From Pisolithus tinctorius (lineage: Eukaryota; Basidiomycota; Agaricomycetes; Boletales; Pisolithaceae): a DNA stretch of 64,000 bases. This document shows positions 1 through 64,000 of the stretch, in pieces. The position numbers and the translations under genes were made by a program. The DNA is taken from assembly GCA_024663395.1 (NCBI GenBank), contig JANFAH010000005.1, positions 124,001 through 188,000 on the forward strand, in the 5' to 3' direction. The notes beneath the pieces were generated by a model. The model was not told the DNA's origin, did not search any database, and saw nothing but the letters and a program-made list of their open reading frames with translations. The stretch's first letter is position 1. Every line of letters begins with the position of its first letter.

Positions 1-1263
1 AGCGGCTCTCGCACTCAGCCCAGAACGTTGGGTCATTTCGCGTTGCATTGCGAGCCTCCTCTAACTCGACGAGGCAGTCAGAAAGCACTTCCGGCACATA
101 CGGGCCTCCTGGCTGGCGAAGCGCGGGGGGAGAAGCGTCATTTCAGTCAGTCGAGACACCCCGGCAACGACGGGGGAATGGTATTGAAAGCTTTAAACTC
201 CGGCAGTGAAGGAGTTGGAGGACGATGATCGCTTGAATCCTCGACCACCTGAGGAACCTGACCAGCCAGCGCTTCTTTGATGAGAAAGACTATGTGACTC
301 CCGACGACGACGTCATCAGCTCCAGCTTCAGCATCGGCGTCAAAGTGAACACGTGTAGCAACTCCGAAACCCACGGCAAAGGGAACGGAGGTGTGCTTGC
401 GGATAGGAGCGATGATCTCGGGGAACTCGCTGTTCACGAATCTTTTGACGGAAGTGCCAGTAGTGCCCATCTGGGAGAAGCGGTATGCATATTCCGATAA
501 CGCCCAGCGAAGATAAAGGAAGAACTTACACGCGAGACGATGTAAATGAAAGGATCTGCAACGGGGGCCAAGTAAGGAAGTCGGTAGCACAAGAAGAACA
601 TAAGGCAGGCTATAGGCCCGCCGATGAGTTTGCCTTGGCCCTCGCGATTCAGTGGCATGTACGCTCACCCAGCTTTACATATTTCTCGCAGAATCCGGAC
701 GCCTCTTCGGGTGGGAGATCTACCATGATGCATCCGTTAGCACCATCATCACGTGCGTCCTGTAAGGCTTTGTCTTCGCCGCATGCAAGGATAGGGTTGT
801 AATAACCTGCACAAGCTAATGAGCACGAACAGTCTCATGATGTCGCATACTAGACTCACCCATCAGAAGTACCGGAAACGTAAGGCCTTTGCTCCGAGCG
901 ACTTTTGATTTGTGCGAAGATTGTTTCATAGTCGACTCCATTTTGAAGAGTGACCTAATGTATTCCTCTTAGAGTACGAACGAGATTTGGAATGAACTGA
1001 CTCACGAGGTTAGTTTCCTGAATAGCAGGACGGTCTGCAATGGGATCTGAGAATGGAACACCAACTTTGATGATATCAGCCCCTCCAGTCTGCATCTCCA
1101 AAAGGATGGGGACGGTGTCATCCTCGCTCGGATAGCCTGCGGTGACAGAAGTGCAGAAGCATGGCTCCCCTATGGGCCGTCGAGCGGATGAGTTACACCT
1201 AGCGATTCAGATATCACGAAGCTCTGCTTACCTCGCGTCAAACACTGCCTTGATACCATCCAT
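1..1263 (-). pseudogene. TRP5: Tryptophan synthase, decayed copy 1 (alpha domain and start of beta domain; cut by window edge)
   Basis: Read on the minus strand from ATG at 1263. Pieces match the fungal bifunctional tryptophan synthase, which makes tryptophan from indole-3-glycerol phosphate and serine. In order I see MDGIKAVFDAR, then [66 protein letters not shown], then MGTTGTSVKRFVNSEFPE and VGFGVATR, all typical of the alpha (TIM-barrel) domain. After a linker the beta domain begins with GGPYVPEVLSDCLVELEEA near the window edge. Intron-like gaps remain. There is a one-base frameshift near 905-920, where codons for ARSKGLTFPVLLMG are in a different frame from the preceding NGVDYETIFAQIK. 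The catalytic-loop glycine of the usual DPIADGP is Arg here. A second copy lies at 8690-11163. The gene continues to the left of the window, so whether the whole locus is dead cannot be seen. Confidence 0.85.
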
Positions 1264-1325
1264 AATGATGCACTTGTCAGTCGTGGTGGTAAGTGTATTC
1301 GACCTGGAGCTTTTCACTCCGTAGA
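1..1325. repeat. Segmental duplication, unit 1 (tryptophan synthase 5' part)
   Basis: This stretch aligns with 9954-11226 in the same orientation, with many substitutions and small indels. Similarity stops about 60 bp upstream of the tryptophan synthase ATG, right after the shared gagcttttcactccgtaga; beyond that the two flanks are unrelated. The left limit of this unit is outside the window. Confidence 0.85.
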
Positions 1326-3907
1326 TTACGTGATTGCGTTCGTGAACGCCGTCACTAGCGTCGGGGCTTCGGCTTTACCCTCGTAACCACTGCTTTCTTT
1401 GCCTGTGCCATCTGTTTACGCTCTTTGTAGTTCCTATTGCCCTCTCAACTAAAGAGCCTCGACGCCGCCTGGTATTCCGACTAAATGCACTTGCTATCTA
1501 TCACGTCCTAACTATGGGTGTATTGATGTGCTTGACCACCGTGAAGTATACATTGCGCTCATTCCGCCAGCTGTCAGGAAGTACCTGTCTTTATTGCTAC
1601 GGCTGTCTTCCTTTACTTCTTGCTATTACTTTATGACACTTATGACTCGCCTTTGCGCTCTATACCCTCAGTGGCACGCCTCCGCCACTCCAGTGAAAAT
1701 ATTTGCAGTATCAAATGCGCTCGAGTGGTCATTATCGTGGGGTTTGTTTCTTTGACGTCTAGTTTCATTCCTGGGTAACAACACTTTGCACAGACCACAG
1801 TGCCGCTCGTGACTATATTCGGTCTCAGATGACGACCAAGGCTCTCATTCAGAATGAGCGCACCGCCTGGTTCTGTAACTCGTACATGATCGCTGAGTGG
1901 GCGATGCAAATCGCTGTCCCTCTAATACAGCGTGATCCATCGAACCTCTTTTCTTCGTAAGGTGCACTGTCAGCCTTTTCCTTTACAACCTCCACATCCC
2001 CACGTCGTCGATAAAAAGAGGCGGACACACCTCGTCACTTCTCTGTGGGGGGATGAATAACTCGTGCGTTTCCCGACATGCAACGCGCGGCATTGCGGAC
2101 CGCATCCGGAAAATCATCTTTATTACGACTAATCGGACCCCCACTGCCGGCGAAGTGCTGCTCCTGATTAACAACTATGTAACTATCATGGGGGTATGGT
2201 GTGCGACCAAACCAAACTTTGTCAGAGATCATGTCGCTGAAGGGAAGAGTGGATCATATTAACAGGTGAGGGGTCTCCCACACATGGCTGTATACTGGGC
2301 GGACTCCAAGCAACTCACCGCCCACGGAGAAAAGAGAATAAACGCATCTTGGTATGATTTACTGGTCGCATTCGTGGCGCACCAGCAGACGGCACGTCTG
2401 GACTTCGATGGTGGTTCACGATGCTCGCATATCGATGAACCATACACCCGTAACACTATCAAGTGTGTATACAAAGTTACTTGTGTGGCACTACGATACA
2501 TAGGAGGGCAAACCAAATCAACAACTTGTCCATCCGGTATTGTATCTATCCTCAGTGCCAGCACACGTGCACTGGCAGCGAATCAGTCCGTGATGGTGGG
2601 GTCCCGAACCACTCTTGAGGGCTTCGCACCAGCTTCTTGTACGTTCTTCGTAATGATTACTTCGTTCACTTCAGGGCTTCAACGTCCACAAAACAGGAAC
2701 ACAAACACCTAAAAAACAATCATTGGCACCTCTTATAAATACGTTAGTGCAGAGAACGCGGTCAGTATACGGGCGGTCGTAGTCTATCACTTCAACAAGG
2801 GTTATAAGCGTGGCTGAAGAGACATGAAACGAATTGTCGTATGGCTTTGATTTCGGCGGGTTGGGAATCTCACTCTTTCGTCAGGGTGGCAAGCTGCTTG
2901 GAATCCATCAGTGCCTCACTGAAACACTTTCTAAACTTGCCGGGTCCGAAAGCGTGATAGCCAATCACCACCATTCCGCTCCTCCCATCCTGTCATTGAT
3001 CAGAGCCCACTACATGACCAGCCTGCGCTGCAGCATTTCGTCAGATATTGGTTCGTTGCGAGGTTGAGTTCACTCCTACGAGAACCAGAGCGTACCGCAC
3101 AACACACACAAGAAGGTGACATAGTGTTGATGAAGATGAGTAGCCCGGCGCCTGAACACGAGTGGTGCGATGTCGAATACAAGAAGGAAGACGACGGGAG
3201 CTATGTTTGTAGTAAGATCGATGGCTGGTTGCTGATGCTCTCAAACGCAAGACGACCTACTGACGGAAGCCTTCAGGTCTACCAAGAAGAGTACAGGGCT
3301 GGGGGAGCGGTCGATGAGTGGTCCTGCGTCAGTTGTACTTTTCCTATAAATGTGCAGTAAGCATGCTGGAAACCAGTTCCCTGCGGGATTCTTACGACGA
3401 TGGTGTCTTATTTTGGGGTTTCACCAAGGGTGACTCACTACCTCAGATACCAGATCTTTAGGTTACGTCTCGTGTTGTCCCCTCTTTAATACGCTGGCGG
3501 GCTGCTTCCGTCCGGGTAATTACGGCCCTCTGAGTCACATGCGTATTGCGCATTGTCGGCTACGTCCTTGCCAACGCCCCACTTGATGCTGTAGTAAAGT
3601 ATTGGAACCTTGGATGGACACTGCAAAGGAAGCTCGAACGAGGGGAGTTTGGTGAGGAGATGGAAAAGGAGGACCGTCGGGTCAGGAAGGGGACACGAGA
3701 GAGCGGGCTGAGCTGAGCGCATTGGAGAAGGTGAAGAGGCGTAAGAGAGGCATGGAGGTGGCTATCGCATACCACGTGATCAGCTACATTGCAGTATGGC
3801 CTGCATCACAGCACCCTTGTAATTACCACCAGCATCGTTGTTCGTTTTCAACACACAAACGACATTGCAATCCAACTCACAGTACATATCAAACTATCGA
3901 TTCCTAG
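1326..3907. other. 2.6 kb without a recognised gene
   Basis: Several open frames of 60-150 codons occur on both strands, the longest at 2266-2712 (+). None shows a domain, a motif, convincing introns or codon patterns like the neighbouring real genes. I see no transposon termini. It may hold decayed sequence linked to the tryptophan synthase duplication. Confidence 0.5.
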
Positions 3908-6900
3908 ATGGCCAGAAACCAGCCAAAGAAACGTCGTTTCTATTTTGGAAAGTCACCCTCATCAGCGTCTAACGTCCGCCGAGTAAGCAATCTGTTGCAG
4001 CTAACGCATCAGACTAATGGATTGGTCAAGCACGACACGCAAGGGCAGTCTCAGGTTCCTGTTGAAAGTATTGCATCGAATCCTGGACAATTGGGACATG
4101 GCCTTATGGGCCGACTGGCCGCTGTGAGGAGTCGCTTCGGCCGGTCCCACGGAGGCCCGTCAAGTTCCTCTGCCAACCCCATTACATCGCAAGGTGTCCA
4201 GGAGGACCCAGAACCGCCACAAGTTGTTCAAGACGACGATGTATGTGATCTACGACGTCCAGCACTGCAACGATGCTAAGCGTGTATCTCTCGCAGAATC
4301 AAGGGCTACTCAGTAAAGCAGAACCTGAACCTGACCCAGCTTCGGCGGGTGATGACCTCGATGTTGCTCAACAAGTGTTTGAGGGCATAGCAGCCGTCCC
4401 GCGCGGCGGAGAAATTGTTGTCAAAACTGTCTCGCGGGCCGGTGCCGCGTTTGCTGACCTGCAGAACTTGAATGACACCTATCTCAAACCTCTCAAAATC
4501 TTTAATAGTGTAGTTACCACTGTTGCAAACGTGCGTAGTTTATTCTGACATCTATCCAGCAACTGAACGATCCTGCACAGGTCCATCCCTATGCCCAGAT
4601 AGCTTTAGGCATTCTCATCGCCGCTTCCCAAGTACGACTCATGGTCCTTTATCTACTCTCTTTACTTACTCCGACCTCGCGCCAGTTGATCATTACGCAA
4701 GCAAACTTGGATAATGCGGTATCGGAGCTTTTGAAGAAAGTCGGCTCCGTGTACGCTCTCCTTTCGGAAGACGACGCCATCAAGAACGTCGATAGCATGA
4801 GAGTCCCCTTGGCGAAGATTGCGCGGGTAATCAGTGCTAGTGCACAGTTCATCAGAGATTATTCAGAAACAAGAAATTTCTGTAGGTCTATTTCCGTTGT
4901 CGTTATAAAATTTTCATTTCATCTCATACGTTCTCAGGGAGGAGACTCGGCAAGAACATAATATCCGAGACGCAGACTGCCATCAGCGACTACACGAAGA
5001 CGCTAGATGAGTTGATGCAACAATACCGAGACTGCCAGACTCGGGACATCCAGATCAACATCTACCGTGTGCTCGAGGACCTGAGCATGGAGGGCATGGC
5101 TTACGCAGGCGGCGCAGGTCTGAACACGATGAAGAAATGCCTAGAGAACACGAGGACAGAGATTCTGCGGGATATCGTCAACTGGGTCAATGACCCCAGT
5201 CCCAGTGCCCCATCCATCTTGTGGCTTCACGGGCAGGCCGGAAGGGGCAAATCTGCCGTTGCCCATACTGTTGCGTCTTGGCTCAAGGATATGGGAGGGC
5301 TTGGGTCGTGCTTCTGTTTTGCTCGTGACAGGCAGGTTGAGCGTCGGGAGGAGAAGATGCTGACATCGATTGCTCGAGATCTCGCTGGCCAATACCCCCG
5401 TATCGACGAGCATTAGGTCATGTTCTCGCTGAGGATCACACTCTAAAGACGACACCTGACTTGTTGCAGCAATGGCAGAAACTGATCTTGGAGCCGTTGC
5501 GCAAGGCCACAGGTGCTATCGTCGGAAATGTGGTCGTTGTCATCGATGCACTAGATGAAAGTGGCCCCGACTCATCGAGGGGGCACATCCTGTCTCTTCT
5601 GACATCGACAGAAGCTGCGACCTTGCCTAATCTTCGCATCCTCTTAACATCCCGACGTCTACCGGATATTGAACGTGCTTTCCGTAGCGCTAAGCACGTC
5701 AAAACGATGTGTCTAGATGACGTCCCAGCGGAGTTGGCCCAGCGTGACATCACTTTGTTTGTTTCGAGGGCACTTGTTGACCTCGAAGATATTGGGCCCA
5801 CGGAGATTCAACAGATTGTTCACAAGTCGAATGGCTTGTTCGAATGGGCACGTCTGGCCTGCGAGTTTGTCAACCCGAACACTTTTGGTCAGACTGTGGG
5901 AGAACGATTCAAGAGCCTAATAGCCATGCCATCCGACGACAGCAAGACACTTTTGGATAGCATGTATACTGCCATCCTTGAAAGTGTTGTGCCAAAGTCA
6001 GGCACGCCATTCCTGCGATTCTGCTCTGTTATGCAACAGCTTCTGGTGACATTCGAACCTTTGCCGATGACGGCATTGAATGTCATGCGCAGTTGCTTCC
6101 CCGATGAAAATGACCGCTATGATGTAGTCATCATCCTTCAATTTATGGCTCCCGTGCTGAGTGGTATTGCAGACAATGCGTTGCCAGTCCGACCCCTCCA
6201 TGCATCGTTTTATGACTTCCTAACAGATCATTCACGAAGTGGAGCCTACTTCGTTGACATTTCTGACCCAAGCGACCTGGCCTATGCCTCACTGCAGTTG
6301 CTTCGCATGGAGCTGCGTTTCAACATCTGTGGACTGGAAAGTTCCTACCTCAGCAACTCCGAAATTCCTGACTTGCCAGAGAGAATAAAGAAAAACATTT
6401 CAGCTCATTTATCCTACTCATGCAAATTCTGGGCAAAGCATCTAGAGATGGCTAAATTTGACATTTCCCTTGCAACATCTTTGCAAGCCATCATGGAGAA
6501 TGAAAGAGTGCTATTCTGGCTTGAGATTCTCAGTCTTCTTGGTTCATTAGGGAGTGCTGAAGTCTCCTTTACAACTGTGGCCAGATGGTTGCAGGTAAGT
6601 ATGCTAGTCAAATAGTATTTGATCTCTTGTTAATGTCATGTGAAAGGGACATGCAGGTTATGAGGTCACAGTAGCATTAGCAATGGATGGAGTCAAGTTC
6701 ATCCAAAATTGCATCACAGGAATATCATGCAGCACACCACACCTATACCTCTCTGCACTGCCATTTGCACCTTCTAGTTCTTTGCTGTCAAGAATGCTGA
6801 TGCCCAAATTCTCCAACCTTGTGCAAGTCCAAGGTGGTCTGCAGGACTGGCCAGCTGCCCAGCTTGCCTTACATGGGCACACTCAGCCTGTCACCTCAGT

Positions 6901-8410
6901 TGCATTCTCCCCTGATGGCAGCAGGATTGTCTCAGGCTCTTGGGACCAAACTGTGAGGGTGTGGGATGCAAATAGTGGAGTTCAGATTGGCAGCCCTCTT
7001 GAGGGGCATGGTGATGAGGTTACCTCAGTTGCATTCTCCCCTGATGGCAACAGAATTGTCTCAGGCTCAAATGACAAAACTGTGAGGGTGTGGGATGCAA
7101 ATAGTGGAGTTCAGATTGGCAGCCCTCTTGAGGGGCATGGTGGTTGGGTTACCTCAGTTGCATTCTCTCCTGATGGCAACAGGATTGTCTCAGGCTTGGG
7201 GGACCAAACTGTGAGGGTCTGGGATGCAAATAGTGGAGTTCAGATTGGCAGCCCTCTTGAGGGGCATAGTGATTGGGTTACCTCAGTTGCATTCTCCCCT
7301 GATGGCAACAGGATTGTCTCAGGCTCAAATGATGAAACTGTGAGGGTGTGGGATGCAAATAGTGGAGTTCAGATTGGCAGCCCTCTTGAGGGGCATGGTG
7401 GAAGGGTTACCTCAGTTGCATTCTCTCCTGATGGCAACAGGATTGTCTCAGGTTCTCATGACAAAACTGTGAGGGTCTTGGATGCAAATAGTGGAGTTCA
7501 GATTGGCAGCCCTCTTGAGGGGCATGGTGGAAGGGTTACCTCAGTTGCATTCTCTCCTGATGGCAACAGGATTGTCTCAGGCTTGGGGGACCAAACTGTG
7601 AGGGTCTGGGATGCAAATAGTGGAGTTCAGATTGGCAGCCCTCTTGAGGGGCATGGTGGTTGGGTTACCTCAGTTGCATTCTCCCTGATGGCAACAGGAT
7701 TGTCTCAGGCTCAAATGATGAAACTGTGAGGGTGTGGGATGCAAATAGTGGAGTTCAGATTGGCAGCCCTCTTGAGGGGCATGGTGAAGGGGTTACCTCA
7801 GTTGCATTCTCCCCTGATGGCAACAGGATTGTCTCAGGCTCATATGAAAAAAAATGTGAGGGTGTGGGATGCAAAGAGTAGAGTTCAGGTTGACAGTCCT
7901 CAGGGGCATACTCAGCATGTCACCTCAGTTGCATCCTCTCCTGATGGCAACAGGATTGTCTCAGACTCAGGAAATACAGTTGGAATCCCAGGAGATGTAA
8001 ATGAAGTTCCTGCTATGCCACATGCTACCAATGGTGAGTACATTATCTGCAGGTACCTGCATTTATGCTGTTATGCAATCTGACTTCATTCCAAAAAAGC
8101 TGTTCAAGTTTATGGAACACATCCCATTTGCTTTTCATCTGTCTCATCACATGCATTACCTGACAGTGAACAACTTCTTGACAGCCCCATTGCAGGCAAC
8201 ACTCAACCAGTACAGCTCCACCATGATGGCTGGATCAGAGGACCACAGGGTAGATTGCTTCTTTGGATACCAACATCTTTGCAAAGCCCATTCTATTCAA
8301 TGTCCACCACATTGATCATTCCTAGTGGTTGTTGTGTGGAGTTGGACTTGAGTAAAATGGTCCATGGAAACCAATGGCAGGAGTGTTTCAAACACAATGC
8401 TTCATGTTGA
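3908..8410 (+). CDS. NACHT-WD40 STAND protein (NWD2-like fungal NLR), reading frame interrupted
   Basis: Signal-transducing P-loop NTPase of the family used in fungal non-self recognition. Start ATG at 3908; exon 1 ends at 4240 (intron 4241-4296) and several more short introns follow, the last just after 8033. A helical N-terminal region is followed by LGKNIISET and [14 protein letters not shown], then the NACHT core: Walker [11 protein letters not shown] near 5230 and Walker [13 protein letters not shown] near 5540, then [17 protein letters not shown]. After the link [20 protein letters not shown] come about nine WD40 repeats (6872-7970). The C-terminus has the family's [16 protein letters not shown] and [12 protein letters not shown], with stop TGA at 8408-8410. 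Three single-base frame breaks occur: near 5410 (one G short of GAGGCATTA), at 7683-7685 (CCC where sister repeats have CCCC) and in the A8 run at 7847-7854. They may be real mutations or sequence errors. The whole domain order is otherwise that of a full-length family member. Confidence 0.88.
6872..7970 (+). repeat. Tandem 129-bp WD40-coding repeats
   Basis: Units of 129 bp (43 codons) start with ggggcat at about 7003, 7132, 7261, 7390, 7519 and 7648, then at 7776, one base early because of a 1-bp loss at 7683. The core ([33 protein letters not shown]) is almost identical at the DNA level. Variation is concentrated in the two or three residues after EGHG (DE, GW, DW, GR, EG) and in the codons after VSG (SND, LGD, SHD, SYE). 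Within WD40 folds these are exposed, ligand-facing positions. Confidence 0.93.
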
Positions 8411-8689
8411 TGTGTATGTTATCCATGGGTCACTCTCTTTGTATTCTACTTACTAAGTACAGTGTAAGCAACAGAATGTGTTCACTGCATTGGAATCTGT
8501 ATTGTTTATGGCACACCCACTATCACATAGCTACCCACATATGCTTGTCGACCACTTGAAATGTACATGTTACTCTACACTCGATCACTCGTAGGTTGTA
8601 CCCCATCTTTAGCTAGATTCCCTCTATCTTTTAAATGTGCCAGTCAAAGTGATTGGCCCATTGTCCAGGTAAGAGCTGAGAGATCGGTT

Positions 8690-11163
8690 CTACGTCTGTT
8701 ACCTCTCCCGGAGACGCTGCATTCCGCGGTGTCAACAGAGATAGGAGGGGCTATAAATGAGACACATACGATAACGAAGTTGGTTTCCTTTGCAAGTGTC
8801 TTTGCCCCACGAACAGCCCCCACAGAACGTGTGAGGATCTAATGCTCGTCACTGAATATGCATTTCTATGAGCAGAAAATACTAACCTGGAATGATACCT
8901 TCGAGGTGAGTGCAACAGACGGAATCCTCTCAAAGCTTCCTCGTCCATCGCAACCTCGTACTCAGCGTTCCCGCTGTTCCTCAACCAAGAGTGTTCCGGT
9001 CCAACGTCAGGATAATCCAATCCAGCACTGATAGAATGCGTTTCTACAATTTGACTAGCGGGATCTTGCAGGACATATATTTGAACTCCGTGCAAGACAC
9101 CTGGCTTGCCTCTAGCCAGGATTTCACCGTGACGGTCGCCGTCGATACCTTATCAAGTGGTAGTATACAAGGACAGCACATTTATCCATATACCCATCCT
9201 CGCTTCCTGCCCCAATGCCCACGAGGTGCAGACGTACCCGGAATGAACTTGCAAAAGGACCCAATGGTATTGCTGCCACCGCGAACGCATGCGACAATTA
9301 CGTCCCGAAGTTTCCCTGTCGTCTCCTTCATCCGTGATCTGTGCTTTGATTTCACGTCCGATCACCTTTTGCCAGTCGCGGATAATAGTCAGGATTGGAT
9401 GAGGGCCGAAACAAGATCCGATGAGGAAATACGTTGCTTCGTCAACAGCATCTTTCAGTGTCTTCGAGCCGGACTCGACGGGCACGACCTAAGTACAACA
9501 TATTCAGCACCTTGATTGACCTACATGATGGCAAATTGGGTACCTTCGCGTCAGGCATCTTCATACGGAAAACGTTCAGAGGTTGTCTCCGTGCATCCTG
9601 CGCACCCATATCCATAGTGCATTCCATCCCGAAACGGGCACACACAGCCGCACCCGCCACACCATGCTGCCCGGCACCGTTTCTGCGAATTGTTCCAGGA
9701 CGCTTGGCCAACAAGATCTTGGCCGACGTTCAATCTAAAAGGTTCAAAAGAACGGGCAAACACGCACCTGGCCAGCTGCGTATTGATTTTATGTGACCCT
9801 GTGTGGTTGCCGTGAAAGCATGGGTTTGGGCTGATTGTACTGTGATCTGTGGACATGTACAGACCCTCTTTTTTCAACCAGATCTGTGCACCATTAGCAT
9901 ATTTGGTCAGACTCTCTGCAAAGTATAGCTTGGAAGAGCGGCTCATGAAACCAAGCGGCTTTCGCACTCAGCCCAGAACATTGGGACATCCCGCGTCGCA
10001 TTATGAGCCTCCTCTAACTCGACGAGGCAGTTGGAAAGCACTTCTGGCACATACGGGCCTCCTAGCTGGCGAAGCGCGAGGGGAGAAGCGTCATTTCAGT
10101 CGGTCGAAACATCCCGGGAACGACGGGGTAATGGTAGTGCGAGCTTTAAAGTCCGGCAGGGAGGGAGTTGGAGGACGATGATTCCTTGAGTCCTCGACTA
10201 CCCGAGGAACCTTACCAGCCGGCGCTTCTTTGATGAGGGAGACTATGCGGCCCCCGACGACGACGCTATCAGCTCCAGCTTCGACAATGGCGTCAAAGTG
10301 AAACACGTGTAACGATTCCAAACCCCACGGCAAGGGGTACGGAGGTGTGCTTGCGGATAGGAACGATGATATCGGGAAACTCGTTCACGAACCTTTTGAC
10401 GGAAGTGCCGGTAGTGCCCATCTGGGAGAAGTGGTATGCATATTCCGATAACGATAACGTCCAGCTAACATAGAGGAAGAACTTACACGCGGGGCGGTGT
10501 AAGTGGAGGGGTCTGCAATGGGAACCAATTAAGGAAGTCGGTGCCACGAGGGGGACATAAGACAGGCTATAGGCCCACCGATGAGTTTGCCTTGGCCCTC
10601 ACGATTCAGCGGCATGTGTGCTCACCCAGCTTTCGTGTACATATTTCTCGCAGAATCTGGATGCCTCTTCGAGTCTTCGCTGTGTGCAAGGATAGGGTTG
10701 TAATAACCTGCACAAGCTAATGAGCACGAACAGCCTCATGATGTCGCATTCTGGATTCACCCATCAGAAGCACCGAAAACGTAAGGCCTTTGTTCTGAGC
10801 GACTTTTGATTTGTGCGAAGATCGTTCCATAGTCGACTCTATTTTGAAGAGCAACCTAATGTACACCTCTTAGCGTACGAACGAGATTTGGAATGAACAG
10901 ACTCACGAGGTTAGTTTCTTGAATAGCAGGACGGTCTGCGATGGGACCTGAGAATGGAACACCAACTTCGATGATATCAGCTCCTCCGGTCTGCATCGCT
11001 AAAAGGATGGGACGGAGTCATCCTCACTCGGATGATCTGCGGTGACAAAAGTGCTAAAGCATGGCTTCCCTATGGGACGTCGAGCGGATGAGTTACACCT
11101 AGCAATTCAGATATCACGAAGCTCTGCTTGCCTCGCGCCAAACACTGCCTTGATACCATCCAT
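8690..11163 (-). pseudogene. TRP5: Tryptophan synthase, decayed copy 2 (alpha and beta domains)
   Basis: Minus-strand ATG at 11163, 150 bp from the divergent POL5 start. The alpha domain repeats copy 1, including the same one-base frameshift near 10800 before KGLTFPVLLM. The beta domain follows in changing frames: SKLYFAESLTKYANGAQIWL, HTGSHKIN (the segment with the PLP lysine), [88 protein letters not shown], and last GAVRGAKTLAKETNF near 8770. The family's catalytic elements can be recognised, but reading frames are broken several times and the 3' end degrades around 8690. I infer a pseudogene. A functional gene would be needed elsewhere unless the strain is a tryptophan auxotroph. Confidence 0.85.
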
Positions 11164-11226
11164 GATGATGTACTTGTCAGTCGTGGTGGTAAGTGTATTC
11201 GACATGGAGCTTTTCACTCCGTAGAA
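9954..11226. repeat. Segmental duplication, unit 2 (tryptophan synthase 5' part)
   Basis: Partner of 1-1325. Small indels and many scattered substitutions distinguish the two, for example a 30-bp-scale loss near 10670 relative to unit 1. The units are therefore clearly diverged, unlike the near-identical transposon ends in the centre of the window. Confidence 0.85.
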
Positions 11227-11312
11227 CTGTGTTGTTTTGATCGAATCAATTACAACAGTCCACAACAAACACGCCTGCTTGATCGAGATCGAAATTTTGA
11301 AGTCGAGACAAC

Positions 11313-14300
11313 ATGTCTACGACACTGCCGCTGTTCTGGGACTTGTCCTCAGCTTCAAAAAAGGAGCGCGTCGACGCGTCCGTCAAGCTCATCAGGGCAC
11401 TCGAGCAGTTTCAGATAAACCATGTTCCTCAGCCGGACGTCGGTTCAGACACCGAGGACGGCGGCGGCGATGCACTCGACCTCCTCAACTCGCCGGATGT
11501 GTCTTACTCGATACGTAGGCTTGTAAGAGGTCTTGCAAGTCCGAGAGAAAGCAGCAGATTGGGCTTCAGCGTTGCTTTGACGGAGGTATGTTGTGTCAGC
11601 CGTCCGTCTATGCGAATGAGCTTTGGAGCAATATCCATAACTATTACAGCTTCTCTTGAGAATAAACACCGTTACATGCACACAAGTCGTCTCTCTTATA
11701 AGCGATTCGACAAAAAAGCAAGGCTCGATGTCGGGTCAAGAAGAACGCGACATTCTCTTCGCCCGTCTGTTTGGACTCACAGCTGTCATTCGCTCTGGCC
11801 TCCTCGTTCGTCAGACGCCCCTCCCGAGTTCTGGCTCGTCCAATACTCAAGTTTCGAGCGTAGAGGGCTACGAAGAGGTATTGAAGAAGTTGATCGAGGT
11901 TGGGGAGACGAAGTCGTGGCTGAGAGAGAGCGCGTGGTGGACGGTTGGGTTGGCCATCGATGCAGTGCAAGAGTCTTCCGTGCCGTGGAAAGTGAAGGCA
12001 CTGGATACAACTGTCGAGTATCTCTTTTCGAAGGAAAAGGAGTCGTTTTGGTCGCCGGAAAAAGTTGCAATGACATTGAAGCTGCAGCCTCTCTTGCCGA
12101 ACCACGCTTGGGAGAGTACGCTGGCACCTGTGTTTAAGGGCTCTAACATATTGGCTGTCGCGAATCTCGCTTCATTAGGGCGGATTCTGAAGGTATGCAT
12201 CGATCCCTTGGTTCCTGCGCAGTCGGGCTCATGAAAGTCGATGTCACCATCACAGGAGTCTGCTTTAGATGATGATGAAGCTCCTAATCCTGGTTCTGGC
12301 TCATGGAATCCCCAAATCCATTTTGTCTGGGACATGCTATTCGACCGTCTCTTACCAACCTCTAACTCAAAACAACCCCCACAAGGATCTTTCCGAGAAT
12401 TTTTCCGCATAGTCGTCGATGGTGACTATTTGCAACCCTTCACAATTGTTGTTATAATCTGACATGACATGTTAGATTCCTTGTTCTCCTCCACGTCGTC
12501 AGCTGAGAGGAAGTACTGGGGTTTTCAAGTCTTTAAAAAGGCGCTTACTCGCGTCAGCACCGACGAATTGCCTATGCTCTTCACCAAAAAATCTCATGCG
12601 GTCATGGATAAACCACCTATCTAAAAGCGACCGCTATCTGCACAAAATTTCGCTCGACGTGGTACGTCACTTAGATAGTCGTGGTCACCTCTGACGTCCT
12701 TAGGGGATATGATTGAAACTTCCGCAGGCAAAACACATTCAGTCGTTCGTCCAAGAAAATCCTACTTTGGGATTCCCCTTGATCCTGCAACTCACAGGCA
12801 TCAATGGCAGCCAAGAGTTCGACAAATTGACACGAACAAAGACAGTAGAGTCCATTCTGTCAGTCATGGACAGTGAGGGAATCAAAAGCTACATTGTTTC
12901 TTTGCTAGACCAAGTAAACGCGAAGGACGCCGATGAGTATGTTCCACTTTCTTTTCATATGGCTGTCAGAGCAGAAATAACTACAATATTCTTGATCACA
13001 TCAGGGACGTTGCAGCTCTGAGCTCTCGGCGAACTTGGATCGCAGATCAATTTGCAGCACTGATTCGTAACGGATCTGTGCCAAAAAGTGATGAATGGAT
13101 CCAAATTATTCTAGACTGGTACACCGTGAACGGACTATATTCGATTCGCAAGAAATCCGGGTCTAGCTCGATACGTGCGGTTCGTATTCGTGTTATTCAG
13201 ACAAACGATTCTTCTGATCCGTTTTTATAAATTTTCCACCCAGCTTCGCGCACTTCCATCTCCACCGTTCACGGAAGGTTTCCAAGCCCACTGTCGTACA
13301 AGGTTACTCAGCAGCCTCGCAGACCTCACGAGCCAAACCACAATCGTGAAGAAAGGTATGTCAAGTTTCACCTTCGGGAGCCCCCGTCGATCTGATCACT
13401 TGGCCAGGTGATAAAACGCACAAAGAGGCGGCCGTTGCTACTGACGGTGAATTCTGGATATCCAAAGTACTCACGACGCTCGCGCGATTAGACAAAGATA
13501 CCAAACATGTTAGTCCGCTAGCACCCGTGGACGAGGAGACGCAAGAGTTGTTGGACAGGGTCAAGAAAACCCATGAAAAGTTGGGCAAGGTGAGGTTCAT
13601 TCTACTGGTACATCCTCAGTGAATGTTCGTCTAATCGTGAGGGAGGTGTCCGCTGAGAAGGAGGAAGTTGCGAAAGGCTTCGAACTCGTCCTTTCATCCC
13701 TCATCCTCCAATGTCGCTGCGGAGAGGACAGTGTTGGGAATCTCGAGGTGAATTTGCTGTCTATGTTATCAAACGCATTACTCGAAGGTTAACATCGACA
13801 TTCAAGGCCTGTCTCAGCGCAGCATCGCGAATGTTCACAGCTAAAAAATCATCCAAGAAGAAAGGCAAGCAAAGTGAATTACCTGCGGAAGATGAGCCAG
13901 AACCGATTGATGTTCTGGTGGACCTGTTCATTGGGTACCTGGAAAATGCGAGTGCATATACGCGCTCAGTGGCCAACGAGGCTTTCTCCTGTGTTACCGG
14001 TGCGGTTCAGGAGAGCACAATAGATCTCATTCTTACAGTGAGCGATATATTGTCACGTCTTGCCTTGCAAGGCTCTGACTGCAAGTTTGTATTGACTAGC
14101 AACTTGAACGACGGAATCCAGCCGAGCTGGCTGAGGTTGAGATCGAAGAGATGAATGCCGACAGCGACGAAGAAGATGAGGACTCTTCAGAAGCGTCGGA
14201 CGATGACGAAAGCCAGTCTGAAGCGAGTGACGATGAAGACGCTCAGGAGACTCGGAAGAAAATTGTTGACTTGCTTAAGGCTAGCGGCATGGCCAGCATC

Positions 14301-15530
14301 GAGGATGACGAGTCGGATGAAAAATCTGACGAAGAATCCGAAGAACTTATGGATGATGAACAGATGATGGCAATAGACGAGCAACTTGCTAAGATCTTCC
14401 GATCCCGGAAGGACGAACAGAGGTCCAAGAAAGGTTAGTGGTAGTCACCTCTGAACGTCTATCGTACTAAGGTCTACGCCAGGTGTGGATGCACAACGAG
14501 AAGCAACGCACTTCAAGAACAGAGTTCTTGACCTCGTCGATACCTTCGTTAAGAGAGAACCTCAAAATCCGCTCAACATTCGACTTATACTCCCTCTGAT
14601 TGACCTGGTGACAAAGAGCGGGATGGACGAGAAACAGCTCTCTGATAAGGCGAAGGGCATCCTTAAAAACCGTCTTGCAAAGTCCAAGGACGTACCAATC
14701 AATGCGACGCGCGATGAAGTCGAAACCATCCTTCGCGAGGTTCACCAACGAGCTCGGAAGTCGCATTCCCCGGACAACCTCTCGGTCCTAAGCCAAAGCA
14801 GTCTTTATTTGTGCCGGGTATTGGTACAGCTAAATGAAGATGATGGTGTGGTCCGCATATACCAGGAATCCTTGGATGATTACATGTCCCGCAAGGCATC
14901 TCAGGCCAACTTCAGCTTCTTCCAAGACTTCGTCCGTCGCTTCCCGGTGCTAGGATCACAATTCCGTGACCCTGTTTTGACTGCGTCCTCAAACGCCGTC
15001 AATTCCTATAGGAGATGCCAGGCATTCCAACTCCTGAGCATAATTTTGAGCCAGCCTAGCAAGGTGTGTCTGTCTGTCCTTTCTGGAGGTACTTGGGTGA
15101 CGTTGACTGGGAGAAGGATGACCAGGCGGTCACGTCGTCGTTCCAGAAGACTCTACAGAAAACCGTGCTAGATCTCGCAAACGGAGCTGTTGACGATCAA
15201 CGTAGCTGGAGCGCCAGTCAGCTGAAGGACCTGTTGAAAGTCGTCCTAATCTGTATCCGTCAGGTGCAGAAGTCAAAGTTGTCGCCCGGAAAGGTGCTTT
15301 GGGACCCTGTTGCATGGAATGCGCTACATGCGAGACTCGCTGCCTGCGACCGTTTCAAATCGTCGTCGCCCCTCCTGAACATGTGTCGTCAAATAGAATC
15401 AATTGCTTCTCAGCTGAAACCCGCAACTCGGAGTGGCGATGGAGGAAAACGCAAGGCGGATGAAGCGGTAGATACTACGGATTCCTCTAAAAAATCGGGT
15501 CGGAAGAAGCAAAAGAAAACTAAATCATAG
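11313..15530 (+). CDS. POL5: DNA polymerase phi / MYBBP1A-type nucleolar protein Pol5
   Basis: Despite its name, Pol5 is a nucleolar protein required for rRNA synthesis and ribosome assembly. Starts at ATG 11313 (MSTTLPLFWDLSSASKKERV). Diagnostic pieces are SIRRLVRGLASPRESSRLGF, GQEERDILFARLFGL, WWTVGLAIDAVQ, FREFFRIVVD, RKYWGFQVFKKAL and TRLLSSLADL. An acidic stretch (14160-14400, runs of Asp/Glu/Ser) separates the N-terminal helical repeats from FKNRVLDLVDTFVKREPQNP. The C-terminus is basic, ending SGRKKQKKTKS with stop TAG at 15528-15530, as expected for nucleolar targeting. About eleven short introns can be placed. Two frame problems were seen: an A6 run at 12586-12591, where five A would give FTKNLMRSWINHL, and a frame change near 15065 before WRYLGDVDWEKDD with no credible intron. 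The gene is probably functional. Confidence 0.9.
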
Positions 15531-15535
15531 TAACG

Positions 15536-18500
15536 CTATGCTCCTAATGTAGATCGATGCAGGTACATTTGGGTGCGGAGTTCTCGTAGCAGCCGGGCCG
15601 CGTCTGGTGGGTTTGCGAGACACTGCTGGACAAGGCGGAGACAACCACGCATTCTGAAATAACACCGGGATCAATGAAAACGATTATGTAAACCAAAAAA
15701 TCGATACCACAAACCTAATTAGTCTGTTGTGAGCCTCGACGGACAGCCGGCAACGCTCGGAGCGCTCGGTAGCAACAGTAAGAACCTCTTCAGAAATACC
15801 TGCCAGCCGTGCACATTCCACTCCAAACGACTCTTTAGCAAAGCCTCTGGTTAGGCGATACAAGAACGTTACGTCTCGTCTCCCGTCTATACGGGTTTCC
15901 GTCGTATAACTCATGTGTACGTTTTGAACATCCATCGGAAACCGTCGTTCCATGTCAATGGCAACAAGGGGATAATGCGTGATGAATAGGGTCTTGCACT
16001 TTACGTCCTGTATTAGATGGTGGAGGACTGCGTCTGCAATTGCCATCTAGGAACCCGCCCGGTTTCAAATGAGGCCAGGAAAAGAAATATATGTACTCAC
16101 CCCATCCGCTGTGGACGTACCTCTACCAAGTTCATCGAGGATCACTAGACTCTTGGGGGTGGCCATAGAGAGGATTTCACTGGTTTCTGCCATCTCGACC
16201 ATGAACGTTGACCGTCCGCGCGCTAGCTCATCCGATGCTGTAGAAATTCTAAGTTCAGGTTCAAGTCGGCCAAGAAGATCCCTTACCTCCCATCCTCGTG
16301 ATGATGCCGTCACACATCCCAATCCTAGCAGCCTTTGCAGGGACATACGATCCAATTTGTGCCATGATGGCAATGAGAGCAACCATCCGAACTGCTGAAC
16401 TTTTGCCACCCATGTTAGGACCTGTAATGATCGCACTTTTGGAGAATCTCCGCCCAGGCAAATTGTGTTGGGAACGAACGGATCTGGCCTCAGAGCCTCC
16501 ACCATTGGATGGCGGCCATCCACGATATCGAGAACATCGTCTCCAGTAAACTCGGGTCGCACATAACCATCTTGAAGCGCGACCTGCGCCAGACTGCAAA
16601 GACAATCGGCGATTGCCAACTTACTCACAGCGTCACGTAAGACGGGATAGTATGATTGCATGATATCGCTCAGGAAAGACTTGTATGCTTTGTTAGCTTC
16701 AGCCGTGAGCAATTCCTGATACCGTGCTCGCTCCTGCAATAGCTTCTTGACTTCCGGAGTATAGTAACGTCTCAGATACTTTGTGCTGGGTAACCATAGA
16801 GTAACGATTCACAGCAATACAGGAATGGAACGTTACCTTGACACCAGTTCCCAGCTAACGGGAACCTCGCGATTATCAGCTTTCTTTACTTCTACGAGAT
16901 ACTAGTAGGCGTTAGGGTACTTAGGAGCCACACAAAGCAAGAAAAGTACCTCAAAGCCAAGGACTGTAGTCCACTGCAGTGACGGTATTCTGAGAATTTT
17001 GCGGACTAAATGTGTTGGCATGAAACGAGTGATTTCAACAGCAAAAGTCAACTTACTTCTCTTTAGCTCCTCCGATAGCTCAGACTCAACAGTTTGAATC
17101 ATCTAAAAACGTCGGTCACGGGCTCCGATAATAAGATATAATACGCACCAGCTGTAGCTCGACCAACGCAGGATACTTCTCGTCATCTTTCCATAGGGAC
17201 TCTTTCGTTCCTTGTGCAGCCTCTTCCAAGGATACGGCACTCAGCAGGTCACGCATTGGTGCCTTAAGTTTCGGGAGCGCCAATGCGATTTCGTTCAATA
17301 GCTTGGATGTGAAGCCACCGCCAGGCTCGTTTACAAGACCGTCAAATGCGTTTGCGACCTTGTTAAATGCGGGAAGAAGTGTTGCAAGCTCCTTAGGAGA
17401 ACACTTCATACATACGCGATTCAGCCGCACACCCGATCTAATGAGTTCAACGTACTCACTTGCCCATACTGAATCCGACAGAGTCCTTTCGCAAGGTCTG
17501 GCAGCTTCCTCATAACCTGCCGGAGCGCAACCAGTCTTTCGGAGGTGCAGGCGATTATCTCTTCGATGGCATCTACTCGCTGTTGCAGGATCCTGTTGAG
17601 GTTAGCTTTGCAGAAGCTCTCTGTTTGAAACAGGCCACTAACGTCTTATCGGTGAGTGGTCTGCCCACCCAATTCTTTAGTAGTCTGGCCCCAAACTTAG
17701 TTGTCGTGTGATCAAGAATCCACATTAACGACCCTCTGGTTGTGTAGTCTGTCTGGTTTTGGTAAATTTCTCTGTAAGATGCATTAGACTGGATTCTAGG
17801 GTGCTAAGAGAGGACCGACAGGTTGGTGAGAGTGTTAGAATTCAACAACATGTGAGTCCTGTTAGCGAACTTCGAGAAAAATTTGGCGCCAAGGAATGCA
17901 TCCGCTATACTAAATGCCGAAAGGTACTCAATAGCGTGTGCAAGGGCTATGACAACTCGCTGCGGAAAGTTCGCAATAATGTCAAGGACACCCTCTGAAA
18001 GGCCCAAAATGAATAGCAGAGTGGTGATATTGAAAGACACAGTTTCATACCCATTTTGGGATCCTTCATGGCTCCCTGTTTTGCCTTATCATTGTAAAAC
18101 TGTGTTACAAAATCAAAGGCCGCTGTGTACTCCATGGGGCTCTCGTAGCGTTCGATACGAACTCTATGCTCGCCTGCTGCAGAGCTGCAACTCCCTGTTA
18201 ATACTGGCGAGAAGCCACGGAGGAAATTTTACCTGGCAAAATGTTTCAACACCTTCTCTGTCAATCTACTCAATCCCTGCTCTGGAAGTACCAGTTCTGC
18301 TGGCCGAGTGTGCACAAGACGTGTCTATTGGAGCGTCACAAACCCATGCCTTGTCATATCAAGAAGAGCTGACCTCTAGCTCAGAACGCATAATCGAATC
18401 TACTCCGGGTAAGCAGAAAAGACGAGCAAGTCGAACATAACTCGACTAACCATCGAACTCGTCCCATATAACATCACCAGTACTGGGTGTGATAGCGATC

Positions 18501-19726
18501 ATTGCTATCGAGACTTGGTCGTCAGGGACGGCTCCACGGCTGGGTGACTCGAGGAAACAAGCAAGCAACGGAGCACCATACTTGTCAAGGTCGTCGGTAG
18601 ATCCGACTTCATCAACGTATCTGCAAATAAACAGCATCACCATCACGTTGACTCTCCCCAGTATCACTGCGTACGTTGTGGCAGTATAAAGATAAGTGAG
18701 TTTCCTCTCAAATAGCATGTTTCTAGTTTCACTCGCTTTCTTGAGCGCTGCTGTCTCTGTCTGCTCCACAATTCCGACCTTGTATCCCTGGGAAAGAAGC
18801 CTAATGGCTCAGGTAAAACTTTAGAATCGCCACTAGTAGAAAATGGGCTTACTTCTTGACGTGTACATCACGCCTATGAGTGGGGATACCAGCAGTCATG
18901 AGATTGCGCCGCGGGTAGGCAATTATGCCAAGTTCTTTGCTGGCTATCTGCGGATATCTCTTAGATAGGTGTCCCGTTACGCTACTCCCGGCAAGCGTAC
19001 CGTAGCGCTTTCTTCGTAGAAATAATATTTGTAGCCAGATTCAATCATCAGAACTACCCCCGGATTGTCTTTGATAAGTTTCAATGACTGTGTAAGAAAG
19101 TAACGCCTCCTGAGAAGAGTCGGACCACCAAGTTTAGGGATACCCACTTGTAGTTCCGCAGGAGTGTATGGCAGCCCACTTGGCCCAATCTCTTCTGAAG
19201 CTCCTTTGTTTCGTTTTATACTAGGAGCACTCGCCTTGCCCTTCTTTCTGACGGGCTTATGCGAGAACAAATCTGTCAGCTCCTTGAACGCTACGTCGGA
19301 GCGATCGGATTCAGGGCCTCCATCCTCATCCTCTCCACTCACTTCCCCCACGTCCGAGTGTGCGGCTTGCTCTTGAATATGTTTAGGACGAGCGGAAATG
19401 CTGTTTTCCCCTAGTAGGACGCGTTTGAACTCTTCGTGTCTCTTCTTTCTGCCCTCGTCCACGGATGATGCTCTTTCAACAGTTGCTGAAGACGGCTGAC
19501 TTGGGTCGAAACGCCAGTGTGCCAAGGGACGGCCATCCTGGCTTGCTTTAAGTTTTTTGATGGGTCGCTGCTCGACTGCCTCTGAATCACCAAGGGTCAA
19601 GTCTATGACAGGGCTTCCACTGTCGTGTTGACGCTTCTTGGCCGGCGACGAAGTCTGGGAGAAGTAGGCAGAGATACGGGGCTGACTCTGCATCCCCACT
19701 GGCACTGCGGGCGATTTTCGACTCAT
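15536..19726 (-). CDS. MSH3: DNA mismatch repair protein MSH3
   Basis: MutS homologue that pairs with MSH2 (MutS-beta) to recognise insertion/deletion loops. Start ATG 19726 ([13 protein letters not shown]). Residues 15-22 (QPRISAYF) fit a PCNA-interacting (PIP) box, as in other MSH3/MSH6 N-termini. Then come the mismatch-binding domain ([20 protein letters not shown]), the connector ([28 protein letters not shown]), the lever/core ([56 protein letters not shown]), and the ATPase with Walker [17 protein letters not shown] near 16400 and Walker B/signature [17 protein letters not shown]. The C-terminal exon ends [19 protein letters not shown] with stop at 15538-15536. A run of four T (16437-16440, plus strand) is one short of keeping the Walker A exon in frame. 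The stop codon is 5 bp from that of convergent POL5. Confidence 0.93.
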
Positions 19727-21115
19727 TGTAAGACGATGTTCTTCAAGACAGAGAGGCACTAGTTATAGCCGTGCGGACAACCCTGGTTGGCACGTGACGT
19801 CATGCGAGGAGCAAGTGCATGTCCTTGAAGGAGCTCAAGGAGCCGACCAGTACTTGGTAAGCAGTATCGGGTGCGCATTTTTAACTAAGCCAGTAGTCTG
19901 AGAAACTGCGGACTGTACCATCGGTACAGGATAGGACAGGGAACTACTTGGGTCGACGAAAACAGACTCGGCGTGATCGAGGCTGCCCGCCGATTCTCAA
20001 TGCCATCATGCAAATCACACCTAAGATAAAATCCTTTTGATGCCGTTACCATTGATCAGGAAATAGAATTTCGCTCCCAGTAAACAAGGCGATAACCGAG
20101 TGGACTTTCTGCTGTGATGAAGGGTTGTCTCATATTACCCGGCAAGCATTTGAGTTATTAGGTACGGGACCTTAGCTCGTTTTTGCTCCCGTTCCGTTTG
20201 TCAGTCTGTGTCAGTTGCTGTCATTCGACGCCCGTCATTGATGACGCATATGTATGTAGATTTATTCATCGTGACCTTGGTAAGTGAGATCTTGCGAGTC
20301 GTCGTTGCTCCCATCCGGGCCATCCCTCGGCCTTTAGCCCTTCTGAACAAATCACACACGAACATATTCTGGCTCCGCTGAGAGTGAAACCCAAGGATAT
20401 GGTTTATTTGCCCGAAACTGATGATGGGACACGCGGTATCATGCACTTCAGAGTTCAGACCGTTTGTAGGGCAAGTCTACTGCTTTTACCTCCGTCTGGT
20501 CTGCACCACTTCATGTCATCCAACGCGACGGTGCAAGCTACTTCAAATTTCTGTCATGTCCGACCTCGCAGACCGGTTCTACCTTATGCGAATGAACGCT
20601 CTGGTCTCACTCGAACCATATATTCAAGGTCGGATTTCCATCCCCATATGGCCCTCTACGGCTATTATAACAGCTAATTACCCTTGCCTTTGGCGCAGAA
20701 GTGACCCGTCAACTGTTTAACTTCACTGTGGGCTTACCCAAATAACCATTCCGGGTGTTACGAATTTGTGGATACCAATAATGTTGATCTTGAGGCAGCC
20801 ACTTGGTTCTTGTTCTTTTGCTGCATATGCCCAGCTGACCCTCCATTTGCAGCTTTGCTTTGTGCATATCCTCACATCGTTGCACCGGGACTAAAGCAAC
20901 TTTCTGTCCTTCTTTCTGGTGTGCAACCTATGACCTTTGTAGGCAAGACCGGGTACACTAGCTGCGAAGATCTATTCCCTCCCGATTGCTACGAGCTATA
21001 TGTGTTATTTTGTTTGTTCAATAAATTTGATGCTTTCGGAATCAGACTACATAAGTCACGTGCTTATGATTTTTGCGCGTCGAACTACCAGCCCAAGTAA
21101 ATACCATCAACTCTA
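19727..21115. other. Intergenic, MSH3 promoter side to ATP12
   Basis: 1.4 kb with only short uncorroborated open frames (for example 20384-20677 and 20768-21100, both +). It should include the divergent promoters of MSH3 and ATP12. I recognise no domain, RNA gene or repeat. Confidence 0.5.
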
Positions 21116-22268
21116 ATGTTGCGGAGCGCGCGAACTTTATCTCTTGCCAGGCTAACCTGGTCATCGTCGCGACAAGCCGCACAGACATGTTATACGCTAC
21201 ACCATTTCCGCAAATATACTACGACCTCAATATCAGGAGAGGGCCCCGTGGTCTCCGAAACTAATCGCAAGTGCTTTTGCATCATACCATGTCCCAGCGT
21301 TCTTATGAATGCGTGAAGGCGCAGAGGCTACTCTGAAGCGTTTCTGGAAGACAGTTGGAATTGACATTAGGGATAATGGCATTGCCGTGACGCTGGACAA
21401 ACAAGCACTAAAGACTCCCTCCGGCAACACACTCTTACTCCCAAAGGAAAAGCGTTTGGCAGCAACTGTGATAGCCAACGAGTGGGAAAACCAGGAAAAG
21501 TTTCTTAAACAACACGCTCTGCCAATGGTAAGTTAGGGAAGCTGGCTTGATCTTGTTTTGTGGACTAATGTCCTAGACATCGATCGCTGCGCGAGCAATC
21601 GACGCTCTCCAAGATGAGGAAACCCGGAAGCAGGTTCAGGCTACCCTCCTGAATTACCTAGACACTGACACTATTTGGTACGTTCGTGAAAGTCATATAT
21701 GAGGCCTTGCTCATTCTGTCATAGTTTCCATCACGATGACCCACCGCCTTTGGTGGAGTTGCAACAAAAGCGCTGGGAGCCCGTTCTTGAGTGGGTGAAG
21801 GTGACGTATGGTGTCGAAGTCAAGGTGTTTGATTCGATACTTTTACACTCCCAACCTGAGCAAACGAAGAAAGTACTTGGCGATGTTATTGGTCAGATGG
21901 ACCCTTGGGAGATGGCTGGTACGCCGCGAATGCAACTTGCGAGTTGGTTCCAACCTTTCTTTTTAGCGATGGAGCGCGCAACCTATGTGACGAAGTCCTT
22001 CCTCGTTGCGCTTGCTCTCGTTAAGCGGCATCTTACAGTCGAGCAAGCCGCTGCTGCTGCGCAAGTCGAGGTGGAGAGCCAGATACAAAGGTGGGGAGAG
22101 GTGGAAGATAGTGAGTTTCCTCGCTCTCTTCTTGCCCACAGGATGGTGATCGTGCCCATCCCTTTTTGGTGCATCATTTAACTCTTATCACCAGCCCACG
22201 ACGTAGATTTCCATGACGTTCGCAGGGAATTGGGGAGTTCTGCTTGCTTGGTCACTAATATGGTTTAA
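21116..22268 (+). CDS. ATP12: ATP synthase F1 assembly chaperone Atp12, mitochondrial
   Basis: Chaperone that binds the free alpha subunit of F1-ATPase in the mitochondrial matrix. ATG 21116 opens an Arg/Ser-rich, acid-free presequence (MLRSARTLSLARLTWSSSRQ). Exons 21116-21266, 21325-21527, 21577-21677, 21725 to about 22110, and a last exon ending at TAA 22266-22268 keep frame throughout. Family hallmarks: LKRFWKTVGI, VTLDKQALKTPSGN, VIANEWENQEKFLKQHALPM, TSIAARAID, ELQQKRWEPVLEWV, SFLVALALVKRHLTVEQA, VESQIQRWGEVED. Intron 1 appears to use a GC donor (gcaagt at 21267), with phases that fit exactly. The C-terminal exon encodes HDVDFHDVRRELGSSACLV. The gene looks intact. Confidence 0.93.
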
Positions 22269-23243
22269 GCCTTTCCTATCTGGCACACCATCCTATCGAT
22301 CCGTTCCCGTGGCGTCGCGCAGTATGGCTGTCCAAACCTGTTGCCCACAAAGGCTGACACCGGGCCCCGGAAGGTAGATTCAGCAACGTTGTTGACGTGA
22401 GTAGATACCCTAATTGGCATTGAAACGTCAAACTCTGTTCCGGAGGGCCGTCCCGCATTTCATAACCAGAGTTTCTTTCTGACGTCGGCGATCGTTACAT
22501 AAGTAGTACTCGACGGTTACGATATCATGGTTCAGTCGATCTCCTTGCGGCATGACCTTACAGAACGACCATGTAACTTATAGGTGTGTGAACCAGGCAT
22601 CAAGTCAGCGGCTGCAATCCCTCTCGATTATCAAGCACGTTCTTACGTGCTGGCGTGGAGCCTGATGTGTACTGCTTTTATAAGATTCAACCTCTGTGAT
22701 TTTACCATACAAAAAAAATCAAGAAATGGGACTTGGAAGGTCAGTACGGATTCTGTGTGCCTTTGGGTGATCTAGATTTACTACTGCGTCGAGTGTAACT
22801 AGCAGGGATACTTCCCGCGGAATTTGGCCAACGCCACTATAGCATGATCCGAGAAGTTCAGGAAATGTGAACTTTAAGCCACGCGCTTGACCCTTTCCCT
22901 GCAGGCTTGATTAACAGGTTGGTGACAAGATGGACTGCTGGGAACCCTCGGCCATTCAAGCAGCCGGCCCTGGGAGTTTCGAAATCGCGTGTTGCGGACG
23001 AAATTGTACGTGAATAGGTTGACAAGGGAAATATTTCGTGCCATTCATAAGAGGTATTCCGCCACCTGCCAATGGGTCAAGGGTTAGTAGGACTTCAGTG
23101 GAGATTATGCGTTCGTCAGCGACCCTGGATTCTAGTAAGACGCTTCGCTAGCTTGGAGTTGTTCAAAATGTCAAACCTGGACAGCTGGGTAGCGATCGCA
23201 AAATGACCCAAATAGGGGCAATACAGCGCTCCCTCGTCGGAGT
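22269..23243. other. Intergenic, ATP12 to NTAQ1
   Basis: Nearly 1 kb with no recognisable gene on either strand, only small open frames without supporting motifs. It presumably contains the ATP12 3' end and the NTAQ1 promoter. Confidence 0.5.
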
Positions 23244-26200
23244 ATGAGTGAGAATCTAATGCTACCCAACTTCGAAGACAACGTGTACACAAGTCAGTAT
23301 TGCGAAGAGAATATCTACCATCTCGCCCAGCGAATGCTGGCACAGCCGGACAGTGACAGCAGGTGGGATATCAATATTATCTTTGTATCCAATTTATCCA
23401 GGACGGTAACGCATCTCAATCCCGACGACTCTCTCTTGCCACAACTTTACTTACCTCAACAGGTCGCTCTATGGAACCAGCGGATAAGCTCGTCTAGAGA
23501 TACCGCAGTGATATGGGACTACCATGTTGTTCTAACGCTGCGCGGGGCCTTCGCTGTAAATCGAGATGACGAACAAGAAACTTGGATCTATGATCTGGAC
23601 ACTCGCCTTCCCGTGCCATGTCCTTGGGAAGGTACGTATAAACTCGACTGTGAAACGCTTCATCGCCTTCTGGCATGGGCTCAACCCGGATCTTATCTAC
23701 TGTATAGAATACGTGGAGCAAACTTTCCCCGGCCACGCGGACTTGCCAGAACAATTCCAAAGGTACGATCAACTACGGGAAAGCCGATTACCTTATCTCA
23801 GTGGAGACTCATCGTCCTCTGCAGTCTCTTCTATGGCGTAAAATCTGCACATTTATTTTTCGCGGCCGCACCGCCACACCACCGCGCCCATTCGGCCGCG
23901 TCGTTACTTGTCGCGGTCGCACAACCGCACTACCGCGCCCTCTCAACCGCGTCGTTACCTTCCGCAACCACGCCACCGCGCTCATTCGACCGCGTCATTA
24001 CTTTTCGCGGTCGCGCAACCGCACTACCGCGCCCTTTCAGCCGCGTCGTTACCTTCCGCAACCACACCACCGCGCCCTCTCAGCCGCGTCGTTACCCTCC
24101 GCAACCACACCACTCGACCGCATGTCGCTTTATATATATTATATATATATATAATATAACCATACTATGTGTATATTCGTATATGCCTACATAACATAAC
24201 AATCAATCCCTGCGCATTAATGATTGAATTTTGCATGAGGTATATAGAAACAACAATGATTGTATTGGCTAGTAAATTTACCAAGTGGTGGCGAACACGA
24301 ACACGAACATATCAATGAATGGTATCGTAGAAGTTATTCAAATCTCTGACAACTCCAATGAAAAAAAACTTCGCCGTCTCCTCCCGGACAAGCTGCATCC
24401 TTCATCTCCTCCATCAAGGGAGATCGACGAGGTGGAGAGTGAGATCGACGAAGTGAGGGAGACCGACGAGGGGAAGATGGCGGGGAGCGCGAGTCTTCGC
24501 GGTACTTGTCTCGCACGTAGTTGCGACCAAGTTCCCGAGTGTATTCCCCGTCGCGTCCATGTGGCCTGTAGTCGCGCGAGCCGTCCGGGCTCCGAGCCAG
24601 GCCCTGACTGTGACCTTTGCTGTAGTCTCTCCGTGGGGTAGGTGAGCGTCGGGAACGTCGTCGGGATGTCTTGTATTGGTGAACGGTATGGTAGTAGTTG
24701 TCGAATGCTTGTTCAATACACTCCATCCAGACGCGATTAAGCCGACTAAATCGTTCCCCAACAAGGCCGTAGAAGGTGGAGTAAGAGCGCTCTTGCGAGC
24801 AACACTCAATAATCATGTTGATGAGCTCGATCTAACCAACGGTCATGAGTATGATTTTGAAGTAATTAAAATAACGATACTCACCTCTTCTCCTTCCTTC
24901 GACTGGATCTTCAAGAGCTTGTGGACCGCTTCTTCGTAGTTGAGAGCGTTCATGATAGTAAGGTATATCATTCGTCGTAGATTGACCAAGTTCGTCCCCG
25001 TCCGATCCAATATACCTTCTCGTTCTTTGGCCGCCGAAGGGTCAAAATTATGACACAGGAGTGAAAGAGTCGCGTACCTTGCTCTTCTTCCTTGCTTGAC
25101 TCCTCTGGACCAGATTCATCGTCGGAGCCCTCTCCAAGAATCTCAGCTTTTATTGCTTTGTACTTTTCCTCGTTCTCCGTGTAATTGGGGTCGAACTTGA
25201 ATATATCTGCCCGAACGCTTCAAATACTAAAACTGGTAACAAACGACAGAAACTCACTGAGCCCTTCTTGCGCCTGCAACTCCTCTTCCTTTACGAGGTC
25301 CAACCCGTCTGGTATGATTGGGTTGTCCTTGTACTTGTCTTTCTGGACCTGCATAAGCACCTCTATCATATATTGTACGCGATGACTGATGGTCCCCTCG
25401 TTGAGAACATCACGGAAACGGTCGAAAACGAGCGCATTTGCTTTCGGAGAGTTTTCCGCCAGAAACGCGCCGACCTCACGCATGAATCCAACCGCAATCT
25501 CAATCGAGTCGTCCGTTCGGCGCTCAAGGAGGAAGATGAGGGTTTCAAGCGCAATAATCTCATGTGCGACAGCTTGATTGACGAGGTGAGCAATGAAAGT
25601 TGTCGAAGAATGACAAACGGTCTGTCCGGCATGACATCAACGATTCAAAACAGGCGGGAAAGAATTGCGACTTACTTTGTCGTTACGCTTGAACGCACGC
25701 CGAAACTGGCTTATGAGCCGGGTTAAGACGAGCTCTCCTACTTGAGGAAGTTTTGTGTTGATAATGGCCACCAGAGCGGCGAAAACAGGTGTAAAGGGTA
25801 AGCTGGACGCCTGTGCTTTCATGACGCTGCGGGCGAACGGTCCTCGACCTCGTATGAGGTTTTCTGAGAATGGTTCGGGAACGACCTGCTTGATGTCGGC
25901 GACGTTGACTCGGCTAACGATACCGGTGATCGATTTGCGCAGCGCGTCCCAGGATGACTGTAATCTTGACTTGACTAAACGTGGAGATGAAAAGTCGGTG
26001 GCCAGACAAGGATGATTATGTCAGCAACTAGTCGTCCATATGGCTACAGCGGCTCAAAGGTGGTTACTCACTGCTCATGCGCACCGCTCGCCTGGCCACC
26101 GACTTTTCATTTCAGCGTTTATGATAGTAAGATAATCTACTATGATTTTATTTGAAGTAAGTCTCGAGATGCGAGGCGTGGAGGCATTGGAAGGGGGGAG

Positions 26201-29200
26201 GGTAGCACGTGATTAGTAAGCAGCCACCAAGTGCAGATAAGATAGTACGAGGTGTAGTACTTCAGATCGCAATAGCACACTGCAGAATTACATATAATTT
26301 TGGTACTGTCCTCTAGTTAACACACAGGGCTCGAAGAATATGAATTTTTTGTGAAGAAATATGCAGTACTTGGATCACAATCTTGGTTATATGTGTAAAA
26401 TCAGCCTATGTTTTTTTCAGACTTATATAGCGGTAGAACTATTCTAATTTTTATACAAGAACCTGAATCTAATTTACCTGGTTCCGAATCTGCAAAAATA
26501 CTGGCAATCTGACTTGAATTGATTGAGATGTTCAGATTCTAAAATTTAGCCACTACATGTGTGTGATTTTGTTCGTTTAGCCGCGCCCTCAGTTTTAAAA
26601 ACGGCGGTAATTTGAAGGTCTCGAAGCACTATACATTGCGACAAACCCAAGTTACATTATAAGACGCTACATCTCTTTGTACAACGACTACGTAGGTATG
26701 ATTTTGTGGACAAGGCGATCTTTAACGCGAGTAATGAATTGATGAGAATGCGCAAGTGGTTTGTTCAGGTTCATTATATGTGAAAACATATGCCTCTTAC
26801 AATCCACACCGACCCGGCCAAATTGCAATCCTTTGAAGTGATCGATAGCTTCGTCCAAACGCCGCGGGTTCCTTCCATCAAGGAGGAGTCGCCCCATACC
26901 GTTCCACCACACCGCAGCCCAATCCTCGGCACACCCTTTGTGATCCTGACAGCTGCTAGAATGCACAATGGGAGGAAATTCTGCAGCGACCGTGCGGATG
27001 TACTCGTCCAAATGGGACCTGACATAGACATATGCGACGTAAGTATCCATCCCCATCCGGACACGGTGAGACTTCTTAATCTTCGTCAGCGGGACTTCGC
27101 AAAGCCTAGTGAAACCTCTTTCGAAGATGGCCCGAATCTTGTACTCGATGCCTAGATAAACGAGTTCGGAAGGGTGGAAGAAGTATGCTCTCTCGATGAC
27201 GCAAGAGGTGACGAAGCTGAGCATACGGGCGCTGCATTGGAAATGGCGGACGAATTCCAGCAAGTTCTTGAGGTCATCCAAGGAATATTTGGCGGAAGGA
27301 CGGGGACTAGAACGAGCGAATTCAGTAAGGGTCACCATCAGGGGAGTGCTCAGAGACTTACCACATGAACTTGAATTCGACGAACAAATCAAAAGTTTGC
27401 GCAGTCAAATTTTTTCCACCGAGAATAATTGGTTGCCCATCAACCTTCCCCTCCTGGCTGTCTGGCGCGTATTGGCCAAGCGAAAAGACGTCAGCGAAGA
27501 GTTTGGACTCGTTCACCAAGATGTCGTGATTGAGTTTGTACAGCGTATTCTCGACCCGGAAGATGAACGTGCCATTTTCGAAATAAAATTCAGGATGGCG
27601 GGTGACTGTCACTGGCGCTGATTCAGTCATGATTAAGGCGAAACGGCTGATGGAACAGTAAGGGAAATTATATATGTTATTGTTTATTTGTTGCCTTGTG
27701 TTCTCATACGTCCCACGTACTGTTACGTCGCGTTCCGGGGTTTGGGCTTCAAGCTCGAAGACCCATCCCATCGATGGCGACATCGCTTCCCAGTTCCATC
27801 CCTCAGCTGCCCGCAAATACCACACCGTGGCCAGAAAACCTCATCGTGGCGGTCGATTCGCTCTCCGACATTTATCGGCGTGCTTTCCAAGTGTGGACCC
27901 AAGAGGACAACGATCTAATTCGCCTCGAGTGTCATCTCGGCTTTCTGGAAGGAAACGCGATACATCTCCTTACAGCGATTGAAGAAGACCGTGTGGGCGC
28001 TGACCTGTCCGAGTGGCTCTCGGACGCCACTGAGCTAGTTGGGAAGCTGTATGCAGCGATTGCACGCTATCGAGACAGCATGAGGACTTGGTGAGCAAAC
28101 TTAAAAAAATGGTTCTCAACGCTATCAGCCTAACATACACATTCTTCATGCTTAGTGTTGATGAGAACGTAGAAATACCAAAGCCGGTAGCAGAAGTTCA
28201 CACCGGTTTACGAGGACGGCCGAGGAAGGTCATCGACATCGACATTCTCAAGGAGGTCGTTTCAAACTCAAGACACATTCGTTCCACTGAACTCGCGCGC
28301 CTTCTCGGAATCCATCGAAATACTCTGCGCCTTTACATGAGGTGCCACGGCATTGAGCGTACGTACACTGAGATTAGCGATGCGGACCTCGACAATCTCG
28401 TCAAGGAATTTAAGAAGAGACGGCCGGAATCTGGACTTCGTTATATCATTGGGTTCATGCGGGCACAGGGGGTTCGCGTTCAGTATCGCCGTGTAATCCA
28501 GTCGCTTTCTAGGGTGGATCGCCTCGGTCAAGCTTTACGAGACCGCCGTACGAAGACCAGGCGCAAGTATCATGTCAAGCGGCCCAATGCGTTATGGCAC
28601 ATGGACGGTCACCACAAATTGATTCGGTGGGGGATCGTTATCCATGGATTCATCGATGGGTTTTGCCGCACGGTACGTTTATCAGTCGTCTAACTCGCAA
28701 CATTCGTTGATTCATTCTTAGGTTACTGCGATACGTGCTAGCGATAATAATCGGTCGGCGACCGTCCTTCACGTATTTAAACAAGCGATTGAAGAATATA
28801 GTATGCCTTCCCGCGTACGTGGAGACCGCGGTGGTGAGAACCTTGACGTCGCAACCTACGTCATTATGAAGAATGGCCACCACTGAGGCTCGTTTATCTG
28901 GGGAACGTAAGTATATTTTACATTATTTTTGTATTCGTTGTTGCTAATCACACATGAATCTAGATCAACTCGAAATTGTCGTATTGAGCGTTTGTGGGTC
29001 GAAGTCGGATCTCAGTTCGCCAGACGCTGGCGCGCATTCTTCACTCGGCTTGAACGTATTCACTTGCTTGATGTCGACAACGCGTCGCATATCTGGTTAC
29101 TCCATATACTTTTCCTCGACGATATCAATCACGATTGTCAGGTGTTTCGAGAGGAGTGGAATTGCCACCCGATAGGTGGCCCAAGTGCTAACAACAAGAG

Positions 29201-32200
29201 TCCCAAGGTAAGATTTCAGTTTCGTTAGTTTACTACTCTACTCATTCCGTGATATACATATACAAGGATATGCGCCTGTTAGGTCAAATCAAGTTCGGCG
29301 TATACCAAGATCGTGAAGATCGTGAAGAGCTTGAGGGACTTGGCCTCGCTGACGATGAAGTAACGGATACGGCCGATGTGATCGCACGTCAACAGCAAGT
29401 ACATATTAACCATGAAGCCGTGCACGTACCCTCGCTTCGAAATCCGTTTAGGAGTGATGAAGACGAGCTAATCTTTTTCAGTGGTCTTCGTGAGGTAATT
29501 GCTCAGGACATCACACCAGAGAATTTCGGGTTGACGCCAGCGGAGTGGGGCTCGGACGGATATCCGACAATTGAAACTATTCGCATTGGTCGACGTGCGG
29601 CCAAAGACGTAGACATTTCGTTAGCGGACTCAATTTGGTATTCCCGGGCATGTCTATGGTGCCAGGCTCTATCCACGTTGTCATATTACTTACTAAGTCT
29701 TAAACTTTGATCTAGTATGCTGGCACCAATTATAAATTGCACGGTGCTCTGTTCGTCTGTCTTTACGCCCCGTTTGTTCTTGCCCGTATCGATGCCAGCC
29801 AGGGAGGGCCTCTGCCGGGGCGGTGATGGTACTTGCGACTGTGAAGTGTTCTTCCCCCAAAAAGACAACGCCGCCCACTGCTTGGAATGTCTGCATGGGA
29901 TAAGCAAGCATCGCAACGCTGATGGTACCTCGGTTGCCATCCAACCTCACCCTGCCGTATCCGGCTCGTCAAATGTGGCGAGAATATTCGAAGGCCTTGC
30001 TAACAAACGTCCCACCGGCTTGTCTCAGGTTGCTCAACTGGATCCCCGTCGCGAGGCGCTAGCAACGAAAACTTCAAAGCTAGTCCAGAAGGCAACTTCT
30101 ACTACCGAGCGCAAGGCAAGTATTTCCAGTGGTACGTCTGGATCGTTCAGATTAAGTATTCTATTCTAGGTGTCATCTCAGAGGCACGCAAGTAGTCAGA
30201 AATTTCATGTCGGTTCCGTCGCCATCGTAACTTGTGGATTGGATGTAAGTCTGTTTCTTCATTCCAATGTGCAGATTCTTACATCGCAAATCGAAATCAA
30301 GGCTAATGGTCGGTTGCTGAAAGACCCCTTACCCCTACCGCTTGCAGATAGGAAGATATTCATCCAGCAGCTCGAAGATCATGGATGTTACCTGCAACAA
30401 ACGATCGAAATTGACACATCGTGGTCCCATGACGACGTCACCACCCATCTTCGTTCTTGGTTCCCCAAAGTCTTCGAACATTTCGATGCGCGTCGTGAGC
30501 AGGCTAATACCGCTTCCCAGACTCAACCTGACTGGCAACTTCTCGTTCCGAATAATGGGAAACTCGAGCTCTCCACAGCGGTCCGCCCAAACGGTATTGT
30601 TCTTGCTCGTTTCAAGGGACGTCAGAAGGCAAGTATAGCCGATAGTAACTTGTGGTTTGGTACGTCACTACGGCGCGATAGTTGCGATCACTCATATTTT
30701 TTGAACAGTTACCCGAAACCCGGTTCCACTTGCTGTTTTCAACAAGTGGAAAGTTGAGTCGGACATTGTGGGAACGGACATCGAGGCGATGAGTGACGAG
30801 GGGAGTGAAGTGATTGAACTCTCGAGCTCTGTCGCTGAGCTCAACATCAACGCCGTGGCTGAGACAGGTAGCGATTTCCAGCGCTATCATCTTTACTAAC
30901 AGAATTAATGGGTTTTCTTCGAGTAGGCAAGAGGTCTCGCCCGATCACCGTCTTATCCTCCCCCGAGGCGACGGATCGGCGGTCCTTCCGCAAGAAACGC
31001 AAGGATCGTAAGTCATGTGTTCCCAGCTCTATGACGACATGCTAACTGAGCAATATCTACAGTTAACGCAAACGCACTGCCCACCTGGCCTTGTCAACCT
31101 GCGGGGCCCATTTCTGGGCCGGTGATGGTGAAAGAGCTCCTGTCTGACAGCGATGACAACACCCCGCCCAACCCATGGTCCGCTCAATTCGATCAAACGA
31201 CGTTGCTGAAGGATGATGATGTCTCCGATATTGATCTGTGAACTTGCCAACCATTCCCTCTCCCCTCCCCGCTCACTATACGTCTGTCCCTAACAGTAGA
31301 CTGATGTTCGTAATGCTTCATTCAATGTGATTTGTGATTTCCAGCGATAACGTCTGCCCAAACGTGTCAAACGACTAACATTGATATGAGATCACCTTGT
31401 CATCGAAGACGAAGACATTCGTGTTCGCCACCACTTGGTAAATTTACTAGCCAATACAATCATTGTTGTTTCTATATACCTCATGCAAAATTCAATCATT
31501 AATGCGCAGGGATTGATTGTTATGTTATGTAGGCATATACGAATATACACATAGTATGGTTATATTATATATATATAATATATATAAAGCGACATGCGGT
31601 CGAGTGGTGTGGTTGCGGAGGGTAACGACGCGGCTGAGAGGGCGCGGTGGTGTGGTTGCGGAAGGTAACGACGCGGCTGAAAGGGCGCGGTAGTGCGGTT
31701 GCGCGACCGCGAAAAGTAATGACGCGGTCGAATGAGCGCGGTGGCGTGGTTGCGGAAGGTAACGACGCGGTTGAGAGGGCGCGGTAGTGCGGTTGTGCGA
31801 CCGCGACAAGTAACGACGCGGCCGAATGGGCGCGGTGGTGTGGCGGTGCGGCCGCGAAAAATAAATGTGCAGATTTTACGCCATACTCTTCAGGGTCGTT
31901 CCTTGTAAGGTTTACCTGGACAGCTTTGCGTCCGATAGATCGCACATGGTAACGCAAACACTGATCGTCCTTGGTATCCTCACTCTCCAATGAAATTTCT
32001 AGGTCGTTTTCGATCCTTCTCACGGACCCCATTATGTTGCAGTGCCTCCTTCATACCCTTGTATCTGTGGACCCTTGGCAGCTGCGCAGGGTGTCAGCCA
32101 CAATTTGATGAGTGACTTCGTTTGTATGGGTGGCGACGTCAATGGATTTGGCACCGTGCTTGATTTTGCATCATTTAAAGATTGGTGTTCAGGCAGTAAA

Positions 32201-32221
32201 TCAGCACCTAGTAGAGTGTAG
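23244..32221 (+). CDS. NTAQ1: Protein N-terminal glutamine amidohydrolase, split by a transposon inside one intron
   Basis: Deamidates N-terminal Gln to Glu, the first step of the Arg/N-degron pathway. Exons: 23244-23405, 23463-23631, 23708-23762, 31894-31948, 32003-32221. All phases join correctly and give 219 codons, close to the ~205 of the animal enzyme. The catalytic triad of the family is visible: Cys20 in YTSQYCEEN, His75 in VIWDYHVV and Asp100 in WIYDLDT. After the interruption come VVPCKVYLDSFASDRSHM and PPSYPCICG, matching the family C-terminus. The third intron (23763-31893) now contains an 8,054-bp transposon, inserted so that its downstream target-site copy CTCTTC is followed directly by the original acceptor AG. 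All exons and splice sites survive, but correct expression requires removing an intron of about 8.1 kb that holds several other genes, two of them antisense. Confidence 0.92.
23826..23831. other. Target-site duplication, left copy (CTCTTC)
   Basis: Six bases directly before the transposon's TATGGCG terminus. The same six bases follow its ...CGCCATA end at 31886-31891. Removing the element plus one copy restores a normal intron end, ctcttcag. Confidence 0.9.
23832..24301 (+). repeat. Left terminal inverted repeat with subterminal tandem motif
   Basis: Outer part (23868-24120) consists of about six GC-rich units of roughly 47 bp, each containing variants of CCGCGTCGTTACCTTCCGC. The inner part is A+T-rich with a (TA)n run and ends at gcgaacacga. 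The open frames it yields (His/Pro/Arg-rich) are by-products of the repeat. Repeated subterminal motifs are typical transposase-binding sites, so I infer that role. Confidence 0.9.
24334..25957 (-). pseudogene. CWC22: Truncated copy of pre-mRNA splicing factor CWC22, carried by the transposon
   Basis: CWC22 is a spliceosome component that recruits eIF4A3 for exon-junction-complex deposition. Recognised from SSWDALRKSITGIVSRVNV, FSENLIRGRGPFARSVMKAQ, SLPFTPVFAALVAIINTK and FRRAFKRNDK (MIF4G part), HRVQYMIEVLMQVQKDKYKD, then GILDRTGTNLVNLRRMIYL and IIECCSQERSYSTFYGLVGE (start of MA3), and an RS-type tail (RRSPTPRRDY, RSPSLRRSHSPPRRSP). Introns remain in family positions and most exons stay in frame, so this is a DNA-level copy rather than a retrocopy. 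Missing are everything before SSWDAL, a short segment between KEEE and LQAQEG (normally around EQITHQI) and most of MA3, since YYHTVHQYKT runs straight into the RS tail. Stop at 24336-24334. It might still be expressed as a shortened protein if a start is supplied upstream; I could not find one. Confidence 0.87.
25987..26110. repeat. 19-bp perfect inverted repeat at the broken 5' end of CWC22
   Basis: atgaaaagtcggtggccag at 25987-26005 reappears as its exact reverse complement at 26092-26110, with 86 bp between. It lies just outside the point where CWC22 similarity stops. It could form a hairpin, or mark the junction where the gene piece was joined. Confidence 0.85.
26111..26687. other. A+T-rich gap inside the transposon
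   Basis: About 580 bp without a gene, clearly richer in A+T than its surroundings. It separates the CWC22 fragment from the BTB gene. It may contain the BTB 3' end and spacer sequence of the element. Confidence 0.6.
26688..27630 (-). CDS. BTB/POZ-domain protein (transposon cargo)
   Basis: Start ATG 27630, one intron (about 27361-27305), stop 26690-26688; about 295 codons without a frame break. The N-terminal part HPEFYFENGTFIFRVENTLY, LNHDILVNESKLFADVFSL and FVEFKFMW matches the BTB domain of the large basidiomycete BTB family, which mediates dimerisation and often cullin-3 binding. The C-terminal part (LLEFVRHFQCSARMLSFVTS, FHPSELVYLGIEYKIRAIF) is the usual extension in these fungal proteins. 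The start lies 143 bp from the divergently transcribed integrase, so both may share a promoter. Its function in the element is unknown. It could be a captured host gene, since the family is abundant in these genomes. Confidence 0.85.
27774..29710 (+). CDS. DDE (rve-type) integrase/transposase, with in-frame stop
   Basis: Exons 27774-28090, 28156-28672, 28722-28906, 28964-29207, 29267-29710 give 568 codons. An N-terminal helical region is followed by a helix-turn-helix-like part (STELARLLGIHRNTLRLYM) and the catalytic core. The first Asp is in LWHMDGHHKLIRWGIVIHG, the second in VRGDRGGEN, the Glu in NCRIERLWVEVG, with 34 residues between second Asp and Glu. After the core come FREEWNCHPIGGPS and a C-terminal region, PFRSDEDELIFFSGLREVI. 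The codon after MKNGHH (28884-28886) is TGA where CGA (Arg) would continue the family sequence, a C-to-T change that truncates the protein before the catalytic Glu at codon 333. Everything else is in frame, so the loss is recent or the copy is moved by another element's enzyme. Confidence 0.88.
29792..31241 (+). CDS. Transposon accessory protein with Cys-rich N-terminus
   Basis: Likely start ATG 29792 (MPARREGL-like: MPAREGLCRGGDGTCDC), although an in-frame ATG exists at 29717. A C-x-C...C-x-x-C-like cluster (CRGGDGTCDCEVFF, HCLECLHGISKH) suggests a small zinc-binding domain. The middle contains LTSQIEIKANGRLLKDPLPL, FIQQLEDHGCYLQ and HLRSWFPKVFEHF. The C-terminal part is basic (KRSRP, FRKKRKDRK, a plausible nuclear signal) and ends acidic (LLKDDDVSDIDL) at TGA 31239-31241. 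About five short introns are needed; the first may use a GC donor (gcaagt). It follows the integrase by 81 bp on the same strand. I recognise it only as a protein often found beside this integrase type in mushrooms; the function is unknown, and DNA binding is a guess. Confidence 0.7.
31418..31885 (-). repeat. Right terminal inverted repeat
   Basis: Reverse complement of 23832-24301, ending CGCCATA. By eye the only difference from the left TIR is 2 bp in the TA microsatellite near 31570. The right target-site copy CTCTTC follows at 31886-31891. Confidence 0.93.
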
Positions 32222-32416
32222 AAAACTAGTACATATGCCCGCATTATACTACGAGGGTCCCCCTATCCTTTCGTGTGACTGTGACCGTCACCTAAAAATG
32301 CGACGCACAAATGGAAGTATGGACTTGGTCAACCAACCCCGTCCGATTCGTTGGAGCGACCGCCAGACTTGACGCACAACCTGAGTTGCTGGGCGCACCG
32401 TTCGTCAGACAAAAAC

Positions 32417-34017
32417 ATGGAAATCCTGCTCTCTTCCTCGTCGAGCGCAAGTCTTAATGGTCATGGCACTCCTAGTAACGGTCTCGAAACCCCAATACAA
32501 AACCAGCAAAACCTTCCATGTGACTCGGTTGCAGTATCTCCTCTCCCCACCTCTAATGGGTATTCGCAGTGAGTATTGCCCAGAGTGTGCTTTCTTTCCC
32601 GATCATCTTGCTGGATCTTATCATTCATGGCTGCGCTCCGTGTTTTGCACACGGGAAAATCATGAAACTGCCACCCTTTTTGTAGTAGAGCACTTAACTC
32701 GCACAACGAAGAAATTATACATCATCTCTATCATGCAGGCTTTCAGACCGGCGTGAGTACCACCGTTTTAGTTTAGAAAATACCCCAAATTAACTTTCCC
32801 CCATGTGATACAGCACTACGCCGACACTATCCTTGTGAGTTCGTTGTTCATTTAATCTACGAAGAAGGGGCATCAATCGTTTCGTCTGAGTTTAGAACGT
32901 CCGCCAGAACTCGTATCGTCTTCACGCCATAATCCTCTCGCGGTCACCATTCCTCGCACATTTAATGTCCACTTCCCCCCCAGCAGGTGGCCAACGCGTA
33001 ATATATGTACAACTAGACAACGAACCAGAAGTCACGCAAGAGGTGGGCATTTATTCTACGTGAACCATTGGTCCGTTCCTTGTGTGCCACCCTGGGTGGC
33101 GATGAATATACCCCTTGTCGGTATTTGTAAATTACCCCCCGGGTACTAGTAGTTGAGGACCCTTATCTCTTACAACTACCGTTCCGGGGGTCCGCATTGG
33201 ACATTTTCATTGACGTAGCTGTTACTAGATTTGACAGGCTAATCGCTGCATTCACAGGGTTTCGTCATAGGTATCACACTGATGGGTCTTCGTCCGTCAC
33301 GGGTCACTCATTATTTGTCATTTTGTCAGCGCTTGGTTACCTTTACTCATCTGTTTCCATCGATCTTATCCGGCCCGACAATTCACGAGGCGTTCTGGCG
33401 GCCGGTTGCCTACTGGGGGGTATGGATGACCTCTGTGTGTACGCGTACGAAAGTTGCAGGCAGTCCATCAATGTGGAAACGATTCATGAATGGCTCGAAT
33501 TCGTTGACAACATTCCTGGCTCAGACGGATCACTCGACCCCGAACAACAAACCCTAACATCCGTATTTGGTCAATACGCGCGGAGGTTGCGAGATGATGT
33601 ATTCCACTTTCTCGTGGATACCCTTCCCAACGTGTTGGAAGTAAATTCATCCGCTGTCTCCGAATCTGGCTCGTCACAGGGCAGGTCGGGACGAGAGACC
33701 TTACTTCAGATATTTTCCCTCGTGCCCTTCGACATGTTCAAGGCGGCTGTTGAGTCCCCGGCCTTCCAAATAGGTACGGCTTCGTTTTCCTCACGTTGGT
33801 CCGACTTGCTATAATCTTACCCGCTACATTAGGTTCAGATCAAAGTCGTTTTAAATTTGCAAAGGACGCCGTAGAGCTGAGAAAAAAGGGCATTGCGCGG
33901 GGTCGTGGAGCAGAAGAGACGGTCGTACTTGCCTTTGGTGGTAGTCACATGGGTGAAAGTGCTGTCCATGTCACTCGCAAGATACGAAAACGGCCGCTGT
34001 GGAAGGTTAACTCTTAA
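32417..34017 (+). CDS. BTB/POZ-domain protein (conserved basidiomycete family)
   Basis: Ser-rich N-terminus from ATG 32417 (MEILLSSSSSASLNGHGTP). Short exons then encode LNSHNEEIIHHLYHAGFQTG, HYADTIL and NSYRLHAIILSRSPFLAHLM, the BTB core. After VQLDNEPEVTQE a long intron (about 33042-33259) and a micro-exon for GFVIA lead to LGYLYSSVSIDLIRP, RGVLAAGCLLGGMDDLCVYA, FGQYARRLRDDVFHFLVDTL, FSLVPFDMFKAAVESPAFQ, RFKFAKDAVELRKKG, VVLAFGGSHMGESAVHV and RKRPLWKVNS. Stop TAA 34015-34017. The family is well conserved among mushrooms and appears intact here; its cellular role is not known to me. It starts about 195 bp after the NTAQ1 stop, on the same strand. Confidence 0.85.
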
Positions 34018-34537
34018 GCCACCGACGTGCTGTTTTCGACTATACTGCGTTATGTTAGGTTTAGTTGATCAATGATCCCACGCCATGTGTTGATTTCATC
34101 CAAACTCTGCATCAATATTGTTGGCGTTGGCCAAGGCCATGAACGGAGCACTCCTTAGTGATACAGCATGGATGGCCTTGACTACGATGAATTCCTTGAG
34201 ATGCCCCTACAAGGTAGGTGCCCGTTTTAGCTTTTAACGCGCTGATAGCCACGAACCTAGCGTGATGCACGAAGCCGGGTAATTAAACAATCACGAGCCC
34301 CCGCGTTTCCCCAAGACGGGTGCTTTTCAGTAATTTTCTATTCGCTCCACCTAGGGGGGGTCTTCCTGTACTGGCTGTAAGCCAATATCGATAAGGTATT
34401 ATTTTATTTTCTAGTTTTCATCCGTCCGGTGGTCGCGAGGGGGCCTCTGACGAAACCGGGGAAGCACTTGCAATGTCCGCAGGGTATATGAAGCCTTGCG
34501 AAGTTCATGAATTACCAGTCAAACAACCCACTTCACC
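34018..34537. other. Intergenic between BTB and DUF6593 genes
   Basis: About 0.5 kb. A short open stretch after ATG 34168 (MDGLDYDEFLEMPLQ) followed by gtaggt could be an upstream exon of the next gene, but I could not join it convincingly. Confidence 0.45.
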
Positions 34538-35231
34538 ATGTCTGCTTTCCCCTACTTAGTTTTCTTCACTGGCCGCGATGATCCCCGTGATTGCATGGTC
34601 ATCGGAGAAGATGAGAAGCACGTCTTCTTCGAATTTGAGACCACGGACATGTGCACCACGGTAGGCACCGTCGTTGGCTGTGCCACGTCAGTCGTGAACC
34701 CGCCCCCTTCTGCTGCAGATTTTTAGCGACAGACAACCCGCTGTTGCCCTCCATTGGGCAGGCGGCCATTCCGGACTCGGGTCTGCGCAATTCCTGACAC
34801 TCGGACAGTCCAGAGAGATCCCCATAGAACGTCTCATCATGCCGGGATCCAGTCCCAAGTAATTCTCAAATTCTCTTGTCCCCCCTCTCAGTCGTTGACG
34901 TACCGTTTGTCAGTGCCCGCCAGTTCGTCTCCGCTACCGACGACCGAATGTATGAATGGCGTCGGTCATATGAAGACCCTACATCATACGAAGTACGTTG
35001 ACATCTGGTTCTATGTAGGTGCAGACAACTCACTGTTCGCTGTCACTGTCAGCTGTGGGCAGGCCCAAATCTGAATGTACAAATTGCCACATTCCATAAG
35101 TTCGACCATTCGACTCCCGTCGGCATGTCACACGGGACCCTTCAATATTGCTTCACGAATGGGCTGCTCTTGATTGAAGCACTCGTGACGCTGAATCTTA
35201 ACCGTTGGCTTGACTTGAATATGACCGGGTA
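34538..35231 (+). CDS. DUF6593-family protein
   Basis: ATG 34538 (MSAFPYLVFFTGRDDPRDCM). Exons 34538-34660, 34719-34858 and 34914-34992, then one or two further exons ending at TAA 35229-35231. Recognisable pieces: HVFFEFETTDMCTT, FSDRQPAVALHWAGGHSGLG, MPGSSPKNARQFVSATDDRM and MYEWRRSYEDPTSYE, the order and spacing of the small DUF6593 domain common in basidiomycetes. The C-terminal exon encodes HSTPVGMSHGTLQY and LLLIEALVTLNLNRWLDLN. The biochemical function is unknown. The exon between 34993 and 35070 is uncertain. Confidence 0.7.
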
Positions 35232-35387
35232 ACGAGAGGACTACATAACAACACGATAAGGGAACCAACATATCCCAGAATATTAAACAGAGATGATATG
35301 AGCACTGTATGTAATCCAATATCAAGACAACCAAGAATACCATATACCACACAATATGCATATGCTATCAGTAAACCGATCAAGCAC

Positions 35388-38300
35388 TCAAGGGTCCCTC
35401 ATCGCGCCAAGCAGCTGTTCAAGTCTTTCCTCAACCGTCCAGTGACCATCGCCACCAGACTGGAAGGAACTCGGACTCGAGCGATCAGAATGGTGATTGG
35501 GAATAAAGTTGAAGGAACCACTGTCCATTCCTTGAGAAAGATTTTCTATAAGTCGACCAATTTGCGCAGACGAGCTATAATAAATCTGGGGCGCAGGTGA
35601 TGGGTGTTGGGCTAAATTTGATATGTTGTATCGGCCTACCTTCGTCTCCGGACGGTTCTTGCCCTGATATGCCTTTTTCAGCGAGAACGAGGAGCTGCTA
35701 CCCTTTGACGTCGAACGCGCATGTTCCTTGACAAATATTTGCACATCATCTCTGTTCTCCCGCGCGCAATCGGGTGAACTTGTCCTGCTGGCATTAAATG
35801 ACTCGACATCATCTTCCCGTAGACCATTCACGATAGACCTTGACGAAGAATAAGTCCCGCATACGGCAAAAAGTATACGCAAGTCACCTACCAGATCGTC
35901 TCCCCATTGGCCATCTCAACGACCTCAACCGCAGTTCCCTCCTGAGTGGCTGTGCTATCATGACCACGTTCCCGACCTGAATCGTCCACGAGGGTGGATG
36001 CATGCTTGTTCTCACCAGAGTACATGTCATAACTGATCCACAAGGAAATGGTTAGATAGAAACCCTGGGACGGGATAGATCACTCACAGCGACTCGTACG
36101 CAGAGTTCGACTTTTCCGTCGTGACACCTCCAGTGGGTCCACGGAGAAGCGCCTCGGCTTGTGCGGTGATAGAGGTTGCCATCGACGGTACAGGTGGTGA
36201 GCGGTCTGTTGACAGGCGCCGAGCACCGTTTGTCTTCGGAGGTGGTGGCGTTGGTGCCCGATCATGCACAGACCGGGCTGACTGCGCCGAAGTTGCACTG
36301 CTAGAGCGGCGATGCTTCTTCATAGAATGCCTCCGGGAACTTTGGCTCGCATCGACTTTGGAGGTTCTAAAGTCCGAGGGAAAGATGAGTGTCCTTCGAA
36401 CTACTGCGGGGCTTTCAACGCCTTGGTCGGATGGTGTGGAATTTACGGGTTTTCGCATTGTCATGGCTCTCACGGTCCTGTCGTCTGCGCCATTCACAGT
36501 GCTGTTAACGTCATCGTTCGGTTTATCTTCGGGTGTAACGGAGAGGGTTTGATCGACGTTATCGGCCACTGGCCTAGTAGGTGTCGGTGATTTAGTCCCA
36601 CGTGCGGCACGAGATCCTGCAGACAAACCCCAACCCGTTGCACGCGACACAGACGTCGAACGAGCAAGCAAGTCATTCAATGCCACTTTGTCTAGCCCAA
36701 GATTTGAGGCAGCGTCGAAGAGTTGTTTCACGGCTGCGGAATCCATTTCGCTGTTAAGTGCGGCTGTGACGGTAGCTGGACGGGCAGTCGCCTCCGCTGA
36801 CGAAGACCCGCCAGACTTCATCGACAGGGTAGCCACAGAATTCCCGCGATGAGACGATGCCGATGCCGTAGGCGAAGGGTCAGAAGGCGATGTCCGAGAA
36901 CGGTTGCTAGAGTGACTATCTCCATGGGTTTCGCTAGTTTTGGGTTTCCGAAAACGTGCGATCAATCCTTTCAGACCAGGTGTCGTTGTCGAAGCTTGGG
37001 TGTTAGATGGAGGAATCTTGGACTTCGCAGGGTCGGGTGGACTAAATTTAGGGAGTGTAGGGCGTCTACGGAGGCCTGAGGAAGTGTTGTTTTGGGCTTG
37101 CTGATCAGTAGGTGGGGATGAGATTTCCTCCACGCTGGAGACCGCAGGTTTCACCCGCAACGTATCCCTGAAGCGTCTCACGCGCTGTGTAATGCCAAGA
37201 GATGATTGGGTATTGGAAGGCGGAGTTGTGCCAGCCTGTGGCAAGGGTATCGTCTCCATACTGGTTGGAGCAGAGACCAAAACCGGAGTAGATATCTGGC
37301 TCGGACTTATTCTTTTACGGGTCACAGACACCATCGAAGAGTTAGCCTCCGTAAACTTCTGCCCTGAAGTTGTTTTCATAAGAGCAGCTGTGGCGGCCTC
37401 CGCCTTGCGCTGTACTTCCTTCTCCAACTCATATTTGTCAATTGATCTAGGGTCCTGAACCGAAGTGGAACGTTGTAGGTTAGGGTTAGGACTTGGAGAA
37501 GACGCAAGGGGTATGTGTTCAGGTTGTGGGGACGTAATGGCAGGGGGATTAACCTCTTCTTCGTCCGGGTAAGGAACGTGGGGCAAAATTGCCTCCACGG
37601 TAAGCGAGACCGACGAGGAGGATGGTTCGGGTTCATGTGTCAATGTTGGTTCAACAACTCCATTATCCTCTTCCTCGGTCCCAAAGCCCAAGGCACGTGC
37701 GAGATCGCGATTTCTTCGCGTGGTAGGGGAAACTTCGGAGGGGGGCTTGCTCTCGACCTTGTCGTCTATAGTGAGGGTAATCGGTGGTATACTACCCACT
37801 ACGGACTCCAGAAGAGCATTGGCTTTGGCATTGTTGTCCGGGGCAGGTGAGCGGGTACCGGGAGTTGCACTTTGAACCGGTTGCGGGCTAGCTACCTGTA
37901 CCAAGTATTAGAGACTGCAAGCGTCATTTAGATACAACCGTAAATTACCCGGCTCTCTTTGCCATTCACAGAATAGTTTGACTGTGAGGTCGACGGCCTG
38001 CGCCTGCGCAATGAGTTGGCTCGTTCCCGCGTGTCAGGGTAACTGGACTTTTGAACCGCAGCTCCAACAAGCCTTTCTTGGATGGCGAAGAAGTCGGACT
38101 TCGTCAGTCCCGCATAACGTCTTACGATGTCTTCGAAATCACATCCTTCTTGTGAACTGCTAGGAGTGGTAGAATTCGACTTATCGAGGTCATGCCACGC
38201 GGGCTGCGCCTGGCCTACGCCGTTAATGAAAATACCTGCGGTCTGGCGTTTTGCCTGGCCGCTCTCCGAATGGTAGCTTGACCCAGTAGATTCCAATGAA

Positions 38301-40370
38301 GAACGAGAAGAATTGGCTAAAGGAGAAAGCGAGAGTTGAGAGGAGCCTAAAGAGAAGTTTGATGCATGTTGTTTCGAAGTACGCGAAATGACGGGATTTG
38401 GGTCAGAAGAGGTGAATGCAGGCGAGGCGACATTACGGGATTGTGTAGGCGTTGGAGAACGGAGGGTATGGCTTGAAGACAAAGGCGAACCAACGTCATA
38501 ACCAGAGAGACTTGAGGGCGAACGATACTCCACCGAAACAGCGGGGCTGGCTGATCGGCTCCACTTCGTCGAAACCGAATTAGGCGTGACTGGGGCATCC
38601 GAAGGGTGGGTAGACATGGTCAACGACTTGGAAGAGTCCGCGTAAACTGAAAAATCGGTGTCTGTCAAACTTCCGTTTCGGCTGTGCATTGATCTACTTT
38701 CGGACTTGCCGGCAGGCCCGACATTCCACGTGACGTTGGAAGGCGTGCTGGGCCGGGGGGAAACAGCCATTGGCTGAAAAGTAGTGCTGGTCAAGGGCGA
38801 TACCGGTCGCCTTCGCAGGAAGAGAGATGAGCCAGGACCCTCTTGCTCAGTACCGCTGGTACTGTCGCGCTGACTTTCATCTGGCGTCCGCCTTCCGGTA
38901 AGGTTCCTCGGTGAGTAGGGGGTCGAAGACGTGTAAGGGGGGGAAGTGGGCCGAGGGGTGCTACGGGATGCGTCAGAACCACGTCTGAGTGGGCCTGACG
39001 TAAATGAAGTTGACGAGAGTTGAGACACGTGCCCGTTCTGATTGGGTGACATCGCACGGGGTGTAGTGGAGTGCGAGCGGATATCATCGTCGAGTATGGG
39101 ATCGCGCGGAGTCATGGGGCGAGGCATTCCCGGTACATAGCCCGGCAGGCGAGGCGAAGTTGCCCCGGGACGTCCAGTAGGAATGGGTGACATTCGGTGA
39201 GTACTTGGGTCAACGACAATCTGTTTGTCGGAGGATATTGCGGTCCCTGCCTCATAGTGGAGGTGCGTGGATGAATGGTTCTGGATGCCATATGGTGAGA
39301 GGTTTGAAAACGATATTTGGTCTTACCCTTACCAATGTGCCAATTTCCGCTTGGTCTCGTGTGTCATTGGAAACGCGTTCGCGGTCGGTATCAGGACGAG
39401 GTGTTCGACTTGTGCGTGGCATGACGATTTCATCTTCCGCTTCCTCTTCTATCTCCTTAAATACTTGAGCTACGGCCGCGGACGTCCGTTGACAACTTGC
39501 AGTGCTCGAGCCTTCCAACGTATGAGGATGGTCCCCACTCTCGGCTCGTGGAGGCACGTCTTCGTTGGATGATACAAGTGATACTGAACGTGCAACAGGT
39601 GTCTTCTCATTTGGGCTCGAGGGTGTCGAGGAGTCATGTCCACTCTCTTCGGGAGTTACAGGCCTCAGACTGTCTGAGGATATCAAAGATGCTCCCTCTC
39701 GTAAACTCTGGCTAGAGTCGGTGGGTGTGATGGATGCAGCACTTCTGTTACTCCCACTCTTTTGTGATATAGAACGGAGGTAGGAATAATCTCGAAGGCG
39801 TCCGGAAGAAAACAAATTGTTGCTATATCGCTTAGCGGACCTCGAGCTTGGTGACGAAGTTGGTGAAGAAGCAGGGTATGTTGACGAGCTTGACGTGTTA
39901 TTAGAATAATTGGACGAGCGCTCGGGGGTATAATCAGACTCTGCGCCAGATCCTGCGGACATACTGGGAGCGTTAGGTTCATGGTGGTCAGTTTTGTTGG
40001 ATGTCGTGCTCTTGGAGCGAATACGGCCGAGTGTCTCGAGAAGCATGTCTTCTTCAGTTTCGGATATCTGGTCGGGACCGCCCCTGGCTCTCTGGACTGC
40101 GAAGCGTTGCCTCAAGTCCTCCAGAGAGACGGGGTCACCGGTTGGGGTACGGAGGAGTGTGAAACGGCGTGCAAGTCTGAATCGGCATTTGAATCAATGC
40201 CGATGCCTGGAAGCGAACAAGTGAACCTTACTCTGGGAGGATGAGGGAAGTGCGGAAGTGTTCTGCTGAAGGGAGCTCTGGGGGCCGGTCGGTGTCGTAG
40301 GAGACTATGGAGGACGAGGAACTGTGGGCGATTTGGCTGGGAGCGTCGGACTTTTTCCTACGGTTACGCG
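35388..40370 (-). CDS. Large Ser/Pro-rich low-complexity protein, conserved in basidiomycetes
   Basis: Five large exons on the minus strand: about 40370-40221, 40190-39340, 39193-37955, 37890-36090 and 36030-35388 with short introns, some 1,500 residues. The protein is mostly disordered (Ser, Pro, Thr). Ordered, family-like islands occur at both ends: the N-terminal SRNRRKKSDAPSQ, HFRTSLILPE, RRFTLLRTPTGDPVSLEDL and RQRFAVQRARG, and the C-terminal EVVEMANGETIW, SIVNGLREDDVESFN, YYSSSAQIGRLIENLSQGMD and WTVEERLEQLLGAM. The family usually starts with Met before ATLSRNRRKK, whereas here the codon is ATT (about 40382), so the true start or a 5' exon is unresolved. The function is unknown; the layout suggests a scaffold or regulatory-subunit partner. 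Confidence 0.75.
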
Positions 40371-40382
40371 ACAGGGTTGCAA

Positions 40383-41173
40383 TGGGCGAAGATTATGGGC
40401 CGCACAGATTATTATGACATCGGGGCATGAGATGAATGAGATGGCGATAGACAAGAATTAGCAGTGGGATCGTACCGCAAACGATGCATTGGCACGAGTG
40501 CCCTCGTTTTGAACACGTTTGCTGTGACGGAGTCCCAGGATTAGATCTCAAGGTTTGGGAGACGAGGAGATGAGACCTCAGACAAGGAACGTGGTGAACA
40601 CGAGGAGTTGGTGTTTACGGGAACAAGGAACCTTGGAACCTGCTCCGAATGGCTCTCCTGACCCACACGGTGTTGTCAAAGTGCCTATCAAGCTAGTACG
40701 CCAGTAGTATGAATAAATGAATTGAAAGATAAGACAAGGATGGGCGCCGGAGATGACCAGCTTGAGTCTCGACTGGACACCGGCTGGATCAGAGGCTGCA
40801 CCTGTACCTTGCCGTGCCACGCCCACCCAGATCCATCCATAATTAATGGTACGATGGCCATAATATGTCATATACCACCCGTGCGCGGGGTGATCTGGTG
40901 CAGCAGTCCCCCTCCGCAAGCGACTCGCGTAGTAGCGTTTATTTTCGATCAAACAAATAACCAATGCCCGCACCTTGATCAAAAATCGATCGGGGACAAA
41001 CCGCGAGGCATTATCACCGCAACCTCACATGCGTATGTCTTATTACACTATCGCTACAATCACTCCTACCAATCTGGTTAGGCCTGCTTCCCATCGTCTA
41101 CGTCAAGTAGCATATCTGTGTCAGACAGAACTATCAGCATCGGAAAGGAGAGCTTATTTTGCTATCGGAGAAC
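40383..41173. other. Intergenic, no gene seen
   Basis: About 0.8 kb between the 5' end of the Ser/Pro-rich gene and the 3' end of the E2 gene. Short open frames only. Confidence 0.5.
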
Positions 41174-42222
41174 TCACTTCTTCGTGTGTTCCTTTGCTGT
41201 GGCCAAGAACTTGGCTTTGTCGTTTTTCAGCAACTACGAAACCGGAAGTAATGAATCAACGCGTTCCAACTACAAAGGGTCAAATGAGGTCCTCACTGCC
41301 GCAATATCTGGCTCAAATGGGTCATCTGCACTCGGGTTGTTCACCTTCTCCTGGATAACTGCTAGCACTGGAACGAGGTCGTCTCATTTCCGACAGACGG
41401 GGAAGCGATTTAAATCGGACGTACCAGTCGACAACGTGACGGAAGGTTTCCACTGGTAGGTTGGCAACGGTGTCCGCAATCCTTAGTTCAAGTGAGCAGG
41501 AAGTATCCGAGTGCTTACTTCGTCGCGGAGGATGGGTACACAGATATGACCTTCCTCGTTGATCCCCGGGTGATAGATCTTGGTTTGAAATACAACCTGC
41601 AATCACGATGAGTTTCGTAATATAACACGCGGTAGCAAGAGTGGAGGTGGGTAACAAAACAATTGAAAAGACTCTACATATGTCAATGTGAAAGGATGCG
41701 TGGTCGGCGTAAATGAAAAACGGACGGCTTCTCGGATGCACAAGGCACGCCTGAGGCGGAGATCATGGTACAAGTTCTTACAGGGGGTGACTTACGGTAG
41801 GTGCTTTGAACGGGAAGTTGGACGGCAGCTCGAGTTTGAAACGGAAGGTTCCACCCTTGTATGGAGTATCGGACTATGTATATAGGCGATCGGTGGTCTG
41901 GAACGGAGAACTCGTCCGAATGTCACTCACAGCCCCTTTCACGGCACAATTCCACACGAACAAATTATCGTTCTCCGGTTCGACAAAGATGCCCTACGTA
42001 AGTGTGTGCATGTCAGGTTACCTGGGCCGGCAATGTGGATCGAAGGGTGGTTATCATACGTACATCGATAGGTCTCTCTTTGATGTCTCTCAATTCCTAA
42101 GGGTATAATTGAATCGGTACTGCCACATGGAACAACGGCTGTACCTTTTGGATCCGTCTGCCTCACGGGTAAAGAATCAGCATCTCGATGTGCATGTGAG
42201 TTTCGTACCTAATAGCAGTCAT
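41174..42222 (-). CDS. Ubiquitin-conjugating enzyme E2
   Basis: Seven or more small exons, ATG 42222 to stop 41176-41174, 142 codons, a normal length for a UBC domain. Start: MTAIRRIQKELRDIKERPID; then FVWNCAVKGASDTPYKGGTF, FPFKAPTVVFQTKIYHPGIN and GHICVPILRDEWKPSVTL. The thioester Cys is Cys86 in GHICVP. The HPN motif reads HPG, which still precedes the active site at the usual distance. The C-terminal part (VIQEKVNNPSADDPFEPDIA, KFLATAKEHTKK) matches class I E2s. Compared with the usual TLSTVLAIIQEKV three residues are absent at a splice junction (TLSTVIQEKV), which might be an intron-boundary mis-reading. The closest subfamily cannot be decided by eye. Confidence 0.87.
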
Positions 42223-42350
42223 GATCGTTGCAGGAAGCCAAGTCCATATAGCCACTGCCCCGCCTATACCCCCTGAATATGGTAACATGTGTCGGAGTCA
42301 CGTGCCTCAATGTAGAGAAGTACTTGGGATGTCGACGAGCCCTGAAATCA
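42223..42350. promoter_or_regulatory. Divergent promoter of the E2 and ASH2 genes
   Basis: Only 128 bp separate the E2 start codon (minus strand) from the ASH2 start chosen here (42351). Both upstream regions must overlap, so the pair is likely to share control elements. An in-frame ATG at 42279 would narrow the gap to 56 bp. No specific binding site was recognised. Confidence 0.6.
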
Positions 42351-44262
42351 ATGGCGACCACCGGTTCCACGTCGCTGAACGTCCCCAATGAGTCCTCCAG
42401 ACAGTCCACGCCGGGTACCACTGCGAACAACCTCCACTATCCACCCAAGAAACGCAGACATGTTGCTAATACGGTCCCAGAACCATCCCCTACACCGTCC
42501 GACTCTGCTAATGGTAATAACGCAACTGCAACAGCCAACGTAACACTCCCCGCCCGTCACGACTTCTTCTCTCGTCCAAGACTCACGATATCCCGCTTTC
42601 CAACTTTTCAAGATACCCCTAATATCATCTACCACACCACCGAACAGCTCGCGATGAACAGACTCGGATTCCGCTACGTTCCTGCGGGCGTGGCACCGCT
42701 CGGTTCTGCTCTGCCATGTCGCACGATCGAAAGTGGCCCAGCGAAATTCCGTGTCAGCTGGGAAGATCGCAGCACCTTCATTAAGGTTACCCCGGACGGG
42801 CTAGGTTTGTTGGGCGAACGGGGCTTTCGCAGCGCGCGATGTAATGCCCCTATAAGAGAGGGTGCCTGGTATATGGAGGTACGTATTGAGTGCGGTGGCG
42901 GAGAGCGTCCTCCAGATGCACCAGACGTCAACATGCGCGAGGGAAGTCATGTCCGTCTTGGCTGGGCACGCAGAGAAGCACCATTGAACGGACCTGCGGG
43001 CTTGGACGGATATTCTTATGGATACCGGGACAAAACCGGCGACAAGGTTCATTTATCTAGGCCACGCACATATGGACATAGCTTTCGCAGCGGCGATGTT
43101 GTTGGGATGTACATATTTCTTCCCCCGCGACGCAAACCCGATCCTGCCGATCCTCACGACCCCGCGCATCTGAAGCGAGAGCGCATACCCATCGAGTTCA
43201 AAGGGCAGGAGTACTTCGAAAGTCTGGAGTACGCGCAGAGCAAAGAAATGATCGCTCTCATGGAGTATTCCAATAAAGCCTCCTCTACAGCCTCCCTCCC
43301 GCCTGTCCCCTCCAAGAAATCTGCAAATGCAAAGAGTCTACCCGAACGCAAAGGTCCAGGCCCAGAAACACCTGTACTACGCCCACTTCCACAGCTGCGA
43401 GGCTCGCACATAGCATTCTTCGTTAACGGAGAATGTCAAAAAGTCGCATTTAGCGATCTGTTTGACTACCTTCCATTGCGCAGGACGGCCGCGTCGCGCA
43501 AAGACAAAGAAAATTCGAAAAAAACGTGCTCGGGAAGGCGCACCACGGGAGCACAAGGAGAACCCATATGACGATGGCACCCTCGGATATTATCCGTTCA
43601 TATCCCTATTTAACTATGCTCGCGTGAGGATTAATCCAGGTCCAGACTTTGAATTCCCGCCTCCCCCGGATATCGAAGCACTGCTCCGAAAAGAAGATGA
43701 AGATATCAAACCCTCATGTGACCGCACCTGGCGGCCCATCTGTGAACGGTACCCCGAGTTCATGCAGGAGCAGTGGGATCTCGATGCACGAGAGGAGGAA
43801 GAAGCCAAAGTTGAAATGGCATTGAAGGCTGAGAGGCAAAAGGCTGAAGCAGCCAAGCAAGCACAAAAAGAGCGTAGGAAGCGGCAGACGGAGGCGAAGA
43901 AGCGGGCAAAAGAAGCTGAGACACGCCAGGCTAGCGTCAGGGCTATCTCCACATCTCGAACATCCACCGAACGGGAGCTTGTGGCCGACTTCGGTGACAA
44001 TTACAAACCTATCGTCTCTTCCCTGCTTGCGGCCACGATGCAGTTGCCCGAAGACATCGAGATGGCCCATTCCCCAGCGCCAACGACGACGCCCAGTATT
44101 GATTATCGTGTCCATGATGCAGGAAGTGAATACGAATCGGAACACGCGGATGGTGAAGTGGAGGTCGGTGACGGAGAGGGTGAGCAGTACGGAAATATGG
44201 ACGCGGAAAATAGGTCGGACGGTGTTCCATCGATAGACCTTGAGTTGGAAGAATTGCTGTGA
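42351..44262 (+). CDS. ASH2: Set1/COMPASS histone methyltransferase complex subunit Ash2 (SPRY domain)
   Basis: Ash2/Bre2 stimulates H3K4 methylation by Set1. The start MATTGSTSLNVPNESS is preferred because the upstream 24 codons look non-conserved. A disordered N-terminus with a basic KKRRH is followed by FRYVPAGVAPLGSALPCRTI and the SPRY domain: FIKVTPDGLGLLGERGFRSA, REGAWYMEVRIECGGGER, HVRLGWARREAPLNGPAGLD, YSYGYRDKTGDKVHLSRP, SFRSGDVVGMYIFLPP, HIAFFVNGECQKVAFSDLFD and, after the break, GYYPFISLFNYARVRINPGP. A charged coiled region (EEEEAKVEMALKAERQKAEA) and an acidic tail follow; stop TGA 44260-44262. A run of seven A at 43518-43524 shifts the frame, while six would read through. The partial duplicate at 47717-48477 has six A here, which supports a recent mutation or a sequence error. 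Confidence 0.9.
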
Positions 44263-47200
44263 CAAGAAATACAAAATGAACAATGGTGCACATTACATAC
44301 AAAGAACTAGCCAGTAAATAACGGCATACAATACGGATAGAAGGTGAAAAATCATTCCGACTGTCCTAGCGCCCTGGAGCCCACTGCGGCGGTGGGACTT
44401 TCACCTCATAACTGCACTAAATTGAGTTATGCCTGCATCTGAAAAAGCAAAAGTTGGCTCACCCGACGCTGGTGCCCACACCTTTCTCTTTCTCTACGCG
44501 GAGATCGAATATCATTTCTCCCGTTCTGTTATCCCACCGCACAGCACACCAGTTCCGCCGATCCATGATATACTTGTTTTTAACACGCACTGTGCCATCT
44601 GGATCGTGAGTGAAAATTGGCATCTATAGGCGTTAGTCAACTCGACGCATTTACAAGAACGGGTTGGAATGTTCATTACCATCGTTTCGTCAGTCTGTGC
44701 ATAGTGAAGTGTCTTGTGCATTTTGGTTGCCAACGAGGAAACCATAGTGATAACCCCAACGGGTGGACTAGCATGCTTTACTTTAGCCCTCTGAAAAAGA
44801 AGCGTTGCTGGTCTCGAGACTCACGGAGTGTTCACAATTGCGCTGGTCACGACGTTGATCATATACCGGAAGTCTACTGAAGGAGGTACTTCGGGCGTGT
44901 TCTTTCCCCCAGCTAAGTCTTTAAAACGCCAACAGCGGCACAGTGTACATCTCCTGATAAAAAGGTGATGCGAAGGCGTTTCATCTTTGCGATACCTTGA
45001 AGTTCCTGGATAAAGGTATTGCGTTCTTTCTAAAACGCAAACTGTGTTCCCATGATTGTGTCAAATCACCAGTTGATGAGTCACATACTTTGTGCGCCGT
45101 TGCCGTCCAGTGATCGTTCTGAGGCATAGTTCCAGTGAGCGATCAACACTGTTTAGTCTGACTCGCACCAGATCGTCCAGTAATTCTGCATCTGCATTGA
45201 ATTCATTCACCAAGCTACCCAAACCGAAGCTACGAGTGCGGCCTAATGCGATCAGCGGGTTTAGCTTGGATTGAAGCGCTGTCTCCAAGAACACGAGGCG
45301 AGGATATGCAATAGGAATTCCTGACACTCGACGTTGGAACGCGTTCCAGAGAATACCCTATCACCTCGACGTACCGAGTTGCACAATCAGGTGTTCGACA
45401 CTACTCGGCAGCTGTGTGATGTAGTTGAAAATCTTCTTGTACTGAGCTTGGCTGCAAACCGTGTCTTTTTTCCTTTCGGCGCTTGAGATGACGTTAGCTC
45501 TGGTTTGTTGAACGCGATACAGAGAGAAACTACCGGCAATCCAGCATCAGAATCTGCACATTTGGTCCCAAGGGTGCAAGGAATGAATGTGAGGGCAACC
45601 CAACAAAGGGCCCCTGAAATCCTAGAACAAGCGATTTGAACGGGTGTTCATCGGGTCTGTCACTGAGACCGTCATAATAGGCTGCGCAGAAGAGTCCTTA
45701 GTACCAGCGGGCACGCTTAGCAGCATCACGCATACGATTGATGAAGCACTGGAAAAGCAGGAAGAAGAAGTAACCACGAGCACCGATGCTGCGAGAAACG
45801 TAAAGTTAGAGACAGTGGGGAAAATAGACGGAACTTACGCTTGGAAAATCGGGCAAAACTGTAAGTCGTCCGGATCTGAGGTACTCGTCAGTAAATAATT
45901 CTTGGACCGGTGATCACCATTACAGCTTCCAAACCCGTCAATCTTTAGGTGAGGTCACTAATCAGCCTACTACAAACTGGCGCAAGTGAAAAACCATACC
46001 AAATCTTAACATCAAACCGAGACCGTCAGCAAAAACGTAAAGGGTATATGTGACGTGGCGCACCATGGTCATCTGGCAACGGACAGGTTAATTAAGCGCA
46101 TGGTTCCCGGGTTCAAACGACGCACCGCACATATTCAGCATAGGACTTAAGCGGAGGTATATATCAGCCAAACGCGTACATACGTAAGTGACCAACTCAC
46201 ATAGAACTGTTAGCTCGGGCAAATGCACCATGTCTGAATGAAGCACAGTAATGATTGAAAAGGAATCGGTCAATGCATTCGGTGATTTCGGGTGTGAGAG
46301 GACACGATAATTTAGCGGTTATATTCTGTGAGTGTAACCAATCTTGCATCTCGGGCTCTCGGGTTAAACTGATCAATGAAAGGGTCTTTAATGTAGATGC
46401 CCGTAGTTTGATAAAGCTTACGAGTCGCAATAGAGCTGGTCGCCACCTCCAACCAGGACGTGGAAAGGTTTCTGTGAATGCTGTTGCAGGAGGTCGACCC
46501 ACATCGGGTCATACCCACTCCTAAACTCGGGTCCTCGAAAATCATCGGGATTGACACCAGCACTAAACCCATTACACTTAAAAAAAAAAGTAGTATGAGT
46601 ACAGACTGTATTAGCCACGGTTTCGTTGTGAGAGCTCACAGAATAGGTAGCCCAGCGCATATTCTGTTGAATTGTCGGGACATGAAAGGAGAGCTGCATG
46701 CCTCCATTAATGCTATACTTGATGCACAGCTCATTATACCCAAGTTGTATGCGGATTGGAAATCGCCAGAACGTGAATGTCCTGTTCTCGTTCAGACACA
46801 AGCTCGATCTCAAACTGAAGATGGTTCCAAACTTACCCACCACGTCCGCTGTACACATATATCTCCTGACCCACCACGCGTTGAGTCTGGTCAATCGATG
46901 TAGCCTTAGTTTCCGACTCCTCCCAGGTAAGTAGTGCAGTTGCATGAGGGTCCGCTGGATGAGGTGACAGATCGTATTTGGAGAAAGTCGACAGCGTGGA
47001 ACCGTTCGGTGTTCTCGCTGGCTCCTCTGGATCCCATTGGTACGTTAGGACAGGCACAGGGTCATAGAATGATCCGGCATCAGCGGCTACAAGGTATAAC
47101 GACAGTATCAACAATCTATTTAAATGGTTAGATTTTATCTGATACCCACTAACAATAAGCGCTGCACCATGCCAGACGCCATTCCTGTCAACCGTATCGT

Positions 47201-47716
47201 ATCGTAACAGCGGACCGACCATAAACTGAAGAACCGGATCCATTTGCGGTATTCTCTGTGCCCTGGCGCGTTCAGCAGGGGGCAGTTGTGTCAAGCCTAC
47301 CCTATGCGTGGCGGAGTCGCTCTACGATACGAGGTCAGTGAGGCACCGTTAGGTGGTACGGTAAGTCCGGGGCGTACGACGTTGGAAGGCCGGGGGGCAA
47401 GCTCGGGTGGCGACTGCGTTGTATATTGGCCACTCGGCAGCGGTCCCACCACCACCTCTGGAACGTACTGGCCATCTGAGCCTCTGTGGCGACGAGAGAA
47501 ATAGCGATATGAGTCCTGTGATATGAAACACATTTGATCAATATTGGTGCTTTGCCGCAATCAAAATGAGATTTCACACCCTTTCAGCTCTGCGTTGGGC
47601 ATGCCAACCCGCGTTGTCCATGGCTGTCTCGTCTGTGTGGTAGTAGTGTGCGACTTATGTATAAGAAGCTAGCAAGCAGTGCTTGTACTAGAAGACTATC
47701 AGCTACGCCACACATG
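43438..47716. repeat. Tandem duplication, unit 1 (ASH2 3' end plus PhoD-like gene)
   Basis: The stretch beginning aaaagtcgcatttagcgat inside ASH2 and ending ...gccacacatgt at 47716 is repeated directly downstream (47717-53487), apart from a 1.55-kb insertion in unit 2. The junction runs straight from the end of unit 1 into the ASH2-internal start of unit 2. The units differ by scattered substitutions and small indels. Confidence 0.93.
44366..47533 (-). CDS. PhoD-like phosphatase-domain protein, copy A
   Basis: Metallophosphatase-like family conserved in fungi. Likely start ATG 47533; about 13 short introns. Order: QYVPEVVVGPLPSGQ, QLPPAERARAQRIPQMDPVL, VGPLLRYDTVD, FWRFPIRIQLGYNELCIKYS, MRWATYSCNGFSAGVNPDDF, DPMWVDLLQQHSQKPFHVL, VGGGDQLYCDSLTREPEMQD, PMLNMCDDH (metal-ligand region), FFFLLFQCFIN, SHSFLAPLGPNVQILMLDCR, AERKKDTVCSQAQY, VEHLIVQLGIPIAYPRLVFL, NDHWTATAHK, ITFLSGDVHCAAVGVLKT, YMINVVTSAIVNTP, MHKTLHYAQTDETMV, MGRRNWCAVRWDNRTGEMIF and PPPQWAPGR. 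Stop at 44368-44366. One frame break: AA at 44915-44916 where copy B has AAA, putting a stop after VLKT. Otherwise this copy reads through the two sites where copy B is broken, so it is the better candidate for the functional gene. Confidence 0.85.
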
Positions 47717-48477
47717 TAAAAGTCGCATTTAGCGATCTGTTTGACTACCTTCCATTGCGCAGGACGGCCGCGTCGCGCAAAGACAAAGAAAATTCGAAAA
47801 AATGTGCTCGGGAAGGTGCACCACGGGAGCACAAGGAGAATCCATATGACGATGGCACCCTCGGATATTATCCTTTCATATCCCTATTTAACTATGCTTG
47901 CGTGAGGATTAATCCAGGTCCAGACTTTGAATTCCCACCTCCCCCGGATATCGAAGCAATGCTCCGAAAGAAGATGAGGATATCAAACCCCTCGTGCGAC
48001 CGCACCTGGCGGCCCATCTGTGAACGGTACCCCGAGTTCATGCAGGAGCAATGGGATCTCGATGCGCGAGAGGAGGAAGAAGCCAAAGTTGAAATAGCAT
48101 TGAAGGCTGAGAGGCAGAAGGCTGAAGCAGCCAAGCAAGCACAAAAAGAGTGTAGGAAGCGGCAGACGGAGGCGAGGCTGGCGTCAGGGCTATCTCCACA
48201 TCTCGAACATCCACCGAACGGGAGCTTGTGGCCGACTTCGGCGACAATTACAAGCCTATCGTCTCTTCTCTGCTTACGGCCACGATGCAGTTGCCTGAAG
48301 ACATCGAGATGGCCCATTCCCCAGTGCCAACGACGACGCCCAGTATTGATTATCGTGTCCATGATGCAGGAAGTGAATATGAATCGGAACACGCGGAGAG
48401 GGTGAGCAGTACGGAAATATGGACGCGGAAAATAGGTCGGACGGTGTTCCATCAATAGACCAAGAATTGTTGTGACA
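47717..48477 (+). pseudogene. ASH2 3' fragment (from the tandem duplication)
   Basis: Starts within the SPRY-domain exon (KVAFSDLFDYLPLRRTAASR) with no promoter or 5' exons. It keeps the frame across the A6 run, then has compensating indels near 47968-47990 (the acidic KEDEDIKPS becomes KKMRISNPS). A deletion of about 28 bp near 48176 shifts the frame, and a further loss occurs in the acidic tail. It cannot encode an Ash2 protein. Confidence 0.92.
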
Positions 48478-48495
48478 AGAAATACAAAATGAATA

Positions 48496-50046
48496 TTGCT
48501 GTTTCAGGAAAGGTTTGCCATGAGAGAAAAACCTCAAAATTGCTGCCACTCCCTTGTCTTGCAGCATGCATCTCAGAATTGAAATATCTTGTGAACCAGA
48601 ACAGCTAGTGCCCTAATTCCTTCAGATTTGGACTCCCCAGATTCAATTTCAGGGCACCATGGCAAGAAATACACCATTCACTGTTCTGTTCTCATTCTCA
48701 AAAATTACCCCCTCACAGATAGTGTGATCACATTTGCTCATGCAAGAACACCTTTCTCAAGTTCTGTCTTGAATAGATAACTACATTGAGTCATGCCAGA
48801 GTGCACAGAGGGGTATTCTCATAATTACATTCACTTTTGATCACAATACACTCATGGAAATGGCAAGGGAATGAATGGCAGTGGGGCAGAGGTAACAACA
48901 ATAACTTGGTGTGGGCTAGGATGATGATGATATGGACATGTCAAGATGGGGTAAGTGCTCACAACTCCTGGATGGTACAGTGATCACTGGCAACAGCATG
49001 GTGATGGCCTAGGCTGCCACAATGACAGATTTTGAAATTTTGATATGGTGCCAACAGCACAATGACAATGATGGCCACAAAGATGGTGATGATGGCAGTC
49101 AATGTTGTCATAATGGCAGTGTGGCAGTGATGGTCCTGGTGATATTGATGCTGACAATCAGTGAGGTGCAATGATCTGTAGTTGTGGAAATCCCATGGCT
49201 ATAGGATCACTGGTCATTGATGAACTGATGTACTATTCACTCTCATTTGTTACAAAGTTTTTCTACTGACTCTACCTGTGCATCAATGAAGGAAGTTTGA
49301 GTAGTGAAAATTGAAACCAGCTTGTACACTAAGACAACACCATGGAGATTCATTGTTGCCAAAACTTGGTCACAAATCAATTCAAGAAATGGACTACAAA
49401 GGATCCTACATCAAATGACCTGAGGAGAGATGTGGTTAATAATGTAGTAGTATTGACTATCCAGGCAAAGTAGCAATGGCTGGCAAAGGTTAACCTCATC
49501 ACACTGCTGGTGCCATGATCATTGTGGCTACCTATGTTGCCATCACACCTGGACTGCTGGAACTATCATCAATGAAATGTCCATGGCACATACCCAAGCA
49601 ATACTCACACACCTGCAGCACAGTGGGTGATACAGCATGCAGAGAGGCTGTTGGGAAGTAACTTGCCTCTATCAAAAGATGCAAACATAAGCTACAGTGA
49701 AGATTACCATAGTTATCATTTCAAGAACACTTCCCAGCCCTCCAGCACCATACAAAGTCCTTACTTGTTTGGACTTCGACTTGAAAAAAGGTGTTCTTGC
49801 ATGAGCAGATGTGACCACACCATCCACAAGGGAGTAATTTTTGAGAGTGAGAACAGAATGGTGAATGGTGGATTTCTTGTCATGGTGCCCTGGAATTGAA
49901 TACGGGGAGTCCAAATCTGAAGGAATTAGGGCACTAGCTGTTCTGGTTCACAAGATATTTCAATTCTGAGATGTGTGCTGCAAGACAAGGGAGTGGTGGC
50001 AATTTTGAGGTTTTTCTCTCATGGCAAACCTTTCCCGAAACAGCAA
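48496..50046. mobile_element. Non-autonomous 1,551-bp TIR element at a TA site
   Basis: Present only in duplication unit 2, interrupting aaatgaaTAatggtgcac; unit 1 has the empty site (aaatgaacaatggtgcac). Terminal inverted repeats of about 267 bp: left 48496-48762 starting TTGCTGTTTCAGG, right 49779-50046 ending GAAACAGCAA, flanked by TA on both sides (48494-48495 and 50047-50048). Inside is A+T- and GAT-trinucleotide-rich sequence (48900-49190) without a transposase frame. TA duplication suggests mobilisation by a Tc1/mariner-type enzyme; this is inference. The TIRs differ at a modest number of positions, so it is older than the large transposon. Confidence 0.87.
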
Positions 50047-50130
50047 TAATGGTGCACACTACATACAAAAACTAGCCAGTAAATAATGGCATACGATACG
50101 GATAGAATGTGAAAAATAATTCCGACTGTC

Positions 50131-53100
50131 CTAGCGCCCTGGAGCCCACTGCGGCGGTGGGACTTTCACCTCATAACTGCACTAAATTGAGTTATGCCTG
50201 TCTCTGAAAAAGCAAAGGTTGGCTCACCCGACGCTGGTGCCCACACCTTTCTCTTTCTCTACGCGGAGATCGAATATCATTTCTCCCGTTCTGTTATCCC
50301 ACCGCCACAGCACACCAGTTCCGCCGACCCATGATATACTTGTTTTTAACGCGCACTGTGCCATCTGGATCGTGAGTAAATATTGGCATCTATAGGCGTT
50401 GGTCAACTCGACGTATTTACAAGAACGGATTGGAATGTTCATTACCATCGTTTCGTCAGTCTGTGCATAGTGAAGTGTCTTGTGCATTTTGGTTGCCAAC
50501 GAGGAAACCATAGTGATAACCCCAACGGGTGGACTAGCATGCTTTACTTTAGCCCTCTGAAAAAGAAGCGCTGCTGGTCTTGAGACTCACGGAGTGTTCA
50601 CAATTGCGCTGGTCACGACGTTGATCATATACCGGAAGTCTACTGAAGGAGGTACTTCGGGCGTGTTCTTTCCCCCAGCTAAAGTCTTTAAAACGCCAAC
50701 AGCGGCACAGTGTACATCTCCTGATAAAAAGGTGATGCGAAGGCGTTTCATCTTCGCAATACCTTGAAGTTCCTGGATAAAGGTATTGCGTTCTTTCTAA
50801 AACGCAAACCGTGTTTCCATGATTGTGTCAAATCACCAGTTGATGAGTCACATACTTTGTGCGCCGTTGCCGTCCAGTGATCGTTCTGAGGCACAGTTCC
50901 AGTGAGCGATCAACACAGTTTAGTCTGACTCGCACCAGATCGTCCAGTAATTCTGCATCTGAGTTGAATTTATTCACTAAGCCACCCAAACCGAAGCTAC
51001 GAGTGCGGCCTAATGCGATCAGTGGGTTTAGCTTAGATTCAAGTGCTGTCTCCAAGAATACGAGGCGGGGATATGCAATAGGAATTCCTGACACTCGACG
51101 TTGGAACGCGTTCCAGAGAATACCCTATCACCTCGACGTACCGAGTTGCACAATCAGGTGTTCGACACCACTTGGCAGCTGTGTAATGTAGTCGTAGATC
51201 TTCTTGTACTGAGCTTGGCTGCAAACCGTGTCTTTTTTCCTTTCCGCACTTGAGATGACGTTAGCTCTGGTTTGTTGAACGCGATACAGAGAGAAACTAC
51301 CGGCAATCCAGCATCAGAATCTGCACATTTGGTCCCAAGGGTGCAAGGAATGAATGTGAGGGCAACCCAACAAACGGCCCCTGAAATCCTAGAACAAGCG
51401 ATTTGAACGGGTGTTCACCGTGTCTGTCACTGAGACCGTCATAATAGGCTGCGCAGAAGAGTCCTTAATACCAGCGGACACGCTTAGCGGCATCACACAT
51501 ACGATTGATGAAGCACTGGAAAAGCAGGAAGAAGAAGTAACCACGAGAACCGATGCTGCGAGAAACGTAAAGTTAGAGACGGTGGGGAAAATAGACGGAA
51601 CTTACGCTTGGAAAATTGGGCAAGACTGTAGGTCGTCCGGATCTGAGGTACTCATCAGTAAATAATTCTTGGACCGGTGATCACCATTACAGCTTCCAAA
51701 CCCGTCAATCTTTAGATGACGTCACTAATCAGCCTACTACAAACTGGCGCAAGTGAAAAGCCATACCAAATCTTAACATCAAACCAAGACCGTCAGCAAA
51801 AACGTAACGGGTATATGTGACGTGGCGCACCATGATCATCTGACAACCGACAGTTTAATTAAGCGCATGGTTCCCGAGTTCAAACGACGCACCGCACATA
51901 TTCAGCATAGGACTTAAGTAGAGGTATATATCAGCCAAACGCGTACATTCGTAAGTGACCAACTCACATAGAACTGTTAGCTCGGGCAAATGCACCATGT
52001 CTGAACGAAGCACAATAATGGTTGAAAAGGAATCGGTCAATGCATTCGGTGATTTCGGGAGTGAGAGGACACGATAATTTAGCGGTTATATTCTGAGAGT
52101 GTACCCAATCTTGCATCTCGGGTTCTCGGGTTAAGCTGGTCAATGAATGGGTCTTTAACGTAGATGTCCGTAGTTTGATCAAGCTTACGAGTCGCAATAG
52201 AGCTGGTCGCCACCTCCAACCAGGACGTGGAAAGGTTTTCTGTGAATGCTGTTGCAGGAGGTCGACCCACATCGGGTCATACCCACTCCTAAACCCGGGT
52301 CCTCGAAAATCATCGGGATTGACACCAGCACTAAACCCATTACACTTGAGGGGAAAAAAGTAGTTTGAGTACAAACTGTAACAGCCACAGTTTCGTTATG
52401 AGAACTCACAGAATAGGTAGCCCAGCGCATATTCTGTTGAATTGTCGGGACATGAAAGGAGAGCTGCATGCCTCCATTAATGCTATACTTGATGCACAGC
52501 TCATTATACCCAAGTTGTATGCGGATTGGAAATCGCCAGAACGTGAATGTCCTGTTCTCGTTCAGACACAAGCTTGATCCTAGACTGAAGATGGTTCCAA
52601 ACTTACCCACCACGTCCGCTGTACACATATATCTCCTGACCCACCACGCGTTGAGTCTGGTCAATCGATGTAGCCTTAGTTTTTGACTCCTCCCAAGTAA
52701 GTAGTGCAGTTGCATGAGGGTCCGCTGGATGGGGTGACAGATCGTATTTGGAGAAAGTCGACAGCGTGGAGCCGTTTGGTGTTCTCGCTGGCTCCTCTGG
52801 ATCCCATTGGTACGTTAGGACAGGCACAGGGTCATAGAATGATCCGGCATCAGCGGCTACAAGGTATAACGACAATATCAACAGTCTATTTAAATGGTTA
52901 GATTTTATCTGATACCCACTAACAATAAGCGCTGCACCATGCCAGACGCCATTCATGTCAACCGTATCGTATCGTAACAGCGGACCGACCATAAACTGAA
53001 GAACCGGATCCATTTGCGGTATTCTCTGTGCCCTGGCGCGTTCAGCAGGGGGCAGCTGTGCCAAGCCTACCCTATGCATGGCGGAGTCGCTCTACGATAC

Positions 53101-53303
53101 GAAGTCAGTGAGGCACCGTTAGGTGGTACGGTAAGTCCGGGACGTACGACGTTGGAAGGCCGGGGGGCAAGCTCGGGTGGCGACTGTGTCGTATATTGGC
53201 CACTCGGCAGCGGTCCCACCACCACCTCTGGAACGTACTGGCCATCTGAGCCTCTATGGCGACGAGAGAAATAGCGATATGAGTCCTGTAGTATGAAACA
53301 CAT
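50131..53303 (-). pseudogene. PhoD-like phosphatase-domain protein, copy B
   Basis: Same exon order as copy A, from ATG 53303 to stop 50133-50131, with the 1.55-kb element lying just beyond its 3' end. It keeps the frame at VLKTLAGGKNTPEV, where copy A is broken, but has its own breaks: TTTT at 52236-52239 (one base more than copy A) just after the HSQK codons, and an extra C in accgccacag (50301-50310), which separates RRNWCAV from RWDNRTGEMIFDL. It is either a decaying duplicate or hit by sequence errors. The first exons are intact, so a truncated protein could still be made. Confidence 0.75.
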
Positions 53304-53657
53304 TTGATCAATATTGGTGCTTTGCCGCAATCAAAATGAGATTTCACACCCTTTCAGCTCTGCGTTGGGCATGCCAACCCGCGTTGTCCATGGCTGTCTC
53401 GTCTGTGTGGTAGTGGTGTGCGACTTATGTATAAGAAGCTAGCAAGCAGTGCTTGTACTAGAAGACTATCAGCTGCGCCACATATGTCAAGTTCTCGGCA
53501 GTGTATCTCGCAATTTGCAAAACTTGATCCGAGCGTCCGCGAAAGCGTGCACACACACATGGCATGAGGTAGACACGAGGAATGAATCCGTGAGAGCATG
53601 TTTGATATCGACCACCGAGCCTAACTACTGCCCCACACAGTACATAGTGGACACTGG

Positions 53658-55629
53658 TCAGCCAACATGCTCGACGACAGATGTCACAAGTTTGCCATTC
53701 TGAACAACCGTCTTCAACATCTCTGGCACAGCCTGCTCTTGGAATATGCCATCTTCCTCGCCTTCAACGGGTACGCTTACGTTGATAGCACTGCATTTGG
53801 CTGTGGTAATTTCCACTCCAAGACACGCTTTCGAGAGGTATATCTGTCCCGAATCCGTCGAATCCACCTGGATCGTCGGCGCAGTCCCAGTGATCTGCAA
53901 CGCAAACGAAGCCGACTTGGTGATTTCAACGGATGAAATTACCGAGTCCACCAGGACCGACGTCTTGGTGCAGTTAACTGACGAGAGAGCAAGTGAACCT
54001 AGTGTCTTGGAAGCAGATTGACTTCACTTACGCATTGTTACTGCGTTCACTTTCCCCTTAATGACAACAGTGGTGTTCTTGCAACCAAATATATTTACAA
54101 TTTGGTTGATCTCCGCACCGGAGACCTCCAATGCGGGCTCATTCTCTTGATATTCCTGTTTGTATCGAAAGTCAGTGATGAGTCAGATAAAGTGGCAAAT
54201 GCACGGACGATCAGCCACTTGTGCCCTCCAACGCAAACTTGGCAGGCTTCTTGCCCATCAAAGCATGTGGTTTAGCAGGCTTCACAGGCTTCTTGCCAGC
54301 TACTGGTACTTAGAATCGTAGAAGTTCTGACTTCACAGATATCACTTACATGATGTGGCTGTTGAGGCCGGGACCACGCTGCCAGCGCGAAGCGCTGGAT
54401 TCTTGTGGGTCATTTCACTCTTATCCACTTTCCTCAATCCCTTGGTCACTTCCGCTCCGCGATTCAATTCAGCCATCACGGCAGCTGTGCCACCAACAGC
54501 CGGAGGCGCAGCAGCAACTTCGACAGGCGGGGGCGGAGGAGGGGGTGGAGGCGGAGGCGGAGGTGCCGCTGCGCCAGATACCACAGGTGTTGGCGAGGGA
54601 GCCTTGTACTCGGAAACAGGGGACGCCCTAGAAACATGCTTAATATGCAAGCAGCCACAATTATGGAGTTCTTACAGAAGCATTCCAGGCAAGGCCAACA
54701 GGATGATTCTCCAGAACGTAGCGTTTCATCTCATCTAGGACGGCCATGAGGGCTCGAACCCAATCTGTATGCTTAGGGTCCCTTGTGCAACCGTCAATCT
54801 GAGCGGTCGCGAACTGGTTTGGAGATCAATCACGTACTTCCCCTTATACTCCTTCAGCACTCTATCTGTGAAAAATCTGCTAGAGTCTTTGACATCATTG
54901 ACGTATGCTGCAGGTTTCGGTTCCTGCAAGGCATCCTTCAAACCCAGATATTACACGAGCATTATTGCACGCTTACCACAGTGACCCAACCTACGCATGG
55001 GGCGCTCTCGGCAACAGCTGAAAGGTGGTTGACCCATGCTGTCTCCTTTCCATGAGTAACCTTGGCACGTGAAATTGATTCGATGGCAGTTTGCAGCGGC
55101 TCCAACAGCTGCACAAAGGCCTTATGATCAGGCTTCTTGCATGCTGCGGCAGTAAGCAGAAGGTTGCGCAGCAGATTCAGCTCATCGACAAATAGTGTGA
55201 CCTAGATTAATCGGAACAGCGCATAAGAGGCTAATGGGTTGAACCAAACCTGATCAGTCAAGAATTGAGGGGCAAAGGCCTTCGTCAACTCCACGAACGC
55301 CCTGAGCTTGCCATCGATGACGATCGTATCGAATGCTGTCACACTCGGCGGCGAAAGTGGCTGGATCACGACCGCAGGAGGGACCAGTGGTTCTAGACGT
55401 GGCGAATGGACAGCTTGAGCTTCTGGGACATCAGTTACGGTGCTAGTGCTCTGTCGTTTGGAAGTTCTGCTCCGTGTAGTCTCCTCAAGGTCCTCGAATC
55501 GTGACGCGACCGCCTCCAATCTGATGGTTGCAACGTCTGCTTCAGGACGTATTCCCCGTGACTACTGATTGATACCTACCGCTTGATTATGGTAGCCAAG
55601 GTGTACAACCCTTGGTTTGTATTCGACAT
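53658..55629 (-). CDS. SRV2: Adenylyl cyclase-associated protein (CAP/Srv2)
   Basis: Actin-recycling and cyclase-binding protein. ATG 55629 (MSNTNQGLYTLATIIKR), intron, then LEAVASRFEDLEE as in the N-terminal oligomerisation/cyclase-binding helix. The helical folded domain follows (PPSVTAFDTIVIDGKLRAFV, LTKAFAPQFLTDQV, then PAAYVNDVKDSSRFFTDRVL). The central part has a run of 13 Pro (profilin/SH3 sites, near 54540) and the WH2-type GLRKVDKSEMTHKNPALR. The C-terminal CARP domain ends with SFALQITGTAPTIQVDSTDS, ITTAKCSAINVSVP and VPEMLKTVVQNGKLVTSVVE; stop 53660-53658. Exon boundaries in 54000-54340 and 54700-55200 were not fully traced. The start is 92 bp from the stop codon of the upstream release-factor gene on the same strand. 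Confidence 0.9.
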
Positions 55630-55721
55630 GGCCGTATGATCTGTGAAAGACTCTAACGGGACTCTGGCATACGCGTCTAAACTCATGCATTACATAATCC
55701 AATATCTTAAAGATACCAAGT

Positions 55722-56437
55722 TCATTCGTCGCCAGAGCTCTCTTTCTGTCTCGCTTTCTTCTTTGCCTTTTTACGCCGCTGACGTTCTCTTTCAAGTTTT
55801 TTCGCTTGTTGAAGTTCAGCCTTTGAAAGGCCGGGATTATTCAGTTGATCCAGCTATGAACATTGAACCAACATAAATCGAGTAAAACCGGATTGGCATT
55901 AGCACCGAATGTACGAAACGAGTGGAATTTACTATTACACGCCTTTTGAAGTAGTTGACGACGGGCAAGCATGCGGTTAGTTTGTAAGGAACGGGTTTCT
56001 TGACATGACACACGGATACCAGTAGGCTTGTGTAGGAGTTGCACGTTATTTTTGGTCTTGTTTATCGACTGTCCACCTGGGCCACTACCTGCAACGAATA
56101 ACTAATCATCGCCTAGTTTTCCAAGAACGCAGACTAACCACGAACGAATGATTCCTCTATATCCTCTTCACGCAACTCCGGAATCTTTCGTTCTTTGTGC
56201 GCCCTTTTCAATGCTGAGTAGTTGCGTGGGGGAGAAGGGTCAGACGGAGCAGCAGGTTCTATGAGTCTAGGGTAAGTGCCGTCTCAGGAGAAAGGTGATC
56301 CGGGGATAAAAATGTCACTGACGGGGTATCTCCTTTCCCGTCTTTCCGCGCGCGACGGTTTGATTGCAACGGAGGTGGATTCTTGATGGTCGAATTGTCA
56401 CCAAGTTCGGTATCCTTGGTAAAGCGAAGACCTCCAT
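55722..56437 (-). CDS. Mitochondrial class I release-factor-like protein with GGQ motif (MTRFR/Rso55 type)
   Basis: Small peptidyl-tRNA hydrolase-type protein. From ATG 56437 (MEVFALPRIPNLVTIRPSRI) with a basic presequence-like N-terminus. Then LIEPAAPSDPSPPRNYSALK, RKIPELREEDIEESFVRG, and the RF-1 signature GSGPGGQSINKTKNNVQLLH with the catalytic GGQ, HKPTGIRVSCQETRSLQ and NRMLARRQLLQK. The C-terminal exon is strongly basic (LERERQRRKKAKKKARQKES), as in ribosome-binding members that rescue stalled mitoribosomes. Stop 55724-55722. The codon-recognition domain of true RF1 is absent. Its first exon overlaps the end of the MZM1 frame, so the start could alternatively lie downstream. The gene symbol is left blank because orthology among the GGQ paralogues was not tested. 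Confidence 0.85.
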
Positions 56438-56856
56438 AATGTCAATGTTACTGAAATTTCCGAATTATCAAATGCGCACTCCATGCCTCTCCAGTTTCGC
56501 CACTTTCGATCTTCCGTGCCTGCACGACGTTTCTGCGCAGCATCGTGGCTAGGTCCTTGGCTAGCTGGATTTTCTCTTCCACCTGCTTCGCATCATGTCG
56601 TGCAACTTCATCCAGAGCAAGTGCCTCTGTGCGCATTTTCAATCTGAAGGCTACTCGTTGTGAGCGGTGGGCAGGGTCCGAGCAATCATGCTGTTATACC
56701 TCGTTTTACTGGTTCATCGCCTGAAAGCAAGTTTATTATTGTCATTCAAGTAGCCTAATGCCAAGACAACTTACCTGAAAAGGTAGATGCCGACGCTCTC
56801 AGCAAATCGCGGTAGGCCGAACGTGCAGCTGCTCTCAGAGCTGGGGTAGCAGACAT
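56259..56856 (-). CDS. MZM1: Complex III assembly factor Mzm1/LYRM7 (LYR family)
   Basis: Matrix chaperone that stabilises the Rieske protein Rip1 before insertion into cytochrome bc1. ATG 56856: MSATPALRAAARSAYRDLLR, ASASTFSGDEPV; the LYR-type core is AYRDLLRAS. After an intron comes LKMRTEALALDE, then KQVEEKIQLAKDLATMLRRN and VVQARKIESGETGEAWS, and after a last intron LRFTKDTELGDNSTIKN. The conserved C-terminal TELGDNSTIK fixes this last frame, which then stays open to the stop at 56261-56259. Thus the tail overlaps, in a different frame, the presequence exon of the following gene (56437-56300). Length is a little above the usual 100-120 residues because of this tail. Confidence 0.85.
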
Positions 56857-57516
56857 GCCAGACGCTCTCTCTAAAAACACTCGGGAGCTGTGACGAGCGG
56901 AACCCGGAATTTTGACGTTCGCGATCTGAGATCATCGCGTGGCACTTCCAAATTCGGCGGGCGCAAGACGCGCTCCTTTTTTGGACATGCCGCGTCCCCG
57001 TTGATTGCCCTCCAACACACCGAATGTCTTCCACTCCCAAAAAACAAGCAACCGTCCAAAAATTATGAATCAAAGGCCACCGCATCAACTACGGGAAAAA
57101 ATCATAGCTACTGGCACTAAATATACGATATATACGCTCGTGCCTGAGTCCTACAGCGACAGTTTGGGTGCTAGGCATGAACCACCTTCAACGCTCAAAT
57201 TCTTCGGTTTTTTTCTTGCTAGGACACGCCCTTTTGCCTTCAACTTTGTGGGCGAACACAAGCAGGACCTTCCCAAGACGAACGCGACCGATATTCAGTC
57301 GCGTCATACGCGTCCCAGATATCGACTCACGTGACTTGGCAGAATTGAGTTTGTTGATCGCAGGACGCGCCCTCGGAGTTTTAACACTCCCCTCTCTTAA
57401 ACCACCACCATCTCCTGCGCGACCTCCCAGTTCGAACCCCCCGGCCCCTCAGTCTACCTCTTACTACCACAAGAATATCGGATACAGTCACATATCTACA
57501 AGCAGTAATCATCAAG
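56857..57516. other. Divergent intergenic region MZM1 / histone H1
   Basis: 660 bp between two start codons on opposite strands. No gene or repeat recognised. The last 120 bp before the H1 ATG are C-rich/pyrimidine-rich on the plus strand (ctcccctctcttaaacc), as often seen before highly expressed fungal genes. Confidence 0.5.
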
Positions 57517-58780
57517 ATGTCCGCAAGGAAGACAGCCTCCGCTACTAAATCGTCCACCAAGAAGGCTGCTAGTCGGCCCGCCCCTACACATCCAAGCTGG
57601 ATTGACATGATCAAGGTCTGTAAAACGTTGATATTGCGCCTACTCCTTCGGCTTTTCTCCGAAACCAGTGGTAATTGCTTGCATATGAGTGGGAACACTG
57701 TTATCCGCCCGAGTTGGGGGGGTTTATCGTCCGATCATTTTTCATCATTACGACATGCTTCCACCGCTTTCAGCTGGTACACGAAGCGTTATTTCTGCCT
57801 TGGATTAGTGGCTTTTACGCTAGATTGTCTCCTAACCACCGTTCAACGAAATAGGAGTGTATCACCGCCAGCACCGAAGACTCCCGCCAAGGGGTATCCC
57901 GCCCCCATATCAAGAAGTCTGTTCTTATCCATTTTTTTTCCTGCTCAATAGTAGTTCTCAGCACTGTTTAGGTACGTCGAAGAGACATACAGGCTGCAGA
58001 TCGGCAACGCACAGAACACTCAGCTGGCTCGTGCCATCGCCACCGGCGCTGAGAAAGGCATCTTCGTTCTGCCCAAAGGTAATCGCTTATCTTTGGTTTT
58101 AGCGGCTGTTCTGTGGTTGACGGCGTTATCTAAGGCATATCAGGGAGAGTCAAACTCCCTCCCAAGACCAGCAGGGCTGCTGATACATCCGCTTCCAAGG
58201 AGGTCCGTGCACTTCTATGGCACGTGACTTTTAGCACCGACTAAATTACACCACAGAATAAGCCGGCCAAGGCTGCACCACCCAAGCCCACAACCAAAGC
58301 ACGTCCTACGAAGGTTGCCACTGCCAAGGCTGCTGCTGCTAAAAAGCCTGTACCCAAATCTAAGGCCGACGCAACGGCTACAAAGAAGGCCACCGAGAGC
58401 AAGACAGCGAGCAAGTCTGCCAAAACACCTGCCTCTAAGACCGCGCCTGCATCAAAGACGAAAGCGGCTGCTGCTCCCAAGAAGGTTGTAGCAGGTAAGA
58501 AGCCCGTATCTGCGAAGAAGACCTCCACGACCTCCAAACGGGGAGCTGCTAAGAAGGTGCGGTAGTAATACGTTGCTTCTCACGCGGTACCTCATGACAT
58601 TGTCGTGTTCCGCAGGCTGTCACGGGCACGACTGTTTCCACCAAGGCGAAGACGGCAGCCACCAAGAAGTCAGCAAGAAAGCCAGCCGCTAAGGCATCTG
58701 CACCCTCAAGCAGGAAGGTATGAAAATTTCATGCTAGAGGGAACGGCAATCTTAGTCCCTTGCAGGCTGCGAGGAAATGA
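57517..58780 (+). CDS. HHO1: Linker histone H1
   Basis: ATG 57517 (MSARKTASATKSSTKKAASR). The globular winged-helix domain is spread over several exons: PTHPSWIDMIK, ECITASTEDSRQGVSRPHIK, KYVEETYRLQIGNAQN, TQLARAIATGAEKGIFVLPK and GRVKLPPKTSR. The C-terminal tail is a long Lys/Ala/Pro/Ser/Thr-rich stretch (58260-58730; for example AKAAAAKKPVPKSKADA). The last codons are AARK with stop TGA 58778-58780. About seven introns, all short. It binds linker DNA at the nucleosome dyad. There is no sign of damage. The single globular domain and disordered tail give the usual fungal H1 length. Confidence 0.93.
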
Positions 58781-59875
58781 GGGATGACTTTTAGTTGTTC
58801 GTACATACTCTAGTTTCTCTGTGCACTTGTACGCTTGTGATCTGTTGTCATTTCTTATTTTTTTCTTTTCTTTCACTCTTATCGTGGCTGGTACTCAGGT
58901 GTCGTTATTTGTTGTAGTACATAATTGTCGAAGCCAACCGGGCCCAACGGCCGAGAGGGGAAATGTATATATGCTTTGGCACTGAATGTTGTACCTTGAA
59001 ATCTGAGAGCATACGCGGGAGGGGATGGGTGTATGGGGTAGGTAAAAGACACTTCGTCGTGCCTCGGATCCTTAACCAAATTGTGCACACATGCTTTGCA
59101 TGGCCGGGAAGGGAGGTACGGGAAGCCAGCGATGGAGGAGAGCCAGCGGGATGTGGCGGACGGGTGGCCTGCTATGTTCCGACCGAGCAGATGACAACAG
59201 TCAAGGTATACGAGTTTTGGCAAGCATCCCGCCTTGGTGCACTATATCGGCGACCTTCTATGAACCCTATCTGACCTCTGTCAGTGCTGTTTCCCTCTCC
59301 GGTCCCTACTGTAAGCACAGACCGATAAACTGTCGACTGGGAGCATATCGTCAACTCTCAGTATTAACACAATCTTTGCACTCATCCATATAGTAGTTTC
59401 CCCTCCCACAACGGTGATATGAAATGAGAAAACGAGGCGTGCTAGCTAAAGTAGACAAAGATCCGGGTTCACCACAAAATCACCGTGACATCGCCTTGCC
59501 ACGGGCGAGGGTTCGTCGTGCAACAACATCTCCTTGACTATATATTCACCTCTATTCCCTATCGCGATCAAAAATTACTACGGATCATGACGCTGGGAGT
59601 AAAATCAACGACTGCCGCTGGTACTAAGATCATATCGAACGCGGAGCTCGCGGGTAGAATAGGGGAACAAACCAATTGGGGTAACTCTTGTGTCCACGTA
59701 AACAGCGGTTGTTATTACGCGATGCATGATAGGCTCATAGCGGCTGACCTGACCCGTCCTGTACAGCTCAACGAGGCATCCGCGCGTGCAGCCTCCGTTC
59801 CTACCGTGAGAGAAACCATCGACAGGGAAGACTCATCGGGCCGTCTACGAGAAATTTGGACACTTGGAAGGGTTT
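58781..59875. other. Intergenic between H1 and EI24
   Basis: 1.1 kb. An open frame at 59485-59898 (+) lacks motifs and overlaps the EI24 start, so I do not call it. T-rich stretch just after H1 (58850-58875) may be part of its 3' end. Confidence 0.5.
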
Positions 59876-61295
59876 ATGTCGAGACAAGTCCCATATGAGT
59901 ATGATATGCGCCACTTGCAGTCCAGTTCTCGAGTTGCCTACCCGTCATTCCTTTCACTCCACGAGACAATTTGGATCCATACAAAGTGTCTGTTGAAGGG
60001 ACTCCTCGACGCCTTTAGGTGGGATTTGGTTATTACGACCGCGACGAGGTACACCTCTCTCTGTCTTTCGCGTGCGCCACGGTTGACGCGCTTCACAGCG
60101 ACCCTGAAATACGGTCCAATATCCTCAAGTCCCTCCTCTTGAATTCGCTCTCATTGGCATCAATCTATGCATTCGATTTGCTGCTCCAGCCACTCGTGCA
60201 CGACCATCCGAGTTGGCTGCGTCGGAATGTGGGTTGGTGCTATCAGGTGTTGTGGCTCCTTCCTGTAGTGGGTGTATCTTTCTATCTCAATGTTGGTGAC
60301 GTGTTTCTCCGTATTTGGTTCTATACGTCTTACTGACGGAAGTTGTATCTGTAGAGTTCATGGTGTAACACTATTGCTAAACGCACCTTCGTACTGCAAT
60401 ATGGCAATCGTGCTGTCCAACCACGACATGTCACTTATACCGGTATGCTCAACGCGTTAGCAACGTCGGCGTATCGCACAGTCATGGTCTTGACATCTGT
60501 GATCATCTCCTTTGGTCTTGGCGCAATCCCTCGTGCAGGGCCACTCATAAGCTTTGCCTTCATGTGCTGGATCGACGCGTAAGTTCACGTCCATGTTCCT
60601 CACATTCCCTCAAAATAACATTTTTAAATAGGTACTATTGCTTTGAGAAAGTCACTTTGGTTGCACCGAGAGACGTGTTTTCTGATGTCGTCAAATAGAT
60701 TCGTGTGGGTAGCTCGTGGTTTATCCCTTGCTAGCAGGGTAAGACACCTTGAAGAGCGGTGGGCCTACTACTTCGCATTTGGCTTTCCCTCCGCTGCTAT
60801 CTGCACATGGGGAAGCGGACTTGCAAATGCTGCCTTATTCTCTCTTTTATTCCCTGCGGTGAGTGATAAGGCGTACTTTCCTAATCCCCACAGCTTCTGA
60901 ATCTAAGTCGTGGCAAAAAAAAGTACATTATCATGGCAATGACTGCTCGTCCTGCACCTCAAGATCCGTACAACCCGCTTCCCTCCGCTGATGTCGTGCG
61001 GTACCCATCGCCACTGATCCCGATTCGTCTACGCATTTTTGCTGTTGTGATATGGCTTAACGATATTATCGTTCAGATCTTGAGCATCACTGGAAGTGCT
61101 GGCCAGATCACACGCCATCACAGAGCACTCAGTCATTCATCAGAGAAAGCGGAAGAAGGCACGGGGGTGGAGCCACCCAGACTTACTAACAACGTAAGTG
61201 GAAGGTCGGTTCGTCGCAATGAGTTCCGAAGTTCCGTCGAACGAACGAGAGAACACCGCAAGGAACCGTCCATGGACAGGCGGAAACGAGGCTAG
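59876..61295 (+). CDS. EI24: EI24/Lds2-type membrane protein
   Basis: Multi-pass membrane protein family of the ER/lipid-droplet system (animal EI24; bacterial CysZ-like fold). ATG 59876: MSRQVPYEYDMRHLQ, YPSFLSLHETIWIHTKCLLK, GLLDAFRWDLVITTATS, then DPEIRSNILKSLLLNSLSLA, IYAFDLLLQPLVH, RRNVGWCYQVLWLLPVVGVS, SSWCNTIAKRTFVLQYGNRA, MVLTSVIISFGLGAIPRAGP, SFAFMCWIDAYYCFE, FVWVARGLSLASRVRHLEER, WAYYFAFGFPSAAICTW, YIIMAMTARPAPQDPYNPLP and IRLRIFAVVIWLNDIIVQIL. Several hydrophobic segments are evident. The junction after YYCFE (about 60650-60700) lacks a normal GT donor, so the splice there is unclear. The C-terminus (SEKAEEGTGVEPPRLTNN and a basic tail) may end earlier by splicing. Confidence 0.87.
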
Positions 61296-61904
61296 ATTGA
61301 TGGCATTACGGATCTTTTTCCGACAGCACTTTATTTCGCATGCATCTTCTGTAGATTCTCGCCTGGCCTATATCCTCCTTACGACTGCCTCTTATGATAC
61401 CTTGATTCTTGGCTAATTTTGCCTTCGCTATGTTTCTCCCTCCCTGCCTGCAAGCTTCCCCCATGTTCAAACCTTTTACTAAATACGTCCAGCCTTCAGT
61501 ACGACAAGGGCCAGTCTTTAGCTCCTTTCATCCTCGTCGCTAACTTTCCTTTTTGGATCACAGCTCGCATTGCCGCCCCTCTTCGGGCTTCGTTTTGCCC
61601 AAACCCCCTTACATCTTAGCACTCTTATCTCCTTCATCACGCACTAGTGGCACACAAGGATCAGACTCAAGTATCACCACATAGCTAATGAGTACCGAGT
61701 GGCATAGAGAGTAGATGAACAATAATTTGGAGCTGATTTTCACAAAGATAGACGTGTCTCGGGGCGGGATACCGAACGACAGGGCTGGAGATGGACCGAC
61801 AGGGCAGTATATGCATATCCAAGGTGTGGGAGGTCATTCTATTTAGCAGCCAGACCGGATATGCATCCTACAAACATCGCGATGACCGAATAGCAAAAAA
61901 TACA
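61296..61904. other. Intergenic, no gene seen
   Basis: About 0.6 kb between convergent EI24 and the HNH-domain gene; presumably both 3' ends. Short open frames only. Confidence 0.5.
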
Positions 61905-63176
61905 TCAGACTGGAACAGCATGCATCGAAGACAGAATTGCTTCATGCAAAAGTTCTGCCGACCCTCCACCCTCCGACAAGGCACGAGCATCTTCCATGCA
62001 TCTAAATATTTTCTCAATATATCTACCTGCACCGGAGGCATGGGCAATTTTGGCACAGGCCGCGTGAATAGAGAGGTAAGTTGGGCTTGGAAGAGGAAGG
62101 TTCTTCGGATCTGGGGTTGAGAACATCACATACTTCGGGTACCGGGAAATAAGCCAGTCACGAATTCCTTCGAGTTTATATGTGTTGGGTTCCTCCTATA
62201 ATGCGAGGTCCTTGTTCAGATGCCGAAGACAAAAGGAGAGAAGATACGGTACAAACTGTTGCAGTGAACCAAATCCATAACCGATCAAAATGGATACGAA
62301 GCGATTTTCCATTGTCACTATGTTTTCCAGTCGATGTATATTGGGACCATTGAGCTCTTCCCGTAGTACCGAGTAACCAAAGCGGTCAAGGACCCCCCAA
62401 ACGGAAGCAGCATACGTTGCCTAGAACTATGATCAACAACGAAGAACCCGGTTGGATAAGAAACCAACTTCGGTCGAGTCTGGTGTGATATTTGCTTTGG
62501 TAAACTCTGGAAAGATGTGAACACACTGAGTGAACCCTCCCTCCGCTCCTTCACGCGTAATCTTCATTTCCATTTCTTCGCTGCACATGACGGCGTCCCA
62601 ATCATACACCTTCGTAACAGGACACTGAAAGCTGTCTCTAACAAGAGCCTATTCGGACATATGTAAGACGCAACATGTCTAGATTTAAAGGTGATGATAC
62701 AAACATATTTTTTAGCCGTTCGACGATCTCGAGGGGCCTCTTGCAGCATACACTCTATCAGCTTTGCGACATTATCAGATGGGTGTGGTGATAGGGGAGA
62801 CGACGATGGCGGTGATTGTCCTTCGTTAGACTTGACTGAAGTCGTTAAGTATGCCACGAGTAAAAGCCACTGAGGACGTACACGATCGAATGAAGAAATC
62901 ATAATAGAACACCCCTAACTGGAGTAGTTCGCGTGGCTGACCATTGGTTGTTACGATCTCCCTGACAAATGGTTTGATGTCGCGAGCGGGAAAATAATGA
63001 AAGAGATAGCCCAGGATTCTACAGTGAATTAAGTCCTTCTCCAAGTCTTTTCCCAAGTCAATCTCGTGTTGAATGCGCCATTCAAGGTCGCGGCACAAGT
63101 TGTAGCCGCTGGCGATCTCGTGATAGCGAGGATGGTCTCGTATCCTGAGTGGTAGCGCATCCTCGGGTGGAAGCAT
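61905..63176 (-). CDS. HNH-nuclease-domain protein (mushroom family), copy A
   Basis: ATG 63176 (MLPPEDALPLRIRDHPRYHE). N-terminal part: YNLCRDLEWRIQHE, CRILGYLFHYFPARDIKPFV and ELLQLGVFYYDFFIRSC. Then LIECMLQEAPRDRRTAKK, LVRDSFQCPVTKVYDWDAVM, and the HNH-type block GGFTQCVHIFPEFTKANI, in which the family's usual CAHIFP reads CVHIFP. Next come ASVWGVLDRFGYSVLREELN, GPNIHRLENIVTM, LWIWFTAT and EEPNTYKLEGIRDWL. The C-terminus is KYVMFSTPDPKNLPLPSPTY, SIHAACAKIAHASGAGRYIE, and MEDARALSEGGGSAELLHEA, with stop 61907-61905. These pieces follow the usual order. Joining them needs several introns, and one or two junctions (about 62440 and 62320) are not convincing, so frame damage is possible. The role is unknown; the HNH fold suggests DNA cleavage or a domesticated element. 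Confidence 0.75.
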
Positions 63177-63665
63177 GATGCACTGAGTCTGGGTCTAGAA
63201 TCCATTAGTTATATGCACACTACTACTTGGCTGTCCACAAACCCAGTGTGCCGCAGCAGGGATCACCCGATTGGACCGGTCTGGCCACCTCCACAGGCCC
63301 CTATGGCGGACCTTGTTTCACTTCGTTGTGTAGTATATAGTCCCCTTGCGTATCGTTTACTTTCTCTAGCGTTAACCTCCTGTTATCAGGTATGCTTCCT
63401 GTCGTCAACTCTATCCTGTATCTTAGTCCTGTCATCAGCGTTAGGTTGACTATAATATCTCTATTTCTTTGCCAACGCACGTAGTCATAATGGATCATCA
63501 CATATCGGGGATGAGGAAATAGACTCCGCGAATATGCTATTTTTGTTCTCGCGACAACGAAAGGGTGATGCCAACAGATGGGTAATCATTTCCTCGACAT
63601 GACTTCAGAGGCTGATTGCGCGCGCACCACGAACTCCCAGCTCTATTGTGATAACAATTTTTAGT
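63177..63665. other. Between two HNH-type genes
   Basis: About 0.5 kb. Expected to contain the decayed 3' part of the second HNH-type gene, but I could not recognise its C-terminal motifs here. Confidence 0.4.
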
Positions 63666-63999
63666 CAGTACTAGTGTATGTTGGGACCACTAAGCTCTTG
63701 TAACGAGTAGCCAAAGCGGATCAGGTCTGAGTCCGATGTGATACTGGTAAACTCCCCGTAGAGTTCTTCTGGTCTTCCTAAAGATCACTTGCAGTGTTTC
63801 ATCGGTGTCGACGGCGTGCGCATCAAAGACCCCCGTGATGACACACCAGAAGCCATCCCTGAACGCTGACCAAGCAGCGCCTCCCGAGTTTACAGATTCG
63901 TCTACACCACATGGACTTACGCCTAGTGCAGCATTGATACCGCCCTGCCAAATGATCGTCAATACCCGTCGTGCACGGCTAACTCCGGAACATACTTGA
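63666..63999 (-). pseudogene. HNH-nuclease-domain protein, copy B (partial, at window edge)
   Basis: Minus-strand reading gives FRDGFWCVITGVFDAHAVD, equivalent to the LVRDSFQCPVTKVYD segment of copy A, and then, in a different frame, LRFGYSLQELSGPNIH followed by a stop, equivalent to RFGYSVLREELNGPNIH. The HNH block between them is not recognisable. The gene continues beyond the right edge. The frame change and lost core suggest a degenerate copy. Confidence 0.6.
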
Positions 64000-64000
64000 G

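Follow-up and report, generated by a model that had tools for sequence, protein, structure and literature searches.

The window, a 64,000-nucleotide stretch of Pisolithus tinctorius DNA, contains a complete IS3EU-type transposon of 8,054 bp at position 23832..31885 (copy A of family F1). The element is bounded by a left terminal inverted repeat (TIR) of 470 bp on the forward strand (23832..24301), which begins TATGGCGTAAAATCTGCACATTTAT, and by a right TIR of 468 bp on the reverse strand (31418..31885). The two repeats align without a single mismatch, and the only gap, of 2 bp, falls in the AT microsatellite. The termini read TATGG...CCATA and a CTCTTC target site duplication lies outside each end (23826..23831 and 31886..31891). 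The preliminary description, which reported near-identical TIRs of about 470 bp with a 2-bp microsatellite difference, TAT...ATA ends and CTCTTC on both sides, is confirmed on all these points. Searching the 92.5-Mb genome with the 25-bp terminal motif (≤3 mismatches) gave 68 matches and the backwards control gave 0; the motif is therefore not due to chance.

The transposon interrupts NTAQ1, a gene for N-terminal glutamine amidase identified by Nt_Gln_amidase (PF09764, E 3e-25). Its 5′ part occupies 23193..23831 on the forward strand and the gene resumes from 31892. The insertion was previously placed in an NTAQ1 intron. We rejected this site, as the joined flanks read as coding exon and, by this reading, the insertion point would be 1 nt inside that exon. 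Interruption of NTAQ1 by the live insertion is most likely confined to one haplotype.

The rve-type DDE integrase recognized earlier between the TIRs (27774..29710, forward strand) is encoded by five exons, and copies with an intact frame specify a protein of 568 aa with the catalytic residues D256, D313, and E348 (spacings of 56 and 34). In support of this identification, the spliced copy B product matches Pfam rva_4 (PF24764, E 6e-62) and PF00665 (E 1.6e-8). The third exon of copy A has an in-frame TGA, and the frame is intact in four of the six full copies (B, D, E, and F). Several IS3EU features were found: an integrase-type DDE transposase (PF24764, PF00665), a first catalytic D at residues 100–300 (here D256), and TA..TA termini that agree with the TAYGG..CCRTA of rust families. 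The HHCC zinc domain is missing before the core, with no HHCC or CxxC pattern detected in residues 1–255. Target duplications are 6 bp long, as judged from empty sites and from 14 elements whose two ends were both read, 13 of which have a perfect duplication; the older pair K (C6) shows no matching one. By its termini, duplication, and integrase, the element appears to fit IS3EU, the superfamily first suggested from the 6-bp duplications and TAY/RTA ends.

Downstream of the integrase lies a gene for a Cys-rich accessory protein (29714..31241, forward strand, provisional exon borders). It has homologues in F1, F2, and F3, and its dN/dS between F1 and F2 is low (0.10, 0.33, and 0.06 in three aligned stretches), so that the Cys-rich protein proposed from the first reading stands as a conserved core gene. 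The same comparison gave 0.11–0.20 for the integrase (five stretches) and 0.17 and 0.34 for the BTB-like gene (two stretches), with 0.94–2.8 for a wrong-frame control inside genes (n = 6).

The BTB-like gene (26688..27630, reverse strand; exons 27362–27630 and 26688–27306; 295 aa) had been presented as an intact BTB gene. Its splicing and frame are indeed sound, while its BTB identity could be kept only as a likeness. A Pfam search with the F1 protein gave no match, and the sister-family homologue, with exons joined by eye, matched PF00651 too weakly to pass the cut-off (E 0.056). Against the PDB, a three-sequence profile returned porin F first (E 0.24) and then Kaiso BTB (E 0.26 and 0.29), and the single protein had CPS2A as its sole match (E 0.02). 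Two AlphaFold models of exon 1 are of low confidence (mean pLDDT 40 and 47). A PDB fold search with the second model gave no match at E ≤0.001, and BTB was not among the 50 of 574 matches listed. Given these domain, PDB, and model results, we label the gene “BTB-like”.

Genome-wide, the 40 BTB-like matches take in the many F1 and F2 copies; 34 of them have an integrase match no more than 6 kb away and 32 of the 40 are head-to-head. The pairing persists where copies share just ~24–41% identity. Non-CpG synonymous to non-synonymous changes stand at 14:1 in this gene compared to 4:11 in the CWC22 piece described below. Because it is linked to the integrase across divergent copies and is under purifying selection, we consider the BTB-like gene a core gene and rejected it as host cargo; the claim of two host-type cargo genes is thus reduced to the CWC22 piece. 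Alternatively, the element could have picked up a BTB gene in a single ancient capture from the host and retained it as beneficial cargo, in which case the gene would not be an original part. BTB proteins are common in fungi, and the 6 of 40 matches that have no integrase match within 6 kb might represent host genes or remains of elements, but linkage and head-to-head orientation across very divergent families imply that any capture predates the whole group, and we find this origin possible though rather unlikely. The origin of the BTB-like gene and its present role are separate questions.

The captured host CWC22 fragment (24417..25974, reverse strand) retains introns and comprises MIF4G, part of MA3, and an RS tail. 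Three collinear blocks of it align with host loci L041 and L042 at 93–95% DNA identity, and the host donor genes are still in place at C46 and C5. MA3 is matched at E 8e-9, and MIF4G, at E 1.2e-6, narrowly misses the curated cut-off. About 529 bp plus 24 bp of the host gene are missing internally, as is the N-terminal part. Identity, domain matches, and missing parts all bear out the partial CWC22 gene that had been described as host-type cargo.

To copy C11, the CWC22 piece shows non-CpG synonymous to non-synonymous changes of 4:11, compared to 35:10 for integrase plus BTB-like gene (Fisher p 0.001); to copy C6, the ratios are 3:12 and 35:22 (Fisher p 0.008), the two comparisons sharing the branch to A and so not being independent. 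Copy A compared with two host CWC22 copies gave non-CpG ratios of 20:7 and 26:8. We read this synonymous excess as host-gene variation from before the capture, because the comparisons within the element show none. Constraint on CWC22 deduced from the host comparison alone did not stand up to the test within the element. In copies A, B, E, and F, all four CWC22 exon stretches have open frames, and copies C and D have frame shifts or stops in the piece. An identical stretch of ~337 bp of the piece is absent from old copies C11 and C6, and on one side C13 and C23 end at that point too; a lineage whose piece was already damaged thus went on spreading. Judging from these comparisons, the CWC22 piece is a truncated passenger, apparently changing without visible constraint.

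A functional piece would instead act as a truncated MIF4G/part-MA3/RS protein, or as an antisense or small RNA, hindering host splicing or silencing to the benefit of the element. Such a role could explain the open exon stretches, the synonymous excess against the host gene, and the retention of one captured host piece in each of the three families read, but it is made improbable by the neutral ratios within the element lineage, by the lesions in C and D and the deletion common to the older copies, by the loss of the N-terminal region and part of MA3, and by the squalene epoxidase and myosin pieces of the other families, which have no theme in common with CWC22.

The six full-length F1 copies, copy A included, are 99.1–99.9% identical along their entire length (0.1–0.9% apart). 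They have six different target duplications, each a perfect 6 bp, and their flanks differ from copy to copy. The empty site of copy A is present uninterrupted on C62 of the same assembly, with CTCTTC in single copy. Empty sites were searched for at 12 sites with the joined flanks as query, those of M, O, and P giving no call. Copies A, C, E, F, and F3 each have one empty counterpart at 98–99% identity, and copies N and D sit in repeats having empty copies (95–97% and 81–95% identity, respectively). For copies B and G, none emerged from the 40 candidates scored out of 49. Six full copies with six target duplications, together with an empty site, identify a recent transposon which moved as one 8-kb unit. 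This is what the preliminary description had claimed, and the further full copies (five) that it suggested looking for exist, as does an empty counterpart. Segmental duplication or an assembly artefact is a negligible explanation for the inverted repeats and duplicates, even if some duplicated sequence is expected from an assembly that most likely has two haplotypes, since each copy has its own flanks and 6-bp duplication and the empty sites with a single target copy already refute it.

The genome has two sister families that carry other host captures, namely a myosin-motor fragment (host donor genes at C86 and C18) and squalene epoxidase (donors at C48 and C8; 94% over one 1,731-bp block). 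Like the CWC22 piece, both are host-gene pieces between TIRs, captured at the DNA level with introns, whose donors are in the genome. TIR lengths across the three families are 271, 470, and 1,310 bp, and part of the myosin-motor fragment now lies inside the 1.3-kb TIR of its family. Among F2 copies N, M, and P (the left arm of O gave a poor alignment), TIR arms differ by 0–1 non-CpG changes right to right, 8–17 right to left, and 1–8 left to left. Ongoing homogenization of the two F2 TIRs is unsupported by these differences.

We propose that the DDE integrase would cut at the TATGG...CCATA ends and join them to the target strands with a 6-bp stagger, by cut-and-paste chemistry. The core set consists of the integrase, the divergently transcribed BTB-like protein, and the Cys-rich accessory protein. 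Capture may occur by template switching during gap repair after excision, and TIRs could grow when one end is copied onto the other; in F2, the right end plus captured sequence would have been copied onto the left end. The myosin-motor and squalene epoxidase pieces are presumably passengers. We are confident that the element is a recently active cut-and-paste transposon of the IS3EU kind, with three core genes and one host housekeeping fragment per family read, the CWC22 piece being a passenger. A bolder reading, tentative and on balance not yet favored, is that repeated gene capture is inherent to the IS3EU elements here (one different housekeeping piece per family read, n = 3, each at a different element position), that capture can feed TIR growth, and that the BTB-like protein is a new essential integrase partner, possibly recruiting host ubiquitin ligase or chromatin factors.

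Plant Pack-MULE/Pack-TYPE transposons also spread intron-bearing host-gene fragments between TIRs by transposition, and are mostly non-autonomous, without a transposase gene. The DNA-level capture between TIRs is common to both, whereas here the captured piece accompanies a transposase gene whose frame is undamaged in four of the six full copies. Large cargo-carrying fungal elements include the gene-capturing Helitrons of mushrooms and the Starships of Pezizomycotina, which use rolling-circle or tyrosine-recombinase enzymes, Starships having a tyrosine recombinase as first gene and no long TIRs. The DDE integrase and 470-bp TIRs set the Pisolithus element apart from both and argue against a Starship. 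Extra genes in fungal IS3EU elements have already been published, according to the available parts of the publications: rust elements with TET/JBP and alpha-kinase genes and a TET-bearing IS3EU in truffle (Kojima, 2025; PMC12730594), and Styx of Zymoseptoria, an IS3EU-related element that acquired extra coding sequences (PMC10853768). The earlier statement that large cargo-carrying fungal members are undescribed was therefore too strong. As far as those parts describe them, IS3EU/GingerRoot elements (PMC10045372, PMC12730594) share with ours the 6-bp duplications, TAYGG..CCRTA-compatible termini, TIRs >30 bp, the lack of HHCC, a first D in 100–300, and a further gene opposite to the transposase. 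The Pisolithus families differ by their TIR lengths and by having BTB-like, Cys-rich, and captured housekeeping sequences where the elements of PMC12730594 have TET/JBP and alpha-kinase. Styx, in those parts, shares an IS3EU-related DDE transposase, 6-bp duplications (a search criterion there), acquired coding sequences, and recent activity, but lives in an ascomycete, and its description leaves host donor genes unnamed; the word BTB is absent from the text of that paper (PMC10853768). Judged from the IS3EU literature, elements that keep an intact transposase gene, have repeatedly captured housekeeping fragments, and in one case have a TIR grown over such a fragment look like a new form of a known kind. 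It provides a fungal case where capture by a transposase-bearing DDE transposon is traceable through donors, junctions, copies of different age, and empty sites in one assembly, and where linkage and selection tell true cargo from core genes. It also offers the BTB-like protein as a candidate second core protein for IS3EU elements and one route by which long TIRs can arise.

A 35-bp imperfect inverted repeat (25976..26121; arms 25976–26010 and 26087–26121) begins 2 bp past the right-hand junction of the capture. An Rfam scan of the whole window at gathering scores gave no match. The stretch with this repeat is retained in the five older copies having sequence at hand.

The window element (23832–31885) is very probably a recently active cut-and-paste transposon of the IS3EU kind, with three core genes and a piece copied from the host gene CWC22 as a passenger. 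Its terminal inverted repeats (TIRs) were confirmed together with their ends, as was the flanking 6-bp duplication. Using the left TIR as a query against the genome, followed by whole-element comparison, we found at least six full-length copies of this family (F1): A in the window (contig C5; contigs are numbered C throughout), B (C28), C (C30), D (C2), E (C14) and F (C26). Copy G, on C2, holds a nested insert, and broken, older copies lie on C33, C11, C6, C13 and C23. All counts from genome searches are lower bounds, as the best candidates were scored. Pairwise differences among the six full copies amount to 0.1–0.9% across the entire 8.05 kb, in which the captured piece is counted. Every copy is flanked by its own perfect 6-bp duplication, different in sequence from the others. 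Perfect duplications also flank G, copies M, N, O and P of a sister family (F2), one element of a third family (F3) and the old C11 copy, but not the old C6 pair (13 of 14 elements read at both ends).

The assembly (92.5 Mb, 221 contigs, the window within C5) holds host CWC22 at two loci (96% identity over 3,953 bp) and host squalene epoxidase at two loci (98.9% over 3,486 bp), and therefore most likely represents both haplotypes of a dikaryon. Empty sites, which the preliminary description suggested looking for in other strains, were sought within this assembly for 12 insertions (A–G, F3, N, M, O and P), of which A–G, F3 and N could be judged. The joined flanks of copy A match C62:191153–191652 without a break; this locus tracks both flanks for 1.75 kb each at 98.3–98.7% and carries CTCTTC once. 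Sites A, C, E, F and F3 have one empty counterpart apiece (98–99%), and the repeat surrounding site D has empty copies at 81–95%. Element N (C22; flanks in stretch L019) sits within a dispersed repeat, and at least 36 places run through its site uninterrupted at 95–97% (best 40 of 1,747 candidates). No empty counterpart of B or G was found with joined flanks among the best 40 of 49 candidates. Given copies with their own duplications and empty sites, the whole window element is a recent insertion, which bears out the proposal that the 8 kb moved as one unit. Copy A most likely occupies this site in one of the two haplotypes.

The joined flanks read SLFRVVPCKVYLDSFASDRSHM, a run of NTAQ1. An intron of this gene had been proposed as the insertion site; the joined reading instead places the duplication at exon nucleotides 2–7, given the acceptor inferred there, so that copy A would interrupt a coding exon.

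The F1 integrase (5 exons, 568 aa, catalytic D256, D313 and E348) matches Pfam rva_4; an HHCC pattern was looked for in its residues 1–255 and not found. Its frame is intact in copies B, D, E and F. Copy C has frameshifts in its integrase and also in its BTB-like gene. The integrase frame of copy A contains a TGA, and this copy therefore probably depends on integrase supplied by another one. In the window element, the BTB-like gene and the integrase are arranged head-to-head. Genome-wide, of at least 40 BTB-like matches, 34 lie within 6 kb of one of at least 57 integrase matches and 32 are divergent to it; two, on C6 and C1, are near yet non-divergent, and the other six have no integrase match that close. 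The Cys-rich accessory protein has at least 31 genome matches, F1, F2 and F3 elements included. Between F1 and F2, with CpG changes counted in, dN/dS was 0.11–0.20 for the integrase (five stretches), 0.17 and 0.34 for the BTB-like gene (two stretches) and 0.10, 0.33 and 0.06 for the accessory gene (three stretches), compared with 0.94–2.8 in six wrong in-gene frames and 0.52–0.54 in non-coding TIR frames.

BTB is a weak label for the second of these proteins. A sister-family homologue, its exons joined by eye, reached PF00651 at E 0.056, below cut-off, and a three-sequence profile against PDB gave Kaiso BTB at E 0.26 and 0.29, ranked after porin F (E 0.24). The window protein had no Pfam match, and as a single query against PDB it returned CPS2A only (E 0.02) and no BTB. 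AlphaFold models of exon 1 (mean pLDDT 40 and 47) gave no support for BTB; a PDB fold search with the second model returned nothing at E ≤0.001 and no BTB among the best 50 of 574.

Two host-type cargo genes had been described in the window element. The CWC22 piece is indeed host-derived, with three collinear blocks at 93–95% identity to the host gene and introns kept, whereas the BTB-like gene is integrase-linked and constrained. The piece has lost about 529 bp and 24 bp internally and lacks the start and part of MA3. Outside CpG sites it differs from the host gene by 2.7–3.5%, and the two host copies differ from each other by 2.2%; on this measure the capture is little older than within-species variation. 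The F3 element on C44 (7,683 bp, 271-bp TIR, duplication CTGGCG) carries squalene epoxidase (PF08491, E 1e-25), which aligns to the host gene in one unbroken block (1,731 columns, 94.2–94.3%); two F3 copies on C6 share this captured sequence, and pieces of it lie on C17 and C22. The F2 element (8,652 bp, 1,310-bp TIR), of which M, O and P are versions with nested inserts, carries a myosin motor fragment (PF00063, E 5e-39; host donor on C86 and C18, blocks at 89–95%), part of which lies in both TIRs. A captured host piece is thus present in 3/3 families read. It lies between the left TIR and the BTB-like gene in F1 and between the BTB-like gene and the integrase in F3; in F2 it starts past the accessory gene and extends into the right TIR. 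We take the three captures to be independent. In further families, on C42, C3, C1 (1.30 Mb) and C6 (65 kb), about 1.0–1.1 kb separates the BTB-like match from the integrase match, leaving no space for a large piece between the two.

A 35-bp imperfect inverted repeat (86%; window 25976–26121) starts 2 bp past the right CWC22 junction, in a stretch retained in older copies. A second multi-copy repeat also contains CWC22 pieces (L043 at C23:1015500–1018500, C2:1658289, C124:49014, C10:741856, C2:5507533, C92:102328, C33:505615 and C8:29517). In L043, the single copy read, they occur in both orientations at 75–87% to the host gene. No IS3EU ends lay within 10 kb of these places among the matches listed. 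There seems to have been more than one capture of CWC22.

The six full copies (C5, C28, C30, C2, C14 and C26) have 139 copy-specific changes between them, of which 131 are C-to-T at CpG, and their 15 pairwise comparisons contain only transitions among substitutions. The copies appear to have diverged almost entirely through decay of methylated CpG; such deamination fits without requiring a RIP-like process. The part of one source consulted reports hypermutation as not detected in Agaricomycotina (PMC12730594). Given the CpG bias among the copies, CpG transitions were set apart in tests within F1 and against the host gene.

Of the three captured pieces, the CWC22 piece was tested for constraint. 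Non-CpG synonymous:non-synonymous changes between A and old C11 were 21:9 in the integrase, 14:1 in the BTB-like gene and 4:11 in the CWC22 piece (914 of 1,155 coding bases comparable); between A and old C6, a comparison sharing a branch with the first, they were 21:17, 14:5 and 3:12 (900 bases). Without constraint, 72% of changes are expected to be non-synonymous; the CWC22 piece shows no departure from this neutral expectation, unlike the integrase and the BTB-like gene. A deletion of about 337 bp inside the piece is common to C11 and C6, where it is fully seen, and C13 and C23 break on one side at the same point, so elements kept moving despite a damaged piece. Against drift, the piece shows a synonymous excess among its non-CpG differences from the host gene (20:7 and 26:8), which we put down to host-gene variation predating capture.

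The duplications are precise, the element moves as a unit and capture occurred at the DNA level. The integrase would act at the TIR ends by cut-and-paste, and capture may proceed by template switching during repair of the excision gap, as has reportedly been proposed for plant Pack elements. Growth of the F2 TIR could be due to a single event, prior to family spread, in which the left end received a copy of the right one.

In the parts of the sources consulted, IS3EU elements are described as having TA..TA ends and duplications usually of 6 bp (PMC10045372); TAYGG..CCRTA ends occur in rust families that carry TET/JBP and alpha-kinase genes, and the same paper reports a family from a truffle (PMC12730594); the IS3EU-related Styx acquired extra genes (PMC10853768). 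The word BTB does not occur in PMC12730594 or PMC10853768, and neither a BTB protein nor named housekeeping-gene fragments appear in the consulted parts of these two and PMC10045372. The extra genes of those rust and truffle families are TET/JBP and alpha-kinase, whereas Pisolithus elements carry a BTB-like gene and captured housekeeping pieces. To our knowledge, a BTB-like protein and housekeeping-gene capture in IS3EU elements are new beyond these three papers as well.

Inverted terminal motifs also occur 33–62 kb apart (C22:534177–595965, C3:893970–952911, C16:982209–1026212, C47:219737–255123, C13:223800–257016 and C11:276199–309175). The C11 pair is a single element enlarged by a nested insert, with a perfect duplication, and the C16 and C47 pairs have F2-like captured myosin sequence within both ends.
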